A stretch of DNA of 64,000 nucleotides, taken from contig JAIXMF010000023.1 in the NCBI GenBank assembly GCA_025201365.1, positions 62,001 through 126,000 on the forward strand, in the 5' to 3' direction. This DNA is from Syncephalis plumigaleata. Lineage: Eukaryota; Zoopagomycota; Zoopagomycetes; Zoopagales; Piptocephalidaceae. The notes below the pieces were generated by a model. It did not search any database and was not told where the DNA came from. It saw only the letters and a program-made list of their open reading frames with translations. Shown here piece by piece: positions 1-64,000 of the stretch (position 1 is the first letter of the stretch; the number at the start of each line of letters is the position of its first letter). Made by a program: the position numbers and the translations under genes.

Positions 1-124
1 TAATGGACACTATTTACATATGTGTATATACTATATAGGCGGCAGGTTAGTATATATTATATTATATTATATATATTTATATTGTAATGATTTTGCTTAT
101 TAATGATCACTTTAATGCTAATAG

Positions 125-1638
<1,514 letters not shown>

Positions 1639-2420
1639 CCGTTTTCTCCCTTTCTTTTCTCTTAGTTTATTATATCTATCTATCTACTTATCTACCTATC
1701 TATATGTGGAACCTAATATGAAATATCAGGTTATAGTGTAGGATGCGTAATCAATTGGCTATCAACTATGTTTATGATAACTATTATATTACTATTACTA
1801 CTTCTATTACTATGACACTATTATTGTTGCTATCATTGCTACCATTCGTCGTCCTATCTCTCTCTCTCTCTCGCACTCTTCCTCTCTTCCCTTTCTTCTC
1901 GTCACTTCATTATCTCTTTCTCTGTTATTTCGCGTTTCTCCTCTATTCTTACGCAAGCACTTCAATATACATATATATATATATGCTGCCACTCTTTATA
2001 TCAACCATAATTGGTTATGCTTTACTGGCCATTCATGGATAAAACGAATAGATGCTTGCTACTATTGCTATACTATCACTACTACTATTGCTGTTATATG
2101 ATGCTTGCTGTTGTTTATTTACTAGGTGATAAATGGTGATAGCTGTGATTGATATGACTCTTCTTATAGTATGCTGTCATAATAAAATGAATTCGTTCTG
2201 TTTATATGTAAGAAGTAAACGCGTGTCGTCTTTATTAAAATGTAAATAAATAATGGAGATATCAAAATAAACCACATCCAATTTCTTTTTCCATCTCCTC
2301 CACAACTTGTTTGTTTTTCGTGTTCTTGTTTTGTTCCTCGTCTTCCTCCTCTTTAACTAGCACTTATCATAGCCATTATAGTTGTTGATTTGGTCATTAT
2401 TACTACACGTCTATTGTACA
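1639..2420. other. Intergenic, low complexity
   Basis: This is the 3' flank of the kinase gene and the 5' flank of the kinesin-like gene. It holds pyrimidine-rich and AT-rich microsatellites (CTAT, TCTC and TA runs near 1670-1980) and an AATAAA-like signal near 2180. A 99-codon open frame at 1743-2042 is Leu/Ser/Tyr-rich repeat translation and I do not count it as a gene. Confidence 0.5.
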
Positions 2421-5400
2421 ATGGAGTTGGCATTTGCCAAAAGCTTTGTTTATCTACATCACAAGTCTGATGCACCACTTGACGTTATTCGTCCTAGTGA
2501 CGATAAACAATCACTGACCGTGTTAGTTGACACGTCAGATAATCGTGACACGTAAATACGCGTATTCAACATGCATATATGCATGGTTATAATTACGCTC
2601 TCTCTTTCTCTCTATATAGATCATTTAACGTTGACTATTGTGTTGATATTCACGAAGAACAAGATCATTCGCGTGTTACTTCCCATTTTAAACATGCCAC
2701 CAGTCAAGTGCTACAAGGTATTCATGCCAGTGTATTTAGTATGAGTGCAGGGTAAGTCATTATAACATGATACATGCTTATTAGATACGTGATTTATGGT
2801 AAACAATACTAATACTCTATCTATAGTCGATGCACTTATGACAGGCAAGTCTAATGTAACCATGAATATCGATCATTGTAATGACACGTATCATTACCTA
2901 TAGGAATCGAGTAGCTACTGAAATATTGGACCAACTGGAACGATCATGGAGTAAACAACGTGATCAATATAAAGTATCCTATGTGTAAGCATTAGTGAGA
3001 TTGAGAATGAAAATATGACTTGCATTAGTAACCATTTCTTTATATGATTATCAGGTTTATTGGTATAACAGATGCACGCTGTCTAGACATATCCAATGGA
3101 GCTACTATTGATGGTATTATAATAGTAATAGTATGGCAACGATAATAGTCATAACTAATCAATACTAGGAGAAACATTACAAAAACAAGGGCTTGATCGT
3201 TTCTACGAGAAGGTGAACGATTGCAGTTCAATAAAGGAACTAGTCATACGTGGTAAGTAATCAATATAATAATGACATACTTGATGTTCATATGTATATG
3301 TAGGATGTTCACGACCATCATTAATGAGCATTCGTGTTGAAAAGTCTGGAGCACATCCAACTTGTGCCTTCCTTTCTTTGGTAAGTGATGACAATATGTA
3401 ATGATGATATATAAGTATAAAATATACTAATCAATGATATAGGTTGATTTTGGACCAGCTGATTTCACGCCAAATCCACTTGTAGAACTACAAAGTCCAA
3501 CCTCGGTCAATGTACTATCAAAGTCATTTGAAGTATTTAGTAAGTTGCCATTAGATGATGATGATAACAATAGTAAATGAATTACCTGTTAATATTTACT
3601 GATGATGTCACTTAGTGCAAGTGGTGCGTTATAGTGCGCAATCTACATTCAACGGTTACTTGCCTACGGATAACTCGATGTTGACACGATTGACAGCAGG
3701 TAAGCAGGTGGTAACTGGAATAGAATGACGTCAATACTAAGAGGAATGTAGGTGCTATTGGACAGAATTGTGCCACTACATTCATATTACACGTTGAGGT
3801 ATGTGTGTTTGTATATAGACTATTACTAGCATAATGATACAAGCGAATGCTCATCATCTATTAGGCAAACAAGAAGGATGAATTGTCCGAGATTGTGCAA
3901 GCACTAAAGTTTGCAGAGACTGCACGTAAAATCCGTTGTCATTTGGTTAGTTAGTTAGTTAAGGCTGCATCATGATGATCGATTAAATAATGCAATCTAT
4001 ACACTTGTATAGGCACCAGTCAAGGTGGATTTGAGACTACCGTATTATGAGAACAAATATCGACATCAATGTGATATTATTGAAGAGAAAGAGGTAGGTC
4101 ATAAGGATCAATGGATAGATGCAGTATTTGTAGATAGTAATGATTATTATTGTTATTACAATCAAGGCACATGTCAGAGGATTGGAGAATGAATGGGAGA
4201 CCCGTTTGAATGAGGCGAATAACAAGCTACAAGAGGAACAAGCCGAGAAGGAGCGTGTTCTAAATCGTTGTCAACAACTTGAGAATGAGTTGAGTGCCAC
4301 GGCAAATGATCTACGTCAACAGTACGAGGAGACAAATGCCAAGGTAATTATTACAAATATACATGTATACAGATATATACTCATTATTGTTTATTACATA
4401 GATGCATCATGAAATGGAACTATTAAAGAAGCAGGAGACCCTACAATTAACACGCACAGAGAAGAATTCAGTAGAAGCACAAGTGTTATACACAAGGCCA
4501 ATGTTCAAATAGGTACGTGTGTATATCGAATCATGTTAATTAACCTACCATCATTACTAATGATTGCAATAGCAATGATGGAAGATGAAAAGGAAATGGC
4601 CGCTGAATCACAACAAGTACTAATGAAGATGTTGAATCATGCCAAGGTAACATGCTTATTGATATACACCAGTGTGATATTCCATTATTAATATTGGATT
4701 TATACAGGCGGAGACTCAGCGCATCTTAGCACTCAATGAACAACTACAGCTGGCCATTCATAATCAAGAGCAAACGGCGAAAGAGACGACGAAATCATTG
4801 CAACGAAAGCTAGAGATATCCGAGGCTAACTTCAAGATAGTAATGGATAAATACACATCCACTAAGGCGAAAATGAAAGTGGAAAACAATGAAGAAGTAA
4901 TAAAATTAAGAAAGATCCTGTATACACTTGAGGAGAAGTATGTTGGATTGAAGAAAACACACAAGGCACTCGAGACAGCGCATACCGAATTGAAGGAAGG
5001 TCACAGTGTGCTCGAGAAGAAACGCACCGAGTTGAAGCAAGACTACAAGACACTTGGAGAGAAGTATGTTGAGTTGAAGCAAACGCACAAGACACTCGAG
5101 ACGACGCATGCCGAGTTAAAGCAAGATCACAACGTACTTAAGAATAAGCACGCCGAACTGAAGCAAACTCATAAGGCACTCGAGGATAAGTATACCGAGT
5201 TGGATCAAGATCACAAGACACTTGAGACGACGCATGCCGAGTTAAAGCAAGATCACAACGTACTTAAGAATAAGCACGCCGAACTGAAGCAAACTCATAA
5301 GGCAGCCGAGACAACGCATAAACAATTGGAGAAGGACCTTGAGACGACGCGCACTCAATTGAATACAGCGTTAACAATGGCGGAACAAACCCAGAAACAA

Positions 5401-6528
5401 TTGGATACGGAAACACGCACATCGGAAGAGGAGACAGTTACATTACGTAAGAATTTACGTAAACTAGAATCAGAAAATCAGCAATTACAGGTAATATACG
5501 GTTAGCATTGTAATTCTTCCTATTGCTAACCCTCTTGTTTAGTCTCAAGTGGAACAATTGACAAAGCAACTCGAGAATACCAAGCTGAATAGAACTAGTA
5601 AAGCAAAGAGTAAAAAGAATAGTGAAGTGGAAGAAGAGGTAGATGATAATGATGACGAGGAGAAGGAGGAGGGGACGCCAATTAATGAGGTAAGAAGTTG
5701 TATAATGCTATCCATTATTCAGTAAATATTGATATACAATATAGACTGCAACATCCAAGAAGAAGCCTACTAAAACGTCTAAAAAGTCGAAAGCAGCAGT
5801 GACACGTACCGAATCAGTCGCAATGGACGTTGACGACAATGATGACAATGACAATGACAATGCATTGACTAAGGCAACATCAAACATTGCACCATCCGAG
5901 AATAATCATGAACAAAGTAAGTGATTATAAACAACTGTATTTCATTCATTTACCTATTCATTAATATTATTGTAAAAGCTATTGAAACAAGTATCGCACC
6001 ACTAGCATCATCTACCAAAGCAACTGGCACGACAAAAAGGTCGAAACAGAACAGTCAAGCAAGCAGTAAAGTGTCCGATGACACAAGTGCCGCTTTATCT
6101 AATAGCACAATAGTAAATGCTGCCACATCGATACTTGCAGTAAGTAGAGAGCGAGAAAGGGAAAGCAACTATGAATATCACATCTTATTTACCCTTTGTT
6201 ATAGCGTCCACCATTGCATCAAGTAGCATCGTTAAATGTCGATGACAATAAAATAAACAAGGCAGGCACCACTTCAATAGGCGACATTAACAAGAAACGA
6301 CGTAAACTTATGAGTCAGCGCAGTACTACTGACGTCAATGTAAGCAATTATATATATATTAACAAGTACATCATAGTATGTTACGCGCATTAATCTTATT
6401 GTTAATCTATCTATATCTATCTATAATGACATGTATAGCTTGATGCCAAACCAGTTAATATTGGATTACGTGGTGGTCTTCGTATTGGATTCGCACGTAG
6501 TGGTCGTAGTGATTCATCTAATAATTAG
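2421..6528 (+). CDS. Kinesin-like protein with degenerate motor domain and long coiled coil
   Basis: There are roughly 17 exons, starting at the ATG at 2421. The N-terminal ~350 residues follow the kinesin motor order. The position of the P-loop GQTGSGKT reads SMSAGRCTY, so the ATP-binding lysine appears replaced. The Switch II region reads LSLVDFGPADF instead of VDLAGSE. The neck-side motif is well kept (NSMLTRLTAGAIGQN, then ALKFAETARKIR). A coiled coil follows at about 4170-5650, with heptad repeats rich in LKQTHKALE-type units, and then an acidic/basic Ser-rich tail. This suggests a microtubule-binding but possibly non-hydrolysing kinesin relative, functionally reminiscent of Vik1/Cik1; that analogy is inference. 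The exon 2827-2844 ends in a GC donor (AG|GCAAGT). Near 4470-4500 the frame changes by an apparent lost base (reading ...NSVEAQ then ...VIHKANVQI), probably a sequence error. Confidence 0.75.
5098..5303 (+). repeat. Internal coding duplication in the coiled coil (126-nt period)
   Basis: A stretch of about 80 bases starting at 5098 recurs without visible change starting at 5224, 126 bases later (42 codons, six heptads). It lies inside a broader set of diverged 42-nt units spanning about 4930-5340. The near identity points to a recent in-frame duplication that lengthens the coiled coil without breaking heptad register. Confidence 0.8.
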
Positions 6529-6871
6529 GAACAAGATTATACTATTACCTATTTCTCTCTCTCTTTCTATAGTGATATTAATTACGCGTATTATTTCAAT
6601 TAAATTCAGTATATTTCCCTATCTAGCTCGTATCTCTTTTCTTCTATTATATAATTACACTATTCATGATTACTACTTCTTATAACATTGTATGTCAACA
6701 TAACGCTTCATAGAGACGATAAGTAAGATGATGGCGTCAAAACAACAGCAGCCCTTTACGGTGCCTATTCATTGTGAGTATAGCAATAAGATAAAATGGT
6801 TGTGTGTGCGTTGACGCAACCAAAAATGACAATTGTGTTTGTTGTTTGTGTGTATGTCAGTCTGTCGCATA

Positions 6872-7414
6872 TTAACGAAGGCGGCGGGCTTCACGCTCAG
6901 ACTCAAGCAAGCAAAGCACATCGTTTTCACGGATGGGACCCTTGACGTTACGAATGATTTGACGGTGGCTGTCGTCCATAAGTTCAACGCGAACTTGAGT
7001 GACACCACCACGAGAGCCGGTACGGCCGAGAACCTTAAGGACACGAGCAAGCTTCACTGGTTGTTTATCCTAATAGAAATGCATATCCACACAGACAAGT
7101 GGTTAATAGGTTGACATATGAATCACGCATATATATATATATATATGCTTGTATAGTATCCATTCTGTCAGTAAAAGGTAGCATAATAGCATAACAGCAT
7201 AGTAGCAAATGACGCATGTAGTTGTACTCATAGTCTACACTATTATTATGCATTCCTTTTACCTTCTCTTTTCCTTCATTCTCTCATCCATCCATCCATC
7301 CATCCATCCATCTGCTGTCTAGCTAGCTATCTAGCGTAAACTAGCATAGAGATGATAATGTCACGAATGGATATGTTCATAGATGATTAATCTAGCGTAT
7401 TCTATACATACCAT
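6872..7414 (-). CDS. RPS28: Small ribosomal subunit protein eS28
   Basis: Exon 2 (7069 down to 6872) encodes [17 protein letters not shown], then [25 protein letters not shown] and ends [12 protein letters not shown], which is the diagnostic eS28 sequence. Exon 1 contributes only the ATG (7414-7412), immediately followed by donor GTATGT. The single intron is about 342 nt (7411-7070), much longer than most introns here. The protein is about 68 residues, the usual size. It is a component of the 40S head near the mRNA exit. The start was chosen because the acceptor TTAG|GATAAACAACC continues the expected [11 protein letters not shown]. Confidence 0.95.
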
Positions 7415-7850
7415 GTTGATGATGGGCAATGGCTGATGATGGGATCAGACAAGTGCTGTGGAAAGAGGAGGAACCGATGTCGGATGTAGCGAGGCACTCA
7501 CTCAGAAAGCAACAGGCCCACACACACACACACACACCATCAGTCATCAGTCACATCACCCATTCCACCATTCATCATCTTACACACCAAGTAATGGTAT
7601 CGTGTATTAACAATTACTATTGCTTTATATCTTTAATAGTATAATAAAAAGCAATTATATAACATATTGGTTATTATAGAGTAAGAATAACGCGTGGTTT
7701 AATTAATAATGTGTAATAATTAATATGGATTAATAGATATAGGAGGATAATAATAATGTATATACATTGAATGAGCGAGAATAAAGTAAACCAGTGTATA
7801 TACAAACGACTACAACTCATTATCGCTTATCAATGATGGAATGAATACGT
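7415..7850. other. RPS28 upstream region and neighbour's 3' flank
   Basis: The part nearest RPS28 is its leader and promoter. It includes a CA/TG microsatellite at about 7518-7540. The rest (7600-7850) is AT-rich and holds AATAAT/TATA runs and the 3' flank of the cysteine-rich gene. A 71-codon plus-strand frame at 7429-7644 is antisense to the leader and is not accepted. Confidence 0.4.
7461..7474 (-). promoter_or_regulatory. Oligopyrimidine string upstream of RPS28, shared with RPS4
   Basis: On the minus strand the string GTTCCTCCTCTTTC lies 47-60 nt before the RPS28 ATG. The identical 14 bases occur 57-70 nt before the RPS4 ATG at 50,099-50,112. By position and composition it could be a 5' TOP-like transcript start or a shared promoter initiator. 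The transcription start is not visible. Confidence 0.45.
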
Positions 7851-8396
7851 TTAATAGTGTGGTACACACTCTATTGAACCACACGTACCGCAGGTTGGTT
7901 CATGTTTAATGCATTGTTGACCTGGCTTGCAACTATTAGGTTTGCAAATTGGATTATGGAAGCATTGGATGCAAAATTCAGGCTCATTATTATCACTTGG
8001 TTTGCCTTCAATAGGATCAGATAGGCCAGGTGTAATAGGTGTTATGGGCAATGGTTTTGACTTTTGGTCTGGATTATTCGCCGATTCAGGACCTAGATCG
8101 AATAGAGATCAACGAGTGAGTACACAGCAGTTTACAGTCATTATACTACGTACATTTGTAGACTGCACAATCACAGCATGTTTGTGGTGAAACTAATGTT
8201 GGCTCGACGTTTCCTTTGCACACTGGAATGGATTGAATGCAAACGATGCATGGTTCACCTGTCGCTCGCATTTTTCATCGGGACCTCCATCAACATTACA
8301 ACGATATATCCTGGCGGCCTGTATTACCGTGATAGTACTACTAAAAACTAAGGCTAAGACCAGAATAATGACGGATAACTTGGTGTATTGAGACAT
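7851..8396 (-). CDS. Secreted cysteine-rich protein, two Cys modules
   Basis: Starting at 8396 (MSQYTKLSVIILVLALVF) the N terminus is a clear signal peptide ending near IQAARIYRC. A first Cys module reads PCIVCIQSIPVC and later TCCDCAVYKC. After an intron (donor GTACGTAG near 8160, acceptor CTAG near 8094) comes a Pro/Lys linker. A second module follows with CIQCFHNPIC, CKPGQQC and TCGTCGSIEC, ending CVPHY before TAA. The two modules share CxxC-x5-C spacing, so an internal duplication is likely. The frame between the signal-peptide part and the first Cys module is off by one at an A5 run near 8262, most simply one missing base. No family is recognised; possible roles are wall, adhesion or effector. 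A TATA-like element lies upstream near 8830-8880. Confidence 0.6.
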
Positions 8397-9188
8397 GATG
8401 CTACAGTAATAAAGAAGCAAAGAGAGCTAATGGAGAGAAAAACAGCAAAGACTACTATTACTACTATTACTACTATTACTATAAGAAGAAGAAGGAGAAG
8501 AAGAAGAAGAAAGCGTGTGGCGATGAACCTGTTCCAAATTGAACCGCTTGACTTTTAAAGCACTTGGTCGTGTCGTTGTTGTTGTTGTTGATGGTGTGGT
8601 ACTGCTCTGCGTATGAATCGTCATTTTTATCATGCTGTCAAGAAAATCACCAGATGATGAGATCACGATGCAGCGTGCACATCGTTGAATATCGTCGCAA
8701 GCTAGTCTTCGTGTTACGAATAATGTGCGAATGTACGAAGCATGTGCGTATGTATGTGTCTAACATACGTGTCTTCTATGTTCTAGCACTTCATTTCATG
8801 CAATAGATGTGTGACCTACATGTGAGCAATTATAAATAAGGACTAGCTCAGCTAATGATGAGCAATTTACGCTATAAATAAACCCATTGTTTTGTAGGTC
8901 TTGCATTGCCTTGCATTGTGTTGTGTTGCGTATCACACGTGTATCAATGTACCAATGTACCAATGTTCACCTTGATGGTATTTACCGAATATACTGATGC
9001 AATCCATTAGTCAGCCTACGGGTTCTTATGAATCTACCAGGTATAGACTGAGTTCAACCATGATGATATTATTGAGTGTTTACATGTTATGATATCTACC
9101 CTCTATGATGTAACTGGTATATAAATAAAATATATAGTTGTACCGACACTTCAACATATAAATTTTATTTACAATTAATAATCTGTGA
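8397..9188. other. Intergenic, promoter of the cysteine-rich gene and 3' flank of USP
   Basis: This contains a GAA/TAC microsatellite (8450-8515), TATAAATA-like elements (8830-8880), short direct repeats of TTGCATTG and ACCAATGT (8898-8965) and AATAAA near 9122. Two overlapping low-complexity open frames (8427-8666 and 8564-8806) look like repeat translation. I see no convincing gene. Confidence 0.4.
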
Positions 9189-9887
9189 CTACACTTCAGC
9201 TTCCTTGACAATAGTCACTGGACAGTTTACATGATGTAGTAGATATTCGCTCACTGAACCAAGTAGCAATCTAGCAAGTAGAGATGATTGTTATAAATAG
9301 TATATACATGAGTGAGTGAGTGAGTGAGTGAATGATGACGAGAATGACGAGAATGATGTAATTGCACTTACTTGGTGACACCTTGATGGTTACGAGTGCC
9401 AACCACAAGCATATCAAGTACCGGATAGTTATCGTTCACGTACTTTTCAATAACCGTGCCTACATTGCCGTATGCTTCCACGGTGTGCACGGTATAGTCA
9501 ACACGGTTATCGAATCGACGCACAAAATTGTGAATACTAGTGACAACCGCACGATTCTGTTCCTTTAACTCGACATTGCTCGCCTTATCCAAATCATCCC
9601 TAAACATTAGCCATTGTTACTTTGTTAGTATATCTTTCTTATTTACAAATAATAACCTACATGTAAGGCATGCGTGATGGTTTGTTTAGCGCAAGAGCAT
9701 GAAGGAGTACGAGTCGATAGGGAACATTCAGTTTACTACACAAATCGAAGGCATGATTGATGGCCTTACTACTGGTGTGGACCTGATCCACTGCCACTAC
9801 CACTGTGTATTCTCTAATATAATACGAATTAGCAATAGGCCAGCTACTATAACATAGAATGCACTATTACCTGGATATATCTGACAT
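9189..9887 (-). CDS. Universal stress protein (UspA fold)
   Basis: There are four exons on the minus strand, with the ATG at 9887 (MSDISREYTVVVAVDQ). A single UspA domain of about 150 residues is visible: the N-terminal beta strand TVVVAVDQVHTSSKA, RLVLLHALAL, then LDMLVVGTRNHQG and LLGSVSEYLLHHVNCPVTIVK. The GTRNHQG...LLGSVS segment is the G-x2-G-x9-G-S/T ATP-binding loop of ATP-binding Usp proteins, largely kept. Fungal Usp proteins are small cytosolic stress proteins of poorly defined function. There is no signal peptide or membrane segment. Frames join without a break. Confidence 0.88.
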
Positions 9888-10374
9888 GATTATGTAGAAT
9901 AAAATGGATCAACTTGATAGAAGAAAAGAAAAGAATGGGATGTGGAATATGAACACAACTGGTGTCAGTCACATTGATCAATCGAATGAGTTGTATTTAT
10001 TTGGAACCATCATCCTATTGATCGATGCTACTATTATTATATCATTTCAAGATAAGCAATAATAATCGATTATATTTGATGTTGTTTATCATGAATCTAA
10101 TAGACATGACCATGATCATAATAATATTATAGACAAGTGTAAGGAAAAGAAAGAAAGAAAGAAAGCGACATTTAGTTTGGATAAGTTTATTCACGCCTTA
10201 TACATCCCGTACACACATCCGCATCTACGTGTATATGTATAGATATAGATATATGGGTAGATGCGCATTTCATAGATTCCTCAAGTTTAGCAGGTCTTTC
10301 AATGTACTAAAATGCACATGCCTACAAATATTATGGAGCAAGCAATAAGAGAATTGCTATTTACGCGATTGGAA
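9888..10374. other. Intergenic, nothing recognised
   Basis: AT-rich spacer between the USP start and the importin alpha stop. It holds a GAAA run at about 10,148-10,166 and TAGATA repeats near 10,240. No gene or RNA is recognised. Confidence 0.4.
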
Positions 10375-12470
10375 TTATTGCTGTGGTGGTTGCTGGCTAA
10401 AGTCAAAGCCACCTTGTGGTACGTTAACATCAGGCTGGAAGGCGTAAGCGCCGGTGTTCTCATTGACTGTCGGTGCCAATGATGCGTCCTCTTCATCTTC
10501 TTCCGAAAAGTATTTATCGATGATGTGGTAGGCTTTTTTGTAGATGTCAATGTTCTCGTGGATTTGCAACGCGTTGATCTTCTCCATACCACCGGCATCC
10601 TCGATGTAAAGCGCAAACTGATTCACGCCGTTCGTAGTTGGCTTTCTTTGCTCGCCAACCTTGAGAATGTTCTCGAGACCGTCGAGTGCCACTTGGATAA
10701 TCTTGTTGTCCATGCATTGCAATAGATCGCACAATGGCTTGATGCAGCCTTGCGACACTAGATACTCGATCTGCTCTGGCTTGTGTAGACCGCCTGAGGT
10801 AGCGTTTGAGATGGCCCAGCATGCCTCTTTCTTTGTCTTGAAATCGCCATTCTGCAAGATATTGACGAGTGGTGGAATGATGTTGGCATCGATAACCGAT
10901 TGGATTTGCGCGGTGTTGCCGGCGGTGATGTTCGAGATGGTCCAGCACGCCTCCTTACGAATGCCCTCCTTGGAGTTCGACAGAAGACTAAGCAAGGCAG
11001 GCAAGGCGCCGCAGTTGACGATGACTTGCGTTTGGACGTCATCACCGGTAACGATATTACCGACTGAACGAAGAGCTGGCGTTTGTACCGTGCTATGCGG
11101 ATGACTATATTGGTAATAGCAATAACAAAGTTGACACGTTGATTAGCAATGGAAATTATCAAGCATAATCGTCTTAGGCTTACACTAGTAAATCTACGAG
11201 ACGACGACAGACACCAGACTCGATGACTGCTTGAATTTTCTCATTCGCACCATCGGATAAATAAGAGATGGCCCAGCAAGCATCGGTGAGCACTTCATCG
11301 TCGACGGAATAGACAAGGTTGGCCAGTACAGGCAGGGCGGGTGAGATCTAAATCGATGGATCATCATCATCATCAATAACATTAGTCGATTAATAACACA
11401 CACATATATATATATTGTATAATTGTATATAATATACACTATCTAGTCATGCTAGTGTAACTTACCAATGACCACTCTGGTGGTGGGTTCTTACCACGAC
11501 AAAAGTTGGACAATGTCCAGGTAGCATTGCGTAGCATTGATGTTTTGTTCTCCTCGCTCAATAGCTTCAATAAGGGTGGTAGGGCACCTTGTTGCAAGAC
11601 AAAATCACGATATGCTGTACTATCACCGGCAATGTTACCTAATGCCCAAACAGCCTGGTTATCCCAGTGGTTAGTCAACATTGTACATGTACATGTATAC
11701 ATACTAGTAACAATAGTAATAATATATCAACTAACCTGTTCTTTTACATCAGGTACTTGACTGTTCAACAATTCAATGAATGTAGGAATGGCTCCCGATT
11801 CAACCACCGTACGCGTTTGATCCGAATTACCCGAAGCGATATTTGTAAGTGCCCAGGCAGCCTCGAACTATATCAAGATCACAGTGATATTAATAATCAT
11901 GTCTATTTATGTGTACATTTTGCATTATAATGATCATTATTATGCTCGCTTTACCTGAAGCAACGGATTACTTGATTGCAATAAAACGGCAAATCGTGGC
12001 ACAACATTGCATCGAATAACTTCGTCAATTGGTGGATTACGCTCCTTGGAAAGGAATTTACGGAATTTCGTTGTAGCCGTCAATTGAGCCTCTACATCTT
12101 CCGACATAATCTGTGCCATCATTTCCGGCAATTGATCTTGTAGCTATTACGTGCAATGATATGTATAATATGTATAAATATAAATATATATGTAATTATT
12201 AATAATCTACAATGCTCTATTGTAATCCAGTCATTGCATTCATCCTACCTGACCCTGAGCCAAAGCGGCAATGTTGTCTTCTTCCTCGCTCTCTGACTCT
12301 TGGTCTACTGAAAAGTTGAAATTACGCCGCTTTGCGTGAGATTCCTCTCGCTTTTGACGACGAATTTCGACATTCTGCTCTTCACGACGACGACGTAGTT
12401 CGTCTGCCTTGAAGGCACCCTTGTTCTTGAACGCATCTCGACGATGCTCCGGTACTCGATTTTCAGACAT
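10375..12470 (-). CDS. SRP1: Importin subunit alpha (karyopherin alpha)
   Basis: The start [18 protein letters not shown] is followed by an importin-beta-binding domain rich in [15 protein letters not shown] and KRR. An acidic stretch (ESESEEED) and the ARM repeat array follow. Diagnostic ARM motifs include [41 protein letters not shown] and [14 protein letters not shown]. The C terminus carries an acidic [11 protein letters not shown] segment and a glutamine-rich end. About six exons join in frame. It binds classical nuclear localisation signals through conserved Trp/Asn pairs (W...N visible in each repeat) and carries cargo with importin beta through nuclear pores. The gene symbol follows the yeast orthologue. 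Confidence 0.95.
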
Positions 12471-13504
12471 GATAGCTTTGTAAACCACGGATCAACTATT
12501 CAATAGCAAGTAGATTAGTCGTACGCACGAGATTAATAGCAAAAGCAGCACTATAACAAAGAAGTAAGCGTGGAATGTTTACGCTATAATGTATAGTAGC
12601 AAAGCAATTAACGAAAAAAGAAAGAAAAGTGCAGGTAAAATAAAATGACAATGACAATGGCACTAGTAACAAGCTAATAGTGATAACGATTACTCGTGAA
12701 TATATGCACCTCATATGCGCCCACGTATACAAACAAATACACACACAAACATAAATGCACTGCGCATCTACGTCTAAATCTCGGCAATACTCGTGCTTTT
12801 TTGCATGACGTAAACTCGGCCAACCTCCTTACCAAATAATAGAACCGGTGCAGGATCGCACACTAAAAACCGTACGATACAATCTGACGACTAGGGCACA
12901 AGATAACCGACTAGGCAGGGCTAATGTGGAAATAAACAGAATAACCTAGTCAAGCGTAGAAGGGAAAACTGGAAAGCGAACGGAAAGAGAAAGGCAAGGG
13001 CAAACGGGGAAGGTATGTGAGTGAGTGAGTGAGTGAGTGAGTGAGTAAGTGTGCGTGTATGCATGTATGCTCGAATAGTATGCTTTTTTCTTCAATCCAG
13101 CCTATTAGCACGATGACACGAGCATTAAGCGTCGAGCATTTAGCAACCTTATCGTCCATTATATCTCTTATAATAAGAGAGTTATGCTTGTTATGTATGC
13201 TAATATAATAACTTGAAAACTGCTATTCCCCATCATCAATGAATGCTGGCGTCATCCTATAAACGAGGCTATTGGATGAGATGCGATGATAGTGGAAAAA
13301 AAGGGAAAAACTGGCATATTCCCTTATTTCTTAGATCAAATATTTTTAAAATTTTTTTCTTTTTTTTACTGCTGTCGGTTCTTTCTATTTAGTCTACTAT
13401 TTACTTACTATCGCCCAGAGTAACGATTGCTAATAGTAGTTAAAGTTTATCTATACATATACACATATACACTTTCTCGTATTATTGAGCGTTAAGAGTA
13501 CAAT
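12471..13504. other. Divergent promoter region, importin alpha / PES1
   Basis: The spacer of about 1 kb lies between two divergent starts. It contains GTGA repeats (about 13,017-13,047) and, close to PES1, the PAC/RRPE-like elements listed separately. Small open frames here (12,496-12,744 and 12,950-13,159) are repeat translations. No gene is recognised. Confidence 0.4.
13275..13358 (+). promoter_or_regulatory. PAC- and RRPE-like elements before PES1
   Basis: GGATGAGATGCGATGAT at 13,274-13,290 contains two PAC-like cores (GATGAG and GCGATGA). A T-rich tract with AAAATTTTTTT at 13,348-13,358 resembles the RRPE core. In budding yeast this pair, in this order and spacing, marks ribosome-biogenesis genes. 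The next gene, pescadillo, is one. The assignment is by motif resemblance only. Confidence 0.4.
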
Positions 13505-15695
13505 ATGGGTAAACTAAAGAAGAAGGGAAAGTCGGGAGCCGCCGTCAAATACATTACGCGTAATCAGGCATTGAAGAAGTTGCAAGTGACACTAGCCGAT
13601 TTCCGGTAAGTCTTGTTTTACATAGTGTATGCACTAGAATAGCCATTATTGACATGCTGCCACTATCGCTAGTCGTATCTGTATCATCAAGGGTGTGTAT
13701 CCACGCGAGCCCAAGAATAAGAAGAAGGCCAATCAAGGATCGACAGCACAGCGTACCTTCTACTATTATAAGGATATTCAGTATTTGCTGCACGAGCCGC
13801 TTCTGAATCATTTCCGCGATCATAAAGCACATCTACGCAAGATAACGCGTGCATTAGCCAAGAAGAACCTTTCGCGGCTCGATCACTTCGCGATAATCGT
13901 CCCACCTATTCATTGCATCATATTGTTCGTGAACGGTAAGCACCTATTATAATGACTTATGTATCTATATTATATTATATAATATATTGCTTGATTGATA
14001 TAGCTATCCAAGTTTCATCGATGCTTTACGTGATCTGGATGACGCACTTTGTCTGCTCTTTTTATTCGCCACCTTCCCGGTGAACGACAAGATTAAGGCG
14101 CCACTAGTCGAGGAGTGTCAACGATTAACCGCGGAATTCCAACATTATGTCATGCGTGCCAAGTGTATTCGCAAAGTATTCCTTTCCATCAAGGGTATCT
14201 ATTATCAGGCGGAAATTAAAGGGCAGCCTATTACTTGGCTTGTACCGTATCAATTCGTGCAACAGGTACTTACATACTATCGACTATATGTATAATAGCT
14301 AACATGCATGCTACTCGATTAGATTCCAGGCGATGTGGATTTACGTGTCATGCTAACCTTCTTGGAATTCTATCGTACACTCATTGGCTTCGTCAACTAT
14401 CGCTTGTACAATGAGTTGAATTTGGTATACCCGCCCAAGATTGATTACGCTAAAGTGGCAGAAGGTGCCGAGGTTGATGCGCTACAGATTGAATCAAAGC
14501 TGTTTGACTGGTCGAAACATGCTACAATAACCGAGGAACAGAAGGATGTAACGATGTCTACCGAAGCAGAGGCCACGACCAAATCAGATATGGTAAGCAT
14601 GACTAGAGATTACTGTAAGGAATAGCTAATAATCAAGCATAATAATAATAATTAGATTGAAGCATCTCAAAAACGAATGGAATCATTGTCGGCGAAACTA
14701 TCCGATATCACTCAAGCGGACAAGAATGCCGATGTCGATGCTGACGATCAAGCGATGGAAGATGACACTGCCACGGAACAAACATCCATGGAGACGTTTG
14801 CCGCTCCTGAGGCAGCAGGCGAGGAAGGTGATGTGGCAAGCCATTAGTCTTGACGGGTGCCAATCTGCACGGTCAAGATCGTGGCCAACTATTTGCCAAG
14901 TGTATTTTCTACCTATCTCGCGAGGTGCCACGTAACACGATGGAATTTGTCATTCGATCATGTGGCGGTCAAGTAGGCTGGGATCCCATCTTGGGTGCTG
15001 GCTCGCACATTAACGAGAATGATGATCGAGTCACGCATCATATCAGCGATCGACCCAATCCAGACCGATCCTTCTATGGTCGTAGCTACGTACAACCGCA
15101 ATGGGTATACGATTGCGTCAATGCAGGCAAATTGTTGGATACCGAGAACTACGCACCAGGTGCTACATTGCCTGCTCATTTATCGCCATTCGTCAAATAC
15201 GAAGCCGGCGATTACGTGCCCGCGGAAGCTCGTCTACTCGATGAGACATTGGCTCAGGATGAATCGAAGCATATCACGGCCGGTGCATCCAGTGATGATG
15301 AGGTAGGAATCTATATATATATATATTACATTCACATCTATCATACTAATAATATCTGTACAGGAACAACACCAGATGGAATTGGAAGCAGAAGCAGCTG
15401 GTATCAATTATTCAGAGTATCAATCGGAAGCGGCATCATCTACGGCTGCCGCCAAGAAGAAGGCAGCATCAGCATTGATGGCGGAACAAGAGAAACAGAA
15501 GATGGCCACCATCATGATGTCCAAGAAGGATCGTCAATTGTATTCAAGCATACGTCAGGAACAAGTAAAGAAGGAAGCCAAGGTAAGTAGCAGTAGTTTA
15601 CATTTATTATTTACTATGATAATTCTAACATAATATACATCTTATAGGCTCGACGATTACAACGCAAGAAAGATGCGCTACAAGCAAAACCATAA
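13505..15695 (+). CDS. PES1: Pescadillo homologue, 60S ribosome biogenesis factor
   Basis: It starts [20 protein letters not shown] and shows the pescadillo N-terminal domain: [42 protein letters not shown] and [19 protein letters not shown] domain follows ([19 protein letters not shown]...GGQVGWDP, ending [14 protein letters not shown]). The C terminus is charged and coiled ([20 protein letters not shown]). It acts with BOP1 and WDR12 in PeBoW during 27S pre-rRNA processing; WDR12 is at 30.3 kb here. Two apparent one-base losses break the frame. One is near 13,862, where the family sequence resumes as [19 protein letters not shown]. The other is near 14,835, just before the BRCT ([12 protein letters not shown]). 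In an essential gene both are more likely sequence errors than real mutations. Confidence 0.92.
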
Positions 15696-15911
15696 ATCAA
15701 CCATTATACGGTCTAATCACATTCATAGGAATACAAATGTGGATCAAGAATATTAAACGTAGTAATAATGTAGCAGTTGCGAATAAACATAAATTAAACA
15801 CTACATGGTTTACCTTTTGGTTAACGTTGTTAACCTTCTGTTTCATTACTAATAAGTAATGGTTATGATAATACGTATTTAGATGTGATGATGTACAATA
15901 CGGTCAAGTTG

Positions 15912-16232
15912 TTATTTGTTGTTTGGTTCTTCATTTCTTGAATGTCTAGAAGTAATGACACTTTGATGTAGTTGTGTTGGAACACCGTTTCCATTACGAA
16001 TACTGAGAATAATCTGAATAACATTCAGACATGCTGCCATATCCCGATTCCATACACGATACTCGAATCCTTTACCATTCATGTCATCTTTACAATTCTG
16101 ATGTGTGCATCTAATAGAATAATGAATTAGTATATTGTTATAGATTGTACTCATATTAAGAAGGCATGACAAGTGACAATAGGATATCTCGTCAATGAGA
16201 ATACTTGAACACCATGCTTCATTGTTATCCAC
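15912..16232 (-). pseudogene. Fanzor (eukaryotic TnpB) C-terminal remnant
   Basis: The minus strand encodes CTHQNCKDDMNGKGFEYRVW, then NRDMAACLNVIQIILSIRNG and a short Ser/Asn tail. This matches the last exon of the larger copy (RCTHQTCNK, WNRDMAACLNFIQIIRSVRK). It includes the second zinc-finger Cys pair and the RuvC-III aspartate. Both copies carry an intron at the same place, ending in TTCTATTAG / TTTTATTAG before ATGCACACATC. The upstream catalytic parts (RuvC-I, RuvC-II) are absent, so only about 320 bases remain. It cannot encode an active nuclease alone. Confidence 0.75.
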
Positions 16233-16321
16233 ACTTGCGTATGATTTATTTGTGTATTCTTGATTAAAATAACGTCATCGTATTTCTCTACCCCTTATTG
16301 TCTTTCTTATTCCATTCCACT

Positions 16322-17920
16322 ATGTCTACTACTACCTACTGAAGTATCGAGTAATTCCAACTCGTCTTGTAGATTACTAGAGTGTCTGAATACTCTTCCA
16401 TCTCATGACCAGCGTGTCTTCCGTAGTCTACTTGGTCATATCGAATTAGTGCGTTTATCAGCATGTTGTCGCTCGTTAAGAAGCAGTATTCGAAATGACC
16501 AATATTATGGCAACAATATACCATAGGGATTTCCTATCGGGAGCCTATTATGATAAAGAAATGGATTTGTATTGTGGTGTATACGCACGGATGTCAACAA
16601 TTCATGTACATCGGATAAACGAGCCGATCTACTAAAGAATGTGGACTGGTACAACACATATCGTCGACGAGTGAGTACCGAGAATAATTGGCGATATGGA
16701 CGATGCAATACCACGCGTATCGACATGGAACAGGACGGGCGTGAATTAAATTATAACGCAGAGACTGCGTATAATAGCTTAATTATCGTACAACAAAGTC
16801 GCTCAGACGATACACCGAGTCATTATTATAGTTTAGAATACTTGCCACATCAAATCTTAGATCAGACAATAATACTGTGTATAGCAGTACGCTATCGACA
16901 TCGCCAAACATTCTTCGCTGGTAGTGGTAATGAACTCAGTATATTCATGTCTTGGGTGACCATTACATAGCCGCAATTCCTAGTGCAATCGAGAGCGATA
17001 CCAACTATAATGTAAGGATACTTTCTCGAAAGTATGGCGGTGTTTTCACTACATTCTATGCTCCAGGACGATATGAAGTGACGACAATCGAGGGGAAATG
17101 GATATTATTAGTACATAAACCAAAAAGATTCTACGGAATCTCGCCATATTGTAAATGTAAGCGTAATAATTGTACAACGATGCCATATAACTAGTACTAA
17201 TACTCAATACACTCAGCTGGTATAATAGTATTCGATATAGATAATAGTATCATGTGTCCAGGAAGCATTGATGATACATGGAATACGGCATGTTTCTACA
17301 AAACAACCAATGATACAGCAATGGTATACACGGCAAGACTAGTCAAAGATGATGATGTGAATCGTATTGAATGGGCATTATACCAATTCTCGAGCAATAA
17401 TCCTGTTGTACAATTGCGAAATGGCTGGTTTCATCTACCTGAAGGGAGTATGGCTATGTCAGTATTTGCGCGTAATTCATACAATTCGCATACGGTTCTC
17501 AAATTGTATGGTAATCCTTATTACGATGTATCCATAATTCATAGTGTAGCATCCAATAGCCAAAGCCATACTCCACATAATTGCTGCACTATATCTAATC
17601 ATCATATACCTATACCATTGCTAAGGGCTGGGTACAAGTATTCAAATGATAATTATAAACCAACAAAAGTATGGACAGATTTATCCTACAATGACGACCA
17701 AGCATTACAAATGCCGGGTACAATTTTCATCAGACATATCATTGGAGATCTCTATATTTTGGATGTAAGAAATCATCATTATGTATACAATCGACTGCTT
17801 GTAGACCTCAATACAAAAGAGATAATACGCAAATTGGAAGCACCAACCAAGATATGGAGATTGCCTAATTATGCAATGGTTGGCATGCTATGTAATCCTA
17901 TAACAGTCGTGTGCAAATAA
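16322..17920 (+). CDS. F-box protein, frame interrupted
   Basis: The N terminus has an F-box: LLECLNTLPSHDQRVFRSL, then LVRLSACCRSLRSSIRND, followed by the common post-F-box pattern with WYNTYRRRV and ENNWRYG. The remaining ~400 residues contain beta-rich segments (for example RIEWALYQFSSNNPVV and IGDLYILDVRNHHYVYN), suggestive of a C-terminal propeller. F-box proteins link substrates to SCF ubiquitin ligases through Skp1. The frame is broken several times: near 16,340, near 16,525 (where the frame continues as HRDFLSGAYYDKEMDLY), near 16,965 and around 17,190. It is either a decaying gene or hit by the same base losses seen in housekeeping genes. It lies inside the putative Fanzor element, so it may be cargo or a host gene bracketed by chance. 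Confidence 0.5.
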
Positions 17921-18318
17921 TAGAAGAGTATGGCGAATTGTAACAAGCATCAATAAACCATACTATATTGTTATTGATAACATTAGAGCGCAACATGTTT
18001 CTATTAACTAATAATGAGGAATAGCTATTATTTATTATCACTAATCGTAATATGATATCGCGATCATTAACATGTCCCTCAACTGCTAGGGCAATGACAA
18101 CTACTCAATAATAATAATAGCAATGTGATAGTGGTGTTAACAATTGTGTTAATCTATTATAATAAACAGCAAAAGTTAAGGCTAACAGCGCTAATTGGAT
18201 GGAAATGCTCTGTAGCTATTCTTCATCTCATAATGTATTAATTTATCAACAAATCAAATGATACGTGTATTACGTCGTTACTCCCTTCACTGTTCTTATA
18301 CTTTTTACTATATTCAAC

Positions 18319-19260
18319 ATGAATCCAGAAGAAGACACGCAATGGAATGATATTCTACGAGCACACGGTATTATTCCGCCTAAGGTAGAGGAGAAGGAGG
18401 TGTCCGACGAGGAAGTGGAGACGATGGACGAGCAACGTACACGTCAGTTGGACGCTGTACTGTTAGATGAACTTGACACGCTTGATGATGAAGGTTTTGC
18501 CGATGATCACTTCCTTGAAGCTTATCGGTAAGTGTATAATAGCGACTATATACACGCGTGCACACACTCCTGCCTATATACCTAGTTAGCTAATACTCTT
18601 TCGCGTATAAATAATAGTCGACAACGTATGGCGGAAATAAAGACGCAAGCGGAGAAAGAGCGGTTTGGCACGCTGGTACAAATAAGCGAGCCCGACTTTG
18701 TTCGCGAGGTGACCGAGGCCAGTAAAGATGCCTGGGTAGTCGTGCATCTCTTCCAGAACAGGTAGCAGTAATAATAACAATAGTAGCAGTAGTGCGTATG
18801 ATGTTTCATCTACTTATACAATGATATGTATACTAGTTTGCCATTATGTCGTCTACTTAATGAGCGATTAACCCATTTGGCGGCCAAATACCGAGCAACC
18901 AAGTTCGTCAAGATTATCTCTACCGATTGTATTCGTAATTATCCCGATCGTAATTTGCCTACATTGCTGATTTATGGTCGTGGTGATATGCAGCAACAAT
19001 TTGTAGGTGTATCCCAACTGGGTGGTCCTCAATTAGATATAAAAAGTATGAATAGCGCTGTAACAATCTCACTCTAGTATGACTAATATACCAATACTAT
19101 TATTATGTCTACACTAGAATTGGAACGTATTTTAGAACAAGTTGGTGCATTAACCATTAAGAATACTAGTATCAATCGCGAAGAAGATGAAGAAGATCAA
19201 GAAGACTATAACAATCGAAATAAGAGTGATGATGATGATGATTACGATGAGTTTGATTAA
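18319..19260 (+). CDS. PLP2: Phosducin-like protein (PDCL3/Plp2 type)
   Basis: The start MNPEEDTQWNDILRAHGIIP matches the PDCL2/PDCL3/Plp2 helical N terminus. A thioredoxin-like domain follows: ISEPDFVREVTEASKDAWVV, VHLFQN, PLCRLLNERLTHLAAKY, KFVKIISTDCIRNYPD and LPTLLIYGRGDMQ. An acidic tail (EEDEEDQEDY...DDDDDYDEFD) ends the protein. The catalytic CxxC of true thioredoxins is absent, as expected for this family. Plp2 is a cytosolic co-factor of the CCT/TRiC chaperonin in actin/tubulin folding and is essential in yeast. Four exons join in frame. The stop is only 32 bases from the convergent EMC3 stop. Confidence 0.9.
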
Positions 19261-19291
19261 GTTTATTATGTTTAACAACGTAATCAATGAA

Positions 19292-20512
19292 TTATACACG
19301 ATATTTCTTTAAAATACGCTTCTCTACATTCTGTAACTCCCATCGATGTACTGTCAATTCGAGATTCTCCTTTTCAGCCAGGAAAAGCTTGTTGAAATCC
19401 TGCGGTTGACCAGGCTGTCCCATGCCCATGCCCATGCCACCCATCGCTTGCATATCTCGCATGCCATCGGCAGCTTATAATCAACAAGGAATACGTTATT
19501 GCAATGTCATGGTATAACACATCTAATAGCTTACCGTTATCTTCTCCCAAAATAATATTGAAAATACTACGTAAACCAAATAGATTGAGGAAATACCAGG
19601 AGAGTGATGATACCCATGCTACATCCATTTCTGACGTATTAATACCTCGTTGCAACATACTCTTGAAGCGTAATGTCAAAGGAAATGGTAGCTTAACTAC
19701 AAGATAGACGCTGGTTATTATCACAACACAACAGACTATTCTACTATCCTATTGTCTACATTACTTACTAAGTACGAATCCAGAAAAGAAATAGTTTACC
19801 CAGCCCATAATGACAGTTTGAGGTATAATCATTGCTAATGGAGAGAAAGAGTAAGCGCGACTACTCTTCTAGTATTCATCATCTATTGTCTATATAGCTT
19901 ACCCATATTCTTTTTCATGCCGTCCATCATCACTTCCATACCAGCAGGATCTGTCATAGGATTAGATGTTCCTGTGGTTGCACCGGCATTCTTTAGATAA
20001 ACACCATCCTCGTATGCTTTGCATAGAAATGTTTTACGTTGATTAAAGGATGCCAATGGCAAATGATTTGCTGAAGTACGTAGGGCGACACCGCGAGCCA
20101 GTGCTTTCCTGTATATTTACATGGATTGCCTATTGATTAGTAGATAAATAAACGAATTAGTATACAGTATCACTTACGTCTCCTTTACCGCCTTTATCTT
20201 GGCCTTGGGTGGTTCTCCACTGATGAGCAATGTCACTTGATGACGTAGAACACCCACCATAATCATCACCACCATAATGGGAATAAGTACCCAATCACGA
20301 ATGGCTAAGAACAAGGAATGAATACCGTGTAATAGTAGTGAGTATTATCTGCAATAGTGTGGCTGTTTCTATCAGCGTGTAATAGTAGTGCTAGTAACTT
20401 ACCTGGATCAAGATACATTGACTGACTACTTGTACAATATCAATCAATGAGTATCGTGTCTATATTCAATAGTATATAGCTCAACAACCACTTACCTATC
20501 AAGAATCGACAT
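19292..20512 (-). CDS. EMC3: ER membrane protein complex subunit 3
   Basis: Six or so exons start with MSILDR at 20,512. The protein shows [20 protein letters not shown] and [12 protein letters not shown] (first membrane segment), [65 protein letters not shown] and [18 protein letters not shown], then NIILGEDN. All are hallmarks of the EMC3/Get1/YidC superfamily member EMC3. It forms the membrane-insertase core of EMC, which inserts tail-anchored and multipass proteins. Length (~260 residues) is as expected. The gene is tail-to-tail with PLP2. Confidence 0.95.
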
Positions 20513-20848
20513 TGTGATAATAGAAGCAATAGTAGTAACAACTAGATAAGCTTAACCAATTAGTCCTAGTGATCTGCGTGGCAATACAATAATAACACGA
20601 ATAGAGCAAGAAGAGGTATGATATGTGTACGTGTTTAGGCAAACAACAATGTTAGCCATAGTTTATCCGTAATTGATATTATAGTTGTTTGTTCACTTGC
20701 TTCGTTTTCCCCGACACTCCACTCCTCCTTTCTCTCTCTCTCTCTATTTCTCTCCCTCGCTCTATTTCCTCTTCTTTTGTCCGTTCGTTTACTGTCTTTT
20801 TCCCTCTTGACAGCTCGGTCAATTGAACTATTTTGGTTTCTATTCAAT

Positions 20849-23800
20849 ATGGACACAGCGATTGCGGCCAATGAGGAAAAAGTAGTACCGCCTGCGGCAT
20901 TATGTCGAACCACGTCAATGCGGTCGGCTACGTCGCTTGTATCCAGTATGGGATCAAGTGACGACGGAGCACCATTTAGCAATCAATTGGCGGCCTACGA
21001 ATTACAAGAAGTCATTGGTAAATATCTCGTGCAAAGTCGACATCTAGTATAACTAGTAACTACTGCTACTACTACTTCGTGGATGCGATTATTGTTATTT
21101 GTATACTTGTCACGTCCATCAGTGAGTTAGTCAGTACTAGTTATACTAGAGATTCTACTTGAGTATGCGTGTGTGTGTGTGTGTGTTACTAACGTGCACT
21201 ACCTATTCTTTTGACTATTTACTCTCTCGTCATTGTTGTAATAGGTTTTGGTGCCTCTGCCATGGTGTACTCTGCTACATTTAAACCGGATGGTCGAAGA
21301 GTAGCGGTGAAAATCATTGATTTAGACGCGTTCGAGCGTACACAAATCGATCAATTACGGGTAAGCTAATAATAATAATAACAATGATATGGCTACGCTA
21401 TACAGTAATAGTAACAATGTACTTTATGACTATAATTGATTCTATACCACGAACTATTGTAATTAGCGAGAAATTCAAAATCTTTCCCTATGTCGTCATC
21501 CGAATGTATTACGTACTTATGGTTCATTTGTGGATAACACTAAACTGTATATTGTTACACCTTATTTGGCAGGAGGTAAGTAATCATTGTCATTTATCTC
21601 ATGTCATGGTAAGGAATAGTTATTAATATATTATATACCATATACCATATATATATATATATAGGCTCATGTTTGGATATCATGAGATATGCTCATCCTG
21701 ATGGATTTGAGGAATCGACTGTTGCTACCATACTAAAACAGGCATTGTCAGGGCTGGTCTACATGCATCGTCAGGGATTCATTCATCGGTAATACTTGTT
21801 GATTCATGTTTGAAACGGCAAACATTATAGCTGTAGATTTATTCGTGATTATTAGAGATGTAAAAGCTGGCAATATGCTGCTAGACAATGATGGCACGGT
21901 CATGCTGGCTGATTTCGGGGTTAGTTCATCTCTAATGGAGACTGGCGAACGTCGATGCCAACGGAAAACATTTGTTGGTACGCCATGCTGGATGGCACCG
22001 GAAGTAATGGAACAAGTAAGTAAGCTATGATAGATTATCATTATCAATCATTATAACCACGTCCATTTCTATGTATATCTATATCTCTATGTATATCTAG
22101 TCACCATATGATACAAAAGCCGATATCTGGTCATTCGGTATTACATGTCTGGAATTGGCTACGGGCAATGCACCCTATGCTAAATATCCACCCTTGAAGG
22201 TGAGTGGAATGAATGGCACGCTATAGTATACACGTAGAGTATAACTGAATGATACCATCATTAGGTATTGATGCTTACACTTAATAATGATCCACCTACA
22301 TTGGATCGTGACAAGACTCGACACAAGTACTCGCGTACATTCAAGGATCTAATCGATCTGTGTTTGCAAAAAGATCCCACTAAACGGTATGTTATAAGTT
22401 GCCGGATATCATTGCTTATAGGAGAGTATAATGATCAACTAATATCAACTATGGATTGTATGATAGACCAAGTGCCGAGAAACTATTACAGCATAGCTTT
22501 TTCACTAAAGCCAAAAAACCACAACATATCTGTGCCAGCTTACTAAAGGGATTGGCTCCATTGGAGACTCGTCAACTAAAAGGTAGATAAACTATACTAG
22601 TATTAATGATGACTAGTAATGAACACTAATCATTATTATAACGTATTTAGCACCCTCTCAAAAGCAGCAAGCATACAAAGATCTGTATCATGGGATTTCT
22701 CCGAGGATAAGCCGTACCTTGAAGATACAGATGAGACTGGAGAACATCTATCAGAGGAATCTCGTATCAAAGGTGTTCGATTTGATTCGAATGCCCATCA
22801 GCTTTTTGTAAATTCATCATCATCATCTAATGAAGCTACTAAAGAGAAAAAAGGGCGATTTCTCATTAATGCAGATGATGACGATGAAGATGAAGATGAA
22901 GGCAATGCAGGTGATCACAATCATCAGTCCTACATTGATATCGATCGACTGGCTAGTTCTATAGAGTTGAACTTGACGACATCCATGGAATTAATGCCAG
23001 ATGGAGATGGCAACAAGATTGTCAGTGTACAAAAAGGTCGATTCTCTGTTACAGAAGACTCGGATGATGACAACAATAACAACAACAATGACAGTAATAC
23101 GCATAATGACGAAGGTAGCAATAATCAGTCGCAACATCGTCGTAATCAAAGTCAAACCGTAGATAATTATCCTGTTCATTATAATAATCAAGGGAATCTT
23201 GTTAATAATCCTACTAATGAATTACTGTTATCCACAAGTGATATGCCTAAACCCGCCACTACCACCACCGCCACTACCGCACTCCATTCATCCCATCGAT
23301 TGTCAACTGATCTTGGTGAGTAATACTCTACCAATGTCTAGAGCTTTGTGTCATTCAATAAATTCTAATTGTTATTATGCTGATTATATTTATATATATG
23401 ACTATCACGGTCACTGTAATATGCTTATATCTCTGGTGTCGATGATCACTATTGCGATACCGTTGATTAAGCAGATGTCGTTGTCGCATCACTAGAGGCA
23501 TCATCCCGCGAATCGATCAGTCTATCAAGGCAGAATTCGAGTTCTAGCAATATACCACCAAGACCTAGACGATGGCACACGACCAGTGTACTGACCACCG
23601 ACCATGTCAGCTTACCCACGTTAAAGTATGATCAGCCAACAATTGATGCAGATAATCGCTCGGAGGTATCGAGTCAACTGGAGAGACGCGGTCGATTTGA
23701 AGTAACGAGCGATGACACTGAAGATGATTCAGGTAAGAATTACTCTAAATAATTGTATTGGATTATTACTTAATGATGGCGTATTATGTGACATGAATAG

Positions 23801-24462
23801 AGGCGCACATGTATCCAGCTGATGGTGTCTCGCTACCATCACCGACACACTCACCTATGCCACGCTACTACTCCTCTCTTTACTCGTCATCGACGCATGC
23901 TCACTCATCTATCGATCGGTCTCATCATCCCGATGACATGGCAGCAGTTGGTGTACAGGCACAGTTGGATGCACTTCATCGACAAGGCGAGATACAACGA
24001 GCCATGCTCGCCAACTTGTGCCAACAATTGGGCGTGAATCGCAGTAATGCAGACACGACCACGAATCGTGCCACTATAGATACATCGTCACCTTCTGTGC
24101 TGCTTTCTACACTAGTGAGTTGATGTATTATTATCACTATATTATAAGGTATATATATATATATATCACTAACGGTGACAATCTAGGCAACATTACAACA
24201 ACAACTCTCGGTAGCACTACAGGAGAATGTAGCATTACAATCGGAAAACTCACATTTACGTCGTGAGTTGGATCAAATAGAACAATTGGTCACACGCACA
24301 CGTTCCAGTTTATCGGTCAACACGCAATCACTAACCACAGCCAACTCGATATCCTCGCTTAATAACAATACTAGTAGCAGTTACAACAGTCCTAATCCGT
24401 TGCATCGATCATATCGTTCGAATCCATCGAATCCATCGAATCCATCTGATACACTAACATAG
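20849..24462 (+). CDS. OSR1/SPAK/Fray-like Ste20-family kinase
   Basis: It starts [17 protein letters not shown] (20,849) in a 5' leader full of TC repeats. Kinase motifs across nine short exons are [96 protein letters not shown] and the OSR1/Fray-typical [17 protein letters not shown] after the kinase lobe. [10 protein letters not shown] motif follows, resembling the post-kinase element of OSR1-type kinases. Two GRF[SE]VT repeats ([12 protein letters not shown] and [14 protein letters not shown]) come next, then a coiled coil ([18 protein letters not shown]) and a Ser/Asn tail. An apparent one-base loss lies near 22,655-22,670. OSR1/Fray kinases act in osmotic and ion-transport signalling; in fungi the role is little known. 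Confidence 0.85.
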
Positions 24463-24931
24463 TTGTAGTTGAGCTAAAAGTTCATATGAACATTGTCATT
24501 GAAGAGCAATGTCTTATTAGACGATGCTCCAGTGTTAATGAGTCGATTTGAATATGCGCGCGTATGTGTGCGTGTGCGTGTGGTATATGACTGATTGACG
24601 ATTACACTGTACACACCCTACTACATGTTCCCATTTTTATTATTAGAGAGAGTAATACTGACGCGTATTAATGTTGGTTATGTACTCGTATTTTGCTACT
24701 TGAATCCCCGGATATTTAATACTTTTACCTTTTTTTTGCTAAAACAATATTGTTACTTGAATGGTTACAATAAAAAAGATCCTGATACACCAATGAATTA
24801 CTATTGCAATTTGAATAGATTAATTGTTGTTCACATCATTTTATTAACATCAAAATGATAGTGGCAGTAGCAGTAGCAGTAGTTATACGTGCTTATCCGT
24901 ACATGAGTAGCACGTAGTATAAAACGGCTAT
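24463..24931. other. Convergent 3' region, nothing recognised
   Basis: The spacer lies between the stops of the kinase (+) and the DJ-1 gene (-). It contains TG repeats near 24,563-24,582, AATAAA near 24,769 and a GCAGTA triplet run (24,864-24,882). An 87-codon frame at 24,595-24,858 is AT-rich and unsupported. Confidence 0.35.
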
Positions 24932-25734
24932 TTAATCAATTAAACTGCTTCTACGTAGTTTATCCGCTGATTCCTTGCCAAGTAAATACTCGATAATGGC
25001 CATGGCAAATGGGAATGTAGTACCCGGAGCACGACTAGTGATGATATTCTTGTCGATGACGACACGCTCCTCGACGTATTCATAATCTGCAAATTCAGAC
25101 TTTACAGTAGGATAGGAGGTAATCCTACTACCCTTAGCAATACCTGATGCTGCCAATACCGTAGGGCCTAATGGATTCAATGGTTGAAAGAGATAGAAGA
25201 TTAGTAGTAGCGTGTTAGTTAACCATTTGATGCACCGCATCCTATAGAAGCAAATAGATTATTTACCAGCACAAATAAATGCAACTAATTTGCCGGCACT
25301 ATGATGTTGCTGAACAATCTGTTTGACTAGATCGCTAGAGGCCATAATCTTGCTGGGATCGAGACCGCCTGGTAGAATAACCGCATCGTATTCTCCTAAT
25401 ATATATGTATGTATGTATGTATAAGCATGATTAGGCCTAATAGTTCTATTTCTCTTACGACTATGTCTATAGTCTATTGGTAACTTCCTTCATCGCTTCC
25501 TCAGCCGTGGTGTCGCCACTATATTGATGCCCATATTGCACTGCACCGTGGTTGTTTCCGTGTGGACACTGGCCAGTGTGACGTGCACGCCAGCACGACG
25601 AAGCATTTCAACTGTTTTCTTCTTTGTTATTAAACGTGAACTCATCCAATTGGTAGTTACTTACGTGGCACGATAATCTCGCACGAGACACTGCCCTTCG
25701 TAATCAAATACAATGCTCGTTTGGTGGTAGCCAT
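24932..25734 (-). CDS. DJ-1/PfpI family protein
   Basis: It starts MATTKRALYLITKGSVSCEI, followed by VEMLRRAGVHVTLASV and VQCNMG, as in DJ-1/PARK7. Then come EYDAVILPGGLDPSKIMAS, VKQIVQQHHSAGKLVAFICA with the nucleophile-elbow cysteine, and GPTVLAASGIAKGSRITSYP. It ends with IITSRAPGTTFPFAMAIIEY before a short tail. The N-terminal Glu (SCEI) and the Cys are the conserved redox/glyoxalase residues. The family detoxifies methylglyoxal adducts and senses oxidative stress. Near 25,535 and at the exon edge near 25,475 single bases seem missing. The family pattern TTAEEAMKE(G)EYD is readable only by changing frame, again fitting base losses in the sequence. Confidence 0.85.
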
Positions 25735-25951
25735 AGTGATTTGACAACAGTAGGAAAACTTGAAATGAATAAGCAACAAGTAGAAAGGATAAGAAATGAA
25801 ATGGGTGATGACGTCAACGAAAAAGTGGTCATCAAATACCATCTAAGCTTTAGGAAACTGCCAAATCATTCAACACAAAGTGGTATGATTAATAATATCA
25901 CGGATGTAATGGTCAAAATATCACACATTTATTCAATAAATGAACCAGCCA

Positions 25952-28900
25952 TTAGTTGATATTTATGTAATAGGACCATGGATGAATAGACGGAAGGGAT
26001 TGTAGATATTTGTTGTTGTTGTACCAAGGAATAATGACTGAATGGCATGACACTAAAGGTCTTGCACCAATCCATTCTTGACTTGAATACCTATAATATC
26101 TACTTGATGATGTCCTTGTCTTGTCTGTAATCATAATGGATTAGTATGAGTATAATATTTTGAATTATTACTTACTGCTTAATTTTTCTCTGTAAAAAAT
26201 ATAAAAGTTCATGTTGCGATTAATACATCGTAGGTGACGATTGGAAAGGTAACTTACGCCCTATAATAAAGAACACATGTGAATCATGCGCAATATTACA
26301 ATTAGTACCTCATTCATTACGATCAGAAATGGTAACTTACAGGCTAATATATAAAAGTATAGAGGAAATCATGTATCATACTACAATTAGTACACTCATA
26401 GCTTGCAGTCAGAAAGATAACTTACACCCTGTAATAAGGATGATATGTGGATCGCGTGCCATACCGTAGTTAGTATCCCATTATTACTGCCAGAGTTGTT
26501 ACGTACCATCTATCATACAGAACCATATGTGGATCGTGTGCCATAGCGTGATTAGTACCTCGTTCATTACGGTCAAAAGGGTAACTTACGCCCTATCATA
26601 CAGGAGCATATGTGGATCGTGTGCCATATTATAATTAGTACACTTATAGGTTACAGTCAGAATGGTAACTTACGACCTAGCATACACAAGCATACAAAGA
26701 GCATGTGTCGTATTAATATCAATACACCTATACGTTATCATCGGAATAGTAACTTACGCACTGTTATCCACAAACATACATGAATCATGAGTCATACTGT
26801 CATTAGTACATCGTAGATTATCATTGCAAGTATTGACTTACTTTCTATCATACAGGAGTATATGTGGATTGTGTATCATAGCGTGATTAGTATGCCGTAT
26901 GTTGCAATCGAAATGACGACTTACGGTCTATCATACACAAGTATACATGATTTGTATGCCGTATTACAATTAGTACCTCATATGTTACAGTCAGAATAAT
27001 GACTTACGCCCTATCATACAGAAACACGTATGAATCATATGCCATGCTGTAATTAGTATACCATAGATTGTAACCGGAATATTCACTTACAGGCTGATAT
27101 ACAGGGGCATGCGGAATCATATGCCACGTCATAATTAGTAACCATGCATTGCAGTCAGAATAATAACTTACTTTCTGTTATACGGAAACACGTATAGATT
27201 AAGTGTCATATCATAGTTAGTACATTGATTCATTACAATCAGCTGGTAACTTACGCCCTATCATACACAGACATAGATGAATCGTGTGCCATATCGTAGT
27301 TAGTACTCATTCATTACGGTCAGAAGGGTAACTTACAGTCTATCATACAGGAAATCATGTGCCACGTTACAATTAGTACGTTCATTCATTGCAGTCAGAA
27401 TGATTACTTACGTCTATCATACACGAACATACGTGGATCGGTGTCGGATTGGTATTAGTACACATTCATTACGGTCAGAATGGTAACTTACGTTCTATCG
27501 TGTACAATCATATGCGAATTGTGTGCCATAGCGTGATTAGTACTCATTCATTATAGTCAGAATAATAACTTACAAGCTGTAATGCGCAAACATATGTGGA
27601 TCGTGTGCCGCATCGTGATTAGTACCTCATTCATTCATTGCGGTTAAAGTGATAACTTACGTTCTATCATACAGAAATATATGTGAATCATATGTCATAG
27701 TATGGTTAGTACTCGTTCATAGACTACAATTGTAATAATAACTTACTTGCTGTAATACAGAAACACGTATTGAGTTTGTGTAACGCTGTGATTAGTACCT
27801 CAGGTATTATGATCTGAATGAATACTTACGACCTATCATACAGGAACATATGTGGATCGTATGTCATAGCGTGATGAGTACATTCATAAATTACGATCAG
27901 AATGGTTAACTCACCCACTATCATACATGAACATATGTGGTAATGAGTCACATCGGTATTAGTACATCAGGTATAATGATCAAAATGATTACTTACTCTC
28001 TATCATACGAGAACGTATGAGGATCATGGGCGATATCATAGTTAGTACATCCATTCATTGCAATCATAATAGTGACCTACACACTGTTATGGGCAGATAT
28101 ACATGGATCGTATGTCACATCATTATTAGTACATCATAGTTTGTAAATGGAATGATAACTTACACACTGTCATACCGGGACATATGTATGAATCGCGTGT
28201 CATAGCGTGATTAGTACACCGTGCATTGGGATAGAATGATCACTTACAAGCTACCGTATACAAATATATGTGGATCGTGTGTCATGGCGTGATTAGTATC
28301 TCGTTCATTACAATCAGAATGGTAACTTACGCCCTATCATACACAGACATAGTTGAAACGGGTGTCGTATTACAATTAGTACCTCATTCATTACAGTCAA
28401 ATGATTACTTACAGTCTATCATACAGGAAATCGTGTGCCACATTACAATTAGTATCTCATCCATGCATTGCAGTCAGAATGATCACTTACGGCCTATCAT
28501 ACACGAACATACGTGGATCGTGTGCCATACCGTAGTTAGTATCCCCATTTATTGCCATCAAAATGTTCACTTACAGCCTGTTTATGCACAAACATATATG
28601 AAACATGTGCCACGTTGTAATTAGTACTTCATACATTACGATCAGAATGGTAGCTTACGTTCTATCATACGGGAACATATACGTATGGATTATACGCCAT
28701 ACCGTAGTTAGTACATTCATTCATTGCAGTCAGAATGATTACTTACAGGCTGTTTATGCACAAACATAAATGAAATGTGCGCCACATTATAATTAGTACG
28801 CAGTTTATTACGGTCAGAATGATGACTTACGGTCTATCGTATATAGGAACATATGAAACATGTGCCGTATCATAGTTAGTACGTCATTTATTACCAGCAT

Positions 28901-29341
28901 ACTGATAACCTACGCACTGTGATAGACAAGTGTATGGATTGTTTGACAGATTACAGTGAGTCTTTCATTCATTACGATCAAAATGATAACTTACTTTCGC
29001 TTGAAATGATAATCACACATGATGTTGATTTGTATTACAATTAGCATAGTGCTTGTTATGGTTAATAGGATAGCTTACGGGCTGAGCCTAACAAATTTAT
29101 AGGAAGAATAAACATAATGATGTGATTAACATATCGAGACATCCATTTAATATACATGAACTTACGAGCTATCGGTAATCATCGGTAGACAATGAAACAA
29201 TAGGCTATGATTAGTACATCAATTGATAGGGTCATGGCCAGACATACCACGACGTTCCAAGGCGGGACTGGCTTCAACGGCGACCAGACTGGTGAGAGCG
29301 ACGACGGCGGCGGCAATAGCGATAACGGCAGAGAACTTCAT
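25952..29341 (-). CDS. Secreted protein encoded by ~37 micro-exons, mostly one codon each
   Basis: Exon 1 (29,341-29,248, 94 nt) starts MKFSAVIAIAAAVVALTSL, a strong signal peptide. It runs through VAVEASPALERR, a Kex2-like dibasic end, and stops one base into a codon at donor GTATGT. About 38 introns follow, each with a GTAAGT-type donor, usually a TACTAAT-like branch site and a TAG/CAG acceptor. Exon starts are 71-88 nt apart. Thirty-four exons are exactly 3 nt; the exceptions are 5 nt (28,999-28,995), 2 nt (27,413-27,412) and 14 nt (26,189-26,176). One exon is 3 or 9 nt (29,081 or 29,087 down to 29,079). The first two triplets and the 5-nt exon complete A-P-P-K and set phase 0, after which each exon is a codon. 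They read CTPNAATGLCC, RWVQNLN, (2 nt), then TGKPGTKCVGMGPG. The terminal exon (26,124-25,952) is preceded by a short intron (51 nt) and followed by an AATAAA. The C-terminal frame is uncertain. No homologue is recognised; a small Cys-bearing secreted effector or wall protein is inferred. Confidence 0.8.
26125..29247 (-). repeat. Tandem array of ~38 similar mini-introns (introner-like)
   Basis: Unit period is mostly 81-85 nt. The minus-strand consensus has donor GTAAGTTAYC, a block like ATTCTGAYYGTAATGAATGA, the branch site GTACTAAT, a block like ATATGGCACACGATCCACAT and an end like GTTCCTGTATGATAG. Then come three variable bases and the next GTAAGT. Similarity covers whole introns, so units arose by copying. 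Intron lengths vary, but the gap between acceptor and next donor is fixed at 3 nt in 34 cases. The first (29,247-29,169, GTATGT donor) and last (26,175-26,125) introns are the most divergent. Confidence 0.9.
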
Positions 29342-29486
29342 GTTGATGTTGGCCTAGTGGAATGGATAGCTCAGCTAACTAGAACGAGAGTAGAAAGTGG
29401 TGGTTGAGGAAAGCAGTGAGAGTAGAGTAGAACGAGAGTAGAAGAGTGAGTATGAAGATGGCAAGTTGAGCGTGTCAAAAGTGCTC

Positions 29487-29494
29487 AATTTATA
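29487..29494 (-). promoter_or_regulatory. TATA box of the micro-exon gene
   Basis: TATAAATT on the minus strand lies about 146 nt before the ATG at 29,341. It is followed by a CT-rich leader with repeats of TCTACTCTCGTTCTA. TATA plus a pyrimidine-rich leader fits a strongly and conditionally expressed gene. Confidence 0.5.
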
Positions 29495-30280
29495 TCCGAG
29501 ATGATAGTGATGGAGTATCGGACAATACACGAGAGCAATACCATCATGGATGTCGCATTTCCTCTGACGAACAGCAGTCAGCCTGTCTCCGTCCCATTGC
29601 CATACAAGTAAGTATCGGACAATAGATTCATCCTCTGATTGATAGTACAAGGCTATTTCTGGTTGATACCCGTGAAACGATGCCAGATATTAGTATTGCT
29701 GAGCTCCTAATCTATAAACAGTAGATGGTATACGGAGGAGATTAATGACAATTGAATGGAGGAATACGCGACAACCTGTTTATGTCAACCAGTATTGCAA
29801 TCCAAATAAAGAAAGTGAAGCAAAATTGACGTGAACTGCCAGGGTCAATTACCCTATACTTGCACTGCCGCCTTTGTTTACAATGTATCATGTAGCACTC
29901 CTCTCTCCCAATGAATGCACATCGTATGGCTACTCCTATTGAGCTAGACATGTAACATGTGAGCGTCATTTCATTGTCATTGATGTAATGGTCAATTGAG
30001 TATAGACATGCTAGGCAGTACAAATAATCCATTAATGTATTAGCAATGATACACAAGTAATCCATGATTTATTGTTAATGAATATAGAGTGTTTATTCAA
30101 TACCGCTTAATGTTCTATTAAAATGGTGATACTTCATATTCATACTGAATACAAGATAGCAGAGTGTACATGTAATGGCTATTCTGATTTGATTTGATTT
30201 TTTTCAAATTGAGTAAATAATTTATTTTTTCATTTTTTTATTTTTTTATTTGTTATTAACGCCCACTTCAACAATCTATT
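29495..30280. other. Divergent intergenic region with T-rich tracts
   Basis: Between the micro-exon gene (-) and WDR12 (+). T-tracts at about 30,198-30,250 (GATTTTTTTCAAATT and several T6-T7 runs) directly precede WDR12 and resemble the A/T tracts of ribosome-biogenesis promoters. Two minus-strand open frames (29,375-29,650 and 29,742-30,065) show no family pattern and are not accepted. Confidence 0.4.
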
Positions 30281-32209
30281 ATGGTTACCTCGACAACAAT
30301 GGACCAGACTACAGCACAGAATCAGCAAGTGCAAGTGCGTTTCATAGCTCAGCAGGAGCAGTATGTAGTCACTGATGCACCAATGTTGGTGCCTGTCCAC
30401 TTGAAACGATATGGTTTATCCGAGATTGTCAATCACTTGTTGGGCACTGCCGGTAAGCATAATGCGGTATAGTCTACGTTACAGTATAGCTAATAAACCT
30501 TTATATATATATATATATATATGCATTCACGTATATATTGCCAGATACACCAACACCATTTGCATTCTTTATTCAAAATGAGCATTTGCAAGGTAGTCTA
30601 GCTGATTACTTGCAGGAACATGGTCTTTCAACGGTAAGTGCGCAAACCACGTATGGATTATACGCTTATCTATACGGTATTCTTATTGTTTGTCTTTTGA
30701 ATAGGAACACATTATTGATTTGCACTATACGCCAACGGCTAAACCACCTCGTGAAGTGAGCACTCAATCACACGATGACTGGGTGGCAGCCATTGATATT
30801 ACTAAAAGGTATGCACTCATTTATTCATTAGTCATGTATCGCGTAGTACTAACCTTCAACAATGATACTACTAATGCTTACTACAGCCATTTTCTATCAG
30901 GTTCCTATGATGGCATAGTACGAGTGTTTAATCATAGCAACGAATTGGTACAGCAACTGACGGGTCATGAAGGTCCCGTAACTGCCATTCATACCGTTCA
31001 GAGCAATAGTAAGTCATGAATCTATGCATATTTATTGTTTACTTGCTTATACCTATTTATATATATATATATAGATGATACTATGATCTACTCGGGATCT
31101 CATGATCAAACGATACTTGGCTGGACAGTAAGCTCTACTCATGCTTCTATGAATCTAAGCGTACTAATGAGTTGAATATATTCCGTATAGTCCAATGGTC
31201 AGACGACATTCAAGGGAGTTGGACATGAAGGCACCATTACTTCATTGGCATCCAATGCATCAGGCAATGTGGTAAGCTAATGAGTAGTAGTAGTAATGTC
31301 ATTTAGTATATCTAATCATTATTATTAATATCAATGACACGACAGTTATATAGCGCATCATGGGATGGTACCATTAAGGCGTGGAGATGTCTCGCTGATG
31401 CTGATAACGACAATGATGATCAATCGGTCTCCATTAGCAATAAACGTAGAAAGGGCAACCTACCCGTCAAGGTATGTAGTAGTAGTAACAATGACATATT
31501 ATCATATTATAATGAACGGTAACTTACCATGTCAACAAATTAGACACCATTTACAAGTTTCCTAGGTCATACTGGACCTGTAACCACCCTGGCTGTTCCG
31601 AATAACGCTACCAATGAAGTAATCTACAGTGCTGGATGGGATCATACATTACGTATTTGGGATATTACATCAACTGTTTGCACGCAACAAATCGTAAGTA
31701 TATTGCCATTTGTTACTCTAGCATTACTGACATTGACTGTACTAATGTATTCCCGGTAGAATTGCGGTAAATCAGTCAATGATATAGATTTTAGCTCTTT
31801 GGCTCGTCTATTGGCAACTAGTCATAGTGATGGTCTAGTACGTGTATGGGATCCACGTACTTCCGGTAAGTAGTATTTCTTACGCTAATGCCATCATTGC
31901 TTGTTATCTCTTATTTAACCAATATATATGCTAGAAACAACCACCGCCAAACTCAATCTGACCACGAAACAAGGCTGGATCTCCTCATTGAGCTGGTCCG
32001 ATAGTAGCCCATTCCTATTGGCTTGTGCCGCCTATGATGCTACAATTAAGATTATGGACATTCGAAGCCAAGTGCCACTTTATTCAATCAAAGAGGGTGT
32101 TAATGCTAGTGGTGAGCCAGCCAAAATACTGGCCTGTCAATGGCGTCATGGCTGGCTAGTATCTGGAGGAGAGGATAGCAAATTGCATATACGATCCTGC
32201 ACCGAATAG
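30281..32209 (+). CDS. YTM1: Ribosome biogenesis WD40 protein WDR12/Ytm1
   Basis: An N-terminal NLE/ubiquitin-like domain reads VQVRFIAQQEQYVVTDAPML, VPVHLKRYGLSEIVNHLLG and FAFFIQNEHLQGSLADYL. Seven WD40 blades follow, including SGSYDGIVRVFNH, GHEGPVTAIH, YSGSHDQTILGWT, SASWDGTIKAWRC, GHTGPVTTLAV, SAGWDHTLRIWDI and SHSDGLVRVWDPRT. It ends with a conserved GWLVSGGEDSKLHI blade. Ten or so exons join in frame. Ytm1/WDR12 forms PeBoW with PES1 and BOP1; its NLE domain is pulled by the AAA protein Rea1/midasin to release the complex. MVTSTTMDQ has a second in-frame ATG six codons on. Confidence 0.95.
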
Positions 32210-32318
32210 TAATGGAAATAGTCAATAGTAATAGTAATTGCTGTCGTACGTATTGTAGTAAGAAGGAAAGAAAGAAAGAAAGAAAGAGGAGTGGAGAAGG
32301 ATAAGATATGATGAATGA

Positions 32319-34816
32319 CTAGAGATCGGCAGCCTTGGGATATTTTGCATGATAAACGGCTTCTGGTACCAAAGAAGCTGTTATCTGTTTACCGCCAAAC
32401 CATCGTTTATCCAACGCCTGAATTGCTTGATCACTGGCCTCAGTTGAATCAAATTTAATATAGACTTCATTCTAGTAATCAAATAGGTGTACATGTCAAA
32501 TGATTGTGATTATGATTATTGCTATAATGCCCTTACCTCTGAATGATCAAGTTTAATGTGTACAACATGACCAAATTTACTACATTCTGAACTTATATCC
32601 TCTTGTAGTTCTTTCTCCCAATTGGGTTCAGTTTCACTAATTAATTGATTAGTAAGAGATAGTGTTTGTCAATTATATAAATATATATATATATAATAAT
32701 GATAATGATAGCAACTTACGTGGCAGCATCGTACATGTTCCTTAGTACAATAGCACGCGATTTAACAGCTACAGGTACTCTTACACTACATGATAGAATA
32801 TTAATGAGTTAATGATCAATAATGATATAGTACAAGTAAAGCTATTCGCATTATTAACACTTACGCTGGTTGTACGACAGGTGGCTCATTATTACTATTA
32901 TCAAGTCGATGGGCCAACTTTTGCATCAATTCATGTCTTGACTGCGACGAAAGAGAGAAGCCTTCTGTTTCTATTGTATATGCATAGATGCATAGATGTA
33001 TGTATGTATGTATTAGTCAAGTGTCTAGATCGATACTCATAATCTATCATTCTATACTTACCATTATCATCAAGTCGTAGCATGGACGGATTAATATGCT
33101 GTTCATTCATTAAACCTATCTGTAACTGTAAATGTAACCACACGTAAATATCAAAGTGGAGATAGAGATGTGCTTAACACTATTTGCACATTATTCAAGC
33201 ACTTACTGTGTTCCCGAGTAGACTAGTACCATTCATACTGGCCATTGCCGAGTTAGCATCGAGTGCGCGTGTATATCTAGTAAATCAAGTTAGTATGACT
33301 ATAATTCCATGTTATATGATAGTTCATATTAGCCTTACTGCACATAACCACTGCCTTTCGGTTCTCTAGTCACGGGATCTCGTTGCAGGTGTACCAGTTC
33401 TATTTGTCCAAATGGTGCAAACAACTCACGTACATCATCCTCCTTGAGCTGAGGTGGTAATGAATTAATATATAATCTACGAAATGCAATGGCATCCGAT
33501 TGCATACTAGTTGTAATAGAGTGGGTATGAGTACTGGTTACTAAGATTGTTGCCAACGTTGTTGTTGCTATCTACTTACGCTGCTTGTGCTTGAGATGCT
33601 TGTGCTGCCTGTGCTGCTTGTGCCGCCAATCGATTCTTCTCCGCTTCCGTCGGTTGCACGATCACCGGGATACCTAATAATTTCTGACCAGTCAAAGCGA
33701 TGGCCCGTGCCACCGAACTCATTTCATAAAATTCGACATAAGCCACACTATCATATTATCAATATTACCAATATTGCTATTAGTATTAGTGTGATCTATT
33801 CAGTGTAGCATATATGCATGCATGCATGCATGTAGGTAGTATTACCCTTTAGAACGACCAGTATTCTTGTCGGTCACGATCTTTGCCTCTCTAACTCGAC
33901 CTGCTTGTACAAAAAAGTCATATAGTTCGCTATTCTTTAAACGTGCAGACAACTGCATAACAAATACCGCTCCTAGTAATGGTATGTACATGCAAATCAG
34001 TGGTTATTAATGCTACTAGTATTGTTTGTATCAGTCAACTTACGTTGATCACGATCTGAATCGTCCACTACTGGTGATGGAGAGCGTGGCTGAGCACTTC
34101 TATAACATACACAGAGAAAGAAAGAGAGAACAAGTATCAGATGTTTACCTGTGCATATATATTGCCTACTATTCTACTATTGCACTCACTTTGATGATCG
34201 ATGCCTGTCTTCATCCCGATGACGACGATCGGGTGTACGAGAGCGACGAGATCGATGTCGTGACGAGGATCTACGTCGATGATGTCGACGCGACTGACTA
34301 TCCGGAGAATCCGAGCGAGAACGACTACGATGTCTGTGACGACGGTGAGATCGACTAGGACTACGATGATCTCGATCGCGTTCACGCTCCCGTTCCCGTT
34401 CCCTTGTTCCATTCCGATCTCGGTCTCGGTCACGCTCTCGGTCACGATGACGATGACGCGACCGAGATCGTCGTCGTGAACGGGAACCAGAACGAGAATG
34501 TCGACGTGATGATCGAGTAGATTCACGCTCACGCACTTGTTTATCTTTTTCTCTAATAACAATAATAAACATATTAGTAGTACATAATGTTATTACATAT
34601 ACATATGTATATATATTAGTGCATGTCTATCATAATAATATCTAGTTGAACTGCTTACTTTTCTACGCCAGTCATTGGATCGTCTTTAGTATCGTCTTTA
34701 CCGTTCGATGACGCCTAAGAAGATTCAATCGTCAACTAGTGATTTTTAACGTGTTTCCTATTGCTTACCTTATAGGGCGCATCTAATAGTGCTTCAACGT
34801 CAATATCATCCGCCAT
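32319..34816 (-). CDS. RBM39-like SR/RRM splicing factor
   Basis: It starts [16 protein letters not shown]. An RS domain rich in Arg-Asp/Arg-Glu/Arg-Ser dipeptides follows at about 34,190-34,550. Then come RRM1 ([19 protein letters not shown], then [17 protein letters not shown] and VAYVEFY), an Ala/Gln linker and RRM2 ([40 protein letters not shown]). The C-terminal U2AF-homology motif domain reads [36 protein letters not shown] and [15 protein letters not shown]. This order (RS-RRM-RRM-UHM) is that of RBM39/CAPER-alpha and fission yeast Rsd1. It takes part in 3' splice-site recognition with U2AF and SF3b. That is worth noting beside an intron-crowded gene such as the one at 26-29 kb; any link is inference. 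Confidence 0.92.
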
Positions 34817-35198
34817 ATTTACCCTTTTGTAAGCTACCGGTGGAAGAGAAGAGAGAAGACAAGAGAGGAGTCTAGGGAAGGTGTGTGAGTGTGCGTTGGC
34901 AGGTATTTTCTGCCCTCTCTCTCTCTATTCCACAGATCGTTTGTAATTCACTTCAAACAATCTATTGTGTGTGCACACCTGTTTCCACTACCCTACAACA
35001 ATAGCACCGCAGTATTGACGTCAGTTTAGCCCTATCATCTGTGTTTATCGTTACAAGTCGGCCAACTCTTGCGCCGATCTATCCCTTTGCAATATACACG
35101 ATTACAAGCATAGGCTGCCATAGTATTTGTTGTGAGTCTGCAATCTACGCGTATTTATTACTTGTACAAAACAAAGGAATGCCACTGCGGTATACACG
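34817..35198. other. Divergent promoter region
   Basis: A short spacer between the RBM39-like gene (-) and SAC3 (+), with CT repeats at 34,913-34,927. No gene is seen. Confidence 0.4.
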
Positions 35199-38100
35199 AT
35201 GAAGGGAGTTAATCGTTCATGGCGTCGAACTGACACTCGACTAACAAGTGTCGAGGATGAAGTTGGCACGAATAACAACGGAATAAGCGGTAGTCTAACG
35301 ACACCGACACAACGACGCGAACGATTCGAGCAAGTACCCGATGCTAATCGATATGAAATGGTAGTTACAGTATTCTATATATATATATATACAAGTGATC
35401 GATAGCATTCACAGATAGACTAATCGTACCACTATGTGCATGGTGCTATTCAGATGAAGCAAGAGCGAGAGAAACTACGACAGCAGTATATTAAACGAGG
35501 ATTAATACAGGATCCTGATCAAAAGATCGATCTACGTAATGCCATCAAGTTTGTCGGTACTTGTCAGGATATGTGTCCGGCATTCGAACGAGAGGAGCGA
35601 GAATATCAAAAGAGTATTGATAAACTAGAACGGGTATGTAATTATGACAATGATATTAATTAATGTAATACATATTCATATGCATGTATATATGTTGACA
35701 GAGAGCAGGTACAACCGATCGAATTGATCATTCACGCGCGGTAAAGACGTTTCATAGACCTGCTGCCGGTAATGAACAGCCATTGCCGTGTGATGTCCGT
35801 CCACCCATCATACTCGAGGTAAGTGTATTCCATTATACATGAATGACATGATAAGATAAACTCATTCTAACATATGATATATACATATGCATATATATAT
35901 ATATAGCGTACACTATCCTATTTAATCTATGATATTGTTATGACGCATGGTGTGGAGAATACTCATTTTTTCGTACGAGATCGTATGCGATCTATTCGAC
36001 AAGATTATACATTACAAAATGAACGTGGTATCTCGGCCATCACAGTGCATGAAAAGATCGCTCGTTATCACATTGCATGCAGCCATTTATTGTGTGAGAC
36101 ACCGAGTTTTAGTGAAAGTCAAGAAATGGAGCAACTACGTAAAGGTACTATATATAATTGTTCATCTAGTTATTCAGCATACTAATAATGACATTATAGT
36201 ATTACAAAGTTTACATGAATTCTATGATGATGCAGCAATCAACGGGTTAAAATGCGAGAACGAGGCTGAATTCCGTAGTTATCATCTAGTTGCTCATTTG
36301 GGCGATAAAGACATTCTACGTCAGGCACAATTCTATCCAGCCGATATAGTTCAATCACCATTAGTGCAACATGCATTGAAATTCCATGCTTTATACCAGC
36401 AAGAGGGCTCATTCCAAATGATTGACATGATACGTTTCTTCCGATTAGTGGCACATCCTACCACCTCATTCCTTACAGCCTGTCTACTTGAACACTTTTT
36501 CATTAAGATACGTAAAAGTGGTCTGGCCATTCTACGTAATGCGGTTAATCTACGTCAGAAACCATCAATACCCGTAGAGCGATTTGTCTCGATGTTCTCA
36601 TTTACGGATTATACAGAATTGGAAGAGTTTTGTCAATTCTTCGGTATGACATTAAATGACAATCAAGTGATATTATCGCAGGATGACACAAGTACGACAT
36701 CAACCGCTGTAACTAGTGCATTTAGTACATCAATACCGGGATCAGCATCTCAGTCACCATTTATGACAGGTATTGGTTCACCATTTGAAACTAGTAAGCT
36801 TCTTATTATATACATATATATATATATATTAGATGAATATGAATCTAAACTTGCTATTCATAGATGATACAACATCGACTGAAAAGAAGGTCAATCCACT
36901 ACCTCGTAGAAAGAATGTTCAATTAGTGACAGTCAAGATGACAGACTCGCTTGCTTCTTATATTGAACAACCTCATTTCCCATCTGATCCACATGCTTAT
37001 GATGTAGTATGGCCACCGGCAATCTTATCATCGACCACATCATTTGTTAAACAAGAATTATTCCACCAGTAACACTGCCACCAACAGCATATCATCATAT
37101 CATCATCAATGTCTATGCCATCAAAGTCACCATTTTCATTTGCTCCATTTGGTGTAGCAGGATCCACTAATAATATATCAAAGCCAATTGTGCAACCACC
37201 GGCATCAATGTCATTTGGATTCAATAACAACGCTAATGTAATTACAAATCAAACTATACCCGCTACTTCAATGTCGTTCAATCCCCGTCAATGACATCTA
37301 ATCCTGGTATCATCAATCAACAGACAACATCGACACTTGCTGTACCCGCTGTACCTACTGCACCAGTAAAAGTAAAACGGGAACCACCACCTATCAAGGA
37401 GATTGCACAAGACATTGTGAATGATATGGTGCAACAACAATTAACCAGTCTACTCACATCAGTATGGACACAATCTAGAGAAGAGGCAAAGAAGGAGGAT
37501 CAAGTCATTAGACAGCGTGCCGCACAAGATATTACATCGGAATTAGTGCAACAATTATTACAGAACATACTTACGGGAACCATTAGTGATGTTCGACGTC
37601 AAGTGGATATATCAGAGGTTATCACACGTACTAGTCGTGAGATGGTGCATAGTTTTCTAGACAAGGCACTATTAACTACCATAGCTAAACTCGTAGCAGA
37701 GACACGAGTCAAGGCATCACTCTATCGATGGACCATACAACGATGGCGTGCTGCGTATCAGGCACGTGAAGCACAGCGTATTGAGCAACAACGACGTATA
37801 GAACAATTCCGACTGAATACATCTGGTATTAAACTGGGACCAGTTCGATGCGATCAACTCTCGTTACCATTAACGGAATTCCACGTAGTACGCGATACTA
37901 CATCTACATCACAAATGGCCACACCAATGGATGAGACAACCTCCGAGGATCCATGGCGACCTATAGATTGGTCAAAACAATTATCTCTACTAAAACTACC
38001 TAATAGTAATGTAGTGCGACAATCATGTTTATGGCGATTATCTGTAGCGGTAGAAGAGGAGGACACCTATCAATGGCATGGCTAGAAGCGAAAACTTAAT

Positions 38101-39251
38101 TGAATCATCATCTAAAGATCCTAATAGTAATGGTATAACTTATCTTGTATCACCACCACCTTCTCATCTTCATCATCTTCATCTACTATGACAAATAAGC
38201 CTATACATAAGGTAGGTCACTATTTTATTATTCTACTGATATATAATGAAATGTAATCTAATAGATAATGATGTTCATTAGATAGTAGAACCATCGGCTA
38301 TTCTATTTATTGGATCGGATCTTAGTCAAGTAGATGAGAATGACAAGGTGTCCATGTAATATCGGTAATGGTAAACATCTCGTATATTATTACTAATGAA
38401 TGTGTATAGGTCAGTTATACGATAAAGCAACGTGAACGATTACGCGCATTGACTCCTACTGTTCATCGAAATGTTCCATTACTTATGGTATTTTGGACAA
38501 ATACTGGATCTGCACAAGAAATGGCATTTGTACATAGGGTAAGCGTTAGTTGTCACAATACATGATATATATATATATTTATGGTTATTTTGTCATATCT
38601 AGGTTACTGAACAATGTACACGAGATTTGGTGTGGAAACGTTGTGTTATCCTATCAGGTTCAGAATCATTTCATGAATTTGATCGACAAATCGATTGGCT
38701 TATGGAGCACAGTTACTGTATCCAGTTATATCATGGCATGGTAAGTAGCATAAGAATGTTGTACTAGATGATGATGGTGTTATTAACTGTCTATTGACTA
38801 GAATTAATACACGAATACTCTGACATATTCCGATGGACATGTCGACGGATTAATCAAGTTGAATCTACCTATTTAATAGTACCGAATAATCAGCATCTAC
38901 CATCTGAGCAACGGAAACGATCCACCTCAGTCACGATATGTCCTTCAATCACACAATAGATTATGTTAATTTAACAATTGAGCTATTTAATAACTATCTC
39001 ACTACACTCGAACAAGTCATCTATTGCTATTTATCACCGGAGGAACAAGTGGATTGTCATTCATTTATGAGACATCTAGCATTGACACCTGTTCATGAAT
39101 TGTAAGTAAATATGAATAGAATACAATTACTATTACTAATAGATCAATGATTAAGAACAAGTTTACCTGGTATGCTACACGACTATTAACTAGTATTACT
39201 TGGATTCCACCCACCATGTCTCAATTACCCGCTAATGGTAAGTTATTAATG

Positions 39252-39293
<42 letters not shown>

Positions 39294-39721
39294 CTTCTAT
39301 GATTAACCATGATTATTGAATAATAGTGACCACCATGTCACATTTATTAAAAGAACTCGAGCCCATTTATTGTCGATGATGGAACAATACTTGAAATCAC
39401 ATAATGTACAACTATATCCATGTCCTATTGCACAGCAAAGGTTATTATCAAATTTCCGATTAGAGGCACAACATCTATTGGATAGTGTGGAGAGGGAATG
39501 TCAAACAATTATCATACCATTACGAAGTTTAGAGGAACCAGCGATCAAGTAAGTAATAATAGGAGATGTATTTCTTTTAACATTTGTTTATTCTATTCTG
39601 TTCTATTAGAAAACCACGTCGAGTGATTGCAACACAATCAAGCTTGAACGATCTACGATCACTTGTACACGATGTACGTGATTGGTTGCAACAAACGGAA
39701 CCATCACCACCACTTTCCTAG
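35199..39721 (+). CDS. SAC3: SAC3/GANP mRNA-export scaffold, frame interrupted
   Basis: The SAC3 domain is clear: GTCQDMCPAFEREEREYQKS, the FHRPAAGNEQPLPCDVRPP motif, LSYLIYDIV, FVRDRMRSIRQDYTLQN, ARYHIACSHLLCE, YPADIVQSPLVQHALKFH and MIRFFRLVAHPTTSFLTACL. FG/Ser-rich sequence follows (SFAPFGVAGS, SMSFGFNNN). Next is a helical region with KEIAQDIVNDMVQQQLTSLL, which resembles the CID/Sus1-binding segment, and then GANP-like C-terminal sequence. Sac3 is the TREX-2 scaffold that tethers mRNA export to the nuclear pore. The reading frame changes near 37,070 and 37,290 and again after 38,085; downstream exons (38,285-39,721) remain open in pieces. The 3' end is uncertain and could include a second gene. 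Confidence 0.8.
39253..39291. repeat. TA dinucleotide microsatellite
   Basis: A run of about 18 TA units in an intron of the SAC3/GANP 3' half. It is the longest of many short TA runs placed in introns of this window (also 30,502-30,522, 40,598-40,618 and 55,810-55,833). Confidence 0.9.
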
Positions 39722-39938
39722 TGCATCCTGTAGTAGGTCGTTGAATGATCGAGTATGATAAGACCATGCTTGTTAATAGTTCAATTCATTTCTTATATAT
39801 ATATATATATTATAGTTACTGTTTTATAATAATAATAATAATAATAAATACACTAATTAGATAGTTAATGATATTTATTTCAATCATGAATAGACTAGAC
39901 TTGAACAATCGTAGATTTATTTGACATGTTATTCTACT

Positions 39939-41166
39939 CTAGTCCAAATCGATACGCCACACACCCAACATGTAATTGAGTCGAATGGTGAATAGATCGA
40001 GAGCCATTTGAATAGAGTCTTGAATGAGTGACACCTTGGATCCATCGATTTCATGCCAAGTAACGGGCACTTCAGCAATGGGAATACCGCAACGCTATCA
40101 ATTATTGTATTATGTTAATATTACCTTATTATTATTATTACTCTTCTACATGCATACTCACCATGGCAATAATCAACACTTCCACGTCGAATATCCATCC
40201 TTCAACATGTACATTGGGAAAGATGCAACGAGCCGCTGAACGAGTGAATAGTTTGAAGCCACATTGCGTGTCTTGTACTTCACGTACACCAAAGATGTAA
40301 AGTAGAGTATGGAAACAATGCATAAGAAAGTTACGGATAGCCGATCGCTAATAGGATGATAATGATCATATTGTAAATATATATTGAACAAGTGAATGAT
40401 AAATGAACTATTCGCTTTACCTTAACCACTGCATCTGTTTGTACGAGATGTGCTCGTGAACCAATTACCACACCTTGTTTGGTCGACTTGCTAATATGGT
40501 TTAACTTTGCTTCAAGTGCCTTGACATCCGAGAACTTTGTGGCACCATCAGCATCGGCAAAGAGTAGATATTCACCGCGTGCACGCATCATACCCTTATA
40601 TATATATATATATATATAATTAGTTTATTATTGTTATTGATACTACTACTACTGCTTACCTCAGCGACAGCACCACCTTTACCACGATTCTGAGCTAGAG
40701 TGAGAACACGAATAGTGTATTCTGGATGTTTTCGCGCATAATCTAGTGCCACTTCCGATGTGTTATCACGACTACCATCATCTACAATAAGAATCTCGTA
40801 GGTGAAATCGGACTGTTGTTGTTGTTGTCGTTGATGTAGGAATTGCGCTGTCTCCTCAAGCATGCTACCCAAACGTTTTTCTTCGTTATAAGCAGGCACT
40901 ACTACGGATAATTGCACGGTGGCATCATCGAATAGACTGGGTAATTCCATAGGAAGATCCGATGTAGCATCTCGTAACTTTAATCCATGCAATGTTCGCA
41001 TTCGTTTAGTCGGTGAAGTTAACACTAGATAAGTGCATATCTAAACATATATGTGATTAGTATGTAATAGGAATAATGATACACGCGTTTATTATTATTG
41101 ACTTACACCAAGTGCGGTTATTACACCAAGCACTAGTAGATATAAGGCTATTTGTACGAATGACAT
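39939..41166 (-). CDS. ALG5: Dolichyl-phosphate beta-glucosyltransferase
   Basis: It starts [20 protein letters not shown], a membrane anchor. A GT2-family domain follows: [74 protein letters not shown] (DAD metal site), [53 protein letters not shown] and [14 protein letters not shown]. It makes dolichyl-phosphate glucose on the cytosolic face of the ER for N-glycan assembly. Exons join in frame and length (~330 residues) matches yeast Alg5. Confidence 0.95.
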
Positions 41167-41843
41167 GATATCTTGTTGTTGTTGTTGTTTTTATCTCGTA
41201 TTAATAAGTGTTGAGACTTCTTGAATAGTTTAAGCAGGCCACCCTATAATACAAAAGGTAACTTATTCGTTATAGCTGTGTAATAATATAGAACAGCCTA
41301 GTCAATAACTTCTTACCGTCACCCAGCGGGATAAGCACTATAGTTATAAACGATAACTATTTAGTAACCACTAACAGTTAGACACGCTTTAGTAAGCAAA
41401 TAATAAAGTGTAATTAATATTGTATAGTATAATAATAAACTATTAGGCTAGTTAATAAGCATCAATATGAGGATAACCAACTATAGTTTAACAGTAAAGA
41501 GAAAGAAAGAGAAAGAGAACGGAAACTAGCCAGCCGACAACTGCGATAAATAAGCAATAGTGGATGATACTAGGCAATGAAAAGACCAGTCGAGATGAAG
41601 TGAGTGGAGAGTGGAAAGAACCCGATAATACGTTTAGAAATGAGAGAGGAGAGAGGAGAGTAAGAGGCAAGATAGATAGAATAAGGTCTTTATTGAAGAA
41701 AGGGAAAAAACAACAACTTATTTATCCCTCACAATCAATAAGGGGAGAGTCAAAATTAATTTGAAGAGTTGAACACAGCCATTGCCATTTGCGATTAAAA
41801 GCCAAAGTAGATGACCTAGAGTAAGAGGCAAGAGAAACGGAGT
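41167..41843. other. Intergenic spacer before the Fanzor element
   Basis: ALG5 leader and AT-rich DNA with GTTGTT and GAGAGAGG runs. Small open frames on both strands overlap repeats and show no family signal. Confidence 0.35.
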
Positions 41844-41890
41844 CTACAGGCTATTTCCATCCAATTTGCGCAGTTAGCCTTCTGTTTTTA
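41844..41890 (+). repeat. Left terminal inverted repeat of copy B
   Basis: It contains ATTTCCATCCAATTTGCGC followed by AGTTAGCCTTCTGTTTTT. The reverse complement of the first 19 bases, GCGCAAATTGGATGGAAAT, is present exactly at 45,806-45,824, and with one mismatch at 18,188-18,206. Confidence 0.75.
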
Positions 41891-41954
41891 TGAACAAATG
41901 ATATTTAACACTTACAGCTACCCTGTATTTTAGACGATTGACGATACAATCTGG

Positions 41955-44200
41955 TTAATTTGTTTTTTGATGTTTGGATCCCTCTTGATCTTGATCTTCA
42001 CTTAGTGAATGCTTTGCGGACGTACTAGGCTCAGGAGGAGAAACAACACCTCGTTGAAATTGTGTTGGAATAAGGTTGTCCTTACGAACACTGCGAATAA
42101 TCTGAATGAAGTTCAGACATGCAGCCATATCCCGATTCCATAAGCGGTGTTCGTATCTTTTAAATTCCGGATCCTCTTTATAATCCACCTCCAGCTTGCC
42201 CTCTTGCTCCTTCTTAGCCTTTATATCTTTCATGGCTTTATTACAAGTTTGATGTGTGCATCTAATAAAATAATTAATTAATATATTATAATAAATAGCA
42301 AAGTGTAATAAATTGTACTTACCTTAAAAGACCATGACAGATAATTTTATGGCTGTCTTCATGTTGCTTCGACCGAGGATTCGCGACCTTCTTGAATTTC
42401 TCGAGGGTGGGATTGTTGCAGGCTGGGCAGCACTTGCTGGTCTTGTGCTCGTCGATTAGAAAGACTTTAAACCCATGTCGTTTCAAAAGCCTTCTAAAGC
42501 CAATACCACGTATGGGCTCGTGGTATTTGGTGTGAGGAGCGGACCAGTTCCCCATCACAAATGCTGCATCCCCACCGAACTTCCCTCTTAAGTCATCAAT
42601 CAGCTTTTGATCACTTTGTTGTTTGCTGATGTAGGCCGAAAGCTTCAACTTCCTGAAGAGAGGATGTTGGGCAGAATGGTCGGAGGGGAGGGTGAGAGTA
42701 TCACGTAAAAGCTGGTGAGAACATCTGTGTGTGTGCTCGATACTTCAGATATTTCTTATAATTCCCCAGAGATACAGTGTTGCCCTGGGCTTTTGAAAGA
42801 GCTGCCTCGGCATCCAGCACCGCCAGATTTCCCTCTTGCAGTCATCGCGAATCCTGCGGTATTCCTTCGTCCTCCGCATCTTGTCTTGATGTAGTTTCGT
42901 GTACTGATATTTGCGCTTCTCTTCCACCGTCGAGTTTTCGTGTACACAAAACAGTAAGTTTCTTCTTCCCGGGTCCACCGCCACGCATTTGCCGTCGATT
43001 GCCTTGTGATCATCAGCTTTTAATTTACTGATATACGGGAAGGGCTCCTTTGCTGATTTCGCTCCCCCTTCCTCGATGACCTTCTCGATGCCCTTTTTGA
43101 GGACCGTGACACCAACGCCATCGGTCTCAATCGAGCCAGAAAACTCGAGCTTGCCATCCTTTTGATCCTTGAATACCTTTCGATTGAGCTCCACGATTTG
43201 TTTCCAATGTTCCTGCTTTTTCTTCTTAAGGGCTTCCTTCCTCTCTTCATCAGTCCACTTCTTCTCCGCTTCCTTCTGCTGCTTAGTCTTCTTATTCTCA
43301 CAATGACATCCTAATATGTTGTGGCAAAGAATAGTAATGTCGATATGAATGTAGCATGGTGAAAAGGATCGGCGCAAGGGAAAGCAGTTGAAAGCTTTCA
43401 AACGGATGCGAGGGAACACGCGCGCAAGCTCAAAGAACGCTTTGAAGTGCTTCACCGGGTTTTTCTTACAGTCGTAATAAAGGCCGTTTTACCAATTCGT
43501 AACGTTATGTAAGCATTAAAACATTTTGAATTTGCTGAATGCTCTGTAAATGGCGATCCTTTTTAGCCAACGCTTCAATCCCCCCTCGGTGTACCATCGC
43601 TAGCTTGAACTCTTTTGCTGGATCTGTGATGCTCTGGTTCTCGCGGAAGCTCATCAGCATTCGGCTTTCTTCATATCTTTAATCCCTTCCTCATATCCTT
43701 TACTTCTCTTGACATCGAAAACTTGTTAATAGCGCGTCGAAGAAGTCGCCAAAGCGCAATCGGACGTTGTTGGTGTAAGCACGTACATCTTCGTTGCCTC
43801 GTAAGTAGCTGACTGATCGGCATAGGCTAACACCGGCGGTTGATAGCCAGTAAGTTTAAGGTAGTCTTTGAGATGCTTCTTGATGAATTTGCGATGTCGA
43901 ACCGTTTTTTCTTTGGTCATGCCTTTTTCCGTACGCTTGATTAAGGAAAGCCATACTTGTTTGAAGAAGTCTTCACGAATATAATTTTCGAACTTAAAGT
44001 TTCGCTTATTATGTTCTTTAAGGAATATATATTTCGCGAAGGCATAAGCATGGAAGGTCGTGGTGTGTACGATGTTTACAAAATCGCGTAACACCGCGAC
44101 GCCTCTTCCAACCAATGCCAGAAAGCGAGGACTTCACAGCCAGAACTCGTTCACTATCGGCAGAAGTAGACGAGCCATGAGTACCTGGCTGTGACGCCAT
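41955..44200 (-). CDS. Fanzor, eukaryotic TnpB-like RNA-guided nuclease, interrupted
   Basis: Start MASQPGTHGSSTSADSER at 44,200. The N-terminal helical part reads FVNIVHTTTFHAYAFAKYI and AYTNNVRLRFGDFFDALLTS. RuvC-I is DGKCVAVDPGRRNLLFCV with the catalytic Asp. RuvC-II is GFKVFLIDEHKTSKCCPAC with Glu, running into a CxxC zinc finger whose second half is GLLRCTHQTC. RuvC-III is WNRDMAACLNFIQIIRSV with the last Asp. So the D/E/D triad and four Cys ligands are all visible. One 61-nt intron (42,262-42,322) is clear. The frame shifts at several points in the N-terminal half (near 44,110, 43,760, 43,450 and 42,700), so the copy is decayed or affected by base losses. Family knowledge: Fanzors cut DNA guided by an RNA made from the 3' end of their own locus. 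A guide could therefore lie at about 41,844-41,955, which is inference. Confidence 0.8.
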
Positions 44201-45747
44201 GGATGAAAGGGATGAATATCAATATAGAAGCAATATGTTAAAACGAGCACAGTTACAATATGAAGGGTTAATTAATCTTTTATTTTATTGTAGTATAGAC
44301 GCTTCTTTATATACGTGGCGTTGGTAGTACTAACTGCGCGGATCTGATGACGTAGGGGTGAAACGCTCGTGCAGACACATACAGGAAGGGTGAATCTATT
44401 ATGGTAAGTAGTATCATTTACAGCGCAACACAGTAAGATCGTATCATCCAGTGTCATTGTAGCAATGGTATAACGCCGATGATAATAGCAATCGGTAAGC
44501 ATTAGTAATCTTGTTAACACTTTATTAATGATATTCGTTATTAATAAATAAGAGATTTGTAAGGGTGTTAATATATTCATTGCATTCTACTAATGCTTCA
44601 TTAACAACTTCTCCTTATCTATTTGTTCACTTTACTAGCTGTTGTTAATGGTTTACCAATCCATTTCCAAGTATCCATTTCATTGTTGCTTCTCTTTCCC
44701 TTTCCCCTTTACTTCATTACCTACATTATTTCCTCCTCCTTTACTTCGTTACCAATGATAATATATTTTCATTCCTCATTATCGACTGATGTATAAATTG
44801 TTAATTTTCTTTATTAGTCAATAAAACATTCTTTCCTCTCTCTCTTTATCAATGCTGTCTTTTTCGTACTAACTCTTCCCTTGTCATTCAGTAACACACT
44901 TATTGTGTCAACTACATTCCACTTGTCAGTAAACAACACACGTCTACTTCCTCTTAACTATATGCTAGTTATTTCTTTTCCTTTCTCAGTAATACGCGTC
45001 TTCTTCGTGTCATTCGCATTTCACTTACTCCTCTTTCACTTTAGCATACACATTCCCAATAGCAGCTATCTACCATACTATCTCTAAGCCGTTTATTTAT
45101 CTCTCTGTTTTCCTCTTGCTCTACCTATTTACATGCTCACTTGTCGTTATTATTACTATACCAATAAGCTTGTTTGCTGTCGTTCTAGTCTTTGTTTTCT
45201 ATCACTGTCCTGCTTATTTATCAATGTTTAAGCGTTCACTGCTCTCGTTGTAATATGCACCTTTTACTTTACCACTCTTTTCCGTCATCTGTTTGTATGC
45301 CACCCTTACGTCATGCTTTTATTTGTATTTTATTTGTTTACTGCCATCTACATACTCTATCTACCTACAAGCATACACTGCTGCTTCGAATAAACTAGCA
45401 TACGTGTTCATGCACCCTTTCTTGCTCATTCCTTGCTCATTCGTGACAAGTCAGTCATTCTACTAGTACTACTTGTTTATTATATTGTTTATCGGTATTC
45501 TATTTGTTCACTCGTTGCTACTCCTATGCATTAACCGTAAGCATTATCATCATAGTTTATCAATCATGCTAGTTTATTACTACTTGTAAGTACATAACAT
45601 GGCAATATCCAACTATACTAGTGCACTTGTATCATCTACCTTATAGAATTGATGATGATAGTTATCGCTATCAATAAATGATCCATTACTAATACTGAAT
45701 TGTTATTATTATCATGCTATATCAATTGCCATTTCTATGATGATAAT
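44201..45747. other. Gene-poor interior of copy B
   Basis: T- and pyrimidine-rich DNA with no protein family signal. Small frames at 44,272-44,580 (-), 44,881-45,087 (+) and 45,192-45,398 (+) are hydrophobic low-complexity translations. Copy A carries an F-box gene in the equivalent interval; I see no trace of it here. Confidence 0.4.
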
Positions 45748-45835
45748 GGTGTTAACAATTGTGTTAATCTATTTATTAATAAACTGCAAATGTTAAAGGA
45801 TAAATGCGCAAATTGGATGGAAATATACTCTACAG
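45748..45835 (-). repeat. Right terminal repeat of copy B, shared with copy A
   Basis: It runs GGTGTTAACAATTGTGTTAA, then TCTATT-TAATAAAC, GCAAA-GTTAA and GCGCAAATTGGATGGAAAT. The same order occurs at 18,131-18,215. Only the inner-to-outer last ~45 bases are matched (inverted) at the left ends. Confidence 0.75.
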
Positions 45836-45974
45836 TGTTTTTTCACTTTCCTTGTTAGTTTACTTGTGCTATTACTACTACTACTACTACTATAATATTA
45901 CGCTATTATTGAGATATATATACACTCTCTACTACTAGTATAGTCGTGTAGTTACTATTACTGCTCATTGAACA

Positions 45975-47176
45975 ATGTCTGTGTTCTCGCGACCGTTATT
46001 CGGTGCAACAACACGCGTGATCAATCTATCTATTGTACGTCAACGATTCAATAATCAATCTATACACGCTGTATCTCGTATAACTACTGCGGGTTCTCTA
46101 TTCAATACATGTCAACGATATGACTATAATCATATGGCGGTAAAACCGACAAAGGATAAAAACGCGTCTACACCACCATTAACACCGAGTGATAGTAGCG
46201 GTGGTATGAAGAGTGACTCCCCTATACGATGGCAACCGATACGTGCGCCAACACTTCGTCAATGGCCTGGTATTCTTAAAGAACTAAGTAAAGATCGGTT
46301 AGCTGCATTAGTTGGTAAGCATATATACATACATACATACATGTATACATATTATAGCTATCCTTATTAATATGATTATACGTCATTAGTATTGACTACC
46401 ATGTGTGGTTATGCATTGGCTCCTGGTGCCACTAATCTGGCCACATTATTCTGGACTACGACAGGTACCGCGTTATGTGTTAGTTCCGCGAATGCCATCA
46501 ATCAATGGTTGGAGGTGCCATTCGATGCACAGATGGCACGTACGCGTAAACGTGTACTCGTACGGCGTGCCTGTACACCCGCTCAAGCATTCGGGCTAGG
46601 TACACTGAGTGGTGTACTGGGCACCGGTCTATTATGGAGTTGTGTCAATCCCACCACTGCCTACTAGGTGCCACTAATATTCTACTGTATACTGCGGTGT
46701 ACACACCCATGAAACGTCGATCTATCGCTAATACTTGGGTGGGATCCGTGGTGGGTGCCATTCCACCTATCATGGGTTGGGCAGCCTGTACGGGTGGTAT
46801 CGAGTTGCCCGCACTTGCATTAGGGGCCGTATTGTATGCTTGGCAATTCCCTCATTTCAACTCGTTAAGCTATTTGATACGTGCTGAATACGCTAAGGCA
46901 GGCTATCATATGGCATCCGTGCTACGTCCCAATCTTAATGCAGCATCTTCATTGCGTAATTGCGCCCTACTCTTACCGTTGGGTGTATTGATGCCTGCAC
47001 TCGATGTTACTACCTGGTGGTTTGCCGCGGATGTCACCCTCGTTAACGTGTTGTTCACCGTAGGAGCATGGCGTTTCTGGCATAAATCAAATAATGATAC
47101 GGCACGTAAACTTTTCTTTGCTAGTCTCGTTTATTTACCCATCTTTTTCGGTCTTTCATTAGTGCATAAAAAATAA
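45975..47176 (+). CDS. COX10: Protoheme IX farnesyltransferase, mitochondrial
   Basis: The basic, Ser/Arg-rich N terminus (MSVFSRPLFGATTRVINLSI) fits a mitochondrial presequence. UbiA-family motifs follow: LTTMCGYALAPG, the first prenyl-diphosphate site NAINQWLEVPFDAQMARTRK, LLGATNILLYTAVYTPMKRR, SVVGAIPPIMGWAACTGG, YAWQFPHFNSLSYLIRAEYA and several membrane helices. It converts heme b to heme O for cytochrome oxidase. Two exons are evident. At about 46,655 the frame needs one extra base (reading NPTTA then LLGATN) in a region where every homologue is continuous, so a missing base in the assembly is likely. Confidence 0.93.
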
Positions 47177-47857
47177 CCAATACATACATACATACATACA
47201 ATCGTATTATCTAGTAAGATAAAGAAGAGAAAAAAACATTATATTTATACTTAATTCTTTCTTTTGTTTGAATATTGTAATATTCAATAAAAACATTTAA
47301 TAAACAATTACGCTATTGACATCAATAAATGTTTTATTGTTATATGCAGTATAATCATGAAGTAATACGCTATATCATTTGATGCACATGCGATGATAGA
47401 TCATATGGCAGATAGCAATGGTATTAGTAGTAGCAATAACCAATAGAAACATTCAGATGACAATAGTGATAATATAGTATTGAATAGCAAAATAGCCTTT
47501 TTAAATGAAGAGAACTCTATTGTCTACCACCATTACTTAGAGTTGTAGACAGTAAAAGCAACACAAACACACATACACGCACACAACCACACAGCACACA
47601 TACACATACGTATACACACACACACACCACACACCTACACGAAAACATAGACGCGTGTATATGATGTGGATTAGTACACGCTATAAGAAAGATACTAGTA
47701 AGTGATGGTAATGAGTATATATGAGAGATAGATAGATAGATAGATAGATGGTAATGTGTGTATGTGTATGTGTACGAGTACGAGTACGAGTACGAGATAG
47801 AGTGTGATATATGGTTTGTATGTTTACTAATTGTGGCCTATAGCAACTTTACATTTT
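47177..47857. other. Intergenic with microsatellites
   Basis: Convergent spacer between the COX10 and eIF4E stops. CATA repeats lie at 47,184-47,200, a long CA-rich tract at 47,559-47,640 and GATA repeats at 47,725-47,748. No gene is recognised. Confidence 0.4.
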
Positions 47858-49036
47858 TCAGACGACATACTTGTCCTTGTTGTAAGGTCCGCTCTTGGAA
47901 GCATCCGAGTGCGCCTGGAACTCGAATTGCACGTTTAGACCAAGGGCTTCTTTAAATTGATATCTATCATACACATACATACACATATATATACGTAAAT
48001 ATCCTTTCTTCATTTTAATGAATGACGTTCACTTACCCAATTCGTTCACAAACCTCACGTTTATTGCATGTACGTGTCCAGAGCGCTAAACGATTAAATG
48101 ATTTCCGTGCTGACATAACAGCACCACAGATTTCATCCTCATATTCGAATGTCTCACCAATACATGCTAGCATCTATAATGTATATATATATATATCATA
48201 GTCAGTCATTAGTATTATTACTTCATAATCTATTCGCTACTTACCATGTATAACCAGTAGTCGTTGATATCGAAATTACGTGTCTTTTGCAGCTGCACAA
48301 CCCATTTGCCTCCTTTAGCATTAGCGGCATCTTCCCACATTGGTTTAATGCCTTTTTTGAATAAATGATAATTTGCTCCCGATTGCAATTCATTGACTTT
48401 GGCAACATTGTTATACACACTAATGATGATGACGAATAGAGTATTGATTAGCAACATGAATCATTAGTGGTATAGTATTGTAGTATATAGGCATACTCAC
48501 CCCCAGAAATCCTCTACCGTGTCAAAGGTAACGACTTCCTTAAGGTTTTGCGACCATGTTTGTGCGCTAGAGGTTCGCTTGCCTCCCTGATCGTACCAGA
48601 GCGTCCAGCTATTGAAGAGTGGATGCTTCACGTTGAAGTTGACGGGATCAGCCAAGACCGTGGTATAGGTCAAATCATTCTGTTCCTCAGTATTGTCTAG
48701 TAACAATGCAATCATCGTTAGCGATAATGATCATGATACATCAATAGAACAGGAAAGAAAAGAATAACAAGGAAAGAAAGAGAGTCAACGATGATGTCAA
48801 TGCTAGTTAGAAGGAAAAAGCGTATAATAAGATTTGCCGCAGTCTCCTTTTCTTTTTTTCTAGGAAAAAACGTAAACGACTTTTTACTTACCACCAGTGT
48901 CAACATCACCATTATTCACTATAATCGGTACTTCCTCGGGTTGTTTATCCTCAGTTGTATTGCTAGTTTGATGGTTCTGATTCTGAAGGTGTTGCTGGTG
49001 GCTATGATTGTTTTGGGGTTCACTCAACGAGGCCAT
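47858..49036 (-). CDS. TIF45: Translation initiation factor eIF4E
   Basis: It starts [16 protein letters not shown]. The cap-binding domain reads [98 protein letters not shown] and [18 protein letters not shown], ending [17 protein letters not shown]. The two cap-stacking tryptophans (W in SWTLWY and PMWED), the Glu after the second Trp and the dorsal VEDFWG/eIF4G-binding patch are present. A leader intron is likely (49,152-49,037), since an acceptor ATTAG sits one base before the ATG and a GTAAGTTATC donor lies at 49,152. Confidence 0.95.
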
Positions 49037-49152
49037 TCTAATATAACAACCGCGTAACCATAACAGTAAACATTAGTAAATAAACAGTGGTATCAACGAA
49101 ACACAACTAGTTTCCTATGTGTGTATGTATGTATGCAGAGATAACTTACGTG

Positions 49153-50168
49153 TAGACGGACGGGAAATACGATGAAAAATAAAATAAAATAAAATAAAAA
49201 CTCAATCGCGCTACTTATTGTGAATGAGTGCGAGTAGTGTGAGTGAGGGTGAGTGAGTGAGTGTGGGTAGGTAGGTGTGTGTGCGTAGAGAGAACGACGA
49301 ATCGTGCAAAGGGAATATAGTTGGCAAACGATCGTGTAAGCGCGTGTTAGGCAAGATAAAATGAAGCGAGTCGATGAAGAAGGATTTTGCGTGAGTAAAT
49401 AAGATCCAGAGTGTATTTTTGAAGGAATCGAGACGAGACTGTAAGTAGAATAGAGAGGGAAGAAGAAGAAGAAGAAGACGAAGACGAGAAAGACTTGAAG
49501 AGAAAAAGGAAAAGGGTGGGCGTGTGTGTTTGTGTGTGTTGGTGTGTATGCGTGTGTGTGTGTATGCGATGGTATACGATGATATGATGCCCATTCAATT
49601 TTTACCCTGTCTTTTGGCGGGTCACTTTTATATTGTATTGAGATGGCATTCACTCACTTCATTCACTCCTATTGAAGGAGAGGATGATATTACTGCAAAT
49701 AATAGGGAAAAAACAATTAGACCAACCAAGAATAGTATGCCAAATACAATCTATGTGCATAACAAAGATGTATACAAATACAATGGACATTCCAACCAAT
49801 ACTGTCATCTATTGTCTAATGCTCTAGTATTCTATAGGAATAGACATGCAGCAATGACTATAGCTAAGTAGCTAGCTAACTAGCTAAATAGATAGATAGA
49901 TTGACGTGTTTATATGCATTAACATGTGTGTTGATATAATGTGTGTTGTTGTGTGTGTTGTGGGTGTGTAATGAAGAAATATTTTTTTTGTTATTATCAT
50001 CTCAAAATTATAGAAACTGTCAAGCTCTGCTTCATTGTGTGAATCTGTGAGTGGAGTGCGCACATCAACACTCCTCACCTACCACACAACACCCAGGTGT
50101 TCCTCCTCTTTCTGACCGTTCGGGATAGGCTACATCGTCGCTCTCTCGACAATATATACCATACATCA
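49153..50168. other. Divergent promoter region eIF4E / RPS4
   Basis: It contains AAAAT repeats (49,180-49,200), GTGA/GTAG tracts (49,225-49,285), a GAA run (49,460-49,490) and TG tracts (49,525-49,565 and 49,925-49,970). The oligopyrimidine string of RPS4 lies at 50,099-50,112. Large open frames on the minus strand here are translations of these repeats, not genes. Confidence 0.45.
50099..50112 (+). promoter_or_regulatory. Oligopyrimidine string upstream of RPS4, shared with RPS28
   Basis: GTTCCTCCTCTTTC is identical to the string before RPS28 (minus strand 7474-7461), at nearly the same distance from the ATG. A TOP-like leader or common initiator is plausible; the transcript start is not known. 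Confidence 0.45.
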
Positions 50169-51679
50169 TGGTATGTATACATGTTATTGAACATCTATGT
50201 ATGCATCCATCCATCCATCTATCGAATAAGCATATATACATACATGTAATCACTAGCAATACAGGATTACTAGTTAATCGGTGAATGGCGTGTAGATACG
50301 CGTTTGTTAGATGGATGGATAAACCTAATTGAGGAGAGTAGTAGTGGCTGTAATGTCTTTCTTGCTGACCTTGTAGAACACTTGTATGTATAGTAGTAGT
50401 AGTAGTAGTAGTGCAAATACTACTACACATACAACTATTATGGTGGTTTTCAAGTGTCATTGCCATAACAGCATATACAGAAGCTATACTCTCTTGGGTG
50501 AACGATGCATACAATTTATTGTAAACTAAATTGACTAATATAATATATATCTATGTATGCATTGAATTGTATCTTGTTTATTAGGCGCGGGGTCCCAAGA
50601 AGCATATGAAGCGGCTCAATGCCCCAAAGCATTGGATGCTCGACAAGTTGACCGGTACTTATGTAAGTAGTTTGTGTGATGATATCCTAGTAGTAGAAAT
50701 AGACATATAGAATAGAATACGATAGAGTACACACCTATCAATTACTAGTATTATATGAGTGATGAATAATGATATAATACATTGTACTAATTCATATATG
50801 TATTATATAGGCACCACGACCATCTGCCGGTCCACACAAGCTCCGTGAGTGCTTGCCACTCATCGTTTTCTTGCGTAATCGTCTCAAGTATGCTTTGAAC
50901 CGCCGGGAAGTTCAAAACATTATGATGCAACGCTTGGTTAAGGTTGACAACAAGGTCCGTACCGACTCTACCTATCCTTCCGGTTTCATGGGTAAGTTAC
51001 TTGATAATTGACATGTTCTACATTGAACTAGTTACTAATGTCACCATATTTATTGACATGTAGATGTCATCTCCATTGAAAAGACCGGTGAGAACTTCCG
51101 TCTTCTCTATGACACCAAGGGTCGTTTCACCATCCACCGCATCACTGCCGAGGAAGCTAAGGTAAATATCAACAACAACAATGATGATGACTATTTGTGC
51201 ATCTATTATTACATTTATTGACATGTATGTGTGCTCTTCTCTAGTACAAGCTTTGCAAGGTGAAGAAGGTTCAAGTTGGTGCCAAGGCTATTCCATTCGT
51301 GGTTACCCACGATGGTCGTACCATCCGCTACCCAGACCCTCTCATCAAGGTTAACGACACCGTCAAGTTCGACTTGGAGACTGGCAAGATCGTCGACCTC
51401 GTCAAGTTCGATGTCGGTAACGTCGCCATGATCACCGGTGGACGTAACATGGGTCGTGTCGGTGTCATCACTCATCGCGAACGTCACCACGGTGGTTTCG
51501 ATATTGTTCACGTTAAGGATGCTCTCGACCGTCAATTCGCCACTCGTCTCACTAACGTGTTCGTTATCGGTCAAGGTAACAAGGCATGGGTCAGCCTACC
51601 AAAGGGCAAGGGTGTCAAGCTTACCATCACGGAAGAGCGCGATCGTCGTCGTCAACGCGCCATGGCTGCCTCTTCTTAA
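50169..51679 (+). CDS. RPS4: Small ribosomal subunit protein eS4
   Basis: Exon 1 is only the ATG (50,169-50,171) followed by donor GTATGT. The intron runs to ACTTAG-type acceptor TTAG at 50,584. Exon 2 begins GCGCGGGGTCCCAAG, giving [20 protein letters not shown]. Further motifs are [83 protein letters not shown] and [20 protein letters not shown], ending [13 protein letters not shown]. Codon use is strongly C-ending, unlike the neighbouring genes, as expected for high expression. It is an RNA-binding 40S protein with S4 and KOW domains. Five exons join in frame. Confidence 0.96.
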
Positions 51680-52010
51680 ATGTTGTCCCTTTCACTCACA
51701 CTCACATTCACTTATTCACTTCTCTGTGTGTTGTTGTTCTTGTTCGGGGTCGTCTACCTGTCACCGTTTTGAGCCCACCAACTGTTACGGAATGCGAAAT
51801 AAACCGGACCATTTATGGCCGATCTCTTTGCTTACATTTGATACTTGAAACTAATCCGAGTTAATATAAATGTTGTGTAATAAGTGTTGTGATCCTTTAT
51901 TATTATTTATTGAATAGATTGATCGATATCAATGAGTAAATGATATATCTCAAAAACATTGTCTTGATTGATTGATTGATTAGAGAAGAGGAAGAGAACA
52001 ATAATCAATC
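51680..52010. other. Convergent 3' spacer RPS4 / capping protein alpha
   Basis: RPS4 trailer with pyrimidine-rich and TG-rich sequence, then GATT repeats near 51,966-51,980. Nothing else is recognised. Confidence 0.4.
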
Positions 52011-53369
52011 TTATTTCTTTGTTAATTCAGTACCAATCTTGTAGTTGGCAATCTAGTTATCGTATAAATGATTTACATTAATACAACTAGTTAACTAACT
52101 AAGTAATTAGTAATGCTTACCTTATCCCAGTTCAATTTACTTCTAGTAATGGGTAGAGTGCGTCGTAGACTTTTAAAAGTGTTATTGGACAGTTGCGCAT
52201 AGCCTGTATTCAGTCCACGTTGGTATTCATCCTCAGCATGAGCTATTAGCTTGCTTATTTGTTCAGCTGCAGTCTCTGGTGGCTATATCCATGTAACAAT
52301 AAGTATATGTACTAAGAAGTAAAGTAAACTTACACTTGTACTCGCCACTGATTCCTCAATTGATTTCGAAGAGGATAGTTGAACATTACCATCCTCGTAG
52401 TAATGAACATTGATGGTAAGTTTGCCTTTTAGACTATTTGTATCACGATTCCATGTCCATATGGAACGCCAGCGACCATTCCTACATAATAAATGAGAAC
52501 AAGTAAGTTGAAATGTACTATTACTACTACTGTTATTAGTAGTAGCTTACCAGCAATTACTTGGACTGTACTTGTTGCCTACAATAATAATGGTAATCGT
52601 ATTATTATTACTAAATACAGCTGTTGCTTTTTGAGGATAATGATCAGCTGTATAGCAGTAATTGTTTTATGAATAGCTTGTCTAATAACATAACATTATT
52701 AATAACTAATGACTATGAATAGGATGTAGGTACATATTAATATATAGCATACATACCGATATGATTCTGCTTCAGTGTCATTCTCGGGTTTTTCTTCTTC
52801 ATTCTCATCATCGTCGTCGTCGTTGTCTGCTGTTACATCTTGCACTTCAGATACCGTCTATACAATATGATTGATTATTACGTTAATTAAAGTTATGCTA
52901 TAGGGTGGCATAGGTGCATATATAGTAGTATACCTGATGAATATGATCAAATGTAAAGGTTTTCTTGGTAGATGGATCGATATAGCGATCATCGCCTAAA
53001 GATGATGCCTCACAGACGATAGCCTATTGTATATACACATATAAATATAGATGCTTAATATTCATCTAGCATACATACCAGAGTGGATTGATCCGGCAAC
53101 TGAGCAGTTATCAATTGTTCCGTATTATATTTTCTTAGCGTGTCAACTAGACTCTCCTCTATCGACTCGTCTTCACCGACTAATGCCCGAATATCTAGTA
53201 ATAGTTTAATAAATAATATTAGTCAACTTGACAGTGAATAAGAAGGAGCGTAACCGATGAACTTGCCATTGAGTACATCTTTTATTTCACCAGGAGGACT
53301 ATCCAATAGAAATCCAGACACAATACGCAACTTTTCCTCCAAGCTAATCACTTCCTCGTACTCCTCCAT
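52011..53369 (-). CDS. CAP1: F-actin capping protein subunit alpha
   Basis: It starts [20 protein letters not shown], then [55 protein letters not shown] and TFTFDHIHQ. The signature [15 protein letters not shown] follows, with [20 protein letters not shown] and the end [28 protein letters not shown]. These match the two CAPZ-alpha signatures. The alpha/beta heterodimer caps barbed ends of actin filaments. An acidic insert ([17 protein letters not shown]) lengthens a loop. About eight exons; the exon around 52,560-52,690 is harder to place in frame. Confidence 0.92.
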
Positions 53370-53948
53370 AGTGTCACTCGTATTTATATAAGGAGAATAA
53401 GGGGAATAGTACGCCAGATGATGAAAGGACAAGTAAGTGAATAAAGGGTTAATGTGAGGAGTTAAGAGCTGATAATAAAACGTATCAAACAAAGCGAGTG
53501 TGTGTGTGTGTGGATGATTAACCAAATGACGCAGTTGTACACGTACATGTGTGTGTGTATGAAGAGTGAGAGTGAGAGTGAAAGTGAGATTATAAGAAAA
53601 TGGGGACGTCATTCACTCACTCATCGTCTCAATCAAGAAAATATCGTTTATCATTTCGTACAAACTCGCCTTACCCATTTCTTTTCCTAGTGACCACATC
53701 ACCTTCTACTTATTATTGCCAACACAACTGGTGTCTATCTAGCTACTGATTCATCTGAACATTATATCTACTTTAGCGGTATAGTTACTTCAAGTTAACT
53801 AAGTAAACTAGCTTGTTCATCCTTTTTACTACTGGTAAGTGATATAAAGACTAAGGAGTATACCTATGTATATGAGAGATGTGAACTTGTAAACGGATGA
53901 GAATTCTAACTAGCATATTACTGTTTTATAGCCAACAACAATAACAAC
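53370..53948. other. Divergent promoter region
   Basis: Spacer between the capping protein (-) and UBE2H (+) starts. It holds TG repeats near 53,495-53,515 and GTGAGA repeats near 53,570-53,590. A likely leader intron of the E2 gene ends near 53,930 (TTTTATAG). No gene is seen. Confidence 0.35.
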
Positions 53949-54851
53949 ATGTCTTCACCTCGCAGACGAATCGAGACTGACGTGATGAAGCTGTAAGTAA
54001 CAATAATAGACGGGAATACAGATGAACTAATAGAGTGGAATAATCGATAGCTTAATGAGCAACTACGAGGTAACCTTGGTCAACGATAATATGCAAGAGT
54101 TTTATGTGCGATTTCATGGCCCTTCAGATAGTAAGTAGAAATGATGATTATCTAGTAATATACGTATTAATAACACTATGCATCTTGTGTATATGATAGC
54201 ACCATTCAGTGATGGTGTCTGGAAGATTCACGTAGAACTACCCGATCAATATCCGTATAAGAGTCCGAGTATTGGATTTATGAACAAAATATTCCATCCT
54301 AATATTGATGAATTGTAAGTGAATGTCGTGCGATATTAGTAATAATTAGTGATGACTATAATCGCTTATACGTGTATTAGAAGTGGATCTGTTTGTTTAG
54401 ATGTCATTAATCAAACATGGAGTCCTATGTTCGGTAAGGAATAGTGGCAATATTTGTATTGTCTATAATATGATCATGTAAGTAGATTGACTCATTCGAT
54501 ATGTGTGTTTATTAGATATGATCAACATCTTTGAGGTATTCCTACCACAATTGCTACGATACCCGAACCCTACCGATCCATTGAATGGCGAGGCTGCTGC
54601 TCTACTAATGCGTGAACCCGATAACTATAATCGAAAGGTGAAAGGTATGTTGAGCGTGTAATATTGTTGATGTATCTTTATCTATGTAATGTATTATTAA
54701 CTGGTCTCTTATACGTGTTTATATAGAATACGTACAAAAATATGCATCTACTGATGCTATCGAGGCAGCCACCGATGCCAGTGAGGATGATGAGGATATG
54801 AGTTCACTTGAATCGTTTTCTGATGAAGAAGCCGCTGGTATGGAGCTATAA
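53949..54851 (+). CDS. UBC8: E2 ubiquitin-conjugating enzyme, UBE2H/Ubc8 type
   Basis: It starts [15 protein letters not shown]. The UBC fold reads [68 protein letters not shown] with the active Cys, [20 protein letters not shown], and EYVQKYAS. It has the acidic Ser/Glu tail typical of UBE2H/Ubc8. The FHPNIDE...[10 protein letters not shown] stretch is nearly identical to animal UBE2H. In yeast, Ubc8 works with the GID ligase in degrading gluconeogenic enzymes. Seven short exons join in frame. Confidence 0.95.
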
Positions 54852-55343
54852 TATGATTGCTATCTTTACATTATCTCCTCCTTCTCCTCCTCTTCTTCTT
54901 ACTATTAGACGTTGGTTATTCATTCCATATCGAGGATATTACAAGCACCATTGATAGTGCTGACCTTTACTATCTTCATCTTCATCTTCATTATTGTTGA
55001 AATGTTGATATATCTATCTATCTATCTATCGATGCTTGTCTAATTCATCGTTATTTTTCTTTCTTCTGTTTGTTCGTTCATTCTTTCAGTTTCGTATAAT
55101 AAATCCTTATTCTTTGTAGATGTCATGTGCATCTATGTACACATATGTTTGTTTATTGATTGATGGTTATTAACATGCTTACTAAACAATGATGATCATG
55201 TACACTTTGAGTAGTAAATAGAGCATTACAAGATGTATAGAAGGATTATAATAATTATTTATTAGAATCATTAGCTTTTACGATATGCTAAAGTATTAGA
55301 CGTAACTATTGTCTATTACGTGTATAACAATTCAACAAAACAT
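54852..55343. other. Convergent 3' spacer
   Basis: Pyrimidine-rich and CTTCAT/CTAT repeat DNA, with AATAAA near 55,098 at the expected distance for the UBC8 transcript. Nothing else is recognised. Confidence 0.4.
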
Positions 55344-55810
55344 TTATTCGTGCAAGGATGCAGCATTAATGTTGGTCATCGTGGATTTCAACGCTTGTTT
55401 AAGGATGACTACAGCCTGGTAGATGTCGCTAAAGCAGTTGTAGAGTGGCACCGGTGCAAGTCGAATGCAGTTCGGTTTACGCTCATCGCAAATGACACCG
55501 GCTTGTAGTAGTTTGTCAAATAGTACACTAACATTCTGGGGGAATAGAATGGATAGCTGGCAGCCTCGTTCTTCCGGTGATCGTGGTGTGATGATTGTAA
55601 TACCGTACTCTTTCTCTAGTGGTCCCAATAGATACTCGAGGTATGCCGTCATTAAAAGAGATTTGGCGCGTAGTTTCTCGATACTCGTGAGCTTGAACAC
55701 TTCCAAACTACCGATTAGACTGGAGGTAGTGAGAGCGGGTGTATTAGATACACGGTAGACATTAGCACCAATAGCGGGTCTTAATTCTATTCGATATAAT
55801 GTTATGTAAG

Positions 55811-55842
<32 letters not shown>

Positions 55843-57208
55843 GATGGGGTCATTACCTTCAGTCATTTCAAATCGAGTCTCGGTGTTATTACTCCACCAA
55901 CCGGAAAGTCTAGAGACGTGTTAACTTCTTATATATCAATGGAGTCATCATGATTACTACTCGTCTTACCGAGGTATAGTTGGATCGCGGTATGCTTCTC
56001 GTTAACATAGATACCGGCAATACCGCCTGCTCCTGCATTTAGGTATTTGTAGGTGCACCACGAGGCAAAGTCGACATTCCACTCATGAAGCGACAATGGT
56101 ACGTTACCTACTGCGTGAGCCAGGTCAAAACCTACATAGCAACCCTAATTATAATAGAGATGAGTCAATGGTAAATAGTGCAACGATAATGACACTTACC
56201 TTGGCATGGCCTGCCCGTGTAATGCTTTCCATGTCAAATAGTTGCCCGTATAGTATTGAATGCCTGGGAATAGAATCAACGCCAGTTCATCGCCGTATTC
56301 CTCGATAGCCGAGAGGATATCTTCATTGCGTAGCGTATACTCTCCTTGACGTGGTTCCAGCATAATCATACCACTCTTGGGATCATAGCCGTGCATCCTG
56401 ATCTGCGAGTTAATCGCATACTATTACGCCAACACAATGCCATCATTCATATTCATCATCAGCAATAGTGAACAGCCACATCAATTACTAGCTACACTTA
56501 CGATATCCGAAGGGAAGGCCTTCTTCTCCAGTAGAATCTTGTAACGAGTGGCGGTTGGTCGGTAGAAACTAACCATTAGCATGTGTAGATTCTCCGTGAG
56601 TGTACCCATAATGGCCACCTCCAATGGTTTCGCTCCTATAGTCAAGTAGTAGAATAGATTATTAGTTAGTTATTCATATATTAGTAATCAAGTTGACTGG
56701 TTATTTACCAACAAGTTCAGCAGTCGTCTCAGTTGCTCGTTCGTCAATCGTGAGCCATGGTCGATTGAATTTATGTTGCGTATGTCCTAGAACACCCCTA
56801 TTACATAATATATACACACACATTTACATATCCATATTAGTCCATGCATGATTTATATCTCTATTAATCTATTAATCTACTAGGAATGATAGGCGTACTT
56901 TTCACCCCACACGTCAAACTCCTCTTGAACGTATTGCTTCGCTCGCTTTGGCATGGCACCCAAGGAATTACCGCATAAATAGATGGATTCTTCTAGACTA
57001 CGTGTTAAATACGTCATACTCTATTACGTTATCCTCTACGCAAGTTACCTCGACCGTCGGTGGTTCTTGGGATAACGAACTCTTGTCGCAACGCTTGTAA
57101 CGGGTCACGACTATCCATAACGGAGGCAAATGCGGCGTCAGCTAAGTTAGTGCCGGTTTCCCGAGCCACTTGCTCCAAGTCGTTAATAGGATGGTTCGAC
57201 GATATCAT
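55344..57208 (-). CDS. BNA5: Kynureninase
   Basis: The N terminus reads [19 protein letters not shown] and [19 protein letters not shown]. Then come [92 protein letters not shown] with the PLP-pairing Asp, and [20 protein letters not shown] with the PLP Schiff-base Lys. It ends in the usual C-terminal domain ([35 protein letters not shown]). It cleaves kynurenine or 3-hydroxykynurenine to (3-hydroxy)anthranilate in tryptophan-to-NAD synthesis. Nine or so exons join. Confidence 0.95.
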
Positions 57209-57357
57209 AGTGCTAATAAGTATAATAGAATATACGTAATTGTCAACCGATAAAAGAACAAAGAGGAGTGAGCGTGTGCCTATGTGTTAACTAGCAGTAT
57301 ATTGAAGAATGGAGTAACAAAAGAGAGCGAGCGAGAGCAAGAGCGACTAATGAGCGT

Positions 57358-57718
57358 GTGAGTAGAGCGCAGGCAAATACAAACGGAACAACCTTAGGTG
57401 GTGAACTAGAATGGTGGGAAAGATATTTAAGAAGAAGCGGAGCCTTATCTCTCCTCTTTTCTAGTGACGACGACCACGACAACGAGAACGGCGACGATGT
57501 GGACGAGGATGACGATGATTTGCTGGTTGGAGGAAAAAAGCTTACGTGGACCGTACGCCTCATCTTTCTTTTTTTGGGAGTTCAACGGTTCAAACAAAGA
57601 GTTGTCACGCAACCTGTTGTATCATTTTGAGATGCCCTACAGTCTATGTGTTGATATTCTCCTCCGACAATCATACAGCCATAATATTCAACGCATGATG
57701 TTGCGTATAATCCACTAA
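57358..57718 (+). CDS. Unassigned small coding region, possible transposase relic
   Basis: A frame starting at 57,358 encodes an acidic segment with a DDVDEDDDD run. A second frame, one base off after GGKK near 57,540, continues SLRGPYASSFFFWEFN, ELSRNLLYHFEMPYSLCVDI and LLRQSYSHNIQRMM to a stop at 57,718. The order (acidic lead, then F...L...YHF-MPY---F/L) faintly recalls the N-terminal region before the DDE domain of PIF/Harbinger-like and related fungal transposases. No catalytic part is present. It may equally be a host gene fragment. Low confidence. Confidence 0.25.
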
Positions 57719-58187
57719 AGTATTATTGTTGTTACAATGGGAGATAGGGTTCATCCAATGATAGTAAATGTTTTCATCATAGTACAATCATTTATTCTGA
57801 AATGAATAGTATCATGCGCACTTGGATCTGCTGGACTATTTTTGCTACTAGTCTAATGAATTCCTTTGAGGATTACACGGAATAATTGAAATAAATCGCA
57901 GTTGAAGTTCTGATTCAATCGTACAGACACGTTTTCTTTTGGTTACACTAACCACCACACGCATACGCAATAGGTCTATTTCGTATGATAACAGCCTCGA
58001 GAAACTGCTGTAATGATTGGTCCACTATGCAGTACGTGTGCTTCTAATTGCATGCTAAGACCAGGAGCATATCTGAAAAAAACTTGTGTTCAGATGTCAA
58101 TATCCTCCTGTCTTTGATACGTTTTCATTTATTACACATTTGCTCTTACTTTGTATAGATATTCATCAATATTGTACTAATTTATCA
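57719..58187. other. Intergenic, nothing recognised
   Basis: AT-rich spacer before the first membrane-protein paralogue; no gene or repeat is recognised. Pieces of its 3' end recur before the second paralogue (GGTCTA, CAATGATTGGT, CACTTT..ATTCATCAATATT), so the duplication includes upstream sequence. Confidence 0.35.
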
Positions 58188-59189
58188 ATGCCAGTCATCA
58201 ATTATACTGATCCTGAGGAGACGGAGTGGATCAACAGTGCTTCACACTTGTGGGGCATTCCCCTTCACCCGCTTGGTGAAATAAACATACTCGACTATTA
58301 CTTGGGGAATGGTAGTTTGGAGCAACAATACGAGAAATTCCTCGCTGGCCGATTTCAGGTCGCGTTTGGCGGTGTAATGGCATACATCGCCATATATTGT
58401 GTCACTTCATCCACTAAGATGGTTATAAGAAAGCCACGCCATCTAGTTTCGTGGTGCTGCCTTATCCCGAGCATTTTAACTACAACGGATTGCATGGCTT
58501 TACGAGCATGGAACTAGGAGTACACTACATGAATTGCAGATACATTATCTGGTTACTCTTGTTTGGCGTGTCAATATCCAACTTTTGCAGTAGTTTGATT
58601 TACTCCATAAGGCCTACCTAGTGTTATGTCGAGCAAAATGGATCATTTATGCAAGTGTATTGCCTCTGTTATCGCAGCTTTTATTTACGTATATCATGAT
58701 TCCTACTATTTATGCACGTATAACACCTGCTTCTGGTTGTGGCATACACTACCCACCTTTTATGCCATGGTACTGGCTTGCCAATGCACTTCCACTTAAC
58801 CTAGTGTTCTCCGTAATATTCTCCTATATCGGATGGAAGCAGTATTCCCGGTATGGATCGGATGCATGGAAGAAACTAACAAGAGACGGAATACAAGTGA
58901 TGCTACTGGTAGCATTGTGCAATATTTTCTGTTGTATTATTGCCGTGACACAGTAGTAGGTGATGATTCCGATATCTTCCTGGCTACAGACTGGTAAGCA
59001 AATGAATCATATGTTACAATGCTGCTAACTAACAATAAAATTGTCAGTATGCTTGTTAATGCAATACTAATTGCACAACATAAGGATGGGCATGGCACAC
59101 GGATTGCGGGATATTCGACAAAACAAAACACATATGCCATATCGAAAAGCAAGTCAACTAATGTCAAAAGTAGGAGAAGTCTAGTTTGA
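58188..59189 (+). CDS. Lineage-specific multipass membrane protein, tandem copy 1
   Basis: It starts MPVINYTDPEETEWINSASH, then LWGIPLHPLGEINILDYY. Hydrophobic helices follow: GGVMAYIAIYCVTSS, HLVSWCCLIPSILTTTD, YIIWLLLFGVSISNFC, ASVLPLLSQLLFTYIM, YPPFMPWYWLANALPLNLVF and VMLLVALCNIFCC. A last exon gives MLVNAILIAQHKDGHGTRI. About six or seven membrane segments suggest a receptor-like or transporter topology. The frame changes near 58,515, 58,618 and 58,955; copy 2 is continuous at the last of these. No known family is recognised. Confidence 0.6.
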
Positions 59190-59641
59190 CAGCATTGTCC
59201 GTTTAAAAGTTTAATACAAGAATGATAGACAGTTCTAAATCATATCTAATGCTCTATAAAGAGTAAGCGTTGCTAATGTCAATTCATTAATTCCGTTTTA
59301 CTTTCCACATACGTATACTCGTAAAAACTATACTTTATAGGCTAATTTAAGGATAGTACAAAAACAATCAAATGGAGTAGTGGTTGATCCGCAGCCTCAA
59401 TTATACCAAACTTGTTTTTTTTTCGTATTGACCATTGTATACAATAGGTCTAGATTAGTTATTTGCTACAATGATTGGTTCATTGTGCACTTCACGTGCC
59501 TACATAACGTACTGAGGCAAAGTACCTGTTCTACAACTTGCCCGAATATCGTCGCCTTTGATTTTTTAGCTAACTTCTTCTTGCTTCTTGTATCCACTTT
59601 TATTTTATACACATATCCATCAATATTATTGTAAATTATCA
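59190..59641. other. Spacer between tandem paralogues
   Basis: AT-rich, with partial similarity in its last ~150 bases to the region before copy 1. A short frame at 59,380-59,634 is this leader and is not accepted as a gene. Confidence 0.35.
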
Positions 59642-60703
59642 ATGCCGAAAATCAACTATACTAATCCTAATGATACGGAATGGGTCAACAGTGCCTCACG
59701 CTTGTGGGGCATTCCCCTTCATCCGCTTGGTGAAATGGATATACTCGACTATTATGTGGCAAGCGACAGCTTGGAACAGCAATCCAAAAAAATCATTGGA
59801 GATAGAATTCAAGTTGTGAATGGTGGAGTACTGGTATATGTTATCCTTTACTGCTTCATTTCATCGCTTAAGATGGTTGTTAGAAAACCGCGTCACCTAA
59901 TCTCATGGTGCTGCTTTATCCCAAGCTTATAGGTATAGCGGATTGCGTAATATTTATCAGCATGGAATTAGGACTCAACCGCGTGGGCTGTAGGCATCTA
60001 ATGTGGATGATCATGCTAACAACATCGATATTCAACTTTTGCAATAGCCTGATCTTACTCCATAGGGCATACCTAGTATTAGGCAAAGCAAGTGGATCAT
60101 CTATGCTAGTGTATGCCTTTGTTATCGCAGCTTTCATTTGTATTTGTCATGGCTCCACTCAGCTTTGTAACGATAATACTAGGATCTGGCTGTGCCATAT
60201 ACTACCCACCTTTTATGCCATGGTACTGGCTTGCCAATGCACTTCCACTTAACCTAGTATTCTCCGTATATTCTCCTATATCGGATGGAAGCAGTATTCC
60301 CAATATGGATCGAATGCATGGAAGAAGCTGACAAGAGATGGAATACAAGTGATGCTACTGGTAGCATTGTGCAATATATATTGCTGTATTTTTGCCGTGA
60401 CACAAGTAATAGGAAGTAATTCCGATATTTTTTTGTGTGCAGATGCGTAAGTATAATATTAAACTAATATATAATTTTGCTAATAGAATGAACACTTAGT
60501 ATATAGTTAACCTGATAATGGTCATCCAGCATAAGGCAGGCTTGGTACTCGAAACTCGAGTCGATCAGCAACATGAAGTGAACGCAACACATCGAGGATT
60601 AATGCTGACAGCTGCAGTACTAGAATTTCATAGACTGAATAATCCAATATGGAATGTTATTAACATTGACGTGGGCATTGCATTACAGGATTCCAATAAG
60701 TGA
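59642..60703 (+). CDS. Lineage-specific multipass membrane protein, tandem copy 2
   Basis: It starts MPKINYTNPNDTEWVNSASR, then LWGIPLHPLGEMDILDYY, GGVLVYVILYCFISSLKMVV, RKPRHLISWCCFIPS, YPPFMPWYWLANALPLNLVF and QVMLLVALCNIYCCIFAVTQ. After an intron (donor GTAAGT near 60,448) the last exon encodes LMVIQHKAGLVLETRVDQQH through IALQDSNK. The paralogue is clear: DNA identity with copy 1 is high around the YPPFMPWYW helix and lower elsewhere. Frame changes occur near 59,930, 60,090 and 60,275. Copy 1 and copy 2 break at different places, which fits independent sequence errors or independent decay. Confidence 0.6.
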
Positions 60704-61134
60704 TTACTCCATTGCCACTATAACTACATAACATAAAATATCCTGTTAATAAAACATATTTATTGATTGCTTTTCTCGTTACACGTCCTGAACTGTTGAT
60801 GTAATACTTTTATAAGCTTAATCGATAATCATGATGTTGTCCATTTCAATCCGGATTGAACATGGGCCTTGTTTTTTTCGATTTGAGATGAAAAACTGAT
60901 TAGAAAAAAGAAAGAACGATTATAGTGATAAAAAACTCGTGGATCGATGGTGGAGGGTCGAGACTATGAGTACAACCAACGACTGACGTCGGTCAACGTT
61001 TTCTCTTTTCATTGACTTTTCTATTTGTTTGCTCGTTAAATCCACCTTGCACGTAGTGTAGACGTAGTACTATTTACGACGCTACGATCATTTAACATAG
61101 CTACATCTGGCAACTTGTCGTTCGTTGATACGCC

Positions 61135-61165
<31 letters not shown>

Positions 61166-61177
61166 ACTTGCTACACC
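60704..61177. other. Promoter region of the PDH E2 gene
   Basis: AT-rich spacer with a T7 run near 60,871-60,877 and a CA repeat at 61,135-61,159 directly before the ATG. No gene is seen. Confidence 0.4.
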
Positions 61178-63367
61178 ATGCTGTCTAGTACGATCTCACG
61201 TTTGGCTCGTTCGTCAACAGGGGCATCTGCACTGTTGCGCGCCAATACAACGCGTCAGCTATGCTCAGTTAGTGCCACGACTGCTGCGCGAACACTAGCC
61301 ACTCAAGCAGTACGCAGTAGTGCAATCAATACTACACGCTCGCTGTCCTATGCTGCATACTCGGTGTGCAGGGTCCGTGCAACTGGTCTTGCATCGGTGC
61401 CAGAACATGGTCGTTCTTACAGCTCCAAGAGTAAGTGCGATTATTATCATGACTATCATGGCTATTGATTAATTGAATATGTCATTTATTGTTTACCTAG
61501 GCTATCCTCCACACACTGTCATTAATATGCCAGCCCTTTCACCCACTATGACTCAGGGTAACATCGGTACTTGGAAGAAGCAGCCAGGTGACGAGATTGT
61601 CCCAGGTGACGTACTAGTGGAGATTGAAACTGATAAGGCTCAGATGGACTTTGAATGTCAGGAGGAAGGTTATTTGGCAAAGATTTTAGTAGAATCTGGA
61701 TCAAAAGACGTGAATATCAGCTCTGTAAGTTATTATTATTGCTATACTTGATTACAATGATTGCGTTAGCTTATACCAATTGATTATACTATATGTATGT
61801 ATGTATGTATGTACGTATATACTAGCCAATTGCTGTACTAGTTGAGAACAAGGATGACATTAGTCAGTTTAGTGATTTCACAGTCAGTGCCGCACCAGAA
61901 GCGGTGGAACCTGTCCTCGAGCCAACTCCCAAGAAGGAGGAACCCACTCCCTCGCCAACAACTAAGAAGACCGAGAAGCCTAGCACGAGCACAAGTGCAA
62001 GTGCAAGCACCCCACTCAAAGGCGGTAAGCCAATGACACACTTAATAGACAAGCATTGCTAGCATTGTTTACTCATTATTTATTATGTGGATATAGATCG
62101 TATTAAGGCTAGTCCAATGGCACGAGTAAGTCGGTTCTACAACATGCATAACAGGGTAATATTCATGATTCATTATATAGGCATTGGCAGTTGAGCATGG
62201 TATCTCCCTTAAGAATGTCAATGGATCTGGACCAGATGGCCGTATTGTGAAATCGGATGTGGAGAAATTCATTGCCTCTGGTATGAGATAATGCTGCAAT
62301 AATAGTAATTATTAATTAATGAATTAATAATTGTCCTATAGGATCTGCAACGACATCTGCCACCCCAGCGGTATCTGCTGGTGCCGTTGAAGCCGCTTAT
62401 GAGGATATCCCACTCACTAATATGCGAAAGGTAACGGCTATTCGTAGGATGTAGCAATAATAGATTTGGTAATGTTGACGAAATATCGCCATTAGGTTAT
62501 TGCTAAGCGACTCAGCGAGGCTAAACAACAGATTCCCCACTACTACCAAACGATTGAGGTTAAAATGGACAAGATCAACAAGTATGCTGTGTTACTAGTT
62601 GCTATGAGGCATAAACTAATGCTCTGCATCAACTTATAGATTGCGTGAAGCATTCAACCAAACCTCCGAGGGCAAGTATCGTCTATCGGTGAATGACTTT
62701 ATCATCAAGGCGTCGGCCCTAGCACTCAAGACGGTGCCTGAGGTTAATAGTGCCTGGCAGGGTGAAAGCATTCGTCGGTGTGTAGCATTACTAGCGAGTT
62801 ACTTGTGCCATACGCTGTTTACTAATAATACATTTAAATAATTGTATATGTTACGTCTAGTTACAAGAGTGCCGACATTTGCGTGGCCACAGCCACACCA
62901 GCCGGCCTCATCACGCCTATTGTACCGAAAGCCGAGACAAAAGGACTAGCCGAGATATCCAACCAAGTCAAGGAGTTGGCAGGTCGAGCACGTAAAAACG
63001 AGCTACAACCTCATGAATACCAGGTAAATGCCATGATAGATGAGCAAGAATTTACACACAAATACTCAACGAATAATAATGTTTATTATTGTTATTATAG
63101 GGCGGTACATTTACCATTTCAAACCTCGGCATGTATGGCATTCAGTCATTCACGGCCATTATCAATCCACCACAGTCGTGTATTCTGGCTGTAGGCACTA
63201 CAGAACAGAAGGTGGTGCCCTCGCCCACCGGTGAAGGCTTCGTTGTACAAGATGTTATGAAGGTGACACTTAGCTGCGATCATCGCGTGGTAGATGGTGC
63301 GGTTGGTGCGCAATGGCTACAAGCCTGGAAGAAGTACATGGAGAATCCCGTAACAATGATGTTGTAA
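61178..63367 (+). CDS. LAT1: Dihydrolipoamide acetyltransferase, E2 of pyruvate dehydrogenase
   Basis: An Arg/Ser/Ala-rich presequence ([19 protein letters not shown]) predicts mitochondrial import. The lipoyl domain reads [20 protein letters not shown] and [20 protein letters not shown], with the lipoyl-Lys in [10 protein letters not shown] Pro/Ser/Thr linker and the E1/E3-binding domain follow ([37 protein letters not shown]). The catalytic domain reads [73 protein letters not shown] and the active-site DHRVVDGA (His and Asp), ending PVTMML. About nine exons join in frame. It transfers acetyl groups to CoA and forms the complex core. Confidence 0.96.
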
Positions 63368-64000
63368 TACATCCATACAATCCTTCGGTTGCCATATCGT
63401 ATTTCTTTTGTTTCTCTGTTCTGCAATAACCAGACAGACACAATCGTTTCAATAATAGTCATTTATAGCAACGATACTGATTAGAGGTGTACTTGTAACA
63501 TAGTGAAATGATATGATATATATATATAATTAGAGAAAGTGAGAGGTTTGCACATGTGTGTGTGTGTGCGTATGTGTGCACGCGTTGTTAATGTGTCCGT
63601 GCAACTACAGGCTTTCGACTTATTAATGGGGTAGACGATTTAACAAAATGGCTGTAACCTCAGATGGTTACTCCGCTCTCTTTCAAGAACGATTGTCCTG
63701 TTCATCTTTTTCTACACAATTTACCTTGTATCTTTCACAATACTCCTTGTGTTGTACTTGTCAACGACGAACAACCACTATTCTAAACTACTACTACTAC
63801 TACTACTATTCCTCTTATTACTTTGGTTCTATAGTTCATATTCCTTTTTATTATTGCGTTTCTCCTTGTTCTTTTCAAATACAAAAAACTGAATTGCCTA
63901 CGAGTTTCTCCTTTTTCCCTTTCTCGCTTGTCTTCATCATTACGCATATACCTTGGCTATTACGGCCACCTAACCGAAACTGTCCTATTAGCCGCTTTTC
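63368..64000. other. Trailer and unassigned right edge
   Basis: LAT1 3' flank, TG repeats near 63,556-63,580, TAC triplets near 63,788-63,807 and pyrimidine-rich DNA near the edge that could be the promoter or leader of a gene beyond the window. No gene is recognised. Confidence 0.4.

Follow-up and report, generated by a model that had tools for sequence, protein, structure and literature searches.

Can a short secreted peptide be encoded one codon per exon? The question is raised by a locus of Syncephalis plumigaleata that lies in the window (the whole 64,000-nucleotide stretch of DNA analysed, to which all positions refer) and that a preliminary description had taken for a secreted-protein gene of single-codon exons. 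Micro-exon genes are known, but the literature searched yielded no account of genes that give each of several consecutive codons an exon of its own. One short peptide would here need tens of separate splicing steps. If confirmed, such genes would set a lower limit for exon definition, provide a natural system for asking in what order and how faithfully serial splicing proceeds, with tens of steps per message, and offer a direct case of introns that separate codons as recombination spacers, long suggested as a reason for genes being in pieces.

Structure of the Locus

The locus is on the minus strand, with its ATG at 29341. About 150 nt 5' of the ATG, within some 200 nt of upstream sequence that the window copy shares with its paralogs, lies a TATAAA (29489..29494). 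Exon 1 (94 nt, 29248..29341) encodes the signal-peptide-like segment MKFSAVIAIAAAVVALTSLVAVEASPALERR plus 1 nt (phase 1), with a dibasic RR at its end. Intron 1 (79 nt, 29169..29247; GTATGT...TACTAAT...TAG) bears a motif that marks the family. The parser places the next exons at 29166..29168 (exon 2, CTC, 3 nt) and 29079..29087 (exon 3, 9 nt); the join between exon 1 and CTC is contiguous in intronless paralogs. Exon 4 (5 nt, 28995..28999) sets the phase, bringing the frame to 0 ahead of the triplets. The array that follows (exons 5-37, 26258..28916) comprises 33 exons separated by introns of 72-85 nt; 32 of these exons have 3 nt, and exon 23 (27412..27413) has 2 nt and shifts the frame in the present parse. 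The penultimate exon 38 (14 nt, 26176..26189) corresponds to the stop exon of the family (NNN..TAARCR), and the predicted last exon (25928..26124) runs from ACAAGACAAGGACATCATCAAGTAG to an AATAAA at 25933-25928; it is 3' untranslated wherever the frame of a family member ends at the stop exon. The TATA box and the AATAAA announced in the preliminary description are thus both present, as read by eye.

The parser used here scores donor, branch site and acceptor only and gives no weight to exon length or frame. It recovers the minus-strand signal-peptide exon followed by about 38 introns that had been proposed, giving 38 introns from 29247 to 26125 (the first 37 of 68-85 nt, the 38th of 51 nt; most are GTAAGT...TACTAAY...YAG) and 37 internal exons. 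Thirty-three of these exons are 3 nt long and the others measure 9, 5, 2 and 14 nt, so the earlier statement of 3-nt spacing in 34 of 37 gaps holds for nearly all gaps, with the count lowered to 33 of 37. In line with the earlier claim for 32 phase-0 triplets, none of the 3-nt exons of the window copy is a stop triplet. Copies of AGNNNGTAAGT number 34 in the window, and 28 of these fall within the array; 100 shuffles contain 2.1 on average (sd 1.5, maximum 8). The window copy has all five parts found in the family (exon 1, phase-setting exon, 3-nt run, stop exon and 3' exon), but its frame fails to close: in the parse the frame is lost through the 2-nt exon 23 and the penultimate exon of 14 nt, and this copy therefore may not itself make the protein.

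Parsed in this way, 35 loci yield 1006 exons, 826 of them 3 nt long, with a longest uninterrupted run of 44. These loci do not sample the family at random, since 29 and the window copy were picked by similarity to exon 1 of the window copy and five are the first on contig C1; the genes are incomplete in the parse at L006, L018, L051, L055, L059 and L078. Under the same parser, 3-nt exons number 2/373 in antisense arrays, 1/311 in shuffled arrays, and 3/159 and 0/141 on the plus and minus strands of the rest of the window, and no control has a run longer than one. These controls rule out chance or a parser artefact as the source of the pattern.

A Family of Related Loci

The preliminary description treated the locus as a single gene, overlooking both the loss of frame through its 2-nt and 14-nt exons in our parse and its membership of a large family. 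A relative of the exon 1 segment is encoded at 144 loci. With up to three mismatches, the intron 1 marker motif has 108 matches in the genome and the core of the 3' exon 155, each against 0 in the control; a strict search for the repeated unit gave 1308 matches against 25 in the control. The number of 3-nt exons per gene ranges from 10 to 36 in the 18 loci that close and is 45 in L036, where the end was not reached. Exons of 2 nt inside the array also occur in L020/L030 and L037. Paralogs differ in sequence by gaps of whole cassettes, and the intronless paralogs carry the first and last (outer) junctions in spliced form as plain DNA.

The introns of the family are about 80 nt long and of U2 type, with GT-AG borders (a few donors are GC) and a TACTAAY-like branch site whose commonest distance to the following exon is 41 nt. 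Because they resemble each other, the genes can be described as tandem arrays of intron-plus-codon cassettes. AG dinucleotides are rare between branch site and acceptor (73, against 776 in shuffled sequence) and also low between donor and branch site (256 against 690), figures in which signal conservation is inflated because the parser picked units by those signals, as it is in the comparison of unit pairs below. A branch-to-acceptor distance specific to the arrays is unsupported, given distances of about 33 and 37 nt in two introns of the importin-alpha gene, measured by eye.

Such genes escape annotation: a protein search returned 17 named S. plumigaleata proteins with the family N-terminus, and only two of the three that we set against the parse follow the array at length. 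These two, BDF22DRAFT_685685 and BDF22DRAFT_685769, include stretches of 18 and 24 residues, respectively, that are identical to successive single-codon exons; for the third, P0124, the agreement is limited to QEWNEF. Ten five-residue words taken from both model stretches and from P0124 had no occurrence in a contiguous frame in a six-frame check of the retrieved DNA. Both deposited models skip some predicted codons and one includes an unrelated stretch, and they could in principle be the product of a gene finder driven by splice sites.

Evidence for the Triplets as Probable Codons

Stops are strongly depleted in the triplets: one among 616, where column composition predicts 22.9 (29 loci, six close paralogs excluded), or one among 781 against 27.4 expected in all 35 loci. 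The sole stop triplet is a TGA in L037, a locus that also has a 2-nt exon. When 323 triplets from uninterrupted runs are read in frames 0, 1 and 2, the stops number 0, 2 and 30; only frame 2 provides a useful contrast, because frame 1 is low by composition (T is rare at position 2). In 31 of 32 loci the frame stands at phase 0 where the array begins, exon 1 and the tiny exons adding up to a multiple of three despite their differing lengths, and a single ORF closes at the TAA of the stop exon in 18 of the 24 loci that reach it. Codon choice in the triplets would fit an avoidance of competing NAG acceptors: the ratios CAA:CAG, AAA:AAG and GAA:GAG are 17:0, 39:4 and 15:14, against 46:16, 28:55 and 22:39 in five ordinary ORFs. 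Eleven of the 18 closed products have a C..CC..C framework and five are without cysteine. Five predicted peptides gave nothing above the Pfam cut-off (one hit to Wzz, E 0.17). The earlier reading as a secreted-protein gene of single-codon exons is supported by this family evidence, together with the intronless paralogs and the two deposited models; the window copy, out of frame in the parse, may not itself make the protein, and secretion is predicted from an N-terminus judged hydrophobic by eye.

Divergence Between Gene Copies

In four pairs of recent whole-gene duplicates, exons differ at 2 of 482 nt and the remainder of the introns at 177 of 8794. Donors (2/834) and YAG acceptors (1/417) are likewise almost unchanged, and the branch site is scarcely more conserved than the intron remainder (15/973 vs 177/8794). 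The low exon divergence suggests that full-length products matter.

Unit pairs taken between genes give triplets that evolve faster than introns. In an intron-aligned comparison of six gene pairs the triplets are the more changed part in five: L034/L041 (introns 2.2%, triplets 7/57 nt), L052/L065 (6.3%, 26/87), L032/L057 (11.5%, 18/87), L041/L057 (17.3%, 35/87) and L068/L051 (7.8%, 3/27). They are not in L035/L036 (8.0%, 7/108), which, with the opposite pattern in the four recent duplicates, speaks against a generally faster evolution of triplets. Pooled over nine gene pairs of unequal divergence, the flanks of changed triplets diverge by 0.147 near and 0.119 far from the triplet, those of unchanged triplets by 0.036 and 0.044, and in 19 of the 35 changed triplets two or all three nucleotides are different. 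With mixed results between pairs, diverged flanks and multi-nucleotide changes, positive selection and the swapping of cassettes are indistinguishable.

Alternative Explanations

We regard the locus as very probably a member of a family of genes for small secreted, often cysteine-rich peptides in S. plumigaleata in which each intron with its codon forms a cassette that is gained or lost in frame. The array could instead be an expanded intronic repeat, with exon 1 spliced directly to the stop exon or the last exon and all triplets left out of the mRNA. Its tandem repetition is obvious (TRF gives period 83 and 29.6 copies), and the P0125 and P0133 models pass from the 5' part into recognisable 3'-exon sequence. 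However, a pure intronic satellite is disfavoured by the stop depletion, the low exon divergence of recent duplicates and the phase of array entry with its 18 closed ORFs, and the cysteine framework and the 24 and 18 consecutive triplet residues of the deposited models tell against it as well; we consider this explanation very improbable. A variable subset of triplets per transcript, yielding many peptides from one gene, is an addition to the cassette reading as much as a rival to it, and we think it rather unlikely. Units of 3 nt in phase 0 are symmetric, so skipping one keeps the frame, and the codons absent from the deposited models often lie beside weaker donors (GTAGGT, GTGAGT, GTAAGC, GTAAAT); schistosome micro-exon genes (MEGs) are said, in the portion of the source available, to yield variants by alternative splicing (PMC5825161). 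Yet in P0122 the residues I (ahead of GTGAGT) and E (ahead of GTAGGC) are kept despite weak donors and a P beside GTAAGT is dropped, the duplicates point to the importance of full-length products, and 3-nt exons may simply be lost by an aligner or gene finder.

A narrower alternative, that the window copy has decayed within an otherwise functional family and has no normal product, falls only slightly short of an even chance. It would account for the one 2-nt and one 14-nt exon and for a parse that misses the TAA of the stop exon, and it has parallels in the 2-nt exons of L020/L030 and L037. On the other hand, the remaining splice signals are mostly consensus-like and the 3-nt exons are stop-free and still include TGC, TGT TGT and TGC, which suggests damage of recent date, or damage that is circumvented in the RNA.

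Proposed Mechanism

The architecture, the in-frame coding logic, the constraint on exons and splice sites, and the whole-cassette gaps can be read from the genome sequence. In the cassette genes, exon 1 would encode a signal-peptide-like segment up to the dibasic site, which we take to be Kex2-like; the tiny exons after it would set the phase, the mature peptide would be encoded one codon per exon, and the stop exon (NNN..TAARCR) with the common 3' exon would end the gene. The spliceosome would probably take the introns out one after another, because a 3-nt exon is too short for both neighbouring complexes, and nearly all codons would enter the mRNA. The products would function extracellularly, with the host fungus as their probable target. 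Taken together, these features may describe an architecture of evolvability, in which a single amino acid can be added, removed or exchanged in frame through recombination between similar introns, splicing proceeds in order from 5' to 3', codon by codon, in tens of steps, and about a hundred genes with an estimated 2,350 single-codon exons supply a mycoparasite with a hypervariable arsenal of secreted peptides, perhaps diversified further by combinatorial inclusion of codons. We give this joint reading even chances of being right.

Comparison with Known Systems

At the ratchet points of recursive splicing the acceptor abuts a donor that is regenerated stepwise and 0 nt are left. The Syncephalis arrays are similar in that an acceptor lies beside a donor that would be regenerated step by step, but one codon would be left each time, as the predominance of 3-nt exons among the parsed loci indicates. 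The MEGs of Schistosoma, in the parts of the sources available, encode secreted parasite proteins, largely in short exons whose lengths are mostly multiples of 3 (PMC10526429, PMC5825161). Their exons are given as 6-81 bp, mostly 15 bp (3-81 in one abstract), with 10-20 per gene and introns of 0.1-5 kb (PMC10526429, PMC5825161), and about 80% of the coding region is said to lie in symmetric exons of 6-36 bp (PMC5825161). The Syncephalis genes likewise belong to a parasite and have short exons in multiples of 3; MEG products are secreted or membrane-exposed, and secretion of the Syncephalis products is predicted from the N-terminus. Going by these descriptions, they are set apart by long runs of 3-nt exons and by mutually similar introns of about 80 nt. 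Their short exons are symmetric but only 3 nt long, and exon 1 makes up about 40-70% of the coding sequence in the 18 closed loci.

The bicycle genes of aphids are described, in the text available to us, as having about 17 small exons per gene on average, a megacycle gene having more than 100 microexons, with internal exons almost all in phase 2 (PMC9168663). They form a secreted, effector-like family with many small exons, as the Syncephalis genes are predicted to do; unlike them, the Syncephalis arrays have phase 0 exons one codon long. SP7-like effectors, according to the excerpted source, are a secreted fungal family specific to Glomeromycotina and traced partly by conserved exon-intron structure, and that excerpt mentions no single-codon exons (PMC11333574); the present family, in contrast, belongs to a member of the Zoopagomycota. 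Isolated exons of 1 to 3 nt are reported, again in partial text, from Arabidopsis APC11 and Fusarium CYP621A, and spliceosomes can include them (PMC4674806, PMC12940212). Whereas those are lone tiny exons in ordinary genes, the Syncephalis family has them in runs of tens.

A Family of Genes with Predicted Single-Codon Exons

The micro-exon gene in the window (the window copy) belongs to a gene family. Its exon 1, on the minus strand with the ATG at 29341, comprises 94 nt with a signal-peptide-like N-terminus and is followed by 38 introns extending down to 26125. These were delimited by a dynamic programming parser that scores only donor, branch site and acceptor and leaves exon length and frame unweighted. 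The preliminary description of a micro-exon array is borne out overall by this parse, with exon counts slightly off: 33 of the 37 internal exons are 3 nt long, and one each has 9, 5, 2 (27413-27412, minus strand) and 14 nt. The sequence AGNNNGTAAGT is present 34 times in the window, 28 of these within the array (average in shuffles, 2.1).

We parsed 35 loci, consisting of the window copy, 29 best matches to exon 1 (the search returned 30 loci, the thirtieth being the window copy itself) and five genes on a single contig, C1. In these loci 826 of the 1006 exons measure 3 nt, and the longest uninterrupted run of such exons is 44. The same parser found 2/373 in antisense sequence, 3/159 and 0/141 in the rest of the window, and 1/311 in shuffled arrays, with runs of length at most 1. 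From the fourth internal exon onward, and without the penultimate exon NNN..TAARCR (the stop exon), 779 of 806 exons are exactly 3 nt.

The genome searched comprises 32.6 Mb in 383 contigs. The intron-1 motif matches it 108 times at up to three mismatches and the core of the last exon 155 times, with no matches in the reversed control of the former or the control of the latter. The exon-1 DNA query returned 204 candidates, and the 40 that were scored all have at least 90% identity; relatives of the signal peptide segment are encoded at no fewer than 144 loci, intronless relatives included (150 of 167 candidates scored). In most matching loci, which partly overlap one another, the sequence shared with paralogs begins some 200 nt before the ATG and reaches about 180 nt into the last exon. 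The strict unit TACTAAY N35-55 AG NNN GTAAGT occurs 1308 times in the genome versus 25 times in the reversed control. Within the 35 loci this pattern captures 459 units and the parser 826 three-nucleotide exons; scaled from these loci, and given equal recall everywhere, we estimate about 2,350 such exons genome-wide.

Syncephalis plumigaleata is a mycoparasite in the order Zoopagales. The window encodes a piece of importin-alpha that shares 63-79% identity with the best 120 of 1504 relatives, the named ones including Dimargaris, Racocetra and Linderina, in keeping with an early-diverging fungus. Elsewhere in the window, two adjoining open stretches (42319-43488, minus strand) resemble fragments of a TnpB/Fanzor-type protein (Cas12f1-like_TNB, E 0.0014; OrfB_IS605, E 0.00037; both below the Pfam cut-offs), and an open frame whose sequence looks coiled-coil-like by eye contains three copies of a 126-bp tandem repeat (4924-5301, plus strand).

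Triplets Behave as Codons

The three-nucleotide exons (triplets) behave as codons. With six close paralogs left out, one of 616 triplets in 29 loci is a stop, versus 22.9 expected from the three-column composition; in all 35 loci it is one of 781 versus 27.4. The single stop triplet sits in L037, a locus that also carries a 2-nt exon. In most loci exon 1 leaves the frame in phase 1, and the tiny exons after it vary in number and length among genes; when exon 1 and these tiny exons are summed, the frame at the first triplet is 0 in 31 of 32 readable loci, the sole exception being L018, with an exon 1 of 92 nt in the parse. The phase tally contains 24 loci that reach the stop exon (26 under a looser rule), and 18 of these have one open frame closing at its TAA. 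The six others are L006, in which the ATG was not found, L018, L020, L037, L049 and the window copy. The last has mostly consensus signals and stop-free triplets, but with its 2-nt exon and a penultimate exon of 14 nt it lacks a frame closing at the stop exon. This copy may have decayed, in a family with intact members elsewhere in the genome.

In four recent whole-gene duplicate pairs, 2 of 482 exon nucleotides changed versus 177 of 8794 in the intron remainder; for the pair L053/L054 the values are 0/77 and 81/1313. The predicted products read like small secreted peptides, as in the case of MKFSAVIAIAVAVVALTSLVAVEASPALVRR-ALTPKDCKPDETFYDGYGGGHCCKQDGNDIVCRYQ from L057/L067. Among the 18 closed products, 11 contain C..CC..C, two have two cysteines and five have none.

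Codon choice in the triplets (CAA 17 versus CAG 0, AAA 39 versus AAG 4, GAA 15 versus GAG 14) differs from that in five ordinary open reading frames of the window (46:16, 28:55 and 22:39, respectively). G-ending codons besides ATG and TGG make up 27/577 in triplets versus 225/1101 in the ordinary frames. CAG is thus absent and AAG rare, and GAG is not avoided, which matches the ranking of NAG acceptors by strength; therefore, codon choice seems to shun a second acceptor 3 nt downstream.

Array Introns Behave as Introns

The array introns behave as introns, even if the between-gene contrasts in splice signals and those in AG content are exaggerated because the parser picks units by these very signals. 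Between genes, donor, branch site and YAG changed less than the intron remainder in all four bins in which that remainder diverges at all (5-10% bin: 0.040, 0.020 and 0.020 versus 0.081; 10-20% bin: 0.039, 0.063 and 0.036 versus 0.152). In the four recent duplicates, 2/834 donor and 1/417 YAG positions changed, and the branch site, at 15/973, is hardly below the remainder's 177/8794. Over 436 introns, AG occurs 73 times between branch and acceptor versus 776 in shuffles, and it is scarce between donor and branch as well (256 versus 690).

In L020/L030, L050/L079 and L065/L039 a TGG triplet is followed by the GC donor GCAAGT. Some introns in L043/L071, L070/L042 and L052/L074 are near 61 and 72 nt, beside the common 80-nt ones, and their branch-to-exon distance is shorter in step (about 22 and 32 versus 41).

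Intronless Paralogs and Deposited Gene Models

The same genome holds intronless paralogs (L083-L085, L088, L092, L094 and L095) that share signal peptide, stop motif and last exon (3' exon) with the micro-exon genes; they may be ancestral or may have lost their introns. L083/L084 and L088 contain, uninterrupted, ...CGTCGTGC(C/T)CCTCAA..., which corresponds to the predicted exon 1|CTC|CTCAA.. join up to one base; L085 has CCTAA at this position. All four also contain TAAGCA(A/G)..CAAGAC(A/G)AGGACA.., as predicted where the stop exon meets the 3' exon, and their reading frame stops two codons before that TAA. L092, L094 and L095 are complete genes lacking introns; each encodes the family signal peptide and has a frame closing at the stop-exon TAA. 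Genome-wide, the join between stop exon and 3' exon has 101 matches at up to three mismatches, 19 of them with at most one; in most of the listed three-mismatch cases an acceptor such as TTACAG replaces the stop exon, as expected of intron-bearing genes. The pattern of the exon 1-2-3 join has 24 matches at up to one mismatch (control, 0), and not all of the six examined are plainly family genes. At the level of genomic sequence, the intronless paralogs confirm the outer junctions of the predicted structure, not the inner triplets.

The deposited gene models are independent readings of one splice pattern, not transcript proof. BDF22DRAFT_685685 (P0122) agrees with the L070/L042 parse over PPIHWKD, KTYEMHFENGKGCMFSNG, PGWISPSD and IGPV, after which it departs; it is without eight predicted residues (four near the start, P, Q, E and C, and later G, T, P and P). 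BDF22DRAFT_685769 (P0126) agrees with L043/L071 over NPINGSMDYVYWKPIVPGYWGPIN, corresponding to 24 consecutive single-codon exons, and over GL, CY and TPSMEKE; it is without the predicted C, P, C and R and has RKFMYINYS in place of the parsed LA. For P0124 and L052/L074, agreement after exon 1 covers only QEWNEF. Ten five-residue words from the stretches of these three proteins occurred in no contiguous frame of the genomic DNA examined. P0121 and P0127 continue straight across intron 1, and some other models enter 3'-exon sequence. Among proteins from jgi/ena contigs, P0138-P0142 and P0144-P0146 have a signal peptide related to that of the family (for example ..ATPVLDRR), and some continue with GTSGHGHIN-like residues, as if through intron-1-like sequence. 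This raises the possibility that the family, or its first intron, is present outside the S. plumigaleata genome.

Proposed Cassette Evolution and Splicing, and Relation to Known Micro-Exon Genes

When units, each an intron plus a codon, are aligned on intron sequence alone, the peptides match codon by codon and the gaps are whole units: L035 and L036 differ by two such gaps, L032 and L057 by one, and L034 and L041 by twelve. The window array is itself a tandem repeat (TRF period 83, 29.6 copies). Among the changed triplets of nine gene pairs, 19 of 35 differ at two or three nucleotides. Positive selection may or may not act on the codons: in five of six diverged pairs the triplets change more than the introns, whereas recent duplicates show constraint. 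Unequal exchange and conversion between introns would gain, lose and perhaps swap codons in frame. As a 3-nt exon has no room for a U1-bound donor beside the acceptor complex, the introns are probably removed serially; each step would add one codon and uncover the next donor. Either every triplet or a combinatorial subset could enter the mRNA.

Runs of single-codon exons are not described in the titles or abstracts of papers found in searches of the openly licensed PMC literature, which mostly does not extend to subscription papers, and we found no precedent there for the cassette architecture itself. The abstracts of PMC4674806 and PMC12940212 already report isolated exons of 1-3 nt, and passages in PMC5825161 and PMC10526429 report genes of the type of the Schistosoma micro-exon genes (compare the aphid bicycle genes, PMC9168663, and SP7-like effectors, PMC11333574). 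Given these two kinds of precedent, we rate the family as an extreme new form of micro-exon genes.
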